Source of the DNA: Sphingomonas profundi
GTDB taxonomy: Bacteria > Pseudomonadota > Alphaproteobacteria > Sphingomonadales > Sphingomonadaceae
Direction of reading: 5' to 3'
Length of the DNA stretch: 64,000 nucleotides
Assembly: GCF_009739515.1 (NCBI RefSeq)
Contig: NZ_CP046535.1
Span: forward strand, 1,674,001 to 1,738,000
Shown here: piece after piece, positions 1-64,000 of the stretch
Numbering within the stretch: position 1 is the first letter of the stretch
Layout: each line of letters opens with the position of its first letter
Position numbers and translations under genes: made by a program
The notes under the pieces: model-generated
The model's database searches: none
What the model saw: the letters and a program-made list of their open reading frames with translations, nothing else
Told to the model about the DNA's origin: nothing

Positions 1-146
1 TCGCGCGGTGATAGCGCCAAATCGCCGCGGCTGGAACCGGCATGGTCCAATGCCTCGATTGCCAACCCGTCGCGTGCGGCGCATGATGCTGGTGCCCGAC
101 GAGGCGGCACGCGTCCCTGCCCCGCCGGCATCCTGTGGGGGGATCC

Positions 147-2855
147 ATGCCGAGCGAGCCGCCGCGCCAGCCGTCGGAAACCGACCCCGCCATCCGCGCC
201 GCCGACGACCTCGATCGCGACGCGCTGGCCAGCCGCCGCGCCGCGCTTGAGGCGGCTCGTGCCGGTGTGTCGGGGTGGAGCGGCACCGGCATCGCCGGCC
301 TCGCTCTGTCGGGCGGCGGCATCCGCAGCGCCACGCTCTCGCTCGGCATGCTGCAGGCGATCGCCGGCCGGCGGCTGATCGGCCATTTCGACTATGTATC
401 GGCGGTGTCGGGCGGCGGCTATATCGCCGGCTTCTTCCGCAGCCTGTTCCTGCCCGGCAGCATGCGCGGCGCCGGCTGGCAGGAGGCGGTGGGCACCGCC
501 CCAGGCGTCAGCGAGCAGCACCGTTTCGCCGAGGCGGTGCTGGCCAGCGAGCCGGCCGACCGCACGCTGGCCGGGCCGGACGGCGCGGCGGTGCGCAACC
601 CGATCTGGTGGCTGCGCCAGCACAGCCGCTATCTCGCGCCCAACGGGCCGAGCGACTATGCCTCCGCCGCATCCTATCTGACGCGCAACTGGATCGCGAT
701 GCTCTACGTGTTCGTGATCGCCGTCGCGAGCATCTTCGCCGGCGTTACCCTGCTGCTGCGCGCGCTGTTCCACCTCGCCGGCGCCGATCCGCTGGTGGCG
801 CGGCTGACGGCGATCCGCCTGCCGGCCGCCGCCGCGCCGCCGCTCTGCCCCGGCCGCTGCCCGCCGGCCGCGCCGCCGGTCGAAACGGTTCTGCACCTGA
901 GCCCGTGGCTGCCGCTGGCCGCCCTGGCCGTCGTCGCCGCCTTCTGCTGCGGCGTGGCCTACTGGATGACGGAGAACATGCAGGCGACGCCCCAGCCGCT
1001 CGGCCGCCCGCGCCGGCTGGACGACCGCACCGATTCCCGCCGCCGCTTCCTGCGCGTGACCGTGCCGACGATGCTGCTGGCCGCCGCCGCCGGAACGCTG
1101 GTGATCCTCTACGACGTCTCGGCCATTCCGCCGCTGCGCCGCACGGCCGGATCTCCGGCGATCTGGGTGATCGGCCTCGGCGCGGCCTATGTGCTCGCCA
1201 CCGGCCTGGTCGCCATCGCCGCCTATCTGAAGGCGCGCGGCCGCTTCGCCAATCCCACGGCGGAGATGCGCCGCCTGCTCACCGCATGGCTCACCGCCGC
1301 CAACCTCGCCGCGCTGGTGCTCGTCACCGCCGGCATCTGCGACAGCCTCGCGCTCGCGCTGCGCACCCGGGTGCCGGCGGTGATGGGCGGCGGCGTCGGC
1401 CCGCTCGTCTCGACGGTCCTGATCCCCGCCGCCGCCTTCGCGATCAACCGCCTGTCCGGCCTGCTCGGCGGCAAGGCGAAGGGCGGCGGCATCGCCGGCT
1501 TCCTCGCCCGGCACATGAGCGTGGCGCTGCTGATCGCCGGCACCCTGCTCTACGGCATCGTCGCGATCCTGGTGGACGCGGCCGTGCAGGCGGTGCTCTG
1601 GTCCGGCACCGCCTGGGGGCCGCCGGGGCTGGACGGACGGCCGACCGCCACGCTGCTGCTGATCCTCGTCGTGCTGGTCGGGATGACGGGGCGCGCCCAT
1701 GGCTTCATCAACCTCTCGTCGCTCCACCAGCTTTACGCGGCGCGGCTGACGCGGGCCTATCTGGGCGCCTCCAACCTTGCCCGGCTGCGGCTCGACGATG
1801 GCGCGCGCACGATCAAGGAGGGCGATCCGTGCGATCATGTGGAGCCGCGCGCCTTCTTCGCCGGCGCCGTCACCGCGCCCATCCCGCTGCTGCTGACGAC
1901 CCTGAACGAGACGATCTCGCCGCAGTCGCAGCTGACGGAGCGGGATCGCAAGGGCGTGCCGCTGCTGCTCGGCCCGCAGGGGATCAGCGTGGATCGCGGC
2001 GCGCCGATCCGGTGGAGCGATCTTGCCGCCAGCGACGCGGAGGCGCTGTCGATGGGGCAGTGGTGCGCCATCTCCGGCGCGGCGGCGTCGGCCGGCATGG
2101 GCCGGCTCACCACCCTGGGCGGCGCGCTCACCTGCACCTTCGCCAACGTCCGTCTCGGCTACTGGTGGAGGCACGGCGGCACGATCGCCCCCTGCGTGGC
2201 GCGGCCGCTGACCGATCGGCTGGGCAGCCGGTTCGATACCTTCCTGTTCCTGTTCGCCGAGATGACGGCGCGCTACTCGCGCAACTGGCGCCGGGTGTAT
2301 CTTTCGGACGGCGGCCATTTCGAGAACAGCGCCGCCTATGCCCTGCTCCACCGCCGCGTCGGCGTGGTCCTGCTGTGCGACGGTGGCGAGGATCCGCTGT
2401 ACCGCTTCGACGATCTCGAACAGCTCGTCCGCAAGGTGCGGCTCGATCTGCGCGGCGAGGTGGAACCGGTGGAGTGGGCCACGGTGGAGCAGGTCGCCGG
2501 CGGCGCCGCCCCCTTCTTCCTCAACGCGCAAGGGGCCGGCGGCTGGCACGAGCGGATCGACGATCCCGCCTCGGCCGGCGCCTTCGCGCTGATGCTGCGC
2601 GCCCGCTTCGCCGGCGAGACGCAATCGAGCATCATCGTCTGGCTGAAGCCCCGCCGGCTGCCGACGATGGCGGCGGACGTGGCTGCCTACGCCCGCTTCA
2701 ACCCCGCCTTCCCGCACCAGTCGACCGGCGACCAGTTCTTCGACGAGGCGCAGTGGGAGAGCTATCGCAAGCTCGGCTTCCAGATGGCGGACGCGCTGCT
2801 GGAGGCCGCCGGCCCCGCCTTTCTCGATCGCCTGCGCGCGGCCAGCGGCCGATAA
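147..2855 (+). CDS. Membrane-embedded patatin-like phospholipase
   Basis: Predicted lipid acyl hydrolase of the patatin family, 902 residues. The oxyanion motif SGGGIRSA is at residues 55-62, the nucleophile is Ser88 in SAVSGGGY, and the catalytic Asp is Asp721 in the motif SDGGHFEN. Patatin Ser and Asp are normally far closer; here about 630 residues separate them, and this stretch holds about seven hydrophobic segments (near residues 180-520). The enzyme is therefore probably an integral inner-membrane protein with a split catalytic domain. The ATG at 147 was chosen because a GGGGGA ribosome site precedes it; a GTG at 135 is also in frame. The substrate is unknown. It stands alone upstream of a tRNA gene. 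Confidence 0.85.
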   Translation: MPSEPPRQPSETDPAIRAADDLDRDALASRRAALEAARAGVSGWSGTGIAGLALSGGGIRSATLSLGMLQAIAGRRLIGHFDYVSAVSGGGYIAGFFRSLFLPGSMRGAGWQEAVGTAPGVSEQHRFAEAVLASEPADRTLAGPDGAAVRNPIWWLRQHSRYLAPNGPSDYASAASYLTRNWIAMLYVFVIAVASIFAGVTLLLRALFHLAGADPLVARLTAIRLPAAAAPPLCPGRCPPAAPPVETVLHLSPWLPLAALAVVAAFCCGVAYWMTENMQATPQPLGRPRRLDDRTDSRRRFLRVTVPTMLLAAAAGTLVILYDVSAIPPLRRTAGSPAIWVIGLGAAYVLATGLVAIAAYLKARGRFANPTAEMRRLLTAWLTAANLAALVLVTAGICDSLALALRTRVPAVMGGGVGPLVSTVLIPAAAFAINRLSGLLGGKAKGGGIAGFLARHMSVALLIAGTLLYGIVAILVDAAVQAVLWSGTAWGPPGLDGRPTATLLLILVVLVGMTGRAHGFINLSSLHQLYAARLTRAYLGASNLARLRLDDGARTIKEGDPCDHVEPRAFFAGAVTAPIPLLLTTLNETISPQSQLTERDRKGVPLLLGPQGISVDRGAPIRWSDLAASDAEALSMGQWCAISGAAASAGMGRLTTLGGALTCTFANVRLGYWWRHGGTIAPCVARPLTDRLGSRFDTFLFLFAEMTARYSRNWRRVYLSDGGHFENSAAYALLHRRVGVVLLCDGGEDPLYRFDDLEQLVRKVRLDLRGEVEPVEWATVEQVAGGAAPFFLNAQGAGGWHERIDDPASAGAFALMLRARFAGETQSSIIVWLKPRRLPTMAADVAAYARFNPAFPHQSTGDQFFDEAQWESYRKLGFQMADALLEAAGPAFLDRLRAASGR

Positions 2856-2901
2856 ATGACGGTTGCGCGACGGCGACGCCTCGTCTAGTGGCAGCCGCCG
2901 T

Positions 2902-2976
2902 GGGCGTGTAGCTCAGTGGTAGAGCACTGTGTTGACATCGCAGGGGTCGCAAGTTCAATCCTTGCCACGCCCACCA
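2902..2976 (+). tRNA. tRNA-Val (anticodon GAC)
   Basis: Cloverleaf read directly: acceptor GGGCGTG pairs with CACGCCC, D-arm GCTC/GAGC, anticodon stem CTGTG/CGCAG with loop TTGACAT (anticodon GAC, valine), and T-arm GCAAG/CTTGC with loop TTCAATC. Discriminator A is at 2973 and CCA is encoded at 2974-2976. A strong terminator follows 3 bases later. Confidence 0.95.
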
Positions 2977-2979
2977 TAT

Positions 2980-3016
2980 AAAAGCCCGCCAACTCGCTGA
3001 GCTGGCGGGCTTTTAT
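2980..3016 (+). terminator. Intrinsic terminator of tRNA-Val
   Basis: A 16-bp stem (AAAAGCCCGCCAACTC against GAGCTGGCGGGCTTTT, one A-C mismatch) with a tiny loop, ending in TTTTAT. The flanking A and T runs make it usable from both strands. Confidence 0.9.
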
Positions 3017-3239
3017 GTTTTCGGCGCGATCACTGCGCCGATCAGACGCTGTGCAGCGCCAGCTTCCGCCGGCGCATCGTGCGGTGGCCGATGCCGGGCG
3101 CGGTGACGTCGCCGCATGTCTCCGTGTTTGCCGTTCCGCCGAGAGACTCCGTTCGGCCCGGTCGGCGATTGCGCGCGACGACGAGGCGGCCGGCCGATCG
3201 CATGTTGCAATGCGGCCGCTCTCTCCTCTTATAGCGCGC

Positions 3240-4718
3240 ATGGCCGATATCGATCGACGTTCCGCCCTCCTGCTCCTCGCCGCGTCCACGGCGCTGCCGG
3301 GCGCCGCGCACGCCGCCGGCCGCGCCGTGCCTTTCTCGTGGGAGGGCCTGCAGCGGCTGGCGGCGGCGCGCGCCGCCGCGCCGTTCCGGCCGGTGCCGCC
3401 GGTGGCCGGCGCCGGCGCGATCGATTTCGATGCGGCGGGCACGCTGCGCTACCGGGCGGATCGCACTCTGCTTGGCGGCATCCGCCTGTTTCCGCTTACC
3501 GCCACCGCGCCCCATCCGGTGCGGATCAATCTGGTGGAAGGCGGCCGCGCCCGCCCGGTGGCGTTCGCGCCCGACCTGTTCGAGGCGAGCGCCGGCCACC
3601 CGGCGCTGGGCCTCGCCGGCTTCCGCGCGATCACGCCGGGACGCGACAGCGACTGGATCGCCTTTCTCGGCGCCTCCTACTTCCGCGCCGCCGGGTCGCA
3701 GGACCAATATGGCCTCTCAGCCCGCGGCATCGCCATCGACACCGGCATCGACGGGCGGGAGGAGTTCCCCGCGTTCACCGATTTCTGGATCGAGCGGCGC
3801 GGGGCGCAGCAGTTCGTCGTTCACGCGCTGCTCGACGGGCCGAGCGTGGCCGGCGCCTTCCGCTTCGATTGCCGCCACGGCGCGGACGGGGTGGTGCAGG
3901 ATGCGTCATGCGTGCTGTTCTTCCGCAAGGATGTCGCCCGGCTCGGCATCGCGCCCTGCACCAGCATGTTCTGGTATGGCGAGGGCGACCGCGTCGCCGC
4001 GACCGACTGGCGGCCGGAAATCCACGATTCGGACGGCCTGGCCATCGCCACCGGCAGCGGCGAGCGGATCTGGCGCCCGCTGGTCAACCCGCCGCGCGCC
4101 ACCCTGGACAGCTTCGCCGATCGCGCGCCGCGCGGCTTTGGCCTGATCCAGCGCGATCGCGATTTCGCGAACTATCAGGACGACGGCGCCTTCTACGATC
4201 GCCGGCCGAACCTGTGGATCGAGCCGAAGGGCGATTGGGGCGCGGGCGCCGTCTCCCTGTTCGCCTTTCCCACCCGCGGCGAGACGGACGACAATGTCGT
4301 CGCCTTCTGGACGCCGGCGGCGCGCGCGCGGCGCGGTGCGCGCATGGCCTTCGACTACCGCATGACGTGGAACGGGCGCGATCCCGCCGCCGATGCGCCC
4401 TCCCGCGCCATCGCCTGCCGTGCCGGCACCGCCGGGCGGCCGGGGCAGAAGGCGGTGGCCGGCGCGCGCAAGATCGTCGTCGATCTGTCGGGCGAGGCGC
4501 TCGGCGGGCTGGGCCGCGATGCCGGGGTGACGGTGCAGGCCGATGTCGCGCGCGGCCGCGTGCTGGACAAGGCGGCCTATCCGATCGTCGGGCGGCCCGG
4601 CCAGTGGCGCGCGATGATCGACGTCGCGGTCGAGGGCGCCGGCCCTGCCGACCTGCGCCTCTATCTGCGGCAGGGCGATCGGGCGCTGAGCGAGACGATC
4701 CTGCTGCCGGTCTACTAG
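3240..4718 (+). CDS. opgG: Periplasmic glucan biosynthesis protein OpgG/OpgD
   Basis: Glucan biosynthesis protein of the MdoG family, 492 residues, acting in the periplasm on the linear beta-glucan backbone made by OpgH to build osmoregulated periplasmic glucans. The N-terminus DRRSALLLLAAS, followed by an AHA cleavage site near residue 25, looks like a Tat signal, as in OpgD. The family core (LEASAGHPALGLAGFR, GASYFRAAG, YGLSARGIAIDTG, TSMFWYGE, DWRPEIHDSDGL) is easily recognised. The start at 3240 gives a clean signal peptide; an in-frame ATG at 3210 would add ten residues. It lies 4 bases upstream of opgH and is surely co-transcribed with it. OpgG and OpgD paralogues are hard to separate by eye. 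Confidence 0.9.
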   Translation: MADIDRRSALLLLAASTALPGAAHAAGRAVPFSWEGLQRLAAARAAAPFRPVPPVAGAGAIDFDAAGTLRYRADRTLLGGIRLFPLTATAPHPVRINLVEGGRARPVAFAPDLFEASAGHPALGLAGFRAITPGRDSDWIAFLGASYFRAAGSQDQYGLSARGIAIDTGIDGREEFPAFTDFWIERRGAQQFVVHALLDGPSVAGAFRFDCRHGADGVVQDASCVLFFRKDVARLGIAPCTSMFWYGEGDRVAATDWRPEIHDSDGLAIATGSGERIWRPLVNPPRATLDSFADRAPRGFGLIQRDRDFANYQDDGAFYDRRPNLWIEPKGDWGAGAVSLFAFPTRGETDDNVVAFWTPAARARRGARMAFDYRMTWNGRDPAADAPSRAIACRAGTAGRPGQKAVAGARKIVVDLSGEALGGLGRDAGVTVQADVARGRVLDKAAYPIVGRPGQWRAMIDVAVEGAGPADLRLYLRQGDRALSETILLPVY

Positions 4719-4722
4719 CCGG

Positions 4723-6504
4723 ATGGCCGCGCTGCCCCCGCACCTGCCGGCCGAAGCGCCGATCGGGATGCCGCGCCAGCGTTTTAGCCGCGCGGTGCCG
4801 CCCTCCGTCGCACCCGGCGCCGCGCCCGGCGACATGCTGCCGCGCCGCCTGCTGCTGATGCTGGCGACGCTGATGATGGGCCTCGCCGCGCTCGCCGGGG
4901 TGAAGCCCGCGCTGGCGCAGGACGGGATCGGCCCGGTCGACCTGATCCTGATGGGGCTGTTCTTCCCGCTGTTCGCGTGGATCGCCTTCGGCTTCGTCGG
5001 CTCCACGATCGGCTTCGCCCTGCTGATGACCGGCCGCTCCCCCGGCTACATCACCGCGCCCGAGCGGACGACGCCGGCGATCGGCCGCACCGCCGTGCTG
5101 ATGCCGGTGCACAACGAGGATGTCGCCGCCGTCTTCGCCCGCGTGCAGGCGATGCTGCGCTCCATCGCCGATGCCGGCGGCGGCGCTACGACCGACTTCT
5201 TCGTGCTGAGCGATTCCGGCCTGGCCGGCGGCGCGGAGGAGGAGCGCTGCTGGCAGCATATCGCCCCTTGCGCGCCGATCCCGCTTTACTATCGCCGCCG
5301 CACCCAGAACATCGCCGCCAAGCCGGGCAACATCGCCGAGTGGGTCGGGCGGTTCGGCGGCGCCTACGCCTATATGGTGGTGCTGGATGCGGACAGCCTG
5401 ATGAGCGGCCGCACGATCGCCACGCTCGCCTCGGCGATCGAGGCGCGACCGTCCGTCGCCCTGATCCAGACGGTGCCGGGGGTGGTGGCGGCGGCCACCC
5501 TGTTCCAGCGCTGGATGCAGTTCGCCAGCCGGCTGTACGGCCCGGTCTCCACCGCCGGCATGCTGTGGTGGTTCGGCGCGGAGGGCACCTTCTGGGGCCA
5601 CAACGCCATCGTCCGCACCGCCGCGTTCGCCGAGAGCTGCGGCCTGCCGGAGCTGCTGGGGCCGGCCCCGTTCGGCGGCCACGTGCTGAGCCACGACATG
5701 GTCGAGGCGGCGCTGCTGCGCCGGCGCGGCTGGGCCGTGCACATGGTGATGATCGGCGGCAGCTACGAGGAATATCCGCCGACGATGATCGATCACGCCA
5801 TCCGCGACCGGCGATGGGCGCAGGGCAACATCCAGCATATCCGGCTGCTCGGCTCGGCCGGCTTCCACTGGGTCAGCCGGCTGCAACTGCTGGTCGGCGC
5901 ATCCGCCTATATCACCTCGCCTTTGTGGCTGCTGCTGATCCTGACGACGCTTGCCGCGCAGTTCGGCGCGCAGGGTGATGCGGCGGTCGTCGGCTCCACC
6001 GGCGGGGTGCTGGCGCTCACCCTGCTGCTGCTGTTCGGGCCGAAGGTGATGGCGCTGGCGTGGGCCTGTTCCGATCCGGTGCGGCGGCGCGGCTTCGGCG
6101 GCGGCCGCTCGCTCGCGCGGTCGACGGCGGCGGAGATGGTCCTCTCGATCCTGTTCGCGCCGGCGGCGATGCTGACGCAGACGATGGACGTGATCGGCAT
6201 CCTGCGCGGCCGCCGCTCCCGCTGGGTGGCGCAATCGCGCGAGAGCGACGGCATCGCGCTGGAGGATGCGCTCAGGCGCTACCGCTGGCATGTCGCGGCG
6301 GGCGTGCTGGGCCTGCTGCTGGTGCCGGCAGCACCGATCGCCGCGGCATGGCTGGCGCCGGTGACGCTCGGGCTGCTCGCCTCGCCCTGGCTGGCCATGT
6401 GGACGGCGCGCCGCGACCTGGGCACCCGCGCCCGCGCCGCCGGCCTGTTCTGCGTACCGCCGGCCCCGACCGAGCCCTATCTGCGGGATGCGGTGGCGGA
6501 TTGA
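4723..6504 (+). CDS. opgH: Glucan biosynthesis glucosyltransferase OpgH
   Basis: Inner-membrane GT2 glucosyltransferase that polymerises glucose from UDP-glucose into the OPG backbone. Hydrophobic segments flank a cytoplasmic catalytic domain with PVHNED, the DxD pair Asp222/Asp224 (DADSLMSG), Asp325 in SHDMVEAA and the acceptor motif RDRRWAQGN (Trp365). At 593 residues it is much shorter than the 847-residue E. coli protein, lacking most of the long N- and C-terminal extensions. It follows opgG by 4 bases. A UDP-glucose supply route may involve the pgm gene near 34 kb (inference). Confidence 0.9.
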   Translation: MAALPPHLPAEAPIGMPRQRFSRAVPPSVAPGAAPGDMLPRRLLLMLATLMMGLAALAGVKPALAQDGIGPVDLILMGLFFPLFAWIAFGFVGSTIGFALLMTGRSPGYITAPERTTPAIGRTAVLMPVHNEDVAAVFARVQAMLRSIADAGGGATTDFFVLSDSGLAGGAEEERCWQHIAPCAPIPLYYRRRTQNIAAKPGNIAEWVGRFGGAYAYMVVLDADSLMSGRTIATLASAIEARPSVALIQTVPGVVAAATLFQRWMQFASRLYGPVSTAGMLWWFGAEGTFWGHNAIVRTAAFAESCGLPELLGPAPFGGHVLSHDMVEAALLRRRGWAVHMVMIGGSYEEYPPTMIDHAIRDRRWAQGNIQHIRLLGSAGFHWVSRLQLLVGASAYITSPLWLLLILTTLAAQFGAQGDAAVVGSTGGVLALTLLLLFGPKVMALAWACSDPVRRRGFGGGRSLARSTAAEMVLSILFAPAAMLTQTMDVIGILRGRRSRWVAQSRESDGIALEDALRRYRWHVAAGVLGLLLVPAAPIAAAWLAPVTLGLLASPWLAMWTARRDLGTRARAAGLFCVPPAPTEPYLRDAVAD

Positions 6505-6560
6505 AGGGGGCGATCGCGCCGGCCGCTCCGTCCCACCCGCCTCCTCATTCTGAACCAGGT

Positions 6561-7400
6561 TCAGGCTGACGGGGAGGAAGCCGGCCGAAGCACATCGAAG
6601 GGCGCGACACCCAGCGCATGCCCCATCGGCCCATGCCCCGCGCCATGGCCGGGTGCCGCCAGCAGAGCGGCGCGGACATAGTCGCGCGCGCGACCGATCG
6701 CCTGCTCCAGCGACAGACCGGCGCCCAGGCCGGTGGCGATGCCGCTGGCGAGGGTGCAGCCGGTGCCGTGGCTGTGCCGCGTCTCGATCCGCGCGGCCTC
6801 CCATACGGCGACGATGCCCTCGGGCGCCACGAGCCGGTCGGAGACAAGGGCGCCCTCCGCATGCCCGCCCTTCACCAGCACCGGCGCTCCGGACGATCGG
6901 GCGATCGCACGCGCCGCCGCGATCGGGTCGAACGAATCGCCACCCGGGTCGGCGGCCAGCGCGGCCAGTTCGGGCAGGTTCGGCGTGATGAGCGTCGCCA
7001 GCGTCATCAGGTGGGTGAAGGCGCGCATCGTCTCAGCGTCGGCCAGCACCGATCCGCTTGTCGCGATCATCACCGGATCGAACACCACCGGCACACCGGC
7101 GAGGTCCGGTTGGCCCAGCCGCGCCGCCACCGCCTCCGCCACCTCCGCCGATCCGATCATGCCGATCTTCACCGCGTCCACGCCGATGTCGGCCGCCACC
7201 GCGTCGATCTGCGCCAGCACCGCCTCCGCCGGCAGCGGCCACACGCCGGTGACGCCGAGCGTGTTCTGCGCGGTGACGGCGGTGATCGCGGTCATCGCGT
7301 GGCCGCCCAGCATCGTCACCGTCTTGATGTCGGCCTGGATGCCCGCGCCGCCGCCGGAATCCGAGCCGGCGACGATCAGGATGCGCGGGCAAGCTTTCAC
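6561..7400 (-). CDS. thiD: Hydroxymethylpyrimidine/phosphomethylpyrimidine kinase
   Basis: ThiD, 279 residues, ribokinase fold; phosphorylates HMP and HMP-P in thiamine biosynthesis. The N-terminus [18 protein letters not shown], the central [11 protein letters not shown] and the C-terminal anion hole [12 protein letters not shown] are diagnostic. It begins with GTG, and the sequence GTGA at 7400-7397 contains both this start and the glmM stop, so translation is probably coupled to glmM. The stop codon lies in a small hairpin (CTGAAC-CAG-GTTCAG, 6550-6564). Pairing thiD with glmM is a genomic convenience rather than one pathway. Confidence 0.93.
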
Positions 7401-8734
7401 GCCGCCGCCTTCACCGCCGCGCAGATCTCGTCCACCACCTGCTCCACCAGCCGCCGGTCCTCGCCCTCGGCCATCACCCGGATCAGCGGCTCGGTGCCGG
7501 ACTTGCGGATCACCAGCCGGCCGGTGGAGACCAGCTGCGCCTCCGCAGCCGCGATCACCGCCTTCACCTTGTCCTGCTCCAGCGGCGCGCCGCCGGCGAA
7601 GCGCACGTTCTTAAGTATCTGTGGCAGCGGATCGAACATGTGGAGCAGCTCGCTCGCGCGTCGGCCCGATTCCACCAGCGCCGCCAGCACCTGCAACGCC
7701 GCCACCAGCCCGTCCCCGGTCGTCGCATAGTCGGAGAGGATGATGTGGCCGGACTGCTCGCCGCCGACATTATAGTCGCCCTGCCGCATCGCCTCGACGA
7801 CGTAGCGGTCGCCCACCGCCGTGCGGTGCAGCTTCAACCCCTCGCCCTGCAGGAAGCGTTCGAGGCCGAGGTTGGACATCACCGTCGCCACGATGCCGTC
7901 GCCGCGCAGCAGCCCGCGCTTCGCCCAGGATGCGCCGATCAGCGCCATCAGCTGGTCGCCGTCGACGATGCGGCCCTTCTCGTCCACAACGATCAGCCGG
8001 TCCGCGTCGCCGTCCAGCGCGATGCCGATGTCGGCGCGCACCTCGATCACCTTGGCCTGCAAGGCGGTCGGGTCGGTCGATCCGCAGTGATCGTTGATGT
8101 TAGTGCCGTTGGGGCTCACGCCCAGCGAGATCACCTCGCCGCCCAGCTCCCACAAGGCGGCGGGCGCCACTTGGTAGGCGGCGCCGTTCGCGCAATCGAT
8201 CACGATGCGCAGGCCGTCCAGCTTCAGATGCTCGGGAAAGCTGGACTTCACCGCGTGGATGTAGCGGCCGCGCGCATCCTCCACCCGGCGGGCGCGGCCG
8301 ATATCCTCCGCCGCGACCGCCTTCGGCCCGGTATCGATCAGCGCCTCGATCGCGCTCTCGTCCGCGTCGGAGAGCTTGTAGCCGTCCGGGCCGAACAGCT
8401 TGATGCCGTTGTCCGCGAACGGATTGTGGCTGGCGGAGATCATCACGCCGAGATCGGCCCGCATCGATCGAGCGAGCATCGCCACCGCCGGCGTGGGCAT
8501 CGGCCCCACCATCACCACGTCCATGCCGACCGAGGTGAAGCCGGCGACGAGGGCCGATTCCATCATGTAGCCGGAAAGCCGCGTGTCCTTGCCGATCACC
8601 ACGCGGTGGCGGTGCTGGCCACGGGCGAAGTGGGCGCCCGCCGCCTGCCCCACCCGCATCGCCATGCCGGCGGTCATCGGGTTCTCGTTGGTGCGGCCGC
8701 GAATGCCGTCCGTGCCGAAATATTTGCGTGCCAT
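7397..8734 (-). CDS. glmM: Phosphoglucosamine mutase
   Basis: GlmM, 445 residues; converts glucosamine-6-phosphate to glucosamine-1-phosphate for UDP-GlcNAc, and so for peptidoglycan and LPS. The canonical start [13 protein letters not shown] sets position 8734. The phosphoserine loop SASHNP has Ser102 as the catalytic phosphate carrier, the Mg-binding loop DGDADR is present, and the sugar-binding GGEQSGHI and C-terminal [12 protein letters not shown] are intact. A TATAAT box on the same strand lies about 60 bases upstream. The stop overlaps the thiD start. Confidence 0.96.
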
Positions 8735-8795
8735 CTGCCTGTGATCCGTCCGTGATCCATCTGGTGAGCGGAGATCGATTACGCCTGCCCTGGTA

Positions 8796-8801
8796 ATTAT
8801 A
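8796..8801 (-). promoter_or_regulatory. Candidate -10 box for glmM-thiD
   Basis: Read on the minus strand this is a perfect TATAAT in an otherwise G+C-rich 106-base gap, about 60 bases before the glmM start. No convincing -35 is visible at the usual spacing, so the call rests on the -10 only. Confidence 0.4.
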
Positions 8802-8840
8802 GGTTGAACGTCGCGCGGCCGGGGGCGGCGGAGATCGTCG

Positions 8841-10670
8841 CTACAGCCGCTCCCGATCGACCGCGGCGGACGAGGCCGGCGCGCCGATCGCCGCCGCCTC
8901 GCCGATCGCCCGCTCGCCGGCCAGCGCATGGTCCGCCTCGGCCGGGTCCATGTGCATCGCCCGCTTGAGCCATGGCGACAAAGCGAGCACCACGACGCCG
9001 ATCGCCACCCCCACCCAGCCGATCTTGCCGAAGATGTCGGCATAGGTATCCAGCTGCGCCCGCGGATCGACGACCATGCCGCCCACGGTGGCGCCGGACG
9101 TGGCCTTGGCGATCAGCCCGGCCAGCGTGTGGGCAAGCGCGGAGGACATGAACCACACGCCCATCATCAGCCCCACCACGCGCGGCACCGAGAGCCGGGT
9201 GATCATCGAGAGGCCGACCGGCGACAGGCAGATCTCGCCGGTGGTGTGCAGCAGGTAGGCCAGCGCCAGCCACACCAGCGGCACGCGGAAGTCCGGCCCG
9301 GCGAAGTGGGTGATGCCGATCACCAGCACCAGGAAGCCGAGGCCCACCTGCATCAGCCCCAGCCCGAACTTCACCGGCGTGGAAGGCTCCAGCCGGCGGC
9401 GGCCCAGCCACGTCCACAAGGCGGCGAACACGGGCGCGAAGATCACGATGAAGGCGGGGTTGAAGAAGTTGGTCTGCGCCGCGTTCATCGCCAGGCCGCC
9501 CGCCACGTGCAGATCGGTGTTGCGATCGGCGTAGAGCGTCATCGAGCTGCCCGCCTGCTCGAACAGCGTCCAGAACAGCACGGAGAAGATCGTCAGCACC
9601 AGCGCCACGATCATCCGCGATCGCTCCACGCCCTTCAGCGCCGTGATCGACCAGACGATCATCGCGGCGAAGATCAGCGGCGCGCCGATCGTCAGCGCGG
9701 TCGTCACGATCTCGTCGCGCTGCACCAGGAACCAGGCCGGCAGCAGCAGGATGAAGCCGGCGACGTAGATCGTCCACTCCAGGCTCAGCGGGCCGGCCAC
9801 CGGCCGCCGCAGCGCCGCCGGCACCGGCGGCTCGGCCTTGCCCATCAGGAACTTCTGGCCCCACAGGAAGGTGATCAGCCCCGCCAGCATGCCGATGCCA
9901 GCGAGGCCGAAGCCGTAGGCCCAGCCGTATTTAACCGCCAGATAGCCGCACAGGATGGTCGACAGCAGGGAACCGATGTTGATGCCCATGTAGAAGATGG
10001 TGAAGGCCCCGTCCCGTCGCGGATCCTCCTGCGTGTAGAGCGCGCCGACGATCGTCGAGATGTTCGCCTTGAGGAAGCCGACGCCGACGATGATCAGCGA
10101 CAGCGAGAAGAACAGGATCTGCACGTAGATCGGCTGCTGTTCGGTGCGGAAGGCGTAGTTGCCGGTCGCCACGGTCTGCGGCAGGCCCAGCGCGCCGCCG
10201 CCGGTGATGGTGATCGCGCTGCTCGCCGTCGTCAGCGGCAGCTTCGCGCCGTCGGGCGCCAGCAGCGCCAGCGCGCGATCGTCGCCGCGGCCGCTGGCCA
10301 CCACCTCGTAGCTGCGGCCGCCGAAATCGAGATACTGCTTAGATCCGGCGCCCTCGAACGCCATGCCGAAATGCCCCGCCACCAGCAGCAGCGCCCCGAT
10401 CGTCACCGCCTTGCGCGATCCCAGCCAGCGATCCGCCACCAGACCGCCCAGCACCGGCGCCAGATACACCAGCGAGGCGTAGGCCGCGTAGATGCCCTGC
10501 GCCTCCTCGTCGCCGAATAGGAAATGCTGGGTGAGGTACAGCACCAGCAGCGCCCGCATGCCGTAGAAGGAGAAACGCTCCCACATCTCGGTGAGGAACA
10601 GGATGGCGAGGCCGCGCGGGTGGCCGAACAGCTCGTCGCGCCCCTCCCCGCTCGCAAATGTGGTGGCCAT
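8841..10670 (-). CDS. POT/PTR family proton-dependent peptide transporter
   Basis: Twelve-plus-helix inner-membrane symporter for di- and tripeptides, 609 residues. The proton-coupling motif [15 protein letters not shown] near the N-terminus and the PTR2 signature [15 protein letters not shown] are clear. An insertion of about 80 polar residues (starting around [11 protein letters not shown], ending near [11 protein letters not shown]) between early helices makes it longer than the usual size of about 500. The start at [10 protein letters not shown] was chosen as the first Met before the ExxER motif. Divergent from the nitroreductase gene across a 127-base region. Confidence 0.9.
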
Positions 10671-10797
10671 GAGGCGGAACGCTCCGAACAGAAGGCGCGG
10701 CCGGCGGCGCCGGCGCTGAGATGGCCGCAGAGTAGCGCCTCGCCCCCGCCTGTGAAGAAGATTGTTGACGTGGGCGCCGGCTGCTAATCGGGCGGCC

Positions 10798-11370
10798 ATG
10801 TTCAACGATCTCTCGTCGCCGGCGGCCCTCCTCGCCACGCGCCGGTCCGGCAAGCCGCGCGACATGGTGGCGCCGGGGCCGAGCGAGGCGCAGCTGCGCG
10901 CCATGCTGGAGGCTGCGATCCGCGTGCCCGACCACGGCAAGCTCGCGCCGTGGCGCTTCGTAATCGTCGCCGGGGATCGGCGCGAGGCGTTCGCGGCGCT
11001 GCTGCGCGACGCCTATCTGGCGGAGAAGCCGGCGGCCGGACGACTGGAGCTGGAGGCGATCGACCAGTTCGCGCGGCAGGCGCCGGCGCTCGTCGTCGCC
11101 ATCTCCCGCCCGGCCCACGCCAGCCACATCCCGCCGTGGGAGCAGGAGCTGTCGGCCGGCGCCGCCTGCATGAACCTGCTGCACGCGGCCCACGCCCACG
11201 GCTTCGTCGGCGGCTGGCTGACGGGCTGGGCCGCCTATTCCGTAGACGTGCGCAAGGCCCTTGCCGGCGACGACGGGCGCATCGCCGGCTTCGTGTTCAT
11301 CGGCAGCCCGGCGCGCCCGCTGGAGGAGCGCCCGCGCCCCGATTACGACGCCGTCGTCTCGCACTGGTAG
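10798..11370 (+). CDS. Nitroreductase family protein (YdjA-like)
   Basis: Small FMN-dependent NAD(P)H oxidoreductase, 190 residues. The N-terminal LLATRRSGKPRDM, IRVPDHGKLAPWRFVIV and C-terminal GWLTGWAAYS, FVFIGSPA blocks match the compact nitroreductase class typified by YdjA. The physiological substrate is unknown. It is followed after 29 bases by a GntR regulator gene and then tsaC, suggesting one operon. A TTGACG hexamer lies only about 25 bases upstream, so the leader, if that is the promoter, must be very short. Confidence 0.85.
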   Translation: MFNDLSSPAALLATRRSGKPRDMVAPGPSEAQLRAMLEAAIRVPDHGKLAPWRFVIVAGDRREAFAALLRDAYLAEKPAAGRLELEAIDQFARQAPALVVAISRPAHASHIPPWEQELSAGAACMNLLHAAHAHGFVGGWLTGWAAYSVDVRKALAGDDGRIAGFVFIGSPARPLEERPRPDYDAVVSHW

Positions 11371-11384
11371 CTTGACGCGCCGTG

Positions 11385-11398
11385 CTGTCTTAGGACAG
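11385..11398 (+). promoter_or_regulatory. Inverted repeat over the GntR gene ribosome site
   Basis: CTGTCTTAGGACAG is an inverted repeat with perfect 5-base arms (CTGTC/GACAG). It ends one base before the ATG of the GntR-family gene and contains its AGGA ribosome site. A further GACAG half-site falls inside the first codons. Position and symmetry suggest an autoregulatory operator; this is inference. Confidence 0.45.
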
Positions 11399-11399
11399 T

Positions 11400-11759
11400 A
11401 TGACAGTGATGATCGGCCCGGACCGCCCCGTCTATCTGCGCCTGCGCGATACGATCGCCTCGGCGATCCTCGAAGGCCGCTTCCACGATGGCGATCCGCT
11501 GCCCTCGGTGCGCAGCTTCGCCGCCAGCCACGGCGCCAACCCCCTCACCGTGGCCAAGGCGTATCAGAGCTTCCAGGACGATGGCCTCGTCGTCGTGCGG
11601 CGCGGCGTGGGCATGTTCGTGGCGGAGGGCGCCACGGCACGCCTGCGAGTGAGCGAGCGGCAGCTGTTCCTCGACACCTATTGGCCTGAGATAGAGGCGC
11701 ATATCCGCCGGCTCGATCTGGCGCCGGCGGACCTGCTCGATCGCGTCGGCGCGGGATGA
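11400..11759 (+). CDS. GntR-family regulator, short YtrA type
   Basis: Transcription factor of 119 residues: an N-terminal winged helix (residues about 10-75, with RLRDTIASAILEGRF, LPSVRSFAASHGANPLTVAKAY and GMFVAEGA) and only about 40 residues of C-terminal dimerisation helix. This short architecture is the YtrA subfamily, whose members usually control adjacent transporter genes. Here the neighbours are a nitroreductase upstream and tsaC downstream (4-base ATGA overlap), which is unusual. The palindrome covering its ribosome site suggests autorepression. The ligand, if any, is unknown. Confidence 0.85.
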   Translation: MTVMIGPDRPVYLRLRDTIASAILEGRFHDGDPLPSVRSFAASHGANPLTVAKAYQSFQDDGLVVVRRGVGMFVAEGATARLRVSERQLFLDTYWPEIEAHIRRLDLAPADLLDRVGAG

Positions 11760-12733
11760 CGGCACCTCCCCGCTCCTTGCCCGCGGGCGAGGGAGCGGCG
11801 ACGCCGATCCTGCCGTTCGACGATCACGCCGTCGCGCAGGCGGCGCGCCTCATCCTCTCCGGCCAGCCGGTCGCCATCGCCACGGAGACGGTCTACGGCC
11901 TCGCCGCCGACGCCACCAACGGCGCGGGCGTGGCGCGGATCTACGCGGCGAAGGGCCGGCCCGCGTTCAACCCGCTGATCGTGCACGCGGGCTCGCGGCG
12001 GGAGGCGGCCGGGATCGCCCGCTTCGATGCCGCCGCCGATGCGCTTGCCGCGGCCTTCTGGCCCGGTCCGCTCACCTTGGTGCTGCCGCTGGCCGCAAAC
12101 GCCGCCATCGCGCCGATCGTCACGGCGGGCCTGCCGACGGTGGCGCTGCGGGTGCCGGCGCATGCCGCGATGCGCGCGCTGCTCGCCGCCTGCGGCCGGC
12201 CGCTCGCGGCTCCGTCGGCCAATGCCAGCGGCACGATCAGCCCCACCACGGCGGCGCACGTCGCCCGCTCGCTCGACGGGCGGGTGCCGCTGATCGTCGA
12301 TGCCGGCCCGACGGCGCACGGCCTGGAGTCGACGATCGTGGCGGTGGAGGCGGAGCGGCTGGTGCTGCTGCGGCCCGGCCCGATCGCGGCCGACGCGCTA
12401 GCGCGGGCGGCGGGCCTGCCGATCGTGGCGCATCAGGGCACGGCGATCGTCGCGCCGGGCCAGCTCGCCAGCCATTACGCGCCGCGCCAGCCCGTCCGGC
12501 TGGAAGCGACCGGGGCCGCGGCGGACGAGTGGCTGATCGGCTTCGGCGCGGTCGCCGGCGACGCCACCCTGTCGGCCGCCGGCGATCCGATCGAGGCCGC
12601 CGCCCGCCTGTTCGCCGCGCTGCACGAGGCGGACGCCTCCGGCCGCGCGCGCATCGCTGTGGCGCCCGTGCCGAATGCGGGCCTGGGCGCCGCGATCAAC
12701 GATCGGCTCAGGCGGGCGGCGGCACCGCGCTGA
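11756..12733 (+). CDS. tsaC: L-threonylcarbamoyladenylate synthase (Sua5 type)
   Basis: Makes threonylcarbamoyl-AMP from threonine, bicarbonate and ATP, the first step of the universal t6A37 tRNA modification. At 325 residues it is the long Sua5 form: a YrdC domain (residues about 20-210; IATETVYGLAADA, IYAAKGRPAFNPL, FWPGPLTLVL, LAAPSANASG), then a linker with SHYAPRQPV and a C-terminal Sua5 domain. The start overlaps the stop of the GntR gene (ATGA), so the two are translationally coupled. It converges on msrA with 30 bases between them. Confidence 0.93.
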   Translation: MTAPPRSLPAGEGAATPILPFDDHAVAQAARLILSGQPVAIATETVYGLAADATNGAGVARIYAAKGRPAFNPLIVHAGSRREAAGIARFDAAADALAAAFWPGPLTLVLPLAANAAIAPIVTAGLPTVALRVPAHAAMRALLAACGRPLAAPSANASGTISPTTAAHVARSLDGRVPLIVDAGPTAHGLESTIVAVEAERLVLLRPGPIAADALARAAGLPIVAHQGTAIVAPGQLASHYAPRQPVRLEATGAAADEWLIGFGAVAGDATLSAAGDPIEAAARLFAALHEADASGRARIAVAPVPNAGLGAAINDRLRRAAAPR

Positions 12734-12763
12734 GCCGCAACCCGAGCGTGGTCGATACGGCCG

Positions 12764-13309
12764 TCAGACCGCCGCAGTCGCCTTCAGCCGGGCGGCGTAG
12801 CTCTTGCGTAGCTTCTGCAGCTTCGGCGGGATCACGGCCAGGCAATAGGGATTGGACTGGCCCTCGCCCTGCCAATATTCCTGATGATAGTCCTCGGCCG
12901 GATACCAGGTGGAGAGCGGCTCCACCGTCGTCACGATCGGGCGCGGCCACGCCTCGGCGGCGCGGCGGATAGCCTCGTGCGCGGCGGCCTCCTGCTCCGG
13001 CGAGTGGGGGAAGATGGCGGAGCGATATTGCGTGCCCACATCGTTGCCCTGGCGGTTCAGCGTCGTCGGATCATGCGTGTGGAAGAAGATGTCGAGCAGC
13101 TCGGCATAGCCGATCACGTCCGGGTCGAACGTCACGCGGATCGCCTCGGCATGGCCGGTGTTGCCGCTGCACACCTGCTTGTACGTGGGGTCGGCCACGG
13201 CGCCGCCGATGTAGCCGCTCTCCACCTGCGAAACGCCCTCGATATCGTTGAACACCGCCTCGGTGCACCAGAAGCAGCCGCCTGCCAGCGTCGCGATTTC
13301 CTGTGCCAT
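12764..13309 (-). CDS. msrA: Peptide methionine sulfoxide reductase MsrA
   Basis: Cytoplasmic reductase of methionine-S-sulfoxide, 181 residues. The catalytic motif [11 protein letters not shown] places the active Cys at residue 12. The blocks [36 protein letters not shown] and AEDYHQEYW are typical. No signal peptide is present, in contrast to the msrB at 19.1 kb, which is exported. It is transcribed away from the ExoX-like gene. Confidence 0.96.
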
Positions 13310-13390
13310 GCCTGTCTCCTTGTGTGGCTACCGAGATAAGGCGCAAGCCGGCCCTTTCAATCGCGCGCGGCCGTGCCCCATATCGATGCG

Positions 13391-14146
13391 ATGAACGTAC
13401 CCTATATCCGCGTCGTCGATCTGGAGACCACCGGCTCGCGCCCGCCGGCGCACGACGTGTGCGAGATCGGCTGGCAGGACGTGGCGCTGGGCGAGGCCGG
13501 CCGCTGGGAGGTGACGGCGGCGCGGGGATCGCGGCTCGTCCACCCCGGCCGGCCGATCCCGCCCGTCACCCAGGCGATCCACCACATCATCGACGAGGAT
13601 GTCGCCGATGCATCGCCGTGGCGCGACGTGGCGCCAACCATCCTGCGGCCGGCGGAGCGGCCGCTCGCGCTCGCCGCGCATCGTGCCGCGTTCGAGCAGC
13701 GTTTCTGCACGCCGCCGCTCACCGGCGGGGCGGACTGGATCTGCACGTGGAAGTGCGCGCTGCGGCTGTGGCCGGACAGTCCGAGCTTCTCCAACCAGGT
13801 GCTGCGCTACTGGCGCAAGCCCGCCGGGCTGGATCGCGCGATCGGCCTGCCCGCACACCGGGCGCTGCCCGACGCCTATGTGACGGCCCACCATCTGCGC
13901 GACATGCTGGCCACCGCCAGCGTGGCGCAGCTGATCGCGTGGAGCGCGGCGCCCGGCCTGCTGCCGCGCGTGCCGGCCGGGCCCGATCGCGGGCGCAACT
14001 GGCGGGAGCTGGACGACACGGCCCTCGCCCGCCACGCCGACGATCGGGACGAGGACATCCGCTTCTCCGCCCGGCACGAGATCGCCCGGCGGCAGGAAAC
14101 GGATGCGGAGCCGGCACCGCCGCCGCAGCAGCCCAGCCTGTTCTGA
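13391..14146 (+). CDS. ExoX-like DEDDh 3'-5' exonuclease
   Basis: Predicted 3'-5' DNA exonuclease, 251 residues. The N-terminal motif DLETTG supplies Asp10/Glu12; the stretch WICTWKCALRLWP followed by HRALPDAYVTAHHL (His156, Asp161) closely resembles E. coli exonuclease X. The second catalytic Asp of the usual AHNAxFD motif is Glu102 here (AHRAAFEQRF), and the usual Asn is Arg. The C-terminal part (GRNWRELDDTALARHADD) resembles the ExoX tail. The Met at 13391 was chosen; an in-frame GTG at 13373 would add six residues. Probably a repair or turnover nuclease; the exact substrate is not evident. Confidence 0.8.
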   Translation: MNVPYIRVVDLETTGSRPPAHDVCEIGWQDVALGEAGRWEVTAARGSRLVHPGRPIPPVTQAIHHIIDEDVADASPWRDVAPTILRPAERPLALAAHRAAFEQRFCTPPLTGGADWICTWKCALRLWPDSPSFSNQVLRYWRKPAGLDRAIGLPAHRALPDAYVTAHHLRDMLATASVAQLIAWSAAPGLLPRVPAGPDRGRNWRELDDTALARHADDRDEDIRFSARHEIARRQETDAEPAPPPQQPSLF

Positions 14147-14167
14147 CGCTCGCCGACCGACGGCGCC

Positions 14168-15163
14168 TCAGCCCAGCCGCTGCGCCACCAGCGCCTTCAG
14201 GTCCGCCTGCGGACGCGCGCCGAAGTGGGAGATCACCTCGGCGGCGGCGATCGCCCCCATCGTCAGGCAATCGCCGACGGAGCGGCCCTGCGCCTGCCCG
14301 GCGAGGAAGCCGGCGGCGAACAGGTCGCCCGCGCCGGTGGTGTCGACCACCCGCGCGATCGGCTCCGCCGGCACGGCGACGCGCTCGCCGCCCTGCACCG
14401 CGATCGCGCCCTCGTCGCCGCGCGTCACCACCAGCAGCGGCACCCTGCCCGCCACCGCCGCCACCGCCGCCTCGAAATCGTCGATCTGCGTCAGCGATCG
14501 GATCTCCGTCTCGTTGGCGAACAGGATGTCGATCTCGCCCCGGTCGATCAGTGTCTGGAAGTCGCCGCGATGCCGCTCGATGCAGAAGGCGTCGGAGAGG
14601 GTGAAGGCCACCTTGCGGCCATTCTCGCGGGCGATGCGGATGGCGGCGCGCATCGCGGCGCGCGGCTGCTCCGGATCCCACAGATAGCCTTCGAGGTAGA
14701 GGATCGCGGCCGATGCGATCATCTCGGCGTCCACCGACTCCGCCGGCAGATACTGCGCCGCGCCCAGGAAGGTGTTCATCGTCCGCTGCCCGTCGTCGGT
14801 GACGAGGATCAGGCAGCGCGCCGTCGGCGGCTCGTCCGATCGCGGCGCGGTGCGGAAATCGACGCCCAGCGCGCGGATGTCGTGCGCGAAGACCTTGCCG
14901 AGCTGGTCGTCCGCCACCTGGCCGACGAAGCCGCAGCGCCCGCCCAGGGCGGCGATGCCCGCGACGGTATTGGCGGCCGATCCGCCGCTCGCCTCGATGC
15001 CCGGCGCCATGCGGCCGTACAGCCCTTCCGCCGTCTCGGTATCGATCAGCCGCATCGATCCCTTGGCCACGCCCTCGGCGGCGATGAACGCCTCGTCGGC
15101 TCTGGCGAGCACGTCGACGATGGCATTGCCGATCGCGACGATGTCGAGGGTCGTGGCGCTCAC
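14168..15163 (-). CDS. PfkB-family kinase, adenosine kinase-like
   Basis: Ribokinase-fold kinase, 331 residues. The N-terminal IVAIGNAIVDVLA, the GGSAANTVAGIAALGG block (PfkB signature 1) and the C-terminal DTTGAGDLFAAGFLAG (signature 2, with the catalytic Asp) are intact. Alphaproteobacterial proteins of this type are usually annotated adenosine kinase; the lid sequence DGQRTMNTFLGAAQYL supports that branch, but sugar kinase activity cannot be excluded. It converges on the ExoX-like gene with only 21 bases between. Confidence 0.85.
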   Translation of the reverse strand: MSATTLDIVAIGNAIVDVLARADEAFIAAEGVAKGSMRLIDTETAEGLYGRMAPGIEASGGSAANTVAGIAALGGRCGFVGQVADDQLGKVFAHDIRALGVDFRTAPRSDEPPTARCLILVTDDGQRTMNTFLGAAQYLPAESVDAEMIASAAILYLEGYLWDPEQPRAAMRAAIRIARENGRKVAFTLSDAFCIERHRGDFQTLIDRGEIDILFANETEIRSLTQIDDFEAAVAAVAGRVPLLVVTRGDEGAIAVQGGERVAVPAEPIARVVDTTGAGDLFAAGFLAGQAQGRSVGDCLTMGAIAAAEVISHFGARPQADLKALVAQRLG

Positions 15164-15302
15164 CGATATCTCCTTGGTCTCCGTAGAGCGCCGCGCCTAG
15201 ACAAGCGGCGCCCGCCGCGCAACCGGCGCGCGCCGGCACCGCCCGGTCGGCACGCGCCGTCCGGCCTCTGGCGGCGGCTGCCGATTTCGCCCAGAAGGCG
15301 GC

Positions 15303-15686
15303 ATGGACCGATCCCTCCCCCGCCTGCTCGCCCTGGCGGCGCCGGCGCTGCTCGCGGCGTGCGCCACCGCGCCCAGGCCGCAGGCGCCGCTGCATCCGCC
15401 CAAGATCCCCACCGTCACCCTCGGCGCGGGTCTCGATCGCGTGATGGGCAAGGATGCCCGCGCGCTGCAGATCCTGTTCGGCGCGCCCGATCTCGACGTG
15501 CGCGAGGGGAGTGCCCGCAAGCTGCAATATGCGAGCAGCGTGTGCGTGCTGGACGCCTATCTGTACCCGCCCGCCGCCGGCCGCGAACCGCTGGTCCGCT
15601 ACATCGACGCCCGCCTGCCGACCGGCGACGATTTCGACCGTGCCAGCTGCGTCGCCGCGCTCAGCCGGCGGGTGGAGGCGCGGTAG
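15303..15686 (+). CDS. Small predicted lipoprotein, function unknown
   Basis: 127 residues with a lipoprotein signal: positively charged start, hydrophobic core and lipobox LLAAC with Cys20 as the acylated residue. The mature part is Pro-rich at first, then has VMGKDARALQILFGAPDLDVREG and SARKLQYASSVCVLDAYLYP, a pattern recalling the SmpA/BamE-like fold (a gap-and-turn followed by an aromatic strand), though this is only an impression. No operon partner. I do not recognise a named family. Confidence 0.75.
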   Translation: MDRSLPRLLALAAPALLAACATAPRPQAPLHPPKIPTVTLGAGLDRVMGKDARALQILFGAPDLDVREGSARKLQYASSVCVLDAYLYPPAAGREPLVRYIDARLPTGDDFDRASCVAALSRRVEAR

Positions 15687-15728
15687 CCTCCCTCCGATGT
15701 CCGTTCAGGGCCGGGAATGGCCGCGGCC

Positions 15729-16877
15729 TCACGCCGGCTCCGCCAGCGCCCACTCGTCCCGCACGTCCGCATCCGGTTCATGCGGCCACCGCGCCGCCCG
15801 CTCCCGCGTCCAGGCCGCCGCGTCCAGCCGCCGCAGCGCCCATACGGCGGCGCCGCGCACCACGGCCGCGGGATCGTCCAGCAGCGCCGTCACCCGCGCC
15901 AGCAGCCGCGCGTCGCCGCCATTGCCCGCCGCGATCAGGGCGTTGCGGACCATGCGGTCGCGGCCGATGCGCTTGATCGGGGAGCCGGCGAACACCTGCC
16001 GGAAGGCGGCGTCGTCCAGCGCCAGCAGGTCGCCCAGCTCCGGCGCGGCGAGTTCGGCGCGGGCGGCGAAGGCGCGGTTGGCGGCGCCAGCGGCGGCGAA
16101 CTTGTTCCACGGGCAGGCCGCCAGGCAATCGTCGCAGCCGTAGATGCGGTTGCCCAGCGCCGCGCGGAAGCCGGCCGGGATCGGCCCCTTATGCTCGATC
16201 GTAAGGTAGGAGATGCAGCGCCGCGCATCCAGCCGGTAGGGCGCCGGGAAGGCATCGGTCGGGCAGGCGCGCTGGCAGGCGTCGCACGATCCGCAGGCAT
16301 CGCGCGCCGGCGGGTCGGCCGGCAGGTCCAGGGTCGTCATGATCGCGCCCAGGAACAGCCAGCTGCCGTGCGAGCGGCTGACGAGATTGGTGTGCTTACC
16401 CTGCCAGCCGATCCCGGCCGCCTGCCCCAGCGGCTTCTCCATCACCGGCGCGGTATCGACGAACACCTTCAGGTCGCCGCCGCCATGATCCACCAGCCAG
16501 CGGGCGAGCGCCTTCAGCGCTTTCTTGACGACGTCGTGATAGTCCTGCCCCTGCGCGTAGGTGGAGATGCGGCCTATATCGTGCGCCGCCGCCAGCCGCA
16601 GCGGATCCTCCCTCGGCGCGTAGCTCATGCCGAGCATCACCACGCTGCGCGCCTCCGGCCACAGATCGGCGGGCGAGCGGCGCTGGTCGGCCCGCGCCGC
16701 CATCCAGCCCATCTCGCCGTGCGCGCCGCTCTCCAGCCACTCGGCCAGGCGGGCGCCGGCCTGCGGTATGGCGTCCACCCGCGCCACGCCGCACGCGGCG
16801 AAGCCCAGCGCCGCCGCCTGCGCCTTCAGGGCGCGCGTCAACGCTTCGTTGGGGCTGGCGTGCGATGGCGGGATCAT
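15729..16877 (-). CDS. queG: Epoxyqueuosine reductase
   Basis: QueG, 382 residues; cobalamin and [4Fe-4S] enzyme that performs the last step of queuosine synthesis on tRNA. Cys195, 198, 201 and 205 ([12 protein letters not shown]) with Cys248, 251 and 255 ([10 protein letters not shown]) and Cys221 form the two clusters; Asp141 in DTAPVMEK is the conserved acid. The C-terminal HEAT-like helices ([18 protein letters not shown]) bind tRNA. Divergent from the ABC exporter genes, with 31 bases between starts. Confidence 0.95.
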
Positions 16878-16908
16878 GGCATCGCCCGTCTAGGCGATCG
16901 CGCGAAGG

Positions 16909-17853
16909 ATGAGAATGAGCGGACTGGCGATCGAGGCGGTGGGGCTGGTCAAGGATTTCGGCGCCACCCGCGCGGTGGAAGGGATCGATCTCGCCGTGCC
17001 GGCGGGCGCGATCTACGGCGTGCTCGGCCCCAACGGCGCCGGCAAGACGACCACCCTGCGCATGCTGCTGGGCATCATCGATCCCGATGCCGGCCACCGC
17101 ACCCTGCTGGGCGAGGCGCAGCCGCTGCGCGCGGCCCCGCGCGTGGGCTACCTGCCGGAGGAGCGCGGGCTCTACCCGGCGATGAACCCGCGCGAGGCGA
17201 TCGCCTTCATGGGCGCGCTGCGCGGCCTGCCCCTGGCCGAGGGCCGCGCCCGCGCCGACGCGTTGCTGGCCGCACACGATCTGGCGCATGCGGCCAAGCG
17301 GCCGATCCGCACTCTCTCCAAGGGCATGGCGCAGACGGTGCAGCTGCTCGGCACCCTCGTCCACCACCCGCGCCTGATCGTGCTGGACGAGCCCTTTTCC
17401 GGCCTGGACGCGCTGAACCAGCAGCGGCTGGAGGGGCTGATCCGGGCGCAGGCGGCGGACGGCGTGACGATCCTGTTCTCCACCCACGTGATCGCCCATG
17501 CCGAGCGGCTGTGCGAGCGGATCGCGATCATCGCCGGCGGCCGGGTGCGGTTCGAAGGCGCGGTGGAGGCGGCACGCAACCGCCTGCGCCCGCAGGTGCG
17601 GCTGGGCACGCGGCGGCAGACGGGCGCGTGGCGGGCGGCGCTGCCGGGCGATGCGCGGCTGGACGGCGGCGTCTGGCGTTTCGAGCTGCCGGAGGGCGGG
17701 GTGGAGCCGCTGCTGAAGGGGCTGATCGATGGCGGCGCCGGCATCGACACGCTCTCGATCGAGCGGCCCGGCCTGCACGACGCGTTCGTCGCGATCGCCG
17801 GCGAGGCGGCCGCGCGCGAGATGGCGAAACCCGATGCGGAGCCGGCGGCGTGA
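16909..17853 (+). CDS. ABC exporter ATP-binding protein (NatA-like)
   Basis: Cytoplasmic ATPase of an ABC-2 type exporter, 314 residues. Walker A is GPNGAGKTT (residues 40-48), the signature is degenerate LSKGM in place of LSGGQ, Walker B is LIVLDEPFSGLD and the H-loop is FSTHVIAHAE. A C-terminal extension of about 80 residues (after residue 230) resembles the DUF4162 tail of NatA-like proteins. Start 16909 (ATG); a second ATG two codons on is equally plausible. GTGA overlap with the permease gene shows the pair works together. Substrate unknown. Confidence 0.9.
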   Translation: MRMSGLAIEAVGLVKDFGATRAVEGIDLAVPAGAIYGVLGPNGAGKTTTLRMLLGIIDPDAGHRTLLGEAQPLRAAPRVGYLPEERGLYPAMNPREAIAFMGALRGLPLAEGRARADALLAAHDLAHAAKRPIRTLSKGMAQTVQLLGTLVHHPRLIVLDEPFSGLDALNQQRLEGLIRAQAADGVTILFSTHVIAHAERLCERIAIIAGGRVRFEGAVEAARNRLRPQVRLGTRRQTGAWRAALPGDARLDGGVWRFELPEGGVEPLLKGLIDGGAGIDTLSIERPGLHDAFVAIAGEAAAREMAKPDAEPAA

Positions 17854-19058
17854 ACCAGATCCTGCGCGCCGCCCTCGTCATCGCCCGGCGGGACTATGTC
17901 GCGAGCGTCTGGTCCAGAACGTTCCTGCTGTTCCTCGTCGGCCCGCTGCTGCCGATCGCCGCCGGGCTGTTCTTCGGCACGATCGGGTCGGGCAGCGATC
18001 GCCAGGCGACCCACCCGCGCGTCGCCGTGATCGCGGCGGGACAGGATGCGCGGTTGATCGGCACCGCCCGCCACGCGCTTGCCGCGCGGCTGGGGGCGGA
18101 TGCGCTGCCCGATCTCAGCTTCGCCTCACCCGAACGCGATGCGGAGCGCCAGACGCGCGCGCTGCTGCGCGAGGGCGGCGCTTTCGCCGTGCTCCGCGGC
18201 GGGCTCGATAAGCCGCTGCTGCTCGGCCCGCGCGGGCAGCTCGCCGAGAATGGCCGCACCGTGGCGCTGATCCTCGATCAGGCGCGGATGCTGCGCGCGC
18301 TGGGCGCCGCCGCGCCGCCGCCGGTGCCGCTGATGGCGCGGGCGATCGGCGCCGCCCCGCGCGACGACGCGCAGGCGCGCATGCTCACCGCGCGCATGGG
18401 GCAGTTGCTGCTGATGCTGCTGACGATGATCCTGGCCGGCATGCTGCTCTCCAACCTGATCGAGGAGAAATCGAACAAGGTGATCGAGGTGCTGGCCGCC
18501 GCCGTGCCGGTGGACGCGATCTTCATCGGCAAGCTGCTGGCGATGCTGGCGATGTCGCTGACCGGCATCGCCGTGTGGGGCGGCGCGGCGACGGTGGCGC
18601 TGTTCGCCTTCGCGCCGCAGGCCGCCGCCGCGCTGCCGGCCCCGGCGGTGGGCTGGCCGGCCTTCCTGATGCTCGGCACGCTCTACTTCGTGATGTGCTA
18701 CCTGCTGCTCGGTTCCCTGTTCCTCGGCATCGGCGCGCAGGCCGCCACCGTGCGGGAGGTGCAGACGCTCTCGATGCCGGTGACGATGGCGCAGATGGGC
18801 GTGGTCGGCCTCGCCTCCACCGCCGTGGCGGATCCCGGCGGCACGCTGGCGATGACGGCGATGGCCTTTCCGTGGAGCTCTCCCTTCGCGATGCTGGCGC
18901 GCGCCGCGCAGGCGCCGCAGCTGTGGCCGCACCTGCTGGCGTTCGGCTGGCAGGCCCTGTGGGTGGCGGCGATCATCCGCATCGCCGCCGGCCGCTTCCG
19001 CCGGCTGGTGCTGAAATCCGGCGCCCCGCGAAAGCGACTCTTCGCGCGCGGCCGCTGA
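17850..19058 (+). CDS. ABC-2 type exporter permease (NatB-like)
   Basis: Membrane partner of the preceding ATPase, 402 residues, GTG start overlapping its stop (GTGA). One N-terminal helix (residues about 22-45), a periplasmic domain of about 150 residues, then about five helices from MLTARMGQLLLMLLTMILAGML onward. The motif EEKSNKVIEVLAAAVPVDAIFIGKLL is typical of NatB/ABC-2 permeases of the DrrB-YhaP kind. Substrate unknown; candidates include Na+ or a toxic lipid or peptide. Confidence 0.88.
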   Translation: MNQILRAALVIARRDYVASVWSRTFLLFLVGPLLPIAAGLFFGTIGSGSDRQATHPRVAVIAAGQDARLIGTARHALAARLGADALPDLSFASPERDAERQTRALLREGGAFAVLRGGLDKPLLLGPRGQLAENGRTVALILDQARMLRALGAAAPPPVPLMARAIGAAPRDDAQARMLTARMGQLLLMLLTMILAGMLLSNLIEEKSNKVIEVLAAAVPVDAIFIGKLLAMLAMSLTGIAVWGGAATVALFAFAPQAAAALPAPAVGWPAFLMLGTLYFVMCYLLLGSLFLGIGAQAATVREVQTLSMPVTMAQMGVVGLASTAVADPGGTLAMTAMAFPWSSPFAMLARAAQAPQLWPHLLAFGWQALWVAAIIRIAAGRFRRLVLKSGAPRKRLFARGR

Positions 19059-19109
19059 AACCGCTAGGCTGCGGCCCGCGTATCTGCGGAACTGGAGACG
19101 GAGAGCGAG

Positions 19110-19613
19110 ATGGGGTTCACACGACGCGAGATCATCGGCACCGGCACCGGCGTGGCGGGCATCGCCTTGCTCGGCGGCCTCGGCATGGCGTGGCCGGCGA
19201 CGGCGGCGGAGGGCAAGTTCCCGCTCACCCTCACCGATGCGCAGTGGCGCAAGAAGCTGGGCACCGGCGACACCTATGCCGTGCTGCGCCACGAGGCGAC
19301 CGAGACGCCGGGATCGAGCAAGCTGCTGAAGGAGCATCGCGCCGGCATCTTCGCCTGCGCCGGCTGCGCCCAGCCCGCTTTCTCGTCCAAGACCAAATAT
19401 GACAGCGGCACCGGCTGGCCGAGTTTCTGGGCGCCGCTGCCGAACGCCGTCGGCACCAGCAGCGACAGCACCATCGGTTACGTCCGCACGGAGGTGCATT
19501 GCAGCCGCTGCGGCGGCCATCTGGGCCACGTGTTCGATGACGGGCCAAAGCCCACCGGCAAGCGCTACTGCATGAACGGCGTGGCCCTGCGCTTCACGCC
19601 CGGCGCGGCGTGA
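19110..19613 (+). CDS. msrB: Tat-exported methionine sulfoxide reductase MsrB
   Basis: Reduces methionine-R-sulfoxide, 167 residues. Zinc ligands Cys83/Cys86 (CAGC) and Cys131/Cys134 (CSRC), the GTGWPSFW block and the catalytic Cys154 in RYCMNGVALRF are intact. The first 33 residues form a twin-arginine signal (TRREIIGTGTG, hydrophobic core, PATAA cleavage), so the enzyme should act in the periplasm. This fits a role in repairing exported proteins, complementing the cytoplasmic MsrA. Confidence 0.93.
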   Translation: MGFTRREIIGTGTGVAGIALLGGLGMAWPATAAEGKFPLTLTDAQWRKKLGTGDTYAVLRHEATETPGSSKLLKEHRAGIFACAGCAQPAFSSKTKYDSGTGWPSFWAPLPNAVGTSSDSTIGYVRTEVHCSRCGGHLGHVFDDGPKPTGKRYCMNGVALRFTPGAA

Positions 19614-19614
19614 C

Positions 19615-19648
19615 GCCGCACCCGGCGGCGATCGCCGCCGGGTGCGGC
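19615..19648. terminator. 34-bp perfect palindrome, bidirectional terminator candidate
   Basis: Each arm is GCCGCACCCGGCGGCGA and the two arms are exact reverse complements with no loop, so the site reads the same on both strands. It begins just after the msrB stop and lies 23 bases from the stop of the convergent LytTR gene. There is no U-run, so termination might need Rho or rest on the stem alone. Confidence 0.6.
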
Positions 19649-19671
19649 ACGCCGCTAGGATGTCCCGTCGC

Positions 19672-20475
19672 TCAGTGGACGAAGCGGGCCACCACGTCGC
19701 GGTAGCTGCGGCTCACCTTCACCTGCGCGCCCGAATCGAGCACCAGAAAGCACTCGCCGTTGGTGTGCGGCTTCACCTGCTTGACCAGATCGAGGTTCAC
19801 GATCGTGGAGCGGTGGACGCGTTGGAAGCGGCGCGGATCGAGCCGCTTCTCCAGATCCTTCATCGTCTCGCGCAGGATCAGCGTGTTGTCGCCGGTGTAG
19901 ATGCACATATAGTCGCCGGCGGCGTCGATCCGCTCGATGGTATCAACGTCCACGCGGAAGATCTGGCCGCGATCCTTGATGTTGATGAGCTTCTCGAAGC
20001 GGTTGGAGGCGGGCGCGTCGCTCATCCCGTCGGGCATCGCGCCGGCGGCCTCGGGCGCATGCTCGGCCAGCACCTCCTTCAGCCGGCCCGCTTCCTCGGC
20101 GCCGCGCTTCTCGGCCAGGCGCTGGCGCACGCGATCCAGCGTCTCGGCCAGCCGCTCCGGCTCCACCGGCTTCATCAGATAGTCGAGCGCGTCGGCCTGG
20201 AAGGCGCGCACGGCATGATCCATGTAGGCGGTGACGAACACGATCAGCGGCGGCTCCACCTCCATCAGCCCCTGCACGACGGAGAAGCCGTCGAAGCCGG
20301 GCATCTGGATGTCGAGGAAAACGAGGTCGGGCTTGTGGGTCTTGATCGCGCGGATGGCCTCGCGGCCGTTCGTGCAGGTCTCGATGATGTCGACGTCCTC
20401 GTGCGGTTCGAGCCTCAGCTGCAATCCCTGGATCGCGAGCGACTCGTCGTCGACGAGGATGGTACGGATGGTCAT
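19672..20475 (-). CDS. LytTR-family response regulator
   Basis: Response regulator of 267 residues. The receiver domain (residues 1-120) has the acidic pocket DDE at 9-11, phospho-acceptor Asp55 in FLDIQMPG, Thr in VTAYMD and Lys in LMKPVEP. A linker of about 40 residues follows, then a LytTR DNA-binding domain (about 165-265; INIKDRGQIFRVDVDTIERIDAAG, FQRVHRSTIVNL). LytTR proteins bind paired imperfect direct repeats. Its start overlaps the stop of the sensor gene (ATGA), so the pair forms one system. Signal and targets are unknown. Confidence 0.92.
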   Translation of the reverse strand: MTIRTILVDDESLAIQGLQLRLEPHEDVDIIETCTNGREAIRAIKTHKPDLVFLDIQMPGFDGFSVVQGLMEVEPPLIVFVTAYMDHAVRAFQADALDYLMKPVEPERLAETLDRVRQRLAEKRGAEEAGRLKEVLAEHAPEAAGAMPDGMSDAPASNRFEKLINIKDRGQIFRVDVDTIERIDAAGDYMCIYTGDNTLILRETMKDLEKRLDPRRFQRVHRSTIVNLDLVKQVKPHTNGECFLVLDSGAQVKVSRSYRDVVARFVH

Positions 20476-21566
20476 GCGGGCTCCCTGGCCTCTTCGGTCT
20501 GGAATGGTATTTCGATCATGACACCGAACCCGCCCCCGCGGCTCGACTGGATCTCGAACCGCTGCTCGTTGCCATAGGCCTGGGACAATCGCTCACGTAT
20601 GTTGGCGAGCCCCACGCCCGTGGATGAAGTGGACCTCGGGCCGGCTTCGTTCAAGCCCGGTCCGTTGTCCGACACGGTGATCTGCACCCGGTCCCCGGCC
20701 AGCCGCGCCTCCACCACGATCTCGGCCCCCTCCTCCTGCGGCGTGACGGCATATTTGATCGCATTCTCGACCAGCGGCTGCAGCAGCAGCGACGGCATCC
20801 GCGCCATCGCCGCGGCCGGATCCACCTCGAACCGCGTCTGCAGGCGATCCTCGAAGCGCATTTTCTCGATCTCCAGATACAGCTTCAGCGTCTCCACTTC
20901 CTGCGTCACAGACACCTGGCCGGAAGGCTCGTTGACCAGCGTGTAGCGCAGGAAGGACGACAGGCGGGAGAGCATCGCGTTCGCCCGGTCGGTCTGCTTC
21001 AGCAGCACCAGGGTGGAGATGGAGTTCAGCGTGTTGAACAGGAAGTGCGGGTTCAGCTGGTAGCGCAGCATGGCCAGCTGGGCGGAGGACGCCTGATGCT
21101 CCAGCCGCTGGAGCTGATCGGCCTGCTCCTCCAGCAGCAGGTAGAAGTTGATGCCGTAGTAGAGGCCGGACCACGCCGCCAGCACCGCGAAATCGAGCAG
21201 GATCGCGCCGAGGAACTCGATTCCGCTCGGCATGGCGCCCGGCCGGTAGAAGGTGGCGTGGCTCCACACCTCGATCGTCGAGAACACGGCCGAGGACATG
21301 ATGAGGATCACGATCGAGCTGCCCCAGGTGAGCAGCGGCGCCCGGTGGATCAGCCGGCGGAAGATCGACGCCATCAGAAGGGTGAGCGAGTAGCCCGTCG
21401 CCGTGGAGAGCGCCGTCGGCACGATGAACAGCAGGCCCATCGCGTTGGCCAGGCCGCCCAGCGAGCGCAGCACGAAATAGCCGGCCCAGCCGGCCGACTG
21501 GAGCATCCAGAAGGCGCGGTTCTTGTCCTCGAAGAACGGTTTCGCCTGCGGTCCGAACATCGCCAT
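20472..21566 (-). CDS. LytS/YehU-type sensor histidine kinase
   Basis: Membrane histidine kinase of 364 residues. About four transmembrane helices lie in residues 20-145, then a His_kinase (PF06580-type) domain with His174 in LNPHFLFNTLNSIS, and a HATPase domain with LLQPLVENAIKYAV and SDNGPGL. No periplasmic or PAS sensor domain is visible, so sensing is probably within the membrane. It is the cognate partner of the overlapping LytTR regulator. Confidence 0.9.
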   Translation of the reverse strand: MAMFGPQAKPFFEDKNRAFWMLQSAGWAGYFVLRSLGGLANAMGLLFIVPTALSTATGYSLTLLMASIFRRLIHRAPLLTWGSSIVILIMSSAVFSTIEVWSHATFYRPGAMPSGIEFLGAILLDFAVLAAWSGLYYGINFYLLLEEQADQLQRLEHQASSAQLAMLRYQLNPHFLFNTLNSISTLVLLKQTDRANAMLSRLSSFLRYTLVNEPSGQVSVTQEVETLKLYLEIEKMRFEDRLQTRFEVDPAAAMARMPSLLLQPLVENAIKYAVTPQEEGAEIVVEARLAGDRVQITVSDNGPGLNEAGPRSTSSTGVGLANIRERLSQAYGNEQRFEIQSSRGGGFGVMIEIPFQTEEAREPA

Positions 21567-21631
21567 GCCGGCGCCTTACCGGATAAGCGCCGCCGGATGA
21601 AGCCGTGGCGGCGGCTCGGCCCGCGCCGGGA

Positions 21632-23941
21632 CTACTCCGCCGCCCGCGTGTCGGCCGGCAGCAGCAGCGCCGTCGCCTGCGCACGCGGCGCCGGGCGGCC
21701 GAACAGATAGCCCTGCACCCGCTTGCAGCCGAGGTCCTTCATCCGCGCGAAATCCTCGAACGACTCGATGCCCTCGGCCGTCACGTCCATGCGGAACGTC
21801 TTGGCGAGCGCCACGATCGCGCGGATCACCGCCAGCGTCTCGCTCTTGTGCGCGGCATCGCGGACGAACGATCCGTCCAGCTTTAGCGTGTGGAAGATCG
21901 TGCGGTTGAGATAGCCGAGCGAGGAATAGCCGCTGCCGAAATCGTCGAGCGCGATGCCCACGCCCAGCGCGCGGAGCCGGCGCAGCACGTCCAGCGGCCC
22001 GGCGCTCTCGCCCTGGAACACGTTCTCCGTCACCTCCAGCTCCAGCCGCGCCGGTTGCAGCCGGGTCGCCACCAGCGCCTCGCCCACCACCGATGGCAGG
22101 CCCGGCAGCTCCAGCTGCACGCGGCTGACGTTCACCGAGACGAAGATCGATCCGGGCCAGCTCGCCGCATCGGTGCAGGCGGTGCGGATCACCCACTCGC
22201 CGATGCCGGCGATCAGGCCGCACTCCTCCGCGATCGGCACGAAGATCGCCGGCGGCACCAGCCCGCGCTCCGGATGCGCCCAGCGGATCAGCGCCTCGAA
22301 GCCCACGATCGCCTGCGTCTCCACGTCGATCACCGGCTGATATTCGATCTTCAGCTGGTCGCGTGCCAGCGCCTGGCGCAGGTCGCGCTCCAGCAGCACC
22401 CGCTCCTCGGCGTCGCGCTGCATCGTCTTGTCGAACAGGGTCAGCCGCCCGCGCCCGCGCGATTTGGCCTGGTAGAGCGCGATGTCGGCCTTCACCAGCA
22501 GCTCGTCCACGCTGCCGCCGTCGGTCGGCGCGAACACGCAGCCGATGCTGAGGCCCACCTGCAGGGCGCCGCTGCCGAAGTCCACCGGCTCCGCCACCGC
22601 CTTGATGAGCCTGTGGCCGAGCGCCTCGGCCATCTCGCGCGAATCGCACTGCGCCATCACGATGGCGAACTCGTCGCCGCCCAGCCGGCCCACCTGCCCC
22701 TGCGTGCCCGCCACCCGGGCCAGCCGCTCCGCCACCGCGCGCAGCGCCGCATCGCCGGCGGCGTGGCCGAAGCGGTCGTTCACCGCCTTGAACCCGTCGA
22801 GATCGGCGAACAGCAGCGCGGCGCGGCTGCCGCGCCGCTCGGCATAGGCAATCGCTTCCGTCACCAGCCCACGGACCTGCTGGCGGTTCGGCAGGCCGGT
22901 GAGATCGTCCATCAGGGCGACGCGGCGGATCCGGTCCTGCGCGCGGCGCACCTCGGTCACGTCCGATCCCAGGCCGCGAAACCCCTCGAACTCGCCGCCC
23001 ACGCCGAAGATCGGACTGGCGGAGAGCGACATCCAGCACTCCCCCATGGCGGCGGCGATGGGCAGCTCCACGCCGGCGAACGGCACGCGCGCGGCCAGCG
23101 CCTGGCCCAGCTTCGCGTCGCAGCCGAGCAGCACCGGCAGCGAGTGGCCGAGCAGCTGCGCCGTCGATCGGCCCAGCCGGTCGCAGATGCGCGGCGACAC
23201 GTAGGTCAGCTGATGATGCGCATCCGTCTGCCACAGCCAGCCGGCGCCCTGTTCCTCATATTCGCGCAGCAGCAGGCCGATCGCCTCGCCCCGCTCCCGC
23301 TCGTCGTGCGCCACGCCCACCTGCCGGGCAAGCAGCCGCTCAATCGTGAGGCAGCCGGCGATCACCACGGCGGAGAAGACGGAGAGCAGCACGATGCCGC
23401 TCGCCAGCGTCTCGCCGCCCTGCGCGTGCAGCGCCCAGACGAAGGCGATCGCGATGGCGAGCACCCAGGCGGTGGCGGCCAGCGGCACGATCGCCAGCAG
23501 GAAGGCGCCCGCCATCATCGTGCCCATCGCAGCACCCAGCAGCGCCTGCGTGGCGGCCGGCTGGCCGGCGAACACGGCGGCGGGCAGCGTGCTCCACAGC
23601 GCGGCATGGCCGGCGGCTTCGGCGATCGGCCGCCAGCCCGACCGGGCGGGGCCGGATGCGGTGGGATCGGCGGCGCGGCGGCGCGCCCGCAGCATCGCCG
23701 CATTCACCGCCACCACCAGCACCCCCCACCCGCCGAGCAGCGGCGCCGGCACCCGCCCGACGAGCGACCACAAAGCGACGAGCGCGCAGCACAGGCTGAG
23801 CCCGGCGAGGAACGGCGCCGTCCGCCAGAGCGCCTCAGCGCGATGATCCACGGCCCCGCGCGCGCGCAGCAGCGCGGAAGGATGCCTGCCGGCGGTGGAG
23901 GTGGCCGCCGGGACCGGCGCCTTGATCGACATATGGAGCAT
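21632..23941 (-). CDS. Membrane GGDEF-EAL cyclic-di-GMP protein with PAS domain
   Basis: Putative dual diguanylate cyclase/phosphodiesterase of 769 residues. Hydrophobic helices in about the first 200 residues anchor it; a PAS-like region (WLWQTDAHHQLTYVSPRICDRLG) follows, then GGDEF (RLGGDEFAIV, intact) and EAL (GFEALIRWAHPERG, intact; LDDFGSGYSS). The RxxD inhibitory site before GGDEF is absent. The start at 23941 has a GGAT ribosome site; the next Met at 23932 is also possible. It shares architecture with the GGDEF-EAL-PilZ protein at 25-27.7 kb; the Crp gene lies between the two. Confidence 0.9.
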   Translation of the reverse strand: MLHMSIKAPVPAATSTAGRHPSALLRARGAVDHRAEALWRTAPFLAGLSLCCALVALWSLVGRVPAPLLGGWGVLVVAVNAAMLRARRRAADPTASGPARSGWRPIAEAAGHAALWSTLPAAVFAGQPAATQALLGAAMGTMMAGAFLLAIVPLAATAWVLAIAIAFVWALHAQGGETLASGIVLLSVFSAVVIAGCLTIERLLARQVGVAHDERERGEAIGLLLREYEEQGAGWLWQTDAHHQLTYVSPRICDRLGRSTAQLLGHSLPVLLGCDAKLGQALAARVPFAGVELPIAAAMGECWMSLSASPIFGVGGEFEGFRGLGSDVTEVRRAQDRIRRVALMDDLTGLPNRQQVRGLVTEAIAYAERRGSRAALLFADLDGFKAVNDRFGHAAGDAALRAVAERLARVAGTQGQVGRLGGDEFAIVMAQCDSREMAEALGHRLIKAVAEPVDFGSGALQVGLSIGCVFAPTDGGSVDELLVKADIALYQAKSRGRGRLTLFDKTMQRDAEERVLLERDLRQALARDQLKIEYQPVIDVETQAIVGFEALIRWAHPERGLVPPAIFVPIAEECGLIAGIGEWVIRTACTDAASWPGSIFVSVNVSRVQLELPGLPSVVGEALVATRLQPARLELEVTENVFQGESAGPLDVLRRLRALGVGIALDDFGSGYSSLGYLNRTIFHTLKLDGSFVRDAAHKSETLAVIRAIVALAKTFRMDVTAEGIESFEDFARMKDLGCKRVQGYLFGRPAPRAQATALLLPADTRAAE

Positions 23942-24116
23942 GGTGCATCCGAGAGCAGGAATGACTGCCGATCCGTAGCGAGGGCTGGTAAGCGTCCGGT
24001 TAACCTCGCCGCGCACCGACAGAAAAACGTCGCCTCGCGCGCGGGCTTGGCGCTATGAAGCGCTGCACGATCGCAGCCCGGCGCGCGCCGGAACGTCGCA
24101 GATGGGGGTTGTTCCG

Positions 24117-24803
24117 ATGACTGCCGAAGAACTCGCAGCGCTTCTCACGCCCAAGTCGATCCTGTCCGTCTGCACGCCGGAGGAGCTGACCGACCTGCTC
24201 TCCATCGCCTCCGTCTGCAAGATGAAGAGCGGCGAGGAGGTGCTGGCCCAGGGCGAGGAAGGCAACGCCCTGGTCGTGGTGCTCCAGGGCGTCATGCGGG
24301 TCAGCATGATCGCGCCGAACGGGCACGAGATCGTGCTCGATTATGCCGAGCCCGGCGCCGTGCTGGGCGAGATCGCGATGCTGGACGGGCGGCCGCGCAC
24401 CGCCTCCGCCACCGCGATGTACGCCGGCCGCTACCTGAAGGTGAGCCGCACCGCGACCGAGGGCTTCATCGAGCGGCACCCCAAGGTGGCGCTGGCGATG
24501 ATGCGCGATCTCGCCCGCCGCCTGCGCGAGACGGACACCACGATCGAGAGCGACCGCGCCTTTGCCGCCGGCCCCCGCCTCGCCCGCTTTCTGAAGCGGC
24601 TGACCGAGCAGAAGACGGCCGGGCACAAGCTGGCCGGCGATCTCAGCCAGGGCGAGCTCGGCAACTTCGTTGGCATGAGCCGGGAGAATATCAACCGCCA
24701 GCTCGCCTCCTGGTCCGAACAGGGCGTGATCGAGCTGGCCCACGGCAAGATCCGGATCATCGACAGCCAGTATCTCGCCAGCATCGCCGAATCCGCCGAC
24801 TGA
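24117..24803 (+). CDS. Crp/Fnr-family transcriptional regulator
   Basis: 228 residues: an N-terminal cyclic-nucleotide-binding domain (GEEVLAQGEEGNALVVVLQG, then GEIAMLDGRPRTASATA in the phosphate-binding cassette), a long dimer helix, and a C-terminal winged helix with LSQGELGNFVGMSRENINRQL. The cassette keeps the Glu and the Arg-Thr pair expected for cAMP-type ligands; there is no N-terminal Cys cluster, so it is not Fnr. The start at 24117 has a G-rich ribosome site; an upstream in-frame ATG at 24102 is possible. It sits between two cyclic-di-GMP genes pointing the other way. Confidence 0.9.
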   Translation: MTAEELAALLTPKSILSVCTPEELTDLLSIASVCKMKSGEEVLAQGEEGNALVVVLQGVMRVSMIAPNGHEIVLDYAEPGAVLGEIAMLDGRPRTASATAMYAGRYLKVSRTATEGFIERHPKVALAMMRDLARRLRETDTTIESDRAFAAGPRLARFLKRLTEQKTAGHKLAGDLSQGELGNFVGMSRENINRQLASWSEQGVIELAHGKIRIIDSQYLASIAESAD

Positions 24804-24840
24804 GGGCGCACGAGGCCGGATCGTCACCGTCGTCCCAGGT

Positions 24841-25029
24841 CGGATCTACATTCAGCTCGACATTCGGCTTATGCATGTCCGCTCATCCTGAGGATGGGCT
24901 GAGCGGAGGCGAAGACCCGTCTCGAAGGATCCTTCGAGACGCCATTTCGACAGGCTCAATGGCTCCTCAGGATGAGCGGTGTGCACAAACGCCAAGTCAA
25001 ACCGGCTTCATTCGCTCAAGGTCGATATG
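24841..25029 (+). repeat. Dispersed palindromic element, copy 1
   Basis: The conserved 101-bp core is 24879-24979. It runs from CCGCTCATCCTGAGGA to the reverse complement at its right end and carries an inner 22-bp perfect palindrome at 24919-24940 (half: GTCTCGAAGGA). Flanks resemble the other copies: CGGATCTACATTCAG on the left, CGGCTTCATTCGCTC then GTCGATATG on the right. It fills the gap between the convergent Crp and GGDEF-EAL-PilZ genes, ending 23 bases before the latter's stop codon. No coding capacity seen. Confidence 0.9.
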
Positions 25030-25051
25030 TCCTGATTCGACGGCGAGCGGC

Positions 25052-27679
25052 CTATCCCAGCCTCGCCGCGCGCGGCACCGTGGCGATGCGCGTGCTCAGC
25101 GCGTCAAGATCGATCGCGCGGTCGAAGGTCATGCCGATGCGGCCGTCGCGGGTCCACTTGACAGTGCCGCCGTGGCGGCGGCCGTCCGGCAGCTCGATGT
25201 CCACCGGCGTGCCCGGATCGATGAGGCTGGCGCTCTCCACCATCGCGCCGCCGGCGGAGATGTTGCGCAGCCGCGCCGAATGGGGCCGCTCGCCCACCCG
25301 CACCACCGTGGATCGCAGCATCTGCACGCGCGGCGAACGGCTGGCGAGGAAGCCGGAGGGGTTCAGCGTCGCCGTGCCCTTCACCTGCTCCATCGTCTCC
25401 TCCAGCGGCATCGGCCGGCCGAAGACATAGCCCTGGATGTGACTGCAGCCGAGCGAGCGGATCAGCTCCAGTTCGTCCAGCGTCTCGGCGCCCTCGGCTG
25501 TGGTGTCCATGTCCAGGCTGGTCGCCAGCGCGACGATCGCGCGCACGATCGCGGCGTTGCGGTTGCCGGGGATGGCCGCGCCGCGCACGAAGCTCTGGTC
25601 GATCTTGATCTTGTTGAACGGTGCCTTCTTCAGATAGCCGAGCGACGAGTAGCCGGTGCCGAAATCGTCCAGAGCGAAGCGGACGCCAATCTTCTTCAGG
25701 CGCTCGAACATCGCATCGGTGGCGGCGCCGTCACCCATGAACACGCCTTCGGTGATCTCCAGCTCCAGCCGGTTGGCCGGCAGGTCCGCCGCCGCCAGCG
25801 CATTCAGCACGATGCCGGGCAGCGCCGGGCTGGCGAACTGGATCGGCGAGACGTTGACGGCGACGCGGATATGCTCCGGCCACTTGGCGGCGGCGAGGCA
25901 AGCGGTGCGGATCACCCACTCGCCGATCTGCGGGATCAGCCCGATCTCCTCGGCGATGGGGATGAAGAAGTCCGGCCGCACCGGCCCGCGGGTCGGGTGG
26001 TTCCAGCGGATCAGCGCCTCGAAGCCGACGATCCGCTCGTCCCCGGCGTTCACCACCGGCTGGTAGACGAGGTGGAGGCCGCCGTCCGACAGCACCGTGC
26101 GCAGGTCCATCTCCAGCAGGCGACGGTCCTTGGCGTTGGCGTGCATCTCCTGCTCGTAGAAGCGGTGGATGCCCTTGCCGTCCGCCTTGGCGGCGTAGAG
26201 CGCCAGATCGGCGTTGCGCACCAGCGCCTCGGCCGTCGCGCCGTCCTCGGGCGCCACGGCGATGCCGATCGAGGCGCCGATCGAAACGTGATGGCCCTCG
26301 ATCGTATAGGGCGCGGACAGCCGCTCGATCACGTGGCGCGCCAGCGTCGCCAGGCGCTGGCGGTCGCTCGCGTCGGGCAGCACCACCTTGAACTCGTCGC
26401 CGCCCAGCCGGCCCACCTGCCCGCCGTCGCCGATCGCGCCGCGCAGCCGCTCCGCCACCTGACGCAGCAGCACGTCGCCGATCGGGTGGCCGAGCGTGTC
26501 GTTGACCGACTTGAAGCGATCGAGATCGAGCAGGAACACCGCGCACGGCTTGATCCGCTCGCCCACGCCCGCCAGCGCCGCCTCCAGCGTCTGGTTCATC
26601 ACCGTGCGGTTCGGCAGGCCGGTGAGCGCATCGGATTTGGCGAGCGTGCTGATCTCGCGCTCGCTGCGGCGGCGTTCCGTCAGATCGGTGCCGTTGCCGC
26701 GAAAGCCCAGGAAATTGCCGAAATCGTCGTTCGCCGGCCGGCCGGAGAGCGACCACCAGCGATCCCCCTCCACCGCCGCGCGCACCTGCACCTCGCTGAA
26801 CGGCAGGCGGGTGGACAGATGAAAGCCCAGCGTCCGCTGCTCGCGCGGGCCGGGATGGCTGTCGTCGCCCTCGTTGCGCACGAGATCGGCGAAGGGGCGG
26901 CCGAGCAGATCGGCCGGATCGCGCCCGATCGCCTCGGCCAGCTGGCGCGATATGTAGGTGAGGCAGCCGCGCGGGTCGGTCTCCCAGAACCAGCCGCGGC
27001 GATTCTCCTCGAACTCGGCGAGCAGTTGCCCGGCCTTGCGCATCGATCGCTCGGCGGCGATGCGCCCGGCGGCGGCGCTGCGGCCGCGTCGGGCGGCCGC
27101 CAGCAGCGAGGTGCCGACGCAGGCGGCGGTCGCCACCAGCACGGCGCCGAGCAGCGGATCCTGCCCGCGCACCCCGATCGCCGCCAGCACCGGCAACGCG
27201 GCCAGGATGGTGGCCGCCGGGATCGGCGCCAGCATCAGCGCCAGCGCCGTCATGCCGCCGATCTGCGCGGCCACCGCCACGCCGGAGGGCGGCAGCAATG
27301 CGGCGAAGGCGGCGAAGACCATGCCGCAGCCGAGACCATAGGCGGCCGTCACGCGCGCCAGCAGCACGGGCGAGGTGGTGTCGGCGAAGGCGAGCAGCGC
27401 GAACAGGGCGGCGTCCAGCACCAGCAGCACAGCGCCCGGCGCCAGCAGCAGCAGCCCGGAAGCCCCCTCGCCCGCGCCCGCCAGCATCAGCGCGGCCAGC
27501 GCGACGATGTGGGCAAGGCCGGTCCACACCAGCGCGCGGCGGATCTCGCGCAACTTCTCGGCCGTGGCCTGCAGGTCCGCCGGGACGAGCGTGTCGCGCA
27601 GGCCGAACGCATCGAGCCAGGTGGCGTTCGGCGCCGGTGTGTCCACCTGTGCCGGCCGTCGCAGTCGTCGCTCGCCCAT
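25052..27679 (-). CDS. Membrane GGDEF-EAL-PilZ cyclic-di-GMP protein
   Basis: 875 residues: about five to six transmembrane helices (residues 50-200), a PAS-like region (WFWETDPRGCLTYISRQLAEAIGRD), GGDEF (RLGGDEFKVVL), EAL (GFEALIRWNHP; LDDFGTGYSS) and a C-terminal PilZ domain of about 90 residues (RNISAGGAMVES, VDIELPDGRRHGGTVKW). The added PilZ means the product could be sensed by the same chain. The start follows a GGGGAC ribosome site. TTAA-CCTCGGC-TAAA, a near-match to a CtrA site, lies about 45-57 bases upstream. Confidence 0.9.
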   Translation of the reverse strand: MGERRLRRPAQVDTPAPNATWLDAFGLRDTLVPADLQATAEKLREIRRALVWTGLAHIVALAALMLAGAGEGASGLLLLAPGAVLLVLDAALFALLAFADTTSPVLLARVTAAYGLGCGMVFAAFAALLPPSGVAVAAQIGGMTALALMLAPIPAATILAALPVLAAIGVRGQDPLLGAVLVATAACVGTSLLAAARRGRSAAAGRIAAERSMRKAGQLLAEFEENRRGWFWETDPRGCLTYISRQLAEAIGRDPADLLGRPFADLVRNEGDDSHPGPREQRTLGFHLSTRLPFSEVQVRAAVEGDRWWSLSGRPANDDFGNFLGFRGNGTDLTERRRSEREISTLAKSDALTGLPNRTVMNQTLEAALAGVGERIKPCAVFLLDLDRFKSVNDTLGHPIGDVLLRQVAERLRGAIGDGGQVGRLGGDEFKVVLPDASDRQRLATLARHVIERLSAPYTIEGHHVSIGASIGIAVAPEDGATAEALVRNADLALYAAKADGKGIHRFYEQEMHANAKDRRLLEMDLRTVLSDGGLHLVYQPVVNAGDERIVGFEALIRWNHPTRGPVRPDFFIPIAEEIGLIPQIGEWVIRTACLAAAKWPEHIRVAVNVSPIQFASPALPGIVLNALAAADLPANRLELEITEGVFMGDGAATDAMFERLKKIGVRFALDDFGTGYSSLGYLKKAPFNKIKIDQSFVRGAAIPGNRNAAIVRAIVALATSLDMDTTAEGAETLDELELIRSLGCSHIQGYVFGRPMPLEETMEQVKGTATLNPSGFLASRSPRVQMLRSTVVRVGERPHSARLRNISAGGAMVESASLIDPGTPVDIELPDGRRHGGTVKWTRDGRIGMTFDRAIDLDALSTRIATVPRAARLG

Positions 27680-27732
27680 GTCGTCCCCGTGATCGCCCAC
27701 GACCGCGATACGGCCGAGCGCTTTAGCCGAGG

Positions 27733-28596
27733 TTAAGACGCCCCCGGAATGTCGGGCCGGACGAGGGTGAAGATGCCGTAGCGCATCGCCCCGGTGCGAT
27801 AGGCGATCGCCAGGCGCGGCAGGGTGGCGACGAAGATGCGGTTGCCCGCCCGCGCATCGCGCAGGAAGGCGCGGTAGCGGGCGGAGGTCGCCACCCGGCG
27901 GGCGACATCGGCGACGATGATGTCCCACGTCCGCCGCACCTGCCGGCTGACGTCGGCGAAGCCGGCCACGGTGAAGCCGGCGGCCTCGGCCATCGCGCGA
28001 TACTCGCTCTCGCTGCCCATCGAGGGCAGCCGCCCCTCGCGGCAGATCGGCTCCAGCAGGTGGCGCACCGCCCAGCCGCTCGACCGTTCCGCCGCCAGCC
28101 AGGCGCACACCACCAGCCGCCCGCCGGGCCGCAGGGTGCGCCACGCCTCGGCGAAGAAGCGCTGCTTGTCGACCATGTGCTCCGAGCTCTCGATCGCATA
28201 GGCGCCGTCGAACGCGGCGTCGGGCAGCCCGTTCGCCAGCCAGTCGCGGTGCAGAATCGTCACGTGTCCCGCCGCGCCCGCCGCCGTGCCGGCATGGTCC
28301 GCCTGCGCCTTCGCCACGGTGAAGCCCGTCACCGCCGCGCCGAAGCGGCCGGCGAACAGCCGCGCCGTCGCGCCATAGCCGCAGCCGATGTCGATCAGCC
28401 GCGCGCCCGCCCGCAACGCCAGCCGGTCGGCCACCGCCAGCGACAGCGCCTCCACCGCCTGCGCCCGCGTCTCCCGGCCGCTGGTCCACAGGCCGTGGTG
28501 GACATGCTCGCCCCACACCTCGCGGTAGAAGGGATCGAGTTCGTCATAATGATCGGCGACGGCGCGCGCGTCCTGCGGGATGTCCGGCAGGATCAT
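27733..28596 (-). CDS. SAM-dependent methyltransferase, class I
   Basis: 287 residues. SAM-binding motif I is LIDIGCGYGATARLF, with the later blocks AIESSEHMVDKQRFFAEA and TLRPGGRLVVCAWL. The overall pattern (N-terminal HYDELDPFYREVWGEHVHHGLW) resembles cyclopropane-synthase-like and tocopherol/sterol C-methyltransferases, which act on lipids or quinols. The substrate cannot be stated. It is followed on the same strand by the GGDEF-EAL-PilZ gene after 53 bases and preceded by a tiny Lys-rich gene. Confidence 0.85.
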   Translation of the reverse strand: MILPDIPQDARAVADHYDELDPFYREVWGEHVHHGLWTSGRETRAQAVEALSLAVADRLALRAGARLIDIGCGYGATARLFAGRFGAAVTGFTVAKAQADHAGTAAGAAGHVTILHRDWLANGLPDAAFDGAYAIESSEHMVDKQRFFAEAWRTLRPGGRLVVCAWLAAERSSGWAVRHLLEPICREGRLPSMGSESEYRAMAEAAGFTVAGFADVSRQVRRTWDIIVADVARRVATSARYRAFLRDARAGNRIFVATLPRLAIAYRTGAMRYGIFTLVRPDIPGAS

Positions 28597-28606
28597 GCGG
28601 GCGCGA

Positions 28607-28717
28607 TCAGCTCTTGAGCAGGGTGCCCTTGGTCGAAGGATTGGCGGCGATCACCTTCTTCACCTCCTTCTTCGGCTTCTTGGCTTCCTTGTTGCTCTTC
28701 ATCTGACCCTTGGCCAC
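28607..28717 (-). CDS. 36-residue lysine-rich protein
   Basis: Reads MAKGQMKSNKEAKKPKKE, then VKKVIAANPSTKGTLLKS. GTG start with a GGGAGA ribosome site 7 bases upstream, about one-third lysine, no cysteine or hydrophobic segment. A very basic peptide of this kind could bind nucleic acid, but that is inference. It ends 10 bases before the start of the methyltransferase gene on the same strand, so the two are probably co-transcribed. Codon use looks like its neighbours (frequent AAG and GCC). Confidence 0.7.
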   Translation of the reverse strand: MAKGQMKSNKEAKKPKKEVKKVIAANPSTKGTLLKS

Positions 28718-28808
28718 GGCGCTCTCCCTTCGGCGGTTCGCGAGACGGCATAGCAGTTCCTCTCCCGCACGGGGAGTGGCACCGTCCGCAGGATGGTGGC
28801 GCAGCAGG

Positions 28809-30839
28809 TCAACCGCCGAAGCGCACGCCGATCCACAGGGTGCGCGGGGCGGCCCGCTCGTACACGCCGTTCGACACGGCCGTCTCGATCCGCCGGTCGC
28901 CGAGATTCTCGGCCCGCGCCTCCACGCTGATGCCGTGACGCACGGGCAGGCTGACGGTGGCGTCCACCGTCAGCGCGTCGGCCAGCGTGCGCATATTCTG
29001 GTCGTCCTCATACTGGCCGGAGACGTAGCGCATGGTGGCGGAGGCGCGGAACGCATCCGCCCGGCCGTAGGCCAGCGTGGCGGATGCCTGGTGCTTGGGC
29101 GTCTGCGCCGGCCGCAGCCCGTCCAGCGGCGCCGCCTGCCCCTCCGCGCGCACCCGCGCATCGACATAGGCGTAGGAGCCGGTGAGGCTCCACGCGCCAT
29201 AGGTCAGCCCCGCCTCCACCTCCGCCCCCTTGGCGACGATCGCGTCGAGATTGCGGCGGACGCGGGTGGCGGCGCCGGTGGCCGACACGCTGGTCGTCAC
29301 GTTGGCGATCGCATCGTCCAGCCGGTTGTAGAACAGGGTCGCGCTCAGCCGCACCGCCGGCAGGGGGCGGAAATCGACGCCGCCGTCCACGCCGCGCAGC
29401 CGCTCCGGCTTCAGCAGCGGGTTGGCCTGCGTCAGGTCCGCGCCGACCCGGAACGGGCGGTAGAGCTCGTTCAGGGTCGGCAGACGCCAGCCGAGATAGC
29501 CCGCGCCGCGCACGGTGACGGCGCCCGCCGGCTTCCACGCGATGCCGGCGCGGCCGGTCGGCTCCCAGCCGGCGCGATCGGCGAAGCGGGTGTTGGTGAT
29601 CGCGCCGGCGCCGCTCAGCGGCCGCTCCACCAGCCGGCCGTCGACGATCCGCCAGCGGTCGATCCGCGCGCCGCCGGTCAGCGTCAGCACATCGCTCGCG
29701 GTCAGCGTCGCCTCGGCGAAGGCGCCGTAGGTCTCGTTGCGGCCGCCCGCCTCGCGCCCGCGCGTGGGCCGGGCGTTGGCGAAGCTGAACAGCTCGCGCG
29801 TCTCGCCATCGGTGATGCGCGTGTCGGCGCCCAGCCGCAGCTCGATCGCCTCGGCCAGCGGCGGCCGCACCTCGATGCGGCCGCCCGCCCCCGTCGCCGG
29901 CACGGCATATTGATCGAGCGTGGCGGTGGCGAGCGTGCGGCCCGCGTTCACGCTGGCGAAACCGGACGAGAATTGCCGCATCTGCAGATACGCCAGCGCC
30001 TCCCACCCCCAGCGGCCGCGGCCGACGAGGCGCAGGCTAGCATCGCCGCCGATGTTGCGGTTGGGCGTGAAGGCCAGCCCGCGCGTCCTGCGGTCCAGCA
30101 GCAGCAGGCTGCCGGCCTGCAATTCCGTATCCTCGCCCACCGGGATCACGGCGCGGGCGGCGAGGCTGGCCTGCTCGTAGCGGGCGGGCATGTCGGCTGT
30201 GCCGCGATCCTCCTTCACGATCGGCGTGAAGCCGTCGCCGCGCGCGTAGGCGGCCGAGAGACTGGCGAAGCCGCCGCCCAGCGAGCCGGAGAGGCCGGCA
30301 TCCGCATCCACCGAGTCGCGGCTGCCATAGGCGATCCCGGCCGAGACCGGCTTCAGCTCGCCCGGCCCGGCGCTCATCAGCTCGATCGTGCCGGCCAGCG
30401 CGCCCGGTCCGTAGGCGCCGGTGCCGCCGCCGCGCGTCACCCGCACCAGCCCCAGCCGGCGCGGATCGAAGGCAGCGAAGCTCACCCAGCCGCCGAACGG
30501 ATCGATCTGCGGTACGCCATCGAGCAGGATCAGCGCCCGGCTGGAGGCATTGCCGCCGAGCCCGCGCAGGGTGGCGCCCTGCGCGGTGGGGTGGGCGGAG
30601 CGGGAATCGGCGCGGCGAAACTGCTGGAAGCCCGCGGCATCGCGCAGCACATCCTCCAGCCGCCCGCTGGCGACGCTCGCCAGGCGATCCCGATCGATCG
30701 TGGTGACGTCGTAGGCGGCATCGCCCGCACCCGCGCCCAGCCCGTTGCCGGTCACGACGATATCCGCCTGCGGCGCCTCCGCTTGCGCGGTGGTGGCGAG
30801 CAGCAGGGCGAGCAGGGCGGCGGGCGCGAAGCGGGTCAT
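28809..30839 (-). CDS. TonB-dependent outer-membrane receptor
   Basis: 676 residues with a signal peptide (cleavage near ATTAQA). The plug domain holds DVLRDAAGFQQF, LRGLGGNASSRALILLDGVPQIDPFGGW and RVTRGGGTGAYGPGALAGTIEL; a beta-barrel with many alternating aromatic strands follows, ending in TLWIGVRFGG with a C-terminal aromatic strand. An N-terminal VVTG-type TonB box (ADIVVTGNG) is present. The substrate cannot be told: the neighbours are a molybdoenzyme, not a siderophore or cobalamin gene. Size is at the small end for the family. Confidence 0.92.
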   Translation of the reverse strand: MTRFAPAALLALLLATTAQAEAPQADIVVTGNGLGAGAGDAAYDVTTIDRDRLASVASGRLEDVLRDAAGFQQFRRADSRSAHPTAQGATLRGLGGNASSRALILLDGVPQIDPFGGWVSFAAFDPRRLGLVRVTRGGGTGAYGPGALAGTIELMSAGPGELKPVSAGIAYGSRDSVDADAGLSGSLGGGFASLSAAYARGDGFTPIVKEDRGTADMPARYEQASLAARAVIPVGEDTELQAGSLLLLDRRTRGLAFTPNRNIGGDASLRLVGRGRWGWEALAYLQMRQFSSGFASVNAGRTLATATLDQYAVPATGAGGRIEVRPPLAEAIELRLGADTRITDGETRELFSFANARPTRGREAGGRNETYGAFAEATLTASDVLTLTGGARIDRWRIVDGRLVERPLSGAGAITNTRFADRAGWEPTGRAGIAWKPAGAVTVRGAGYLGWRLPTLNELYRPFRVGADLTQANPLLKPERLRGVDGGVDFRPLPAVRLSATLFYNRLDDAIANVTTSVSATGAATRVRRNLDAIVAKGAEVEAGLTYGAWSLTGSYAYVDARVRAEGQAAPLDGLRPAQTPKHQASATLAYGRADAFRASATMRYVSGQYEDDQNMRTLADALTVDATVSLPVRHGISVEARAENLGDRRIETAVSNGVYERAAPRTLWIGVRFGG

Positions 30840-30896
30840 GCCCGCTCCATAGAACAGGATCGCCCCCGGCGAACCGGATCTTTCGCTCAGCGGGCG

Positions 30897-31649
30897 CTAA
30901 ACCCCCGCATACCATTCATAATCGTTGGTATCCTCCCAGTAGCCGCCGCGCCCGCCGCCCACGCCGGCCAGGCTCGCCACCGCCTCGATCCGCTCGACAT
31001 ATTTGGCGTGCTTGTAGCCCAGCATCCGCTCCACCCGCAGGCGCAGCGGCGCGCCATTCTCCACCGGCAGGCGACGGCCGTTCAGCCCCCACGCCAGGAT
31101 CGTCTGCGGATGGAAGGCATCGACGAGGTCGATCGACTCATAGTAGCGGCCGGCGCCGTAATCGTCGGCGCAGTGGAACACGATGTAGCGCGCGTCCGGC
31201 CGCAGCCCCGCCTGATCGAGCAGCAGCTTCAGCGGCACGCCGGTCCACTGGCCGATCGCGCTCCACCCCTCGACGCAATCGTGGCGGGTGATCTGCGTGC
31301 GTGCGGGCATCGTGCCGATCTGCGCCAGCGAGAAATTCTGCGGCCGGGCGACGCGGCCGTCCACCGCCAGCCGCCAGTCGGCGAAGTTCGCGGCGGCGTG
31401 GGCGGCATAGGCCGGCGATGACGGGCGCCGCGTGCCGTTGGCGCGAAACACCGGCGATCGTTGCGCGGCATCGAACTCCGGCGCCAGCGCGCCCCGGTTC
31501 GTCACCAGCCGCTGCGCCCGCATCGTCAGCGCCTCGCCGGCGCGCAGCCCGTCGCGGAAGGTGGGGCTGGCGGTCAGCCGGTCGCAGCCGGAGAGCATCA
31601 GCCCGCCGGCGCCGGCGCCCATGCCGATCAGCGCGCGGCGCGAGATCAT
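30897..31649 (-). CDS. Molybdopterin-dependent oxidoreductase, Tat lipoprotein
   Basis: 250-residue sulfite-oxidase-fold protein. The Mo-ligand Cys is Cys125 in HDCVEGWSAIGQWTGVPLK, and RLPVENGAPLRLRVERMLGYKHAKYV is the matching second block. The N-terminus has both a twin-arginine motif (SRRALIG) and a lipobox (LMLSGC, Cys22), so it should be a folded, lipid-anchored periplasmic enzyme. Its start overlaps the stop of the cytochrome b gene (ATGA), so electrons probably flow between them. It resembles MsrP in size, but the partner differs from MsrQ; the substrate is unknown. Confidence 0.88.
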   Translation of the reverse strand: MISRRALIGMGAGAGGLMLSGCDRLTASPTFRDGLRAGEALTMRAQRLVTNRGALAPEFDAAQRSPVFRANGTRRPSSPAYAAHAAANFADWRLAVDGRVARPQNFSLAQIGTMPARTQITRHDCVEGWSAIGQWTGVPLKLLLDQAGLRPDARYIVFHCADDYGAGRYYESIDLVDAFHPQTILAWGLNGRRLPVENGAPLRLRVERMLGYKHAKYVERIEAVASLAGVGGGRGGYWEDTNDYEWYAGV

Positions 31650-32485
31650 GGCCGGTCCTCCGGTACGCGGTAGCGGCCCGTCAGCATCGATCGCACCTCG
31701 TTGATCGGCCCGGCCAGCACCACCATGACGAGATGGACGACGATGAAGGCCACGAAGCCCGCCATGCACAGGAAGTGGATCGACCGGGCGGACTGGCGCC
31801 CGCCGAACAGCTCCAGCAGCCACGGCCACGTCGCGTCGAGCGCCGGCGACATGGCGAAGCCGGTCATCACCGCCAGCGGCAGCAGCACAAACAGCACGCC
31901 CAGATAAGCGAGCTTCTGGAGGATGTTGTAGCGCGTCGCCGCGTCTCCGGTGGGGAAGCGCAGGCGGGCATGATCCTTGATGTCGTGCCACAGATGGCGC
32001 GGCCGCAACTCCTCGCGCGTGGGCGCCAGGTCACGCTGCACGTGGCGGTTGGCGAAGCTCCACAGCCAGTAGAGCAGCCCCGGCACAACCAGCGCCCAGG
32101 CGAAGGCCAGATGCCAGCGGCGCGCGGCGGAGAGGCTGTACCCGCTCGGGATCGTCGCCCACCATGGGAAGGCGCGGGTGGAGACGCTGCCGTCCGGCGC
32201 CGTCCAGCGGCCGAGCACACCCGTTGTCGGGATCGTCAGCCCGCCCACGCGCAGCAGCCCCTGCGTCGGCGTGGATCCGATCTCCAGCCAGGCATGGTCC
32301 AGGTTGGCGCCGTAGCGCCCCCAGTAGAGGCGCGGATGGGCGTTGAAGATCATCAGCCCGCTCATGATCATCACGAAGATCACCAGGGCATTGAACCAGT
32401 GCCACAGCCGCGTGGACAGGCGGTGGCGGAAGATGGTGCGCGGGGCGCCGGCACCGGGCCGGCCTTCGATCGGAACGCTCGCCAT
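31646..32485 (-). CDS. Cytochrome b561/Ni-Fe-hydrogenase-type b subunit
   Basis: 279-residue membrane cytochrome. About four or five helices carry candidate heme-ligand histidines in RLWHWFNALVIFVM, RWHLAFAWALVV and IHFLCMAGFVAFIVVHLVM. A hydrophilic loop of about 70 residues lies between the first two helices. It is the likely quinol- or quinone-linked electron partner of the Tat lipoprotein encoded directly downstream with ATGA overlap. MsrQ-type flavocytochromes look different, so this is not a simple MsrPQ pair. Confidence 0.88.
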   Translation of the reverse strand: MASVPIEGRPGAGAPRTIFRHRLSTRLWHWFNALVIFVMIMSGLMIFNAHPRLYWGRYGANLDHAWLEIGSTPTQGLLRVGGLTIPTTGVLGRWTAPDGSVSTRAFPWWATIPSGYSLSAARRWHLAFAWALVVPGLLYWLWSFANRHVQRDLAPTREELRPRHLWHDIKDHARLRFPTGDAATRYNILQKLAYLGVLFVLLPLAVMTGFAMSPALDATWPWLLELFGGRQSARSIHFLCMAGFVAFIVVHLVMVVLAGPINEVRSMLTGRYRVPEDRP

Positions 32486-32544
32486 CCATGCCTCTCCCGC
32501 CAGATGCCGGGATCATAGCCGACTTGGCAACATTCGCGAAACGC

Positions 32545-33192
32545 CTAGACCGCCACGGCATCCGGCTGGACCGCGGGATGGGCGGCGGCGAAGGCCGGCA
32601 GCGCCGCCGCCGCTTCCGCCGCCGCGCGCACGTGCGGAAAGCGGGAGAGATCGACGTCGAACCGGCCGGCCGTGTAGATTTGCGGCGCCAGATAGCAATC
32701 GGCCAGGGTCGGCGTGTCGCCGAAGGCGAAGCCGCGGCCGTGCCGGGCGATCATGTCGTCCATCGCGGTCAGCCCCTCGGCGATCCAGTGCGCCGCCCAG
32801 TCGTCCCGCTGCTCCTGCGTGGCGCCGAACGCCTGCTTCAGCTGCCGGAACACGCGCAGATTGTGCAGCGGGTGGATGTCGCAGCCGATCGCCGCCGCCA
32901 TGCCGCGCACGATCGCCCGGCCGGTCGCGTCGGCGGGCAGCAGCGGGGGCTCCGGCCAGGTCTCCTCGATCCATTCCAGGATCGCCGGGCTCTGGACCAG
33001 CACCGTCCCGTCCAGCTCCAGCGCCGGCACCAGCCCCTGCGGCTGCAACGCGCGATAGCCGGCCTCGTGCTGGCCGCCGGCGAGCAGATCGACGGGCACC
33101 GGCTCCCACGCCACGCCCTTCAGGTTCAGCGCGATGCGCACGCGATAGGTGGTGCCGGAGCGCCAGTAGCCGTGGAGGAGGAGCTTGCTCAT
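32545..33192 (-). CDS. maiA: Maleylacetoacetate isomerase (zeta-class GST)
   Basis: 215 residues, glutathione S-transferase fold. The N-terminal LLLHGYWRSGTTYRVRIALNLKGV and LQPQGLVPALELDG match zeta-class isomerases, and QSPAILEWIEETWPEPPLLP is the glutathione-binding SNAIL/TRAC-like region. It isomerises maleylacetoacetate in tyrosine/phenylalanine catabolism. No hpd, hmgA or fahA gene is nearby, so it is separated from the rest of the pathway here. Confidence 0.85.
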   Translation of the reverse strand: MSKLLLHGYWRSGTTYRVRIALNLKGVAWEPVPVDLLAGGQHEAGYRALQPQGLVPALELDGTVLVQSPAILEWIEETWPEPPLLPADATGRAIVRGMAAAIGCDIHPLHNLRVFRQLKQAFGATQEQRDDWAAHWIAEGLTAMDDMIARHGRGFAFGDTPTLADCYLAPQIYTAGRFDVDLSRFPHVRAAAEAAAALPAFAAAHPAVQPDAVAV

Positions 33193-33243
33193 GCCCCGAT
33201 CCTACCGCCGCCGCCAACGCCGGCAAGCATGATCGGCGCGGGG

Positions 33244-33275
33244 GGCAGTGGCGACGGCGGGCAGTGGCGACAGCG
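33244..33275. repeat. Two tandem copies of a 16-bp unit
   Basis: Unit GGCAGTGGCGACGGCG repeated at 33260 as GGCAGTGGCGACAGCG, with 15 of 16 bases identical, in the 105-base gap between the maiA start and the small membrane protein gene. Probably a replication-slip duplication. Confidence 0.7.
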
Positions 33276-33297
33276 GACGGACGCGACGCCGGCGAGG

Positions 33298-33495
33298 TCA
33301 GCCGATCGCCAGCTCCGCGAGCGTGCCGATGCCGATCCACAGCCAGGCGGAGGCGAGCAGGATCACGGCGATCCGCCAGCGCGGGCTCCACTTGGCGCCG
33401 TCCGCCGGCGCGAGCGCTATCTCGCCGATCAGCCGCTCGGGCCGGCCGTCGATGCGGGGATGGATCGGAGGATGGATGGGCCGGTGGATCGTCAC
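33298..33495 (-). CDS. Small hypothetical protein with a C-terminal membrane helix
   Basis: 65 residues when started at the GTG at 33495 (reading VTIHRPIHPPIHPRIDG); a longer frame reaches 33531. The N-terminal third is rich in His, Pro and Arg; residues about 45-60 (IAVILLASAWLWIGIGTLAEL) form one hydrophobic helix. No clear ribosome site precedes either start, so it may not be expressed. No family recognised. Confidence 0.4.
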   Translation of the reverse strand: MTIHRPIHPPIHPRIDGRPERLIGEIALAPADGAKWSPRWRIAVILLASAWLWIGIGTLAELAIG

Positions 33496-33681
33496 CCGCG
33501 GATCATAAGCGGCCGTCCACCGCCGCCGCACCGCGCATCCGATCGGTTCCGGAGGAATCGCCCGGTAATCCGATCGCGAGCGGATGATTAGCGCGGCTTT
33601 ATCAATCCTCGCTCCCTCACGAGGCGATTCGCGGTCGCGCGGCGGCGCGCGCTATGCCAACCTGTCCCGGCACCTGACTGA

Positions 33682-35337
<1,656 letters not shown>

Positions 35338-35570
35338 GCGCGTCGACCGACCGCTGCGTCGTCGCGCCTCGTTAGCGGACTACATGTTCGGGCGGAATGT
35401 CTGCCCGATTATCTTACGGCCCACAGTCTTCGGCGGCCAGACGCTCAGACCAACCAGCCGCCGCGCCGACATCCTATGTCGCGCGAGGTGGATGCTGGAA
35501 CGCGTTCAGCATGACGATGCCTATCGGCGGAAACGAGCCGCGAACACGCTTCCGCAAACGTCGCGACTGA

Positions 35571-35912
35571 CTACTCGTAGTCGCCGCCGACATTCTGGTT
35601 GCGCGGCGGGGCGGCTGCGGTGAGGCGCAGCGCCTCGGCGGACGCCGCCAGCGAGCCGATCTCGTCCGGCGCGTCGTCGTCGTCCACCCGCACCTTCTGC
35701 AGGTTGGAGACGGCCGCTTCCTGCAGGCCGGCGGGCGTGACGGTCTCGTCGGCGATCTCGCGCAGGGCGACGACGGGGTTCTTGTCGCGATCGCGATCGA
35801 TCGTCAGCTCGGCTCCGCCCGATATCTGGCGCGCGCGCTGGGCCGCCAGCAGCACCAGATCGAAGCGGTTGGGGATCTTGTCGACGCAATCTTCGACGGT
35901 GACGCGCGCCAT
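35571..35912 (-). CDS. rpoZ: RNA polymerase omega subunit
   Basis: 113 residues, small assembly subunit of RNA polymerase. [29 protein letters not shown] is diagnostic, and [17 protein letters not shown] is represented by [16 protein letters not shown]. The C-terminus is longer and acidic, as in alphaproteobacteria. It diverges from the PLD-type gene across 116 bases and converges on pgm across a 233-base gap holding no clear gene. Confidence 0.95.
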
Positions 35913-36028
35913 ATGAACGCTCCGTTCTCTTGGAACATGGATCGGGAAAGCGGGGCGGCTAGCAGCGGGCGCCCGATCTGTCAACGAAACGACGCCGCTT
36001 GCCACGGCGCGCGCCAGCCCCGAAAGGG

Positions 36029-37186
36029 ATGCGGGTGGACGGGCAGGACAGTTTCACGGTCGCGGGCAACCGCCTGTCTCTCCTGGTCGAGGGGCCGGAG
36101 CGGCTCGACGCGCTGATCGCGCTGATCGACGGCGCCGGCCGCACCCTGCGGCTGCTCTTCTACATCTACGCCGACGATGCGTCGGGCGTGCGCGTGCGCG
36201 ACGCGCTGGATCGCGCCGTGCGTCGCGGCGTGGCCGTCACCCTCGTCATCGACGCGTTCGGCAGCACGGCGGACGACGAATTCTTCGCCGGACTGGTGGC
36301 GCACGGCGCGGTCGTCTGCCGCTTCCGCCCGCGCTTCGGCCGCCGCTACCTGCTGCGCAACCACCAGAAGCTGGCCCTGGCGGACGAGGCGCGGGTAATG
36401 ATCGGCGGCTTCAACGTGGAGGACGATTATTTCGGCACCGCCGAGGATCAGGCGTGGCGCGACCTGGGCCTGCTGGTGGAGGGCGAGGCGGCCGGCCGAC
36501 TGGTCGGCTATTTCGACGCGCTCGCGGCCTGGACGACGAGCCGCAAGGTGCGCAGCCGCCCCCTGCGCGGCGCACTGGATCGCTGGAGCGAGACGACGGG
36601 GCCGGTCCGCTGGCTGCTCGGCGGGCCGGCGCGGCGGCTGAGCCCCTGGGCGGAAAGCGTGCGGGCGGACATGAAGCGGGCGCGGCGGCTGGACATGATC
36701 GCCGCCTATTTCGCCCCCAATCCGCGCATGCTCCGCCGCCTCGAATCGATCCCCCGGCGCGGTGGCGCGGCGCGCGTGCTGACGGCTGCCAAGTCGGACA
36801 ACACCGCCACGATCGGCGCCGCCCGCCACTGCTACCGCCGGCTTCTGCGCCGGGGCGTGGCGGTGTTCGAATATCAGCCGACCAAGCTTCACACCAAATT
36901 GTACGTGGTGGACGATGTCGTCCACATCGGCTCGGCCAATTTCGACATGCGCAGCCTCTATCTGAACCTGGAGCTGATGCTGCGGATCGAGGATGCCGCC
37001 TTCGCCGCCCGGATGCGCGCCTATGTGGCGGGCGAACTGGCGCGATCGGCCGAGATCACGCGAGAGGCGCACCGCGCGCGCAGCACCGTGCTGGAGCGGA
37101 TCCGCTGGGGGCTGGCCTATTTCGTCGTCGCCATCGTCGATTACGGCGTCAGCCGCCGGCTGAACTTCGGCATCGAGGTCGATTGA
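36029..37186 (+). CDS. Phospholipase D-type cardiolipin synthase
   Basis: 385 residues with two HKD motifs: HQKLALAD (His112, Lys114, Asp119) and HTKLYVVD (His288, Lys290, Asp295), each followed by GGFN or GSANFD. The organisation and lack of N-terminal membrane helices match ClsB-type cardiolipin synthases. A hydrophobic C-terminal stretch ([13 protein letters not shown]) may touch the membrane. The start is uncertain: ATG at 36029 has AAAGGG almost touching it, while an in-frame GTG at 36035 has better spacing. Confidence 0.85.
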
Positions 37187-37282
37187 GCCCGGCGGGGTCG
37201 CGTCGGCTGAACGCCGCTTAAACACGCGCTCAAGCCACCGTTAACCAGTGCGGGCGCAGGGTTGCGCGGCTGGAGGTGTGGC

Positions 37283-37468
37283 ATGATCCTGATCCCTGTG
37301 GACGCGAGCGAGCGGGCGATGACGATCGACTGGTTCCTCGAGGCGATGAACCACGGCCGCCTGACGATCTTCGACGCGGACGACATGCTCGGCCAGCTGC
37401 GGCTGGCGGGTGACGTGGTCAACCTCGAACGCCTTTCCCGCGCTCTCGCCGCCCGCGGCTGCGCCTGA
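37283..37468 (+). CDS. 61-residue conserved-looking hypothetical protein
   Basis: Reads MILIPVDASERAMTIDWFLE, then AMNHGRLTIFDADDMLGQ and a helical tail. A strong GGAGGT ribosome site is 7 bases before the ATG. Soluble, no Cys until the penultimate residue, and probably alpha-helical. A TTAACC hexamer lies about 42 bases upstream. No family recognised; the strong ribosome site is the main reason to believe it. Confidence 0.6.
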   Translation: MILIPVDASERAMTIDWFLEAMNHGRLTIFDADDMLGQLRLAGDVVNLERLSRALAARGCA

Positions 37469-37539
37469 TCGCACGCGCGCGATCCCGTCCCCCACGCTTT
37501 TCGGGCGGGGGTTGAAGGATGAGAAGAGATTATCTACTT

Positions 37540-37661
37540 ACTTGGTAGTGTTACCGCACGTCCGGCAGACTCCCCCTGTGGGCCGGCCGCGCGGCAGGAT
37601 CGCGGATGGCGATCCCCTCTGCTGGGCCCGGCCGCTTCCCCCCGGCGGCCGGGCTCTCTTT
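37540..37661 (+). ncRNA. Candidate trans-acting small RNA
   Basis: Three hairpins in series in a gene-free stretch. Hairpin 1 is CCGGC/GCCGG (37562-37586) with loop AGACTCCCCCTGTGG. Hairpin 2 is GGATCGC/GCGATCC (37597-37615). Hairpin 3 is the terminator GCCCGGCCGC/GCGGCCGGGC with loop TTCCCCCCG. C-rich loops able to pair with ribosome sites are a hallmark of many alphaproteobacterial sRNAs. A TTGAAG hexamer at 37512 could be a -35, but the -10 is weak and the 5' end is a guess. It could instead be a leader of the downstream TlpA-like gene. Confidence 0.35.
37626..37661 (+). terminator. Strong intrinsic terminator upstream of the TlpA-like gene
   Basis: Perfect 10-bp stem GCCCGGCCGC (37626-37635) with GCGGCCGGGC (37645-37654), 9-base loop, followed by TCTCTTT. 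It lies 35 bases before the TlpA-like start codon, so it ends something transcribed from the gap. Confidence 0.75.
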
Positions 37662-37696
37662 GACTCCGGCGCCGCGCGGCGCGAGACAGGAGCGTG

Positions 37697-38962
37697 ATGA
37701 TGCGCAGGCCCGCCCCGCTCCTTCTCCTCGGCATCGCCGCCGTCGCCATTTTGCTGGCGGCGACGATCTGGTGGCTGCGCCCGCCGCATCGCGCGGCCGG
37801 CGGCGACGTGGCGTTCGGCACCTATCGGCTGGAGCTGACGAACTTCCCCGGCGGCGGCCTGCCGCTGGGGCTGGAGATCGTGCGCGAGGCCGGCGGGCCG
37901 GCCGCCTATCTCGTGAACGGCGCCAACCGGGTGCGCGCGGAGCGGACGACGATCGCCGGGCGCAACCTGACCATGGCCTTCCCATCCTACGAATCGAGCC
38001 TGATCGCGGAGGCGCTGCCCGACGGATCGCTGAGCGGCATCGCCCGCCTGCGCCGCCGCACCGGCCCGGTCGAGCTCGGCCTGCGCGCCGTGCCGGGGCC
38101 GATGTGGCGCTTCCACCAGAGGCCCGCCGCACCCGCCGCGAACCTCTCCGGCGAGTGGCTGCTGGAAACGAAGGGCGAGGATGGCGAACGCGGCCTCGCC
38201 CTGATCCGCCAGAACGGCAACGTGCTGGAGGGTACGGTGCAATTCCCCACCGGCGACGTGCGCTTCCTGGCCGGCGACATCTCCGGCGGGGAGTTCGCAC
38301 TCTCCACCTTCGACGGCAATCAGGGATCGGTGTGGCGCGGGCGGCGGCTGGCGGACGGCACGCTGGCCGGCGAGAGCTTCGGCGCCACCTCGAAGGCGGG
38401 CACGCCGTTCGTCGCCCGGCCCAGGGCGGCCGGCGATGCCGTGGTCGTGATCGCCGAGGAGAAGCCGCCAGTCGATCGCATCGCCTTCACCTTCCCCGAC
38501 ACCGCCGGCACGCCGGTGTCGCTGTCCGACCCGCGCTTCGCCGGCAAGGTGGTGGTGATCGCCATCGGCGGCACCTGGTGCCCGAACTGCCACGACGAGG
38601 CGGCCTTCCTCGCCCCCTACGCGAAGAAGCGGCGGCCGGAGGGGCTGGAGGTGATCGGCCTCCAGTTCGAATATGGCGACGATGCCGCCCGCGCCGCCCG
38701 CCAGAGCCAGCGTTTCGCCGCCCGCTACGGCATCGACTATCCGATGCTGATCGCCGGCTCCGCCACGCCGGAGGGCAGCAGGAAGGCGCTGCCGCAGATC
38801 GGCGGCGTGAAGATCTATCCGACGACATTGTTCGTCGATCGCAAGGGCAGGCTGCGCGCGATCCACACCGGCTATGCCGGCCCGGCCACCGGCGCGCTGA
38901 ACCGGGCGGCGATCGCGGAGTTCGACGCGCTCGTCTCGAAGCTGCTGGCGGAGCCGGCCTGA
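37697..38962 (+). CDS. Membrane-anchored TlpA-like thioredoxin
   Basis: 421 residues: one N-terminal membrane helix (residues about 8-27), a beta-rich periplasmic domain of about 230 residues with no family I recognise, and a C-terminal TlpA/AhpC-TSA-like thioredoxin domain. The redox motif GGTWCPNCHDEAAFL has Cys295 and Cys298; GGVKIYPTTLFVDRKGRL supplies the cis-Pro. It probably reduces periplasmic disulfides. An AGGAG ribosome site precedes the ATG at 37697; the next ATG (37700) is also well spaced. Confidence 0.82.
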   Translation: MMRRPAPLLLLGIAAVAILLAATIWWLRPPHRAAGGDVAFGTYRLELTNFPGGGLPLGLEIVREAGGPAAYLVNGANRVRAERTTIAGRNLTMAFPSYESSLIAEALPDGSLSGIARLRRRTGPVELGLRAVPGPMWRFHQRPAAPAANLSGEWLLETKGEDGERGLALIRQNGNVLEGTVQFPTGDVRFLAGDISGGEFALSTFDGNQGSVWRGRRLADGTLAGESFGATSKAGTPFVARPRAAGDAVVVIAEEKPPVDRIAFTFPDTAGTPVSLSDPRFAGKVVVIAIGGTWCPNCHDEAAFLAPYAKKRRPEGLEVIGLQFEYGDDAARAARQSQRFAARYGIDYPMLIAGSATPEGSRKALPQIGGVKIYPTTLFVDRKGRLRAIHTGYAGPATGALNRAAIAEFDALVSKLLAEPA

Positions 38963-38975
38963 GCCGGGCGCGGCG

Positions 38976-40139
38976 CTAGCCCAGCATCTCCTCGATCGTG
39001 TCGGCGGTCTGCTGCTCGCAGCTGCGTGTCATGCGGGCGCGGAAGCCGGGGGCGGCGGCGCGGGCGCGTGCGCCAAGGGCGGCGTCGTGGAACGTCTCGC
39101 GCAGCGCGGCGGCCAGGCGAGGCGCGTCGACACGCTCGAAATCCAGCCGCACGCCGAGACCGATCTCGGCAACCGAGGCCGAGACCATGCGCTTCTCGAT
39201 GTCGAACGGCACCAGCACGGTGGGCAGGCCGGCCAGCAGCGCCGAGGCGGCCATGCCGAGCCCGCCGTGCGACATCGCGATGCGCGATCGCGCGACGATG
39301 CGATCGAACGGCACCGGCCCGCGCTCCACGATCATGCCGTGCGCCTCCAGCGTGCGGGCGTCCGCCTCGATCAGGCGCGGATCGTAGACGCGCGCCTTCA
39401 GCCCGGAATCGAGGATGCCCTGCCAGAAGCCGTTCGGCCAGTGCTTCAGCCCGTTCATGTAGACGAACAGCTCGTCGCCGGTGCCGTCCGATATTTCCGG
39501 CACCGGCATGACGGAGGGTGCGCCGTGCATCGATCGGCGCCACTCGCGATAGGGATCGATCTCCCGGAACACGGCGGCGATCTCCCGATCGGCGAGGAAG
39601 ATCTGCGGCAGGCGATCGAGCGGCTGGCGGCCGTTGGCGGCGAGCGCGGCGTTCACCCCTTCCAGCAGGCGCTGCTCGTCATGCGCCGCCGGCTTGCCGG
39701 TGAGGCTGGCGAAGCGCGGCAGGTGCGCCGGCGGCAGCGAGAAGCCGGTGCCGAGCGACAGCACCGGCACCCGCCCCCGCGCGGCCATCATCAGCCCCGG
39801 CGCATATTCGGCCAGCACCAGATCGGGGCGGACGGCGGCGAGGATGGCATCCCACGCCGCCAGCATCGCCCGCATCGCGGCCACGTCGTCCAGCCCCAGC
39901 ACGGCCAGGATGTCGCCTAGGGTGGCCGGCGCCGTCTCCGCCGTGCGCGCCAGGGTGGCGAGCTGGGCGGGCCAGAGCGGCGCCTGCCACACGGGGTGGC
40001 CGGGCGGCGCCGGTGCGATCTGCTGGAGCGCGAAGACCGGCTGGTGCCCGCGGGCGACCAGCTCGCGCGCGATATCGCGCAGCTTCACCGTATGTCCGGT
40101 ATTGGCGCCGAGTTCCCAGCCGATCAGGATCCGCGCCAT
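38976..40139 (-). CDS. GT-B glycosyltransferase, UGT/MGT-like
   Basis: 387 residues. The N-terminal half begins ARILIGWELGANTGHTVKLRDIA with a Gly-rich loop. The C-terminal half holds SHGGLGMAASALLAGLPTVLVP, the HGG nucleotide-sugar motif of UDP-glycosyltransferases (GT1/GT28-like). Acceptor and donor are unknown. The CinA-type gene is 8 bases upstream on the same strand. An open frame in phase runs on upstream, but the Met at 40139 fits the GT-B fold start. Confidence 0.8.
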   Translation of the reverse strand: MARILIGWELGANTGHTVKLRDIARELVARGHQPVFALQQIAPAPPGHPVWQAPLWPAQLATLARTAETAPATLGDILAVLGLDDVAAMRAMLAAWDAILAAVRPDLVLAEYAPGLMMAARGRVPVLSLGTGFSLPPAHLPRFASLTGKPAAHDEQRLLEGVNAALAANGRQPLDRLPQIFLADREIAAVFREIDPYREWRRSMHGAPSVMPVPEISDGTGDELFVYMNGLKHWPNGFWQGILDSGLKARVYDPRLIEADARTLEAHGMIVERGPVPFDRIVARSRIAMSHGGLGMAASALLAGLPTVLVPFDIEKRMVSASVAEIGLGVRLDFERVDAPRLAAALRETFHDAALGARARAAAPGFRARMTRSCEQQTADTIEEMLG

Positions 40140-40147
40140 GCCGCGCG

Positions 40148-40909
40148 TCAGATGCCGTCCGCCACCACGGCATGCCCCATCGCCTCCAGCTGACGGACGA
40201 GATCCGCCACGCAGGCATCGACCACGGCTACATCGGTGGAGCGGACGACGAAGTTCGCGCCCACCCGCCCCTCGCGAAAGAAGGGATAGCTGCCGATCTG
40301 CGCGCCCTCGTGCGCGCGCTCGGTGGCGCCCAGCATGTCGGCGATCTCGCTCTCGGGCACCCAGCAGCCGATGGTGCGGGAGACGACCGGCAGGCCGCCC
40401 TCCAGCGTGCCGGTCAGCGCATCCAGCATCAGCGCGGCGATGTGCGGCACGCCGGCGAGGATGAACACGTTGCCCAGGCGGATGCCCGGCGCGCCGGACA
40501 TCGCATTCTCGATCAGGTCCGCGCCATCCGGCACGCGCGCCATGCGCAGCCGCGCCTCCGTCACGCCGCCGCGAGTCGCATAGTGGCGCTCCAGCATGGC
40601 CCGCGCGGTCGGGTGGATCACCACGGGCACACCGTGCGCCGCGGCGATCGCATCCACGGTGATGTCGTCGTGCGTCGGGCCGATGCCGCCGGTGGTGAAC
40701 AGATAGTCGTTGCGTGCGCGGAGAGCGTTCACCGCCTCCACGATCGTGGCCTGCACGTCCGCCACCACGCGCACCTCGGCCAGGCGGATGCCCTGCACGT
40801 TCAGCCACGCGGCGGTCTGCGCGATGTTGCGGTCCTGCGTGCGGCCGGAGAGGATTTCGTCGCCGATCACCAGCAGGGCGGCGGTCCATGTGCGGGAAGA
40901 TGCCATCAT
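40148..40909 (-). CDS. CinA N-terminal-type MoCF-domain protein
   Basis: 253 residues with a molybdopterin-binding (MoCF) domain: AALLVIGDEILSGRTQDRN, YLFTTGGIGPTHDDITVDAIA, and MSGAPGIRLGNVFILAGVPHI. It corresponds to the N-terminal half of CinA; the C-terminal nicotinamide-mononucleotide amidase domain is absent. Such stand-alone proteins are annotated competence/damage-inducible protein A homologues. The start chosen is the first of two adjacent Met codons (40909/40906) after a GGGG run. Confidence 0.85.
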   Translation of the reverse strand: MMASSRTWTAALLVIGDEILSGRTQDRNIAQTAAWLNVQGIRLAEVRVVADVQATIVEAVNALRARNDYLFTTGGIGPTHDDITVDAIAAAHGVPVVIHPTARAMLERHYATRGGVTEARLRMARVPDGADLIENAMSGAPGIRLGNVFILAGVPHIAALMLDALTGTLEGGLPVVSRTIGCWVPESEIADMLGATERAHEGAQIGSYPFFREGRVGANFVVRSTDVAVVDACVADLVRQLEAMGHAVVADGI

Positions 40910-40971
40910 CGCCCCGCATAGAACATCATCGCCCCGCTCGCAAAGCCGGTGCGGCATGCTATATTGCGGCC

Positions 40972-41799
40972 ATGGATACCTACGTCACGGTCGCCGAGGG
41001 CGACAGCGTCGCCCGCACCGGCGCGATCAAGCTCTACGGCCCCGATGGTTTCGCGGGCATGCGCCGCGCCGGCCGGCTGGCGGCGGAGGCGCTGGACGAG
41101 CTGGTGCCCCATGTCGTGCCTGGCGTCGAGACGCAGGAGCTGGACCGCATCGCGCGCGAGGCGATGCTGCGCGGTGGCGGCATACCGGCGACGCTCAACT
41201 ATCGCGGCTTCACCCACAGCTGCTGCACCTCGATCAACCATGTCGTGTGCCACGGCATCCCCGGCCCGAAGACGCTGAAGTCCGGCGACATCGTCAATAT
41301 CGACGTGACGGTGATCCTGGATGGCTGGCATGGCGACACCAGCCGCATGTTCCTGGTCGGCGACGTGCCGATCAAGGCGCGGCGACTGGTGGACGTGACG
41401 TACGAGGCGATGATGCTGGGCATAGCGCAGGCGAAGCCCGGCAACCGGCTGGGCGACGTGGCCCATGCGATCCAGAGCTTCGCCGAGAGGCATCGCTACG
41501 GCGTGGTGCGCGATTTCTGCGGCCACGGCCTCGGCCGCGTGTTCCACGATGCGCCGGAGGTCGTCCACGTCGGGCGGCCGGGCACCGGGCCGGAGTTGCG
41601 GCCGGGCATGTTCATGACGATCGAGCCGATGATCAACATCGGCCGGCCCGATGTGAAGATGCTGGACGACGGCTGGACGGCAGTGACGCGCGACCGCTCC
41701 CTCTCCGCCCAGTTCGAACACTCGGTGGGGATTACCGAGACCGGGTGCGAGATCTTCACCGCCAGCCCGCGGGGTCTCGATCGTCCGCCCTATAGCTGA
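40972..41799 (+). CDS. map: Type I methionine aminopeptidase
   Basis: 275 residues; removes the initiator Met. GFTHSCCTSINHVVCHGIP, GDIVNIDVTVILDGWHGDTSRMF (first two metal Asp residues), CGHGLGRVFHDAPEVVH (metal His) and MTIEPMIN (metal Glu) are intact; the C-terminal QFEHSVGITETG supplies the last Glu. The start is the Met of MDTYVTVAEGD. Divergent from the CinA-type gene with 62 bases between. Confidence 0.96.
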   Translation: MDTYVTVAEGDSVARTGAIKLYGPDGFAGMRRAGRLAAEALDELVPHVVPGVETQELDRIAREAMLRGGGIPATLNYRGFTHSCCTSINHVVCHGIPGPKTLKSGDIVNIDVTVILDGWHGDTSRMFLVGDVPIKARRLVDVTYEAMMLGIAQAKPGNRLGDVAHAIQSFAERHRYGVVRDFCGHGLGRVFHDAPEVVHVGRPGTGPELRPGMFMTIEPMINIGRPDVKMLDDGWTAVTRDRSLSAQFEHSVGITETGCEIFTASPRGLDRPPYS

Positions 41800-41871
41800 G
41801 CGCCGGCGATATTGACTTGTAAAGCGTGACGAAAGCATGCCTTCTCCGCCTGCTAACAGGGGAGACATGCC

Positions 41872-42333
41872 ATGCGATCTTTCGTCACCGCCTCGATCGC
41901 GATCGCGATCGCTGCCGCCGCGTTCGTCGGCCCGGCGGCCCAGGCCGAACAGTATAAGGACTATACGCCGCAGAAGGGCGCGTGGAGCATCCAGGCGATC
42001 GAGGTCGATCCCAACCACATCGACGATTACCTCACCGGCATCCGCAAGTCGCTGATCGTGGGCTTCGACCTGATAAAGAAGCGCGGCATGATCGACGATT
42101 ACTGGGTGATGACGCGGATGGGCTATGTGAAGGACAGCCCGACCGTGCTGATCGGCGTCCACTATCCCAGCCTCGCCACGCTGGAGCCCGACAAGGCCCG
42201 CGACGAGGCGCTGAACAAGGAGGTCTTCGCCGTGTTCAGCAAGGAGATGGGCGAGAAGGCGGTGAAGGGGTACGAGACGTACCGCAAGTTCATCGACGAC
42301 GCCCTCTACAACGTCGTCGATTTCGCGAAGTGA
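41872..42333 (+). CDS. Secreted protein of unknown function
   Basis: 153 residues with a Sec signal (cleavage after PAAQA at about residue 25). The mature part, with WSIQAIEVDPNHIDDYLTGI, LIKKRGMIDDYWVMTRMGY and VLIGVHYPSLATL, has the strand-helix rhythm of dimeric alpha-beta barrel (EthD/ABM-like) proteins, which is only a resemblance. It ends just before an intrinsic terminator at 42356 and is a single-gene unit. Confidence 0.7.
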   Translation: MRSFVTASIAIAIAAAAFVGPAAQAEQYKDYTPQKGAWSIQAIEVDPNHIDDYLTGIRKSLIVGFDLIKKRGMIDDYWVMTRMGYVKDSPTVLIGVHYPSLATLEPDKARDEALNKEVFAVFSKEMGEKAVKGYETYRKFIDDALYNVVDFAK

Positions 42334-42355
42334 GCCGGATGGGGCGCCGGCCGCA

Positions 42356-42387
42356 CAGGCGCTCCATCGCACCGCCTGCCTCTTTTT
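42356..42387 (+). terminator. Intrinsic terminator after the secreted-protein gene
   Basis: Stem CAGGCG (42356-42361) with CGCCTG (42373-42378), loop of 11, followed by CCTCTTTTT, 23 bases after the stop codon at 42333. Confidence 0.7.
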
Positions 42388-42475
42388 CGCGCACTCGTTC
42401 ACCGTCTGCCAACTTTTGCGGCACCGCAGCGTGAATGTGCGCGGCGCCCCGCCTGCCGCCTTGCGCCCGCTCGCT

Positions 42476-42490
42476 TGGCACGCTTATTGA
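42476..42490 (+). promoter_or_regulatory. Sigma-54-type promoter for glnB
   Basis: TGGCAC-GCTTA-TTGA matches the -24/-12 consensus TGGCAC-N5-TTGC at all but the last base (A in place of C). Initiation would be expected near 42502, leaving a leader of about 28 bases that contains the GGAGGG ribosome site at 42514. The distance and the gene (PII) fit nitrogen control. Confidence 0.6.
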
Positions 42491-42868
<378 letters not shown>

Positions 42869-42912
42869 TGGCGCGGCTCCAGTGACCGGAGCCGGATGAC
42901 ACGGGCGTAGGT

Positions 42913-42943
42913 GGCGGCTTGCGGGGAAGTCGCCTTGGTTTTT
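42913..42943 (+). terminator. Terminator-like hairpin between glnB and glnA
   Basis: Stem GGCGGCTT (42913-42920) with AAGTCGCC (42927-42934), one G-U pair, loop GCGGGG, followed by TTGGTTTTT. It lies about 28 bases before the glnA start. A second hairpin (CGGCTCC/GGAGCCG, 42874-42894) precedes it. Together they could limit glnB transcripts from reading into glnA, or act as an attenuator. Confidence 0.6.
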
Positions 42944-42971
42944 GCGGATTACTCACGGGGAAGGCTTCAAC

Positions 42972-44384
42972 ATGGCCAACAAGGCGTCAGACGTTCTCAA
43001 GCTGATCAAGGACAAGGAGATCGAGTGGGTCGATCTCCGCTTCACCGATCCCAAGGGTGTCTGGCAGCACCTGACGATGTGCCAGAACGTCGTCGGCGAG
43101 GACGAGCTTTCGGACGGCTTCATGTTCGACGGCTCCTCGATCGAGGGCTGGAAGGCGATCAACGAGAGCGACATGATCCTGAAGCCGGATCTGGACGCGG
43201 TCTACGTCGATCCCTTCTCGGCGACGCCGATGCTGATCCTGTTCTGCGACATCGTCGATCCGGTCTCCGGTGAGCTCTACGCGCGCGATCCGCGCTCCAC
43301 CGGCAAGCGGGCCGAGGCCTATGTCAAGAGCCTGGGCATCGGCGACACCGTATATGTCGGCCCAGAGGCCGAGTTCTTCATGTTCGACGACGTGAGGTTC
43401 GACAACACCTACTCGTCCAGCTACTACATGCTCGACGATATCGAGCTGCCGACCAACACCGGCAAGGAATATGAAGGCGGCAATCTGGGCCACCGCCCGC
43501 GCGCCAAGGGCGGCTACTTCCCGGTCGCCCCGGTCGATGCCTGCGTCGACATCCGCGGCGAGATGGTGTCGACCATGCTCGAGATGGGCCTACCGATGGA
43601 CAAGCACCACCATGAGGTGGCGGCCGCCCAGCACGAGTTGGGCCTCACCTTCGGTACGCTGACGACCACCGCCGATCGCATGCAGATCTACAAATATGTC
43701 GTCCGCCAGGTGGCGCAGGCCTATGGCAAGTCGGCCACCTTCATGCCCAAGCCGATCAAGATGGACAATGGCTCCGGCATGCACACCCACCTGTCGATCT
43801 GGAACGGCAAGGAGCCGCTGTTCGCCGGCAACGGCTATGCCGGCCTCTCCGATCTGGCGCTCTACTTCATCGGCGGCATCATCAAGCACGCCAAGGCCTG
43901 CAACGCCTTCACCAACCCCTCCACCAACAGCTACAAGCGGCTGGTGCCGGGCTATGAGGCGCCGGTGCTGCTCGCTTATTCCGCGCGCAACCGCTCGGCC
44001 TCCTGCCGCATTCCCTATGGCGCGGGCTCCAAGGCCAAGCGGGTCGAGGTGCGCTTCCCCGATGCGACGGCGAACCCCTATCTCTGCTACGCGGCGCTGC
44101 TGATGGCGGGGCTGGACGGGATCGAGAACAAGATCCACCCGGGCGAGGCCATGGACAAGAACCTGTACGACCTGCCGCCCGAGGAGCTGAAGGAAGTGCC
44201 CACCGTCTGCGGCTCGCTGCGCGAGGCGCTGGAGTCGCTGGACAAGGGCCGCGCCTTCCTCACCAAGGGCGGCGTGTTCACCGACGACCAGATCGACAGC
44301 TATATCGAGCTGAAATATGCCGACGTCGCCCGCTGGGAGATGACGCCGAGCCCGGTCGAGTTCGACATGTACTATTCGATCTGA
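42972..44384 (+). CDS. glnA: Type I glutamine synthetase
   Basis: 470 residues, dodecameric enzyme making glutamine from glutamate and ammonia. [53 protein letters not shown] and [22 protein letters not shown] are typical; adenylylation Tyr399 sits in NLYDLPPEE, so control by GlnE is expected. Start at [11 protein letters not shown], with a GGGGAAGG ribosome site. Immediately preceded by a terminator-like hairpin, which may govern its expression from glnB. Confidence 0.97.
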
Positions 44385-44404
44385 TCCCTGCTCCGATCGC
44401 GGCG

Positions 44405-44442
44405 CGGGCGCCGGAGGCGAGAGCTTCGGGCGCCCGTTTCGT
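44405..44442 (+). terminator. Terminator after glnA
   Basis: Stem CGGGCGCC (44405-44412) with GGCGCCCG (44429-44436), 16-base loop, then TTTCGTT. A weak U tract, but 21 bases past the glnA stop. Confidence 0.55.
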
Positions 44443-44527
44443 TCGCGCGAGGCTGGACTTCCGGCACCTGCCCGCCCATGTTGCAGCGCAACCAGAACGC
44501 CGGTCGCGCGTTCGGCGGACAAGGTTC

Positions 44528-45805
44528 ATGATGCACGCACCCCTCTCCCCTGCGGCCGCGCGGCCGGAGTTCGCGATCGGCTTCCGGGAGTTCGTCGGCA
44601 TCGTGGCGGCGCTGATGGCGGTGAATGCGCTTGGCATCGACATGATGCTGCCCGCTCTGCCCGCGATGGGCCACTCGCTGGGCATCGCCGAGGAGAATCA
44701 GCGGCAGTGGATCATCGCCGCCTACGTGCTGGGCTTCGGCTCCTGCCAGCTCGTCTACGGTCCGCTCGTCGATCGCTTCGGCCGCAAGCCGGTGCTCACG
44801 ATCAGCCTCACGCTCTCCGCCCTCGCCTGCGTCGCGGCGGCAGCGCTGGCGCATGATTTCACCACCGTCGTCGCGGCCCGCCTGCTGCAGGGCATGACGG
44901 CGGCGGGATCTCGCGTGCTGGCCGTCTCGATCGTGCGCGATCGCTATTCGGGGCGGCAGATGGCGCGGGTGATGTCGCTGTCGTTCATCGTCTTCCTCGC
45001 GGTGCCGATCCTGGCTCCGAGCCTCGGTCAGCTCGTCATGCTGGTCATGCCATGGCCGGGTATCTTCTACAGCCTCGCCGCGTTCGCGATGGCGGTCGTG
45101 CTGTGGGCCAATCTGCGCCTGCCGGAAACGCTGCGCCCGCAGGATCGGCGGCCGATCTCGCCGCGCTCGATCATGGCCGCCACGCGGATGGTGCTCACCA
45201 CCCCAATGTCGATCGGCTACACCGTCGCCGCGACCCTGCTGTTCGGCGGGCTGATGGGCTATATCAACTCGGCCCAGCAGATCTTCACCGACGTGTTTCA
45301 CGAGGAGCGACTGTTCACCATCGCCTTTGCCGGCTGCGCGGCCGCCATGGGCTTCTCCTCGCTGCTGAACTCGCGGATCGTCGAGCGGCTGGGCACCCGG
45401 CTCGTCTCGCACAGCGCGCTTGTCGCCTATGTGGCGATCACCGGCGTGCACGCGCTTACCGCCGGCCGTGGACATGAGGACATCTGGACCTTCTGCGCTT
45501 TCCAGGCGGCGACGATGGCGACGTTCAGCCTCGCCAGCTCCAACTTCAACGCGATGGCGATGGAGCCGGTCGGCCACATCGCCGGCACGGCCGCCTCGGT
45601 GCAGGGCACGATCTCCACGCTGGGCGGCGCGCTGCTGGGCATCCTGATCGGCCAGGCGTTCGATGGATCGACCGCGCCAGTGGCGATCGGCCTGTTCCTG
45701 CTGGGGCTGATCGCCCTGGCGATCGTGCTGCTGACGGAGCGCGGCCGGCTGTTCCGGCCGCAGCATGCCGCGCCGATCGTGGCGCCGCTCACCCCGGCGG
45801 ACTGA
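44528..45805 (+). CDS. Bcr/CflA-type multidrug MFS exporter
   Basis: 425 residues and twelve predicted helices. VNALGIDMMLPALPAMGHSLGI is the DHA1 Bcr/CflA entry motif, with GPLVDRFGRKPVL (MFS motif A) and LLQGMTAAGSRVLAVSIVRDRY following. Such proteins expel drugs or, in some, peptides or sulfonamides. Substrate not predictable. Single gene, starting after the glnA terminator. Confidence 0.88.
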   Translation: MMHAPLSPAAARPEFAIGFREFVGIVAALMAVNALGIDMMLPALPAMGHSLGIAEENQRQWIIAAYVLGFGSCQLVYGPLVDRFGRKPVLTISLTLSALACVAAAALAHDFTTVVAARLLQGMTAAGSRVLAVSIVRDRYSGRQMARVMSLSFIVFLAVPILAPSLGQLVMLVMPWPGIFYSLAAFAMAVVLWANLRLPETLRPQDRRPISPRSIMAATRMVLTTPMSIGYTVAATLLFGGLMGYINSAQQIFTDVFHEERLFTIAFAGCAAAMGFSSLLNSRIVERLGTRLVSHSALVAYVAITGVHALTAGRGHEDIWTFCAFQAATMATFSLASSNFNAMAMEPVGHIAGTAASVQGTISTLGGALLGILIGQAFDGSTAPVAIGLFLLGLIALAIVLLTERGRLFRPQHAAPIVAPLTPAD

Positions 45806-45857
45806 TCGGTTCCGACGTCGGCAGCCGATCGCGCCGGCCTCGGCACATGCCGTGCGC

Positions 45858-46571
45858 CTAAGCGCGCTCCAGCGCCGCCACGTCGCCGATGAAGCCGGCG
45901 GTCGCGGTGGCGATGTCGTCCAGCGGGGTCTGGTGGAACGGGTGCGCGCTTCCCTCGAACAGGCCCAGCCGCCATGTGGGAAACAAGGCGGCCAGCGCCC
46001 GCGTCTCCTCCTCCGGCACCAGCGGATCGGCAGTGCCGTTCAGCACCAGCACCGGCACGGCGATCGCGCGCAGGTCCGCCTCGCTGAGCGGCGGCGCCTC
46101 GCCCAGCCGGGCGAACAGCATCCGGTTGGCGGCGTTCACCCGCCGCCAGTCGGTCGGATGGTGGATCGCCGCCAGCTCCGCCGCGCGCGGGTTGCCCGGC
46201 CGCATCAGCCGCTCCGGCGTGGCGAGATGGACCAGGTGGGCGACACCGCGGGCGTGCCACAGGTGCCGCGTCGCCAGCGTGACGATGCCGCGTACCCGCT
46301 CCGGATAGCGATGCGCCAGCACCAGAGCGGCGTAACCGCCGATGCTGTAGCCGAACAGGAAGCAGCGATCGATCCGCCGGCGATCCAGCGACAGGGCGAG
46401 ATCGTCGACGATCGCGTCCATGCCGTAATCCTCGTCGGGAGCCGGCCGGCCGCCATGGCCCAGCCAGTCCGGCGCGAACGTATCGATGCCCGGCGGCAGG
46501 CGCCGCGCCAGCGGCTCCGTCTCCGCACCGGAGCCGTTGGTGCCGTGGATCAGGACGAGGGTCTCGGCCAT
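45858..46571 (-). CDS. Alpha/beta-hydrolase fold protein
   Basis: 237 residues. LVLIHGTNGSG (oxyanion region), nucleophile Ser76 in FGYSIGGYAAL, Asp in NGTADPLVP and His in EGSAHPFHQ complete the triad. Similar to small carboxylesterases and lactonases; no pathway context. It lies 26 bases from hslU on the same strand and could be read through from it. Confidence 0.85.
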   Translation of the reverse strand: MAETLVLIHGTNGSGAETEPLARRLPPGIDTFAPDWLGHGGRPAPDEDYGMDAIVDDLALSLDRRRIDRCFLFGYSIGGYAALVLAHRYPERVRGIVTLATRHLWHARGVAHLVHLATPERLMRPGNPRAAELAAIHHPTDWRRVNAANRMLFARLGEAPPLSEADLRAIAVPVLVLNGTADPLVPEEETRALAALFPTWRLGLFEGSAHPFHQTPLDDIATATAGFIGDVAALERA

Positions 46572-46597
46572 CCGCCCCGCCCGAAGTTCAGCGAACC

Positions 46598-47896
46598 TCA
46601 GAGCACATATTTGCTGAGATCGGTGTTGCGCGCGATCGCCTGCAACTGCGCCTCCACATAGGCGCGGTCGACCGTCAGCGCCTCGCCGCCGCGATCCTCG
46701 GCGTCGAAGCTCACCTCTTCCAGCAGTTTCTCCATCACCGTGGACAGGCGGCGGGCGCCGATATTCTCCACCTGCCCGTTCACCTCGGCGGCGATGCGGG
46801 CGATGGCGGCGATGCCGTCCTCGGTGAACGTCACCGTCACGCCCTCGGTGCCGATCAGCGCGCGATACTGTTCCGTCAGGCTGGCCCGCGTGGCGGAGAG
46901 GATGCGGACGAAATCGGCTTCGGTCAGCGCCTTCAGTTCCACCCGGATCGGCAGGCGGCCCTGCAGTTCCGGCAGCAGATCGGATGGCTTGGCGACGTGG
47001 AAGGCGCCGCTGGCGATGAACAGGATATGGTCCGTCTTCATCGGGCCGTATTTGGTGGCGACGGTGGTGCCCTCGATCAGCGGCAGCAGATCGCGCTGCA
47101 CACCCTCCCGGCTCACCGATCCGCCACGCACGTCGGACACGGCGATCTTGTCGATCTCGTCCAGGAAGACGATGCCGTTCGCCTCGGCGTCGGCCAGCGC
47201 GGTGCGGCTCACCTCGTCCTGGTCCAGCCGCTTGTCCGCTTCCTCCTCGGTCAGCTTGGCCCAGGCGGCGGGCACCGGCAGCCGGCGCCGCTTGGTGCGT
47301 CCGCCGGCCAGCTTGCCCATCATGTCGCCCAGGTTGATCATGCCCACCTGGCCGCCCATGCCGGGGATCTCCAGCGGCATGCCGCCGCTCTCCTCAACCT
47401 CGATCTCCACCTCCTTGTCGTCGAGGTGGCCGTCGCGGAACCGCTGGCGGAAGGCGCTGCGCGTCGCCTCGCTCGCATCCTTGCCGGTCAGCGCGTCCAG
47501 CAGGCGCGCCATCGCCGCCTCCTCCGCCTTGTCGCGCACGGCGGCGCGGCGGCGCTCCTTCTCCAGCCGCACCGCCTCCTCCACCAGATCGCGGGCGATC
47601 TGCTCGACGTCGCGGCCGACATAGCCCACCTCCGTGAACTTCGTCGCCTCCACCTTCACGAACGGCGCGTCGGCCAGCTTGGCCAGGCGACGGCTGATCT
47701 CCGTCTTGCCGCAGCCTGTCGGCCCGATCATCAGGATGTTCTTGGGCGTCACCTCCTCGCGCAGGCCCTCCGGCAGTTTCTGCCGGCGCCAGCGATTGCG
47801 CAGCGCCACCGCGACGGCGCGCTTGGCATCGGTCTGCCCGATGATGTGCGCGTCCAGCGCGGCCACGATGGCCTTGGGGGTCAGGGCGTCGTTCAT
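46598..47896 (-). CDS. hslU: HslUV ATPase subunit
   Basis: 432 residues, hexameric AAA+ unfoldase that feeds HslV. Walker A GPTGCGKT (residues 58-65), [20 protein letters not shown], Walker [13 protein letters not shown], sensor region [10 protein letters not shown], and the C-terminal tail TDLSKYVL that docks into HslV. The Met at 47896 (MNDALTPK) was chosen; a Met two codons upstream lacks a spaced ribosome site. It follows hslV by 21 bases. Confidence 0.96.
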
Positions 47897-47917
47897 CTGC
47901 ATCTCTCTCGGAACAGG

Positions 47918-48469
47918 TCAGTTGGTCGCGTCGAGCGCCTCGACGGTCAGGTTGCCGTTGGTGAACACGCACACCTCCGCCGCGATCGCCATCGCCTTGC
48001 GCGCGATCGTCTCGGCATCGGCCTCATAGTCCACCAGCGCGCGGGCGGCGGCCAGCGCGTAATTGCCGCCGGAGCCGATCGCAGCGATACCGGCCTCCGG
48101 CTCCAGCACGTCGCCATTGCCGGTCAGGATCAGGGTGGCGTCCTTGTCGGCGACGATCATCATCGCCTCCAGGTTGCGCAAATACTTGTCGGTGCGCCAG
48201 TCCTTGGCCAGCTCCACAGCCGATCGCAGCAGCTGGCCGTTATGCTGCTCCAGCTTGCGCTCCAGCCGCTCGAACAGGGTGAAGGCGTCTGCCGTGGCGC
48301 CGGCGAAGCCGCCGATCACCGATCCGTCACCCAGCCGGCGCACCTTGCGCGCATTGGGCTTGATCACCGTGTTGCCGAGCGAGACCTGCCCGTCCCCGGC
48401 CACGATCACCCGGTTGTTCCTGCGCACGGACAATATCGTCGTGCCGTGCCATCCGATCTTGTCGCTCAT
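47918..48469 (-). CDS. hslV: HslUV threonine protease subunit
   Basis: 183 residues; threonine peptidase with a propeptide of about nine residues (MSDKIGWHG) removed to expose the N-terminal Thr10 of [43 protein letters not shown] and [15 protein letters not shown] match the family. Start at 48469 has a GGGGAA ribosome site; upstream in-frame Met codons would lengthen the propeptide without support. First gene of hslVU. Confidence 0.96.
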
Positions 48470-48803
48470 TCTTTCCCCGCTCATCCGTGCGGCCGATATG
48501 GGGAGCAGGCACGGGCGCTGCAATCGCCGCCCGGCCGGACAGAATTTGATCCATGAAAAATCACGGCTGCAATATTACGGTTTGTTAATCAAGTTGTTCT
48601 GAATGTGACGGCCGTCATGTCATGAAACCCGATGCGTTTAGATCGTTCATGAGCCATTCATTGGCCGAACACGTATGAACCGCCGCGCCGGTGATGCAGC
48701 TTCGACACAGTATATCGCATTCAGCATTGACGCAGACGGCCCCGGAACCTCCCGCGCGCCCGTCTATTCAGCCGGTGCTTTCGAGCCGATAGGGAATAGT
48801 AGC
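48470..48803. promoter_or_regulatory. Divergent regulatory region between hslV and the outer-membrane gene
   Basis: A 334-base gap with noticeably more A+T than its surroundings and no coding frame I believe. It holds a perfect 12-base palindrome TGACGGCCGTCA (48606-48617). Widened, this reads TGTGA-CGGCCG-TCATG (48604-48619), a partial match to the Crp site TGTGA-N6-TCACA. Promoters for hslVU and the outer-membrane protein must lie here, but I cannot place them. Confidence 0.5.
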
Positions 48804-49436
48804 ATGAAGAAGATCCTCCTCACCGCCGTCACCGCCGCCCTCGCCGCGACCGCCGCCCAGGCCCAGACCGACAGCGTCGGCACCGCCGCCACCAGCCCGA
48901 CCAGCGGCACCAGCTTTCGCGGCTTCCGCGCCGAGGGGCAGGTCGGCCTCGATCGCTTCCAGTCGCAGGGCCAGCACAACGACAAGCTCGGCTATGGCGG
49001 CGCTATCGGCTTCGACGGCCAGATCGGCGACCGCATCGTGATCGGCCCGGAGGCGAGCTACTGGCGCGCCAACGAGTGGAACTCGAACCAGACGGCCGGC
49101 GTGCGCGGCGGCCTGATCGACCACAAGTCTTTCGAGGAATGGGGTGCGGCGGTGCGCGCGGGCTATCTGGTGACGCCGCAGATCCTCGTCTACGGCAAGG
49201 CCGGCTATGTCAGCAACGAGTTCCGCAAGAGCTTCGTGCCCGCCGCCGGCACCGGCGAGACCGGCTACTACAATCACGGCCGCAGCGACGGCTATCAGGT
49301 GGGCGGCGGCGTCGAATATTCGCTGACCGACCGCTTCTACGTGAACGGCGAGTATAAATATTCGAACTACGCCAACGACACCGCCCGCCAGCGCGCGCTG
49401 ATCGGCTTCGGCGTCCGCCTCAACCCGGGCCTGTAA
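48804..49436 (+). CDS. Outer-membrane beta-barrel protein (opacity/OmpA-like porin family)
   Basis: 210 residues with a signal peptide (MKKILLTAVTAALAATAAQA). The mature chain has eight alternating strands (FRAEGQVGLDRFQSQ, YGGAIGFDGQIGDRIVIGPEASYW, YLVTPQILVYGKAGYVSNEF, YQVGGGVEYSLTDRFYVNGE) and ends ALIGFGVRLNPGL, the usual barrel terminus. Small porin-family outer-membrane protein; its role is unknown. Single gene closed by a hairpin terminator. Confidence 0.87.
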   Translation: MKKILLTAVTAALAATAAQAQTDSVGTAATSPTSGTSFRGFRAEGQVGLDRFQSQGQHNDKLGYGGAIGFDGQIGDRIVIGPEASYWRANEWNSNQTAGVRGGLIDHKSFEEWGAAVRAGYLVTPQILVYGKAGYVSNEFRKSFVPAAGTGETGYYNHGRSDGYQVGGGVEYSLTDRFYVNGEYKYSNYANDTARQRALIGFGVRLNPGL

Positions 49437-49452
49437 GCCCGATCGCATCGGC

Positions 49453-49491
49453 CCGACGGCCGGCCTTCCTGTACGGAGGGCCGGCCGTCGG
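49453..49491 (+). terminator. Strong hairpin after the outer-membrane gene
   Basis: Perfect 13-bp stem CCGACGGCCGGCC (49453-49465) with GGCCGGCCGTCGG (49479-49491), loop of 13, starting 17 bases after the stop at 49436. No U tract. Confidence 0.6.
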
Positions 49492-49590
49492 CATGTCCGA
49501 AGAAGATGACGGCCAGCCGCATGACGACCGCACGCGCGAGAGAGGCCGGTAGCCGAACCGTTCCGTGACGCTGGGGGAGATGGGTCTAGC

Positions 49591-49667
49591 TGGTCGGGGC
49601 GACAGGATTCGAACCTGCGACCCCCAGACCCCCAGTCTGATGCGCTACCAGGCTGCGCTACGCCCCG
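49591..49667 (-). tRNA. tRNA-Pro (anticodon GGG)
   Basis: On the minus strand the acceptor CGGGGCG pairs with CGCCCCG. The anticodon stem is TCAGA/TCTGG with loop CTGGGGG, giving anticodon GGG. The T-arm is GCAGG TTCGAAT CCTGT, the discriminator is A, and CCA is encoded at 49593-49591. The opposing outer-membrane gene ends 154 bases away. Confidence 0.93.
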
Positions 49668-49831
49668 ACCTAGACGGCGGCCTTTAGGCGGCCATCCCAC
49701 ACTTGGCAAGCGGCGCCGGCGTCGCCGCCGGCCGCGGCGCAGCAGCGCCATTGCGCGAGGCGGACCGATCGTGATAGGCGCCCGCGATCTTCGGCCACCC
49801 GGTCAGCCGCTTCCAGGAAGCTCTTTTTCCC

Positions 49832-50173
49832 ATGTTCATCACTCCCGCATTCGCCCAGGCCGCCGGCGCAGCCCAGCCGGGCGGCTTCTCCGCGATCATC
49901 ATGCAGATGGCGCCGCTGCTGCTGATCTTCGTCGGCTTCTACTTCCTGATCCTCCGCCCGCAGCAGCAGCGCGCCAAGGCGCATCGCGAGAAGCTGCTGG
50001 CGGTGAAGAAGGGCGATCAGGTCGTCACCGGCGGCGGCCTGCTCGGCAAGGTGACGCGTGTGGAAGAGGATGCGGTTGAGGTTGAGCTCGCCCCCAACGT
50101 CCGCGTCAAGGCGCTCAAGTCGACGCTCAGCGACGTGAGCGGCGTCGGCACGTCCAAGCCCGCGAACGACTGA
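49832..50173 (+). CDS. yajC: Preprotein translocase subunit YajC
   Basis: 113 residues: one membrane helix ([23 protein letters not shown]) and a small cytoplasmic domain ([17 protein letters not shown]). Accessory subunit of SecDF-YajC. First of the yajC-secD-secF operon, 8 bases from secD. Confidence 0.95.
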
Positions 50174-50181
50174 GCGCGGCG

Positions 50182-51783
50182 ATGCTCGATTTCCCGCGCT
50201 GGAAGATCTGGTCGATCTGCCTCACGCTGCTCCTGGGCGTGCTGTTCGCCATCCCCAGCTTCCTGCCGGAAGCGACGGTGGCGCGGTTCCCGCCTGGCGT
50301 GCCCAGCGCGCGGTTCAACCTGGGCCTCGATCTCTCCGGCGGCAGCCACATCCTGCTGGAGGCGGATACCGTCGATCTCGCCCGCCAGACGCTCGCCAAG
50401 ATGGAGGAGACCGTCCGCACCGAGATGCGGCGCGGCGACCCCCGCGTGGAGATCGGCGACATCTCGACGACGGGCGGCCGCCTCTCCTTCTTCGTGCGTG
50501 ACGTGGCGCAGCTGGACGCGGCGGTGGAGCGGGCGCGGGGTCTCACCCAGGCGGTGGGGGTCACGGGGCAGCGCGACTGGGACGTGGCGGTCGTCGATTC
50601 GACGCGCATCGTGATGACGCCGACGAAGGCCGGCCTTGCCAACGAGACAGACTCGGCGATGAAGGTGGCGACGGAGGTCGTCCGCAAGCGCATCGACGAG
50701 CTCGGCACGCGCGAGCCGACGATCATCCGCCAGGGCGACGATCGCATCGTGGTGCAGGTGCCGGGCTTGCAGAACCCGGCGGCGCTGAAGGCGCTGCTCG
50801 GCAAAACGGCCAAGCTGGAGTTCAAGCTCGTCGATCTCGCCGCCGATCCGGCGGCGGTGGCGCAGGGGCGCGCGGGCGTGGGCAGCCAGGTGCTGCCCTA
50901 CCCGACCAGCAACGGCGGCCCCGGCCGCATCGCCGTGCAGCGCCGCGCCATCCTCTCCGGCGACGAGCTGATCGATGCGCAGGTGGCGCGCGATCAGGAT
51001 GGCCGGCCGGTCGTGTCGATCACCTTCAACTCGGTCGGCGGGCGCAAGTTCGCGCGGGTGACGCAGGAGAATACCGGCAAGCCGTTCGCGATGATCCTCG
51101 ACAACGTCGTGCTCTCCGCGCCGAACATCAACGAGCCGATCCTGGGCGGCAAGGCGCAGATCAGCGGCAACTTCACCGCGGAAAGCGCAAACCAGCTCGC
51201 CATCTCGCTGCGCTCGGGCAAGCTGCCGGTGGCGTTGAAGGTGATCGAGGAGCGGACCGTCGGCCCCGATCTGGGCGCCGATTCGATCCGCTCGGGCGCG
51301 ATCGCCGGCATCATCGCCACCCTGGCGGTGATCACCTTCATGATCCTCACCTACGGCCGCTTCGGCATCTATGCGACGTGCGCCGTCGTCATCAACGTGT
51401 TCGTCATCCTCGGCATCATGGCGATCATCAACGCCACCCTCACGCTGCCCGGCATCGCCGGCTTCGTGCTCACCATCGGCGCGGCGGTGGACGCCAACGT
51501 GCTGATCAACGAGCGCATCCGCGAGGAGCAGAGGCGCGGCCGCAGCGTGATGCAGTCGGTGGAGATCGGCTACAAGGAAGCCAGCCGCACCATCTTCGAC
51601 GCCAACGTCACCAACCTGATCGCCGCGATCATCATGATCGTGTTCGGCTCCGGGCCGGTGAAGGGCTTCGCCGTGGTGCTGACGATCGGCATCGCCACCT
51701 CGGTGTTCACCGCCGTCACCTTCACCCGCATGCTGGTGGCGCTGTGGCTCCGCCGCGCCCGCCCGACGCACCTGAACATTTGA
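50182..51783 (+). CDS. secD: Protein translocase subunit SecD
   Basis: 533 residues. First helix IWSICLTLLLGVLFAIPSF, then GLDLSGGSHILLEAD, a large periplasmic domain and five C-terminal helices with GADSIRSGAIAGIIATLAV and GAAVDANVLINERIREE. Uses the proton motive force to draw proteins out of the Sec channel. Separated from secF by 10 bases. Confidence 0.96.
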   Translation: MLDFPRWKIWSICLTLLLGVLFAIPSFLPEATVARFPPGVPSARFNLGLDLSGGSHILLEADTVDLARQTLAKMEETVRTEMRRGDPRVEIGDISTTGGRLSFFVRDVAQLDAAVERARGLTQAVGVTGQRDWDVAVVDSTRIVMTPTKAGLANETDSAMKVATEVVRKRIDELGTREPTIIRQGDDRIVVQVPGLQNPAALKALLGKTAKLEFKLVDLAADPAAVAQGRAGVGSQVLPYPTSNGGPGRIAVQRRAILSGDELIDAQVARDQDGRPVVSITFNSVGGRKFARVTQENTGKPFAMILDNVVLSAPNINEPILGGKAQISGNFTAESANQLAISLRSGKLPVALKVIEERTVGPDLGADSIRSGAIAGIIATLAVITFMILTYGRFGIYATCAVVINVFVILGIMAIINATLTLPGIAGFVLTIGAAVDANVLINERIREEQRRGRSVMQSVEIGYKEASRTIFDANVTNLIAAIIMIVFGSGPVKGFAVVLTIGIATSVFTAVTFTRMLVALWLRRARPTHLNI

Positions 51784-51793
51784 GGGGGCATCC

Positions 51794-52771
51794 ATGCGCC
51801 TGCTGAGAATCGTCCCCGACAATACCAATATCGGCTTCGTCCGGCTGCGCTGGATCGCCTTTGCCTTCACCATCCTGCTCACGCTCGGCTCGATCGGCCT
51901 GCTCGCCACGCGCGGGCTGAACCTGGGCGTCGATTTCGTCGGCGGGCTGATGATTGAGGCGGGCTTTACCGGCCCCGCCCCGCTCGACGATCTGCGCGAG
52001 ACGGTGAACCGATTGAACGTGGGCGAAACGAAGCTGCAGCAGTTCGGCGGGCCGAACAACGTGGCGATCCGCCTGCCGCTGCCGCCCGGTGACGAGACGG
52101 CGAGCCAGGCGGTGGTGAAGCGGGTGCAGGCGGCGATCAAGGCGCAGCATCCGGACGTGAGCTTCCGCCGGGTCGATACCGTCTCCGGTCGCGTCTCGGG
52201 CGAACTGATCCAGAACGGCATTCTCGCCGTGCTGCTCGCCGTGCTCGGCATCGCGGTGTTCACCTGGGCGCGGTTCGAGTGGCATTTTGGCGTCTCCACC
52301 CTCGTCGCCCTGTTCCACGACGTGACGGTGACGCTAGGCTTCTTCGCGCTGACCCGGCTGGAGTTCGACCTGAACGTAGTCGCCGCGATCCTAACCATCG
52401 TCGGCTACTCGCTGAACGACAAGATCGTGATCGACGATCGCATTCGCGAGAATCTGCGCAAGTACCGCCAGATGGAGATCGGCGCGCTGATCGACCTCTC
52501 GGTAAACGAGACGCTGCCGCGCACGGTAATGACCACCCTGTCGATGGTGCTGGCGCTCGGCTCGCTGCTGCTGTTCGGCGGCGAGGTGATCCGCGGCTTC
52601 ACCGCCGCGATGCTGCTCGGCATCATCATCGGCACCTACTCGTCGATCTACGTCTCCTCCTCGCTGCTGATCTCGCTCGGCATCGATCGCTCCACCCTCG
52701 CCAAGCGCGCCACGCCCGCGCTGACGCCGACGAGCAACGCCGAGCGCGTCACCCGCCGCGAAAAGCCCTGA
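51794..52771 (+). CDS. secF: Protein translocase subunit SecF
   Basis: 325 residues, SecD partner. GLNLGVDFVGGLMIEAGF at the N-terminus, then periplasmic part and C-terminal helices with LVALFHDVTVTLGFFAL and TIVGYSLNDKIVIDDRIREN. The stop overlaps the ATG of the Mth938-like gene in a TGATG arrangement, so all four genes form one unit. Confidence 0.96.
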   Translation: MRLLRIVPDNTNIGFVRLRWIAFAFTILLTLGSIGLLATRGLNLGVDFVGGLMIEAGFTGPAPLDDLRETVNRLNVGETKLQQFGGPNNVAIRLPLPPGDETASQAVVKRVQAAIKAQHPDVSFRRVDTVSGRVSGELIQNGILAVLLAVLGIAVFTWARFEWHFGVSTLVALFHDVTVTLGFFALTRLEFDLNVVAAILTIVGYSLNDKIVIDDRIRENLRKYRQMEIGALIDLSVNETLPRTVMTTLSMVLALGSLLLFGGEVIRGFTAAMLLGIIIGTYSSIYVSSSLLISLGIDRSTLAKRATPALTPTSNAERVTRREKP

Positions 52772-53145
52772 TGCCGGCGCTGGAGCGGGAGCCGCCCGCC
52801 GGCGGGCCGATCGTGCGGGGCTTCGCCGGGCGCGGCTTTCGCCTGGGCGACGACGCGATCTACCCGGACGGCCTGCTGATGACGTGGGAACGCGCGACGG
52901 CCTGGACGGCGCCGCCGCTGGACGCGCTCACGGAGGCGGATGTCGCCGCGCTGCTGGTGCCGCCGCCCGAGTTCCTGCTGCTCGGAACGGGTCCGTCCCT
53001 CCGCCGACCGCCCGCCGCCTTCACCGCCGCGCTGGAAGCACGGGACGTCGGCGTGGAGGTGATGGACAGCCGCGCCGCCGCGCGCCTGTGGGGGGTGCTG
53101 CGCGGCGAGGGCCGGCAGATCGTGGCGGCCCTGCTGCCGCTCTAG
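52771..53145 (+). CDS. Mth938-like domain protein (DUF498 family)
   Basis: 124 residues. IVRGFAGRGFRLGDDAIYPDGLLMTWERA, FLLLGTGPSLRRPP and VEVMDSRAAARLWGVLRGEGRQIVAALL match the Mth938/NDUFAF3 fold, found after secDF in many alphaproteobacteria. The role in bacteria is unclear; mitochondrial homologues help build complex I. Its stop codon is followed within one base by repeat copy 2. Confidence 0.85.
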   Translation: MPALEREPPAGGPIVRGFAGRGFRLGDDAIYPDGLLMTWERATAWTAPPLDALTEADVAALLVPPPEFLLLGTGPSLRRPPAAFTAALEARDVGVEVMDSRAAARLWGVLRGEGRQIVAALLPL

Positions 53146-53325
53146 CCGGATCGACATCGATCAGATCAAGCCGGTTCAACTTGCCTCTAGGCAGACCGCT
53201 CATCCTGAGGAGCCATTGAGCCTGTCGAAGTGGCGTCTCGAAGGATCCTTCGAGACGAGTCTTCGCCTCCGCTCAGCCCCTCCTCAGGATGAGCGGACAC
53301 GTGAAAAGCTGGATGTCGATACGCT
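53144..53325 (-). repeat. Dispersed palindromic element, copy 2 (inverted)
   Basis: Core of 101 bp at 53196-53296, in reverse orientation to copies 1 and 3, with the same 22-bp inner palindrome (53235-53256). The outer left arm AGCCGGATCGACATC begins inside the TAG stop of the Mth938-like gene; the right arm GATGTCGATACGCTT ends near 53325. The left flank carries the reverse complement of the CGGCTTGATC block seen on the right of copy 3. Confidence 0.88.
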
Positions 53326-53387
53326 TTAGGCGGCAGCCGATCGAGGTGCGGGCGTGACGCCGGCCGGTCGCCTGTCTATGCGGCCGC

Positions 53388-54020
53388 ATGCCTCTGCCGC
53401 TTATGCCTGTTCCGATCGAGACCGTGCTGCCGTGGCTGGATATCGCCGGCATCGCCGTGTTTGCCGCCTCCGGCGCGCTCGCCGCGGCGCGCAAGCGGCT
53501 CGATTTCATCGGCACCTGCTTCTTCGCGCTTATCACCGCCACCGGCGGCGGCACGCTGCGCGACCTGCTGATCGGCGCGCCGATCTTCTGGATGCGCGAT
53601 CCGGCGCCCGTGATTCTGTGCGTCGCGGTCGCCGTGGCGGTGTGGGCGGTCCCGCTGCGCTGGTGGCCCGATCGCGCGCTCGACTGGCTCGATGCCGCCG
53701 GCCTCTCCGCCTACGCGGTCTACGGTGCCGGCAAGGCGCTGCACTTCGGCATACCGGCGATCGCGGCGATCGCCGCCGGCGTGATCACCGCCTGCCTGGG
53801 CGGCATCATCCGGGACATCACGGCAGGCGTGCCCTCCATCCTGCTGCGGCAGGACATCTACGTGACGGCGGCCTTGTGCGCGGCGGCGCTGTTCGTGATC
53901 CTCACCGTCGCCGGCGCCGCCGCGCCTTGGCCGTCGGTGCTGGGCTGCGCCTTCGGCTTCGCGATCCGGGCGATCGCGATCCGCTGGGGGGTGCGGATGC
54001 CGGCGCATCGCGGCCGCTGA
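53388..54020 (+). CDS. TRIC-type cation channel (UPF0126 repeats)
   Basis: 210 residues, about seven helices in two repeats, each with a GGGxxRD motif (GGGTLRDLLIG and GGIIRDITAG). Bacterial homologues form trimeric K+/cation channels. A short start-proximal ambiguity exists (Met codons at 53388 and 53403). Stand-alone gene behind copy 2 of the repeat. Confidence 0.9.
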   Translation: MPLPLMPVPIETVLPWLDIAGIAVFAASGALAAARKRLDFIGTCFFALITATGGGTLRDLLIGAPIFWMRDPAPVILCVAVAVAVWAVPLRWWPDRALDWLDAAGLSAYAVYGAGKALHFGIPAIAAIAAGVITACLGGIIRDITAGVPSILLRQDIYVTAALCAAALFVILTVAGAAAPWPSVLGCAFGFAIRAIAIRWGVRMPAHRGR

Positions 54021-54040
54021 GCGCGCGGTCGCCGCCGGCC

Positions 54041-55207
54041 TCAGCCGGCGCGCAGGCGATCGAGGTGAGCGTGGAGCGCGGCGGTGTTCGCTTCCCAGGT
54101 GAACCCCGCCACGGCCGCCAGCACCTCGGCCACGGCCGGCGGATCGCGCAGGATGCCGTTCGCCGCCGCCGCGATCGCCGCCGGATCGAGCGGGACGAGA
54201 CGCCCCGCCGCCGGCCGGTTCACCACCTCGCGCGCGCCGCCGACGTCCGCCGTGATCACCGGCGTGCCGCAGGCCAGCGCCTCCACCCACACGTTCGCCA
54301 GCCCTTCGGAGGAGGAGGGCAACACCATGATGTCGGCGGCGGCCAGCAAAGGCGGCAAGGCGGCATGCGGCAGCGGGCCGAGCATGCGCACGCGATCGCC
54401 GAGGCCCAGCGCCGCGATTCCCGCCTCCAGCTCGGCCTTCGCCGGTCCGTCGCCCACGATCAGCAGGGTCGCGCCGGGGATGGCCGGTATTGCCTCGATC
54501 GCCAGCCGCTGGCCCTTGCGCTCGATCAGATAGCCGATGCTCACCAGCAACGGCCCGGCCACGCCGAGCGCCGCCTTTTCCGCCGCCCGGTCGCGCGGGT
54601 GGAACAGGCCGGGGTCGACGCCGGTGTGGTGCACGCGGATGCGATCCGCCGGCATGCCGAGCGCGATCATGTCCTGCCGCAGAGGTCCGCTCACCGCCAG
54701 CAGCCCGTCGGCGGCGCGGCCCGCCGCCACGATCTGCCGCCGGCAGCCCGGCCGCTCCGACCAATAGTGGATGTCGCTGCCGCGCGCCTTGATCGACACC
54801 GGCACCCGCAGCGCCCGCCCCAGCGCCACCGCCGCCGGCCCGTCCGGGTAGAAGAATTCCGCGTCGATCACGTCGAACGGGAAGTCGCGGCGGATGCGGC
54901 GCAGCAGCGGCAGCAGCGCGCGCGCCATCAGCCGGGGGGAGAGCGGACCGCCGATCGCCGGCACGATCGGGAAGCGCGGGCGATGCACCGTCAACCCCTG
55001 CCACGTCTCGCGCGGCGGCAGTGCTGCAAGTGCGGCGTAGCGCGCGTGGCGGGAGAGCGGCCATGGCGGCAGGCCCAACGGCGCGACCACCTGCAGCGTC
55101 ACGTCGGGGTGCGCCGCCAGCGCCATCGTCTGCTTGGCCACGAAGCCGCCGAAGGTGGGCCGCGCCGCATCGGGGAACAGGCTGGAAAGGGTCAGCACGC
55201 GCAGCAT
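54041..55207 (-). CDS. GT4-family glycosyltransferase
   Basis: 388 residues, GT-B fold. N-terminal LTLSSLFPDAARPTFGGFVAKQ, mid SIKARGSDIHYW, donor-site LVSIGYLIERKGQ, LLIVGDGPAKAEL and PSSSEGLANVWVEALACGTPVITADVGGARE (E-x7-E). Transfers a sugar to an unknown acceptor, perhaps in exopolysaccharide synthesis. Converges on the TRIC channel gene; 94 bases upstream of its start lies bamD, divergent. Confidence 0.9.
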   Translation of the reverse strand: MLRVLTLSSLFPDAARPTFGGFVAKQTMALAAHPDVTLQVVAPLGLPPWPLSRHARYAALAALPPRETWQGLTVHRPRFPIVPAIGGPLSPRLMARALLPLLRRIRRDFPFDVIDAEFFYPDGPAAVALGRALRVPVSIKARGSDIHYWSERPGCRRQIVAAGRAADGLLAVSGPLRQDMIALGMPADRIRVHHTGVDPGLFHPRDRAAEKAALGVAGPLLVSIGYLIERKGQRLAIEAIPAIPGATLLIVGDGPAKAELEAGIAALGLGDRVRMLGPLPHAALPPLLAAADIMVLPSSSEGLANVWVEALACGTPVITADVGGAREVVNRPAAGRLVPLDPAAIAAAANGILRDPPAVAEVLAAVAGFTWEANTAALHAHLDRLRAG

Positions 55208-55301
55208 CGCGCCAGTCTCTAGCGTGGTCGGGTTAACCGGCGGTAGTCCGCCCGCTTTGCCCCATTGGCGGCGCCCCCGCGCTCGGCTAAGGCTCCCGCT
55301 T

Positions 55302-56093
55302 ATGCGTAGCTCCCCCCGTCCGCCGATGCGCCGCTCCCGCTGGGGCGCCGTGATGATCGCCGCCGCCCTCGTCTCGCCCCTCGCCGGCTGCGCCACGGGC
55401 AAGAACAAGACGGACACCAAGTACGTCGCGCGCGATGTGGACACGCTCTACAACAGCGCGAAGGACCGGCTCGATCGCCGCCAGTACAAGATCGCCGCCC
55501 AGCTGTTCGACGAGGTGGAGCGCCAGCATCCCTATTCGGTGTGGGCGCGCCGGGCGCAGCTGATGAGCGCGTTCAGCTATTATCTGGCGCGGGACTATAC
55601 GGCCTCCATCTCCTCGGCGCAGCGTTTCCTCTCGATCCATCCGGGCAACAAGGATGCGCCCTACGCGCTCTACCTGATCGCGGTGGACTATTACGAGCAG
55701 ATCCAGGACGTCACGCGCGATCAGAAGATCACGCAGCAGGCGCTCGACTCGCTGGGCGAGCTGATCCGCCGCTACCCCGACACCGCCTATGCGGCCGACG
55801 CGCGGCTGAAGACCGATCTCGTGCGCGATCATCTGGCCGGCAAGGAGATGGAGATCGGCCGCTTCTACCAGCGCCGGGGCGAGTGGCTCGCCTCCGTGCT
55901 GCGCTTCCGCAACGTGGTGGACACCTACCAGACGACGACGCACGTGCCGGAGGCGCTGATGCGGCTGACCGAGGGCTATCTGGCGCTCGGCATCCCGGAG
56001 GAGGCGCAGAAGGCGGCGGCGGTGCTCGGCGCGAACTATCCCGGCACCAAATGGTACGAGCATGCGTACCAGCTGATGAACAAGAAGACCTGA
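55302..56093 (+). CDS. bamD: Outer-membrane protein assembly factor BamD
   Basis: 263 residues, lipoprotein with lipobox LAGC (Cys30) and five TPR-like repeats (ARDVDTLYNSAKDRLDRRQYKIAAQLFDEVERQHP, RRAQLMSAFSYYLARDYTASI). Essential part of the BAM complex that folds outer-membrane proteins. A shorter start at a Met eight codons in is possible. Upstream of recN and ligA, the classical sphingomonad order. Confidence 0.95.
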   Translation: MRSSPRPPMRRSRWGAVMIAAALVSPLAGCATGKNKTDTKYVARDVDTLYNSAKDRLDRRQYKIAAQLFDEVERQHPYSVWARRAQLMSAFSYYLARDYTASISSAQRFLSIHPGNKDAPYALYLIAVDYYEQIQDVTRDQKITQQALDSLGELIRRYPDTAYAADARLKTDLVRDHLAGKEMEIGRFYQRRGEWLASVLRFRNVVDTYQTTTHVPEALMRLTEGYLALGIPEEAQKAAAVLGANYPGTKWYEHAYQLMNKKT

Positions 56094-56227
56094 GCGACCG
56101 GCCTCGCTTCGATCAGGCTTTCAATGGCTTCCCGACCCGCCCAAGGAAGTACGCCGCGTCGCTATGACGCGTGCCCGCTCCCGAATAGCCGTTCAATCCG
56201 CCCCGCCGATGCCCTACATGGCGGGGG

Positions 56228-57889
56228 ATGCTGACCGCCCTTTCCATTCGCGACGTGGTGCTGATCGAGGCGCTGGACCTGCGCTTCGGCGCGGGTCTGG
56301 GCGCGCTGACCGGGGAGACCGGCGCGGGCAAGTCGATCCTGCTCGATGCGCTGGGCCTCGCGCTCGGCATGCGGGCGGATAGCGGACTCGTGCGGCAGGG
56401 GGCGGCGCAGGCCGTCGTCACCGCCAGCTTCGAGGTGCCGGCCGATCACCCCGCCCTCGCCGTGCTGGCCGAGAACGGGCTGGAGCAGGAGCCCGGCGAG
56501 CCGCTGCTGATCCGCCGGCTGGTGAAGGCGGACGGCGGCAGCCGCGCGACGGTGAACGACCAGCCCGCCTCCGCCGGCCTGCTGCGCGAACTCGGCGCGC
56601 ATCTGGTGGAGATACACGGCCAGCACGACGATCGCGGCCTGCTGAACGCCAGGGGCCACCGCGCGCTGCTCGATACGTTCGGGCGGATAGAGACGGGCGC
56701 CGTCGCCGCCGCCTATCGCGCATGGGCGGCCGCCGAGGCGCGCCTGCAGGCCGCCACCGCCGAGCTGGAGACGGCCGCGCGCGATCGCGAGTGGCTGGAG
56801 CATGCCGTCGCCGAACTCACCGCCCTCGCCGCCGAGGAGGGCGAGGAGGAGGCGCTGGCCGGGGAGCGGACGGGCATGCAGAAGGGCGCGCGCCTGGCCG
56901 ACGATCTGGCGACGGTGGGCGCGCATCTGGACGGTTCGGCCGGTGCCTCCGCCCAGCTGCGCCAGGCGGCGCGGCGGCTGGAGCGGATGGCCGGCGAGCA
57001 TCCGCTGCTAGGCGAGGCGATGGAGTCGCTCGATCGCGCGCTGATCGAGCTTGGCGAAGCGGAGGACAGGCTCGCCGCCGCCAACGATGCGCTGGCCTTC
57101 GATCCGGCGCGGCTGGATGCGGTGGAGACGCGGCTGTTCGATCTGCGCGCCCTCGCCCGCAAGCACCGCGTCACGGCCGACGCCCTGCCCGCGCTCGCCG
57201 CCGAGCTGGCCGGGCGGCTGGAGCGGATCGATTCGGGCGACGCCGGCCTCGCCCGTTTGGGCAAGGAGGCGGCCGCCGCGCGCGCCGCCTATGTGGACGC
57301 CGCGCAGACGGTGCGCGCCCGCCGCGAACTCGCCGCCGCCCGACTGGACAAGGCGGTGGCGGCGGAGCTGGCGCCGCTGCGGCTGGAGGCGGCGCGGTTC
57401 CGCACCGTCGTCGATCCGCTGGCGGAGGCGCAGTGGAACGCCGCCGGGCAGGATCGCGTGGAGTTCGAGATCTCGACCAACCCGGGCGCACCCTTCGCGC
57501 CGCTGGTGAAGATCGCCAGCGGCGGCGAACTCTCCCGCTTCATCCTGGCGCTGAAGGTGGCGCTGGCGGAGGAAGGCGGCGCCGCGACGATGATCTTCGA
57601 CGAAATCGATCGCGGCGTCGGCGGCGCGGTGGCGAGCGCGATCGGCGAACGGCTGGCCCGGCTGGCGGGCACGGCGCAGCTGCTGGTCGTCACGCACAGC
57701 CCGCAGGTGGCGGCGCGGGCGGGCCGCCACTGGCTGATCGCCAAGGCGCATGACGGCCTGGTCACGCGCACCGGCGTCCGCGCGCTGGACGCTGCGGAGC
57801 GGCGCGAGGAGATCGCGCGCATGCTCTCCGGCGCGGAGGTGACGGCGGAGGCGCGGGCGCAGGCGGCGCGGTTGCTGGAAGCGGCGTGA
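56228..57889 (+). CDS. recN: DNA repair protein RecN
   Basis: 553 residues, SMC-like ATPase acting in double-strand break repair. N-terminal ALTGETGAGKSILLDALGLALG (Walker A, 29-36), coiled-coil middle, and C-terminal ASGGELSRFILALKVAL (signature) with FDEIDRGVGGAVASAIGERL (Walker B). The ATG is preceded by GGGGG. A weak terminator follows. Confidence 0.96.
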   Translation: MLTALSIRDVVLIEALDLRFGAGLGALTGETGAGKSILLDALGLALGMRADSGLVRQGAAQAVVTASFEVPADHPALAVLAENGLEQEPGEPLLIRRLVKADGGSRATVNDQPASAGLLRELGAHLVEIHGQHDDRGLLNARGHRALLDTFGRIETGAVAAAYRAWAAAEARLQAATAELETAARDREWLEHAVAELTALAAEEGEEEALAGERTGMQKGARLADDLATVGAHLDGSAGASAQLRQAARRLERMAGEHPLLGEAMESLDRALIELGEAEDRLAAANDALAFDPARLDAVETRLFDLRALARKHRVTADALPALAAELAGRLERIDSGDAGLARLGKEAAAARAAYVDAAQTVRARRELAAARLDKAVAAELAPLRLEAARFRTVVDPLAEAQWNAAGQDRVEFEISTNPGAPFAPLVKIASGGELSRFILALKVALAEEGGAATMIFDEIDRGVGGAVASAIGERLARLAGTAQLLVVTHSPQVAARAGRHWLIAKAHDGLVTRTGVRALDAAERREEIARMLSGAEVTAEARAQAARLLEAA

Positions 57890-57895
57890 GCCTGC

Positions 57896-57926
57896 GCGGT
57901 TAGCCTATTGTAAACCGCCCTCTTTT
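57896..57926 (+). terminator. Weak intrinsic terminator after recN
   Basis: Stem GCGGTT (57896-57901) with AACCGC (57913-57918), 11-base loop, then CCTCTTTTA. Six bases past the recN stop. Confidence 0.45.
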
Positions 57927-57996
57927 ACATTCCTCTCAGCCTGCGTCGCCATGATGCGCCTGTGCCCGATTGGGGGCGTTTCGAGGCGGGGGCTTC

Positions 57997-58614
57997 ATGA
58001 CATTCGTGCGTCGCGTGGCGGCATGCTGCGCTTTCCTGGGCATGATCGGCGCGGTGCCGGCCAACGCCGCCTGCTGGGCGGACCGCACCCGCGAGGCGGT
58101 GAACGTGCGCGAGCTGCAGACGATGCTGATGGTCGCCTCGCTGCGCTGCCACGCCGCCGGCATCGACATACTGGCCGACTATAACGGCTTCATGCAGGCG
58201 TCGCGCGGCGCGATCGAGGCGGCCAATCTGGAGATAAAGGGGCATTTCGCGGCGGAGGGCGGTGGCCAGGCGGATTATGACCGCTTCACCACCCTGCTGG
58301 CCAACAGCTATGGCGACGACGCGACCGATCCCGCCGCCTGCGCCGAGGCGGCCGGCACCGCGCACGAGATCGCCGCCGCGCCCGATCAGCTGCACAGGCT
58401 GGCGAGCGCCCGCATCTTCCCGCGCCTGCTGCCCGGCGGCGCATGCGGCGTGCCGGCGCGCGGGGCGGAAATGGCGGTGATCGCCGCGCCCAAGGCGGTC
58501 GTCCGCTTACCCGAGGATGTCGCCGCGGCACTCGCCGTGATGGCGCGGTACGGCGGCGGCGCGCCGGCGGTATCGCCCTCGCCGCCGACCCGGCTCGCCG
58601 CCGTCGCGCCTTGA
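57997..58614 (+). CDS. Exported protein of unknown function
   Basis: 205 residues with a Sec signal (cleavage after PANA near residue 24). The mature part begins ACWADRTREAVNVRELQTMLMVASLRCH and is Cys-bearing and helical, then ends Pro-rich. I do not recognise the family. It lies in the sphingomonad block between recN and ligA. Confidence 0.75.
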   Translation: MTFVRRVAACCAFLGMIGAVPANAACWADRTREAVNVRELQTMLMVASLRCHAAGIDILADYNGFMQASRGAIEAANLEIKGHFAAEGGGQADYDRFTTLLANSYGDDATDPAACAEAAGTAHEIAAAPDQLHRLASARIFPRLLPGGACGVPARGAEMAVIAAPKAVVRLPEDVAAALAVMARYGGGAPAVSPSPPTRLAAVAP

Positions 58615-58652
58615 GCGGAAGTCCCTTTCCGTACCCCCCGGACTCGCTCTAA

Positions 58653-60785
<2,133 letters not shown>

Positions 60786-60827
60786 CTCCCCCTTGCGCTG
60801 GCCCGTCCGACCTTTCAGAACGCCGCC

Positions 60828-62711
60828 ATGCCTGCGGCACTGACCTTTCGGCGCATGCCGTTCCTGCCGCTCGCCGGCATGATCCTGGTCATGCTGAGCG
60901 TGATCGGCAGCATCATGCTGGCTCGCGCGCAGGCGAGCGCGAACGACTGGGTGCGCCACACGCTGGAGGTGGAGGTGCGGATCGGCGAGGTGCTGGAGCT
61001 TGTCCGCACCGTCGAATCCAATCATCGCGGCTTCCTGATCGCCGGCAATCGCAGCTTTACCGAGGATATGGAGACGACGATCGCCAAGCTGCGGGGCGCG
61101 GTGGCCGCCCTGCACCGGCAGACGATCGACAATCCGGCGCAGCAGCGGTCGCTCGTGCGGCTCGATGCGCTGATCGCCAGCAAGATCGCCTTCGCCCGCA
61201 CCGGCGCCGAACTCGTCCTGCGCGATCGCCGCGGCGATGCGATCCGGCTCGTTGATCTCGGCAGCGGGCAGGCGCTGATGCGATCGATCGACGCGCTGCT
61301 GCTGAAGATGAAGACGGTGGAGCAGCGGCTGCTGGAGCGGCGCATCGCCAACGTGCAACTGGCCGTGTGGTGGCTGGTCGCCGGGCAGGTCGCGGCGATC
61401 CTGCTGGTGCTGCTGGTGGCGGCGCTGATCATCCGCGAGGCGCGCATCCGCTTCGTCGCGGTCGAGGCCGCGCGCGACGAGGCGACCGCCGCCGCCGAGG
61501 CGACCACGCGCGAGATGGCCGCGCGCGAGACGGCCGAGGGGCAGCTCCGCCAGCTCCAGAAGATGGAGTCTATCGGCCAGCTGACCGGCGGCATCGCGCA
61601 CGATTTCAACAATATGCTGGCGATCGTGATCGGCAGCCTGGACATGGCGAAGCGCCGCTCCGACGATCATGAGCGCGTGGCCAAGTGCATCGACAATGCG
61701 CGCGAGGGGGCGGAGCGGGCGGCCGCCCTCACCGCCCGGCTGCTCGCTTTCTCGCGGCAGCAGCCGCTGGCGCCGGTGCCGATCGATGCGAACAAGCTCG
61801 TCTCCGGCATGTCGGATCTGCTGCGGCGGACGCTGGGGGAGCAGATCTCCGTCGAGACGGTGCTCTCCGGCGGGCTGTGGCGCACCTATGCCGATCCGTC
61901 GCAGCTGGAAAATGCGGTGCTGAACCTGGCGGTGAACGCACGCGACGCGATCGTCTCCACCGGCCAGGAAGGCGGCCGGCTGACCATCGAGACGAACAAC
62001 GCCCATCTCGACGACGATTATGCGCGCGACCGCAACGAGGTGGAGCCCGGCCAGTATGTGCTGATCTGCGTCAGCGACACCGGCGGCGGCATGACGCCGG
62101 ACATTATCGAGCGCGCCTTCGATCCCTTCTTCACCACCAAGGAGGTCGGCAAGGGCACGGGCCTGGGGCTCAGCCAGGTGTTCGGCTTCGTCAAGCAGTC
62201 CGGCGGGCACATCGCCATCTACTCGGAGCCGGGCGAGGGCACGACGGTGAAGCTCTACCTGCCGCGCTTCACCGGCCCGGTGATCGGGCCGCGCGCGGCG
62301 ACCCCGGTCGAGGCGATGCCGGAAGGCCGCGCCGACGAGATCATCCTGGTGGTGGAGGACGAGCAGCGCGTGCGCCACTTCTCCGTCGATGCCCTGCGGG
62401 AGCTCGGCTACACCGCGATGTCCGCCGCCAACGGGCAGGAGGCGCTGCGGCTGCTGGCCGAGAACCCCTCGATCCTGCTGCTGTTCACCGATGTGGTGAT
62501 GCCCGAGATGAACGGCCGAAGGCTGGCGGAGGAGGCGCGCGCGATCCGCCCCGGCCTGCCGGTGCTCTACACCACCGGCTATACGCGCAACGCCGTAGTG
62601 CATAACGGCATGCTCGATACCGGCGTCGCCTTCCTGCCGAAACCGTTCACGATCGAGCAGCTGGCCCGCAAGGTGCGCGAGGTGATCGACGGCGGCGGCG
62701 CGAATCGCTAG
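60828..62711 (+). CDS. Hybrid sensor histidine kinase with CHASE3-like domain
   Basis: 627 residues: membrane helix (13-35), periplasmic helical CHASE3-like domain (40-175), second helix (178-202), HisKA with His258 in GGIAHDFNN, HATPase (N-box LNLAVNARDAI, SDTGGGM, GTGLGLSQVFG) and a receiver (505-620) with Asp555 in FTDVVMPEMNG. No output domain, so a separate phosphotransfer protein or regulator is expected. Its TAG stop is the left edge of repeat copy 3. Confidence 0.92.
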   Translation: MPAALTFRRMPFLPLAGMILVMLSVIGSIMLARAQASANDWVRHTLEVEVRIGEVLELVRTVESNHRGFLIAGNRSFTEDMETTIAKLRGAVAALHRQTIDNPAQQRSLVRLDALIASKIAFARTGAELVLRDRRGDAIRLVDLGSGQALMRSIDALLLKMKTVEQRLLERRIANVQLAVWWLVAGQVAAILLVLLVAALIIREARIRFVAVEAARDEATAAAEATTREMAARETAEGQLRQLQKMESIGQLTGGIAHDFNNMLAIVIGSLDMAKRRSDDHERVAKCIDNAREGAERAAALTARLLAFSRQQPLAPVPIDANKLVSGMSDLLRRTLGEQISVETVLSGGLWRTYADPSQLENAVLNLAVNARDAIVSTGQEGGRLTIETNNAHLDDDYARDRNEVEPGQYVLICVSDTGGGMTPDIIERAFDPFFTTKEVGKGTGLGLSQVFGFVKQSGGHIAIYSEPGEGTTVKLYLPRFTGPVIGPRAATPVEAMPEGRADEIILVVEDEQRVRHFSVDALRELGYTAMSAANGQEALRLLAENPSILLLFTDVVMPEMNGRRLAEEARAIRPGLPVLYTTGYTRNAVVHNGMLDTGVAFLPKPFTIEQLARKVREVIDGGGANR

Positions 62712-62896
62712 GCCGGATCGACGTTCAGTTTTCTTGCATCTCCGCTCATCCTGAGGAGGGGCTGAGCGGAGGCGAAGACCCGTCTCGAAGGATCCTTCGA
62801 GACGCCATTTCGACAGGCTCAATGGCTCCTCAGGATGAGCGGCTTGGTCATATCCGAGTAGGGATCAGCTTGATCCGCTCGACGTCGATCCGGCCT
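62710..62896 (+). repeat. Dispersed palindromic element, copy 3
   Basis: Core 62742-62842 (101 bp), the same orientation as copy 1, with the inner 22-bp palindrome. The outermost arms AGGCCGGATCGACGT (62710-62724) and ACGTCGATCCGGCCT (62882-62896) are exact reverse complements, giving a 187-bp unit with 15-bp terminal inverted repeats. It starts inside the TAG stop of the histidine kinase gene and ends 13 bases before the stop of the convergent DUF6065-like gene. Confidence 0.9.
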
Positions 62897-62909
62897 GTTC
62901 CGGCCGCGC

Positions 62910-63824
62910 CTATTTCTTCGGCTTCGCCGTGTCCGGCTTGAAGCGCATCTGGTTCAGGGTCATCCGCATCACCTCGTCCGGCAGCGGCCCGCGCGCCGCG
63001 CCCAGGATGGCGGCGAGGTCCGGCTCGGCCGGTTTCGGGGCCGGCGCGCCGTGCGGCACCGGACACGCCGCGGCGCCCTCCCCGCCATCGGCGCGGGTGA
63101 AGGGGTTCAGCCGCAGCTTGGCGGCGTGATCGTCCGGGCCGGGCGTGCCATCGGGCGCGATGCCGCGATAATAGAGCTTCTGCCACTGGTCGGCCGGCGC
63201 GGTCGGCTGCGTCTGGCGGACCCAGGCCTGGAAGTCGGCGCGCGATCTGCTCCAGCTGTCGAACGCCGCCTTCAGCTCGGGCGCCTCCTCCACCGGGCGG
63301 ATCACCGGCTGCACGTCCATGATCGGCTGGCGCTGCACCGGGAAGAAGAAGCAGAACGGCTCGTCCTCCTCGAAGCGGATCCAGTGGTTCTTGCGGGTGA
63401 AGCGCCAGTTCATCGTGAAGCTGTAGGGCGACCAGTCCGTCTCGATCACGCCGCCAAGCGGCGCGATCCCGTCCTTGGCGGCGTTGGGCGATCCGCCGAC
63501 CCACAGGTTCCATCCCGGCGGCGTGCGGAACAGGCCCTCGACATGGAAGGTGATCGTCGCCGATCCGAACAGCGATGTCGGCGCCTCCCGCCCCTCCATG
63601 CCGGGATCGAGCCTGATCTCCACCGCGTCCGCGCCCGATCCGCCGCGCCACCGCGCCTTGAAGCCGACCGGGCTCAGCAGCTCCCAGCCATGCGCGTTGG
63701 CGATGGCGAGCGGCAGGCAGCGATAGGCGAAGCGATCCGGGCTCTCCTCCATCCAGTCCCGCCGCGGGGTGGCGGGGCGGATGCGCGGCTTCCAGTTCGG
63801 GTAGACGTAGCAGGTGAGTTCCAT
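62910..63824 (-). CDS. DUF6065-like hypothetical protein
   Basis: 304 residues. MELTCYVYPNWKPRIRPATPRR, DWMEESPDRFAYRCLPLAIANAHGWEL, and HWIRFEEDEPFCFFFPVQRQPI match my memory of DUF6065 proteins, found in scattered proteobacteria. No signal or membrane segment; a Pro/Ala-rich region lies near the C-terminus, before a basic tail. Function unknown. The start at 63824 precedes the family N-terminus; upstream in-frame sequence is arginine-rich and unlikely to be real. Confidence 0.75.
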   Translation of the reverse strand: MELTCYVYPNWKPRIRPATPRRDWMEESPDRFAYRCLPLAIANAHGWELLSPVGFKARWRGGSGADAVEIRLDPGMEGREAPTSLFGSATITFHVEGLFRTPPGWNLWVGGSPNAAKDGIAPLGGVIETDWSPYSFTMNWRFTRKNHWIRFEEDEPFCFFFPVQRQPIMDVQPVIRPVEEAPELKAAFDSWSRSRADFQAWVRQTQPTAPADQWQKLYYRGIAPDGTPGPDDHAAKLRLNPFTRADGGEGAAACPVPHGAPAPKPAEPDLAAILGAARGPLPDEVMRMTLNQMRFKPDTAKPKK

Positions 63825-64000
63825 ATCGGCCGTTCGCTCCGCTCGGGGCGCCGCCAGTGTAGAGCGGTTTCGCCGCAGGTGGAATCGCCTGGCACTGGAA
63901 AAGGCGGGCGCTGGTACGACCACGCCACGGATGGTAGGCCGGCGCCTCCACGGGACGGAGCGGACAACGCGATGCAAGGGCTGCGGCCACATGGCCGGAT

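Follow-up and report, generated by a model that had tools for sequence, protein, structure and literature searches.

A bacterial patatin/cPLA2-type protein predicted to carry eight membrane helices inside its catalytic domain

Positions 147-2855 (forward strand) of the Sphingomonas profundi DNA analysed here, a stretch of 64,000 nucleotides termed the window, encode a predicted 902-residue integral-membrane cPLA2-like protein which, judging from its modelled structure, is rather probably an inner-membrane cPLA2-type serine acyl hydrolase of the patatin/cPLA2 superfamily, working on the cytoplasmic leaflet. Residues 45-167 and 517-902 would fold into a single cytosolic cPLA2-like core, and eight membrane helices would take up the sequence interval held by the cap/lid in cPLA2. 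Ser88, activated by Asp721 and aided by the oxyanion loop G56-R60, would attack a lipid ester in the cytoplasmic leaflet, and the fold together with the invariant residues suggests that a fatty acid would be freed and a lysolipid left behind. The membrane domain may keep the active site permanently at the bilayer, in place of the calcium-driven C2 docking of cPLA2-alpha. Since membrane helices interrupt the catalytic domain, the enzyme appears to be built into the inner membrane, and membrane-lipid turnover is the most likely role of the window's stand-alone chromosomal copy.

The open reading frame contains no internal stops. An in-frame GTG at 135 could serve as an alternative start in the same frame as ATG147, which has the G-rich stretch GTGGGGGGATCC a short way ahead of it. 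Comparison with the nearest full-length relative (L022) gave a dN of 0.33 and a dS of 0.79; this substitution pattern, the open frame and relatives across many bacterial phyla mark 147-2855 as a genuine gene. The protein belongs to a widespread, apparently uncharacterised family of patchy distribution; a search of 299 genomes from the phylum at E ≤ 1e-20 gave members in 26, counting the window's own. Plasmid relatives either lack an annotation or carry one of three: patatin-like phospholipase family protein or a near equivalent, hypothetical protein and, in a single case, GMC oxidoreductase. The first-pass annotation, made from the sequence alone, had known of no common named family with this layout, which was a fair statement: NCBIfam returned no match at E up to 1, Pfam covers only residues 52-96 above its cut-off, the plasmid relatives carry the annotations just given, and a search of the open-licence PMC literature gave, among the matches listed, no paper in which membrane helices split a patatin or cPLA2 domain.

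The predicted catalytic serine, Ser88 (codon 408-410), lies in the context YVSAVSGGGY, and the predicted catalytic aspartate, Asp721 (codon 2307-2309), in YLSDGGHFEN. The split dyad proposed earlier, with about 630 residues between its members, is present as described; the separation is 633 residues, and neither dyad residue varies in an alignment of 49 rows or in the 115 full-length rows of a larger alignment, counted after removal of incomplete family members and equal to 113 distinct sequences once contained copies are collapsed (the window protein is present twice). An earlier quick alignment of 79 showed Ser88 at only 94%, a shortfall presumably caused by the trimming of rows to late start codons. 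Pfam Patatin (PF01734) matches residues 52-96 with 28.7 bits against a cut-off of 27.7 (E 1.8e-6), spanning only model positions 1-43 of 191, and it also matches 42 of the 49 members of alignment A1 (E ≤ 0.01); at E up to 1, Patatin and SUR7 are the only Pfam families returned for the window protein. Because the Patatin match lies above cut-off and the residues are invariant across the aligned rows, the Ser88 and Asp721 motifs are not chance occurrences.

Patatins are defined by a GxSxG nucleophile motif and a D-G-[G/A] motif carrying the catalytic Asp. The strict form of the former is absent, as the window protein reads A-V-S-G-G and the family mostly T-V-S-G-G (position -2 from Ser88 is Thr in 109, Ala in 3, Ser in 2, Pro in 1 and Gly in 0 of the 115 rows), while the latter is present, with D721-G-G723 (2307-2315) reading DGG in 115/115 rows. 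A closer Asp-Gly-Gly completing the dyad, which the first-pass annotation had named as evidence against the split, was not found: no Asp-Gly-Gly/Ala nearer than D721 is conserved in the 115 rows, neither at D145 nor at D551. D745, on the far side of D721, does not vary, but its motif reads DGG in only 9 of 115 rows. The oxyanion motif G56-G-G-I-R60 (312-326) is invariant at G56, G57, G58 and R60 in 115/115 rows. A further conserved element, S643-G-A645 (2073-2081), is presumably in the place of the patatin motif that precedes the catalytic Asp; S643 and A645 occur in 115/115 rows and G644 in 112/115. The signature FPxxxTxDQFFDEAQWESYxxLG (residues 855-877, 2709-2777) is nearly invariant in the family, and parts of it served as scan patterns for relatives.

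The 57 invariant columns fall mostly into two regions, with 17 in residues 45-185, one in 186-515 and 39 in 516-902. The former region (279-701), in which helix 1 starts at residue 168, is the putative N-terminal half of the catalytic core, as indicated by the Pfam match, the invariant columns and the model. The latter (1692-2852) is the putative C-terminal half, as indicated by the model, by fold matches over both halves and by its share of invariant columns. Identity to relatives is 39-44% in the core and 21% in the insert.

In an AlphaFold2 model of the window protein (pLDDT 84.4, pTM 0.85), residues 45-167 pack with 517-902 as a single patatin/cPLA2 core, and eight membrane helices interrupt it. 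Structure prediction had been suggested as a check on whether the two motif regions belong together, and in the model both fall within one fold. The top structural match is human cPLA2 (1cjy_B; Z 23.3 over 405 residues, 4.0 Å), followed by 5iz5_B (Z 23.0), CapE (18.7), PlpD (18.1) and patatin (15.6), and every aligned range spans both halves; these matches and the model bear out the proposal of an integral-membrane patatin-type enzyme whose halves pack as one core. Foldseek also puts cPLA2 first, with a best E of 1.2e-3, just short of its 0.001 line, and low whole-model TM-scores (0.22). A second model, of a relative, gave cPLA2 Z-scores of 24.4 to 26.2, the next fold reaching 15.6, though it is of low quality (pLDDT 65, pTM 0.49) and its alignment, of 34 Variovorax-type relatives, shares some rows with the first. 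Sequence searches at E up to 10 did not find the solved cPLA2 chains, either from the single protein or from a 49-row profile; VipD was the only solved relative that they offered (E 0.21 to 1.3, besides chance matches), and it was not retained. Both models suggest membership in the patatin/cPLA2 fold superfamily, with an α/β core that contains the Ser and the Asp, and with cPLA2 probably closer than other patatins.

The predicted insert (648-1694) comprises about 350 residues and splits the catalytic domain. Its eight long helices in the model are residues 168-211, 254-277, 298-324, 337-364, 370-413, 418-441, 457-484 and 497-516 (648-779, 906-977, 1038-1118, 1155-1238, 1254-1385, 1398-1469, 1515-1598 and 1635-1694), and hydropathy of the window protein shows eight peaks within the insert, besides a marginal one at 577. 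The first-pass annotation had been right about a hydrophobic helical insert between the dyad residues, and its count of about seven helices becomes eight on both the model and the hydropathy. With seven helices the halves would be separated by the membrane; the even number in the model places them on the same side, so the opposite-sides arrangement that had been named as refuting the proposal is not what the model shows. Crude helix counts in relatives vary with the threshold: of 99 that could be measured (47 could not), 45 have 8 helices and the range is 5 to 12, and at a looser threshold 70 could be measured (44 could not), with 9 helices in 32, 8 in 28, 7 in 8 and 6 in 2. As an odd number would separate the halves, the case for an even one comes from the model and the hydropathy of the window protein.

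Lys/Arg residues number 16 in the 79 residues of putative cytoplasmic loops 2, 4 and 6 of the window protein, against 8 in 99 residues on the opposite side, and the family means are 11.1 and 5.2, respectively. This charge bias, together with the lack of a signal sequence when the window protein was read by eye, puts both catalytic halves on the putative cytoplasmic side. A continuous patatin domain of about 190 residues is absent, the Ser-Asp spacing ranging from 472 to 854 in 99 members measured. The poor conservation of the insert argues for an anchor or a lateral gate rather than a transporter. The weak matches to cytochrome b-245 (NOX2) and PNS1 (E 0.11 to 0.14), extending over the hydrophobic insert alone, were discounted.

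Human cPLA2 (group IVA, IVD; 1cjy, 5iz5) resembles the window protein in its GGGxR oxyanion loop and in a Ser/Asp dyad with a long interval. It carries a cap/lid in this interval, and its catalytic domain has no internal membrane helices. According to PMC3521694, the human dyad is Ser228/Asp549, split by 321 residues as compared to 633 in the window protein, and the oxyanion motif is Gly196-Arg200, to which G56-R60 corresponds by motif; the Arg-Ser spacing is 28 in both (Arg200-Ser228 and Arg60-Ser88). A split dyad by itself is not new, being already present in human cPLA2. Group IVA cPLA2 has a C2 domain for membrane docking (PMC6550875), and no C2 domain was found in the window protein by Pfam at E up to 1. 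The two also differ in that no sequence similarity was detected between them (Pfam; solved chains) and in the A-V-S-G-G nucleophile motif of the window protein.

The patatins of PF01734 (potato patatin, CapV, CapE, VipD and ExoU) have the fold (Z 10 to 19) and the DGG in common with the window protein; to our knowledge, the catalytic domain of none of these is split by a membrane domain, and Pfam Patatin recognises only the first quarter of the catalytic domain of the window protein. PNPLA6/NTE-type patatins share membrane anchoring with it, but their anchor lies outside the catalytic domain, and they contain cyclic-nucleotide-binding domains, of which Pfam found none in the window protein. 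PlpD of Pseudomonas aeruginosa is likewise a membrane-tied bacterial patatin. It is described as an Omp85-type outer-membrane protein with a 16-stranded β-barrel, whereas the window protein is predicted to have α-helices, in the inner membrane, inserted inside the catalytic domain; Pfam found no Omp85 β-barrel in it, and its insert is helical in the model. If the reading as an inner-membrane cPLA2-type hydrolase is right, cPLA2-type enzymes include more than peripheral proteins, and a large bacterial family has fixed the active site in the membrane via helices inside the catalytic domain. It would offer a model of interfacial lipid hydrolysis without membrane docking, would give a function to a family that many soil bacteria carry under hypothetical or patatin-like labels, and would make its haem-enzyme-linked branch a testable route of lipid oxidation.

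No conserved neighbour of the whole family was seen: two sets of neighbour genes (83 and 62), selected from 293 listed on crude gene calls (codon scoring), were scanned with Pfam, and no Pfam family recurred beyond 3 members; near-duplicate loci, whose removal left 88, and most Variovorax-type loci had been dropped beforehand. Tryptophan dioxygenase, among the neighbours in 3 of 83, probably reflects a gene order common to related species, and the peroxiredoxin and short-chain dehydrogenase genes upstream of both the window gene and L022 are shared gene order. Single loci adjoin TIR, lysozyme or haem-peroxidase genes.

A stress- or phage-triggered effector that damages membranes and stays inactive until signalled, like CapV/CapE of CBASS, is unlikely. 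The patchy distribution (26/299 genomes) and the presence of CapV and CapE among the fold neighbours are consistent with it, as are plasmid relatives adjoining three TIR genes (L154), lying near a Mov34/MPN gene and a short patatin (L152) or adjoining lysozyme or muramidase (L146, L148, L153), but such neighbours occur at few loci among many. PADLOC gave 0 matches for four proteins (the window protein and three relatives), no cyclase or other defence gene was noticed beside the window gene when its flanks were read by eye, and matches numbered 0 in the phage collection and 1 in viral contigs.

Unlikely, too, is a transacylase, in which the Ser-Asp dyad would shift an acyl chain between membrane lipids without release of fatty acid. 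Enzymes of the patatin/cPLA2 superfamily can transfer acyl groups, and the conserved residues do not separate transfer from hydrolysis; acyltransferase families went unmatched in Pfam and NCBIfam at E up to 1, which argues weakly against it.

Fatty acid freed at the membrane might instead feed GMC oxidoreductases and haem peroxidases or dioxygenases for oxidation, as cPLA2 feeds cyclooxygenase, which we consider improbable as an account of the protein. A GMC oxidoreductase of one type is near or fused to the gene in 7 of 88 loci (L029, L035, L063, L064, L094, L102, L141), and a large c-type cytochrome of one type adjoins it in L029, L063, L094, L102 and L141. GMC lies within 6 kb or is fused in 6 of 59 whole genomes against 0.64 expected (222 GMC matches), an excess that is descriptive and no independent test because all six genomes were known before the 59 were chosen. 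A di-haem CytoC_perox with a strong RoxA-like motif, present in 17/59 genomes, is within 6 kb in 3/59 and also occurs at plasmid loci L105, L146, L147 and L150, and in L145 a fusion of a catalase-like part with an animal haem peroxidase lies about 2 kb downstream. However, GMC/haem linkage is a minority pattern. The large cytochrome falls below the Pfam RoxA-like cut-off in L063, L102 and L141 and has no match in L029, where by eye it looks like a periplasmic lipoprotein, on the opposite side to the patatin core; animal haem peroxidase, found in 10/59 genomes, is within 6 kb in 0, and the window genome's own peroxidase genes are about 148 kb away. Improbable, too, is the reading of a bacterial cPLA2 with its cap region replaced by the eight-helix domain and lipids entering sideways from the inner leaflet, in one branch of which GMC oxidoreductase and relatives of RoxA or of animal haem peroxidases would be partners or fused domains, giving a bacterial counterpart of the cPLA2-to-oxygenase eicosanoid route.

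Hydrolysis or remodelling of lipoprotein acyl chains, also raised by the first-pass annotation, agrees with the membrane location only and is hardly credible, because these chains sit in the periplasmic leaflet and the charge bias and missing signal sequence place the core on the cytoplasmic face.

A phage or prophage origin was rejected, with 0 matches in 50,697 phage records and an unconvincing best E of 1.8 among viral structures; a pattern-limited scan of viral contigs gave one relative (L155). A 1839-residue open frame in Sphingomonas solaris (L125) was rejected as a new fusion because most of its extra N-terminal part is antisense to a di-haem cytochrome peroxidase gene. The Variovorax relatives carry a C-terminal extension of about 390 residues, for which Pfam gave nothing firm and a poor model gave one match, to the Rv0431 C-terminal domain (Z 6.3).

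The first-pass annotation had described a patatin-like dyad split by about seven membrane helices and proposed an integral membrane lipase, an interpretation that proved largely correct. The open frame 147-2855 (+) is stop-free over 902 residues, and the dyad is real, as Ser88 and Asp721, together with the oxyanion motif (Gly56-58 and Arg60), do not vary in any of the 115 full-length rows (113 distinct sequences). The AlphaFold2 model of the window protein (49-row alignment; pLDDT 84.4, pTM 0.85) shows the two ends, residues 45-167 and 517-902, packed as one patatin-type core. VIA-align places cPLA2 (1cjy_B) first, with a Z of 23.3 over 405 residues (4.0 Å, 11% identity), followed by 5iz5_B (23.0), CapE (18.7), PlpD (18.1), CapV (16.0), patatin (15.6), VipD (15.1) and ExoU (12.9). 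Every patatin/cPLA2-fold match spans the first half into the second, and matches outside this fold have a Z of 7.3 or lower. Four cPLA2 chains also occupy the top ranks in Foldseek (E 1.2e-3 to 6.8e-3); their TM-scores over the whole model are low. The second model, of a Variovorax relative, is poor (pLDDT 65, pTM 0.49) and was built from a separate 34-sequence alignment (most members 64-96% identical to the modelled one) that has some sequences in common with the first; it gives a Z of 24.4 to 26.2 for cPLA2 and 15.6 for the next fold. Since cPLA2 scores above other folds in both models, the modelled family fold resembles cPLA2 more closely than it does ordinary patatins; no sequence search yielded a tie to cPLA2.

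PMC3521694 gives the dyad and oxyanion loop as Ser228/Asp549 and Gly196-Arg200 for cPLA2, and as Ser73/Asp288 and Gly42-Lys46 for VipD. On these figures, the Arg/Lys-to-Ser spacing is 28 in cPLA2, 27 in VipD and 28 in the window protein, and from Ser to Asp the interval is 321 residues in cPLA2, 215 in VipD and 633 in the window protein. Across the family, this interval ranges from 472 to 854 (median 615) in the 99 members measured, 47 further members without a motif needed by the search pattern having been dropped. The long interval, being found in both cPLA2 and the family, is therefore a cPLA2 trait; what is new as compared to cPLA2 is the multi-helix membrane domain it holds.

Membrane helices are indeed present between the dyad residues, but both the model and the hydropathy peaks give eight rather than about seven. 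Crude counts in relatives, which shift with the threshold and are unreliable helix by helix, give eight in 45 of 99 (spread 5 to 12); of 70 relatives counted at a less strict threshold, 32 have nine helices and 28 have eight. Eight helices and an N-terminus without a signal sequence (read by eye) would put both core halves in the cytoplasm, and the charge agrees, with 16 Lys/Arg per 79 residues in putative inner loops and 8 per 99 in outer ones (family means 11.1 and 5.2). Conservation is lowest in the insert (mean identity 21%, core 39-44%), which has one of 57 invariant columns; this favours an anchor or lipid gate over a transporter with active residues of its own. The fold and invariant residues predict an acyl hydrolase of cytoplasmic-leaflet lipids. 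The domain layout is unusual, the fold is known and the chemistry probably so; the literature searched yielded no description of this layout or of the widespread family that has it.

In GTDB contigs, 187 stretches were confirmed and 80 kept, which by record title include Alpha-, Beta-, Gamma- and Deltaproteobacteria, Acidobacteria, Verrucomicrobia, Planctomycetes and Gemmatimonadota; one member lies on a Bacteroidota plasmid, and a plasmid search gave relatives in 38 records. Of 299 genomes sampled from the phylum, 26, counting the window's own, have a match at E≤1e-20. Among 59 genomes of the window's relatives, 14 match at E≤0.001; discounting three (G004, G016, G040) whose matches span ≤60 residues, 11 hold a convincing member, again including the window's own. 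A dN of 0.33 against a dS of 0.79, relative to the nearest full-length relative, indicates that the window protein is under constraint.

The host genome, whose closest named relatives are Sphingomonas, is a single contig of 4.54 Mb, with three further Pfam Patatin matches, none at this locus. Upstream and divergent lie peroxiredoxin and short-chain dehydrogenase genes (read by eye); downstream lie a tRNA-Val (2902-2976) and a periplasmic glucan gene (3015-4718, read by eye), which fits the one MdoG match, its member unnamed, in the Pfam tally of neighbours. The flanking genes show no sign of a shared operon. An antisense frame of 905 residues (3-2717, (-)) lies opposite the gene and, in the longer locus, reaches 1090 residues, extending into the upstream peroxiredoxin reading frame; it almost certainly arises only because the G+C content is high.

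No neighbour common to the whole family was seen; the only set of partners that recurs comprises a GMC oxidoreductase and a large c-type cytochrome. GMC is near or fused in 7 of the 88 loci remaining after near-duplicates were dropped: fused to the phospholipase in L063, L064 and L102, adjacent in L029 and L094, divergent at about 2.5 kb in L141 and tail to tail in L035. In a different, chosen set of 59 whole genomes, at least 6 have GMC fused or within 6 kb, against 0.64 expected from 222 GMC matches, an excess that is descriptive and not a test, because all six, including G375, counted from a separate earlier domain match, were known before the 59 were picked. The cytochrome is RoxA-like only below the Pfam cut-off in L063, L102 and L141, and that of L029 has no RoxA match in Pfam. 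The cytochrome/GMC/membrane cPLA2-like set (L029, L063, L064, L094, L102, L141) occurs in Proteobacteria, Verrucomicrobia and Planctomycetes; in L064, whose contig starts partway through the GMC region, no cytochrome is seen.

CytoC_perox, a separate di-haem protein, is clearly RoxA-like, unlike the large cytochrome; found in 17 of the 59 whole genomes, it lies within 6 kb of the family gene in 3 of these, and adjoins relatives on plasmids of Methylobacterium, Rhizobium and Ensifer. On a Phyllobacterium plasmid, a gene about 2 kb downstream of the relative encodes a fusion of catalase-like and animal haem peroxidase parts; of the 59 whole genomes, 10 have an animal haem peroxidase, in no case within 6 kb of the family gene. 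The GMC, cytochrome and haem-peroxidase-type neighbours suggest a link to lipid oxidation for that branch only. Other loci, with TIR, lysozyme or muramidase, or Mov34 neighbours, point in other directions, and none of these contexts applies to the window gene. Outside the window, in the stretch C1:1815001-1835000 of the host genome, matches to di-haem cytochrome peroxidase (C1:1821977-1824175, (-)) and a gene for an animal haem peroxidase (C1:1828018-1829610, (-)) are about 4 kb apart; some 148 kb separates them from the window gene.

On a Mesorhizobium plasmid (L154, 2694-8596), the relative has two TIR-domain genes on its upstream side and a third downstream, and one locus has a Mov34 gene and a short patatin. 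Two Rhizobium plasmids (L146, L153) carry consecutive genes for lysozyme, membrane phospholipase, a 1200-residue protein and an alpha/beta hydrolase, possibly a lysis or competition cassette. The family gene forms two overlapping open frames in L118 (8327-10869; model positions 29-361 and 393-832) and L148 (4476-8191), reflecting either a frameshift or a genuine two-part form. Variovorax loci (e.g. L037, 5965-9474) add about 390 C-terminal residues ending in a small alpha-beta domain, weakly like the C-terminal domain of Rv0431 (Z 6.3).
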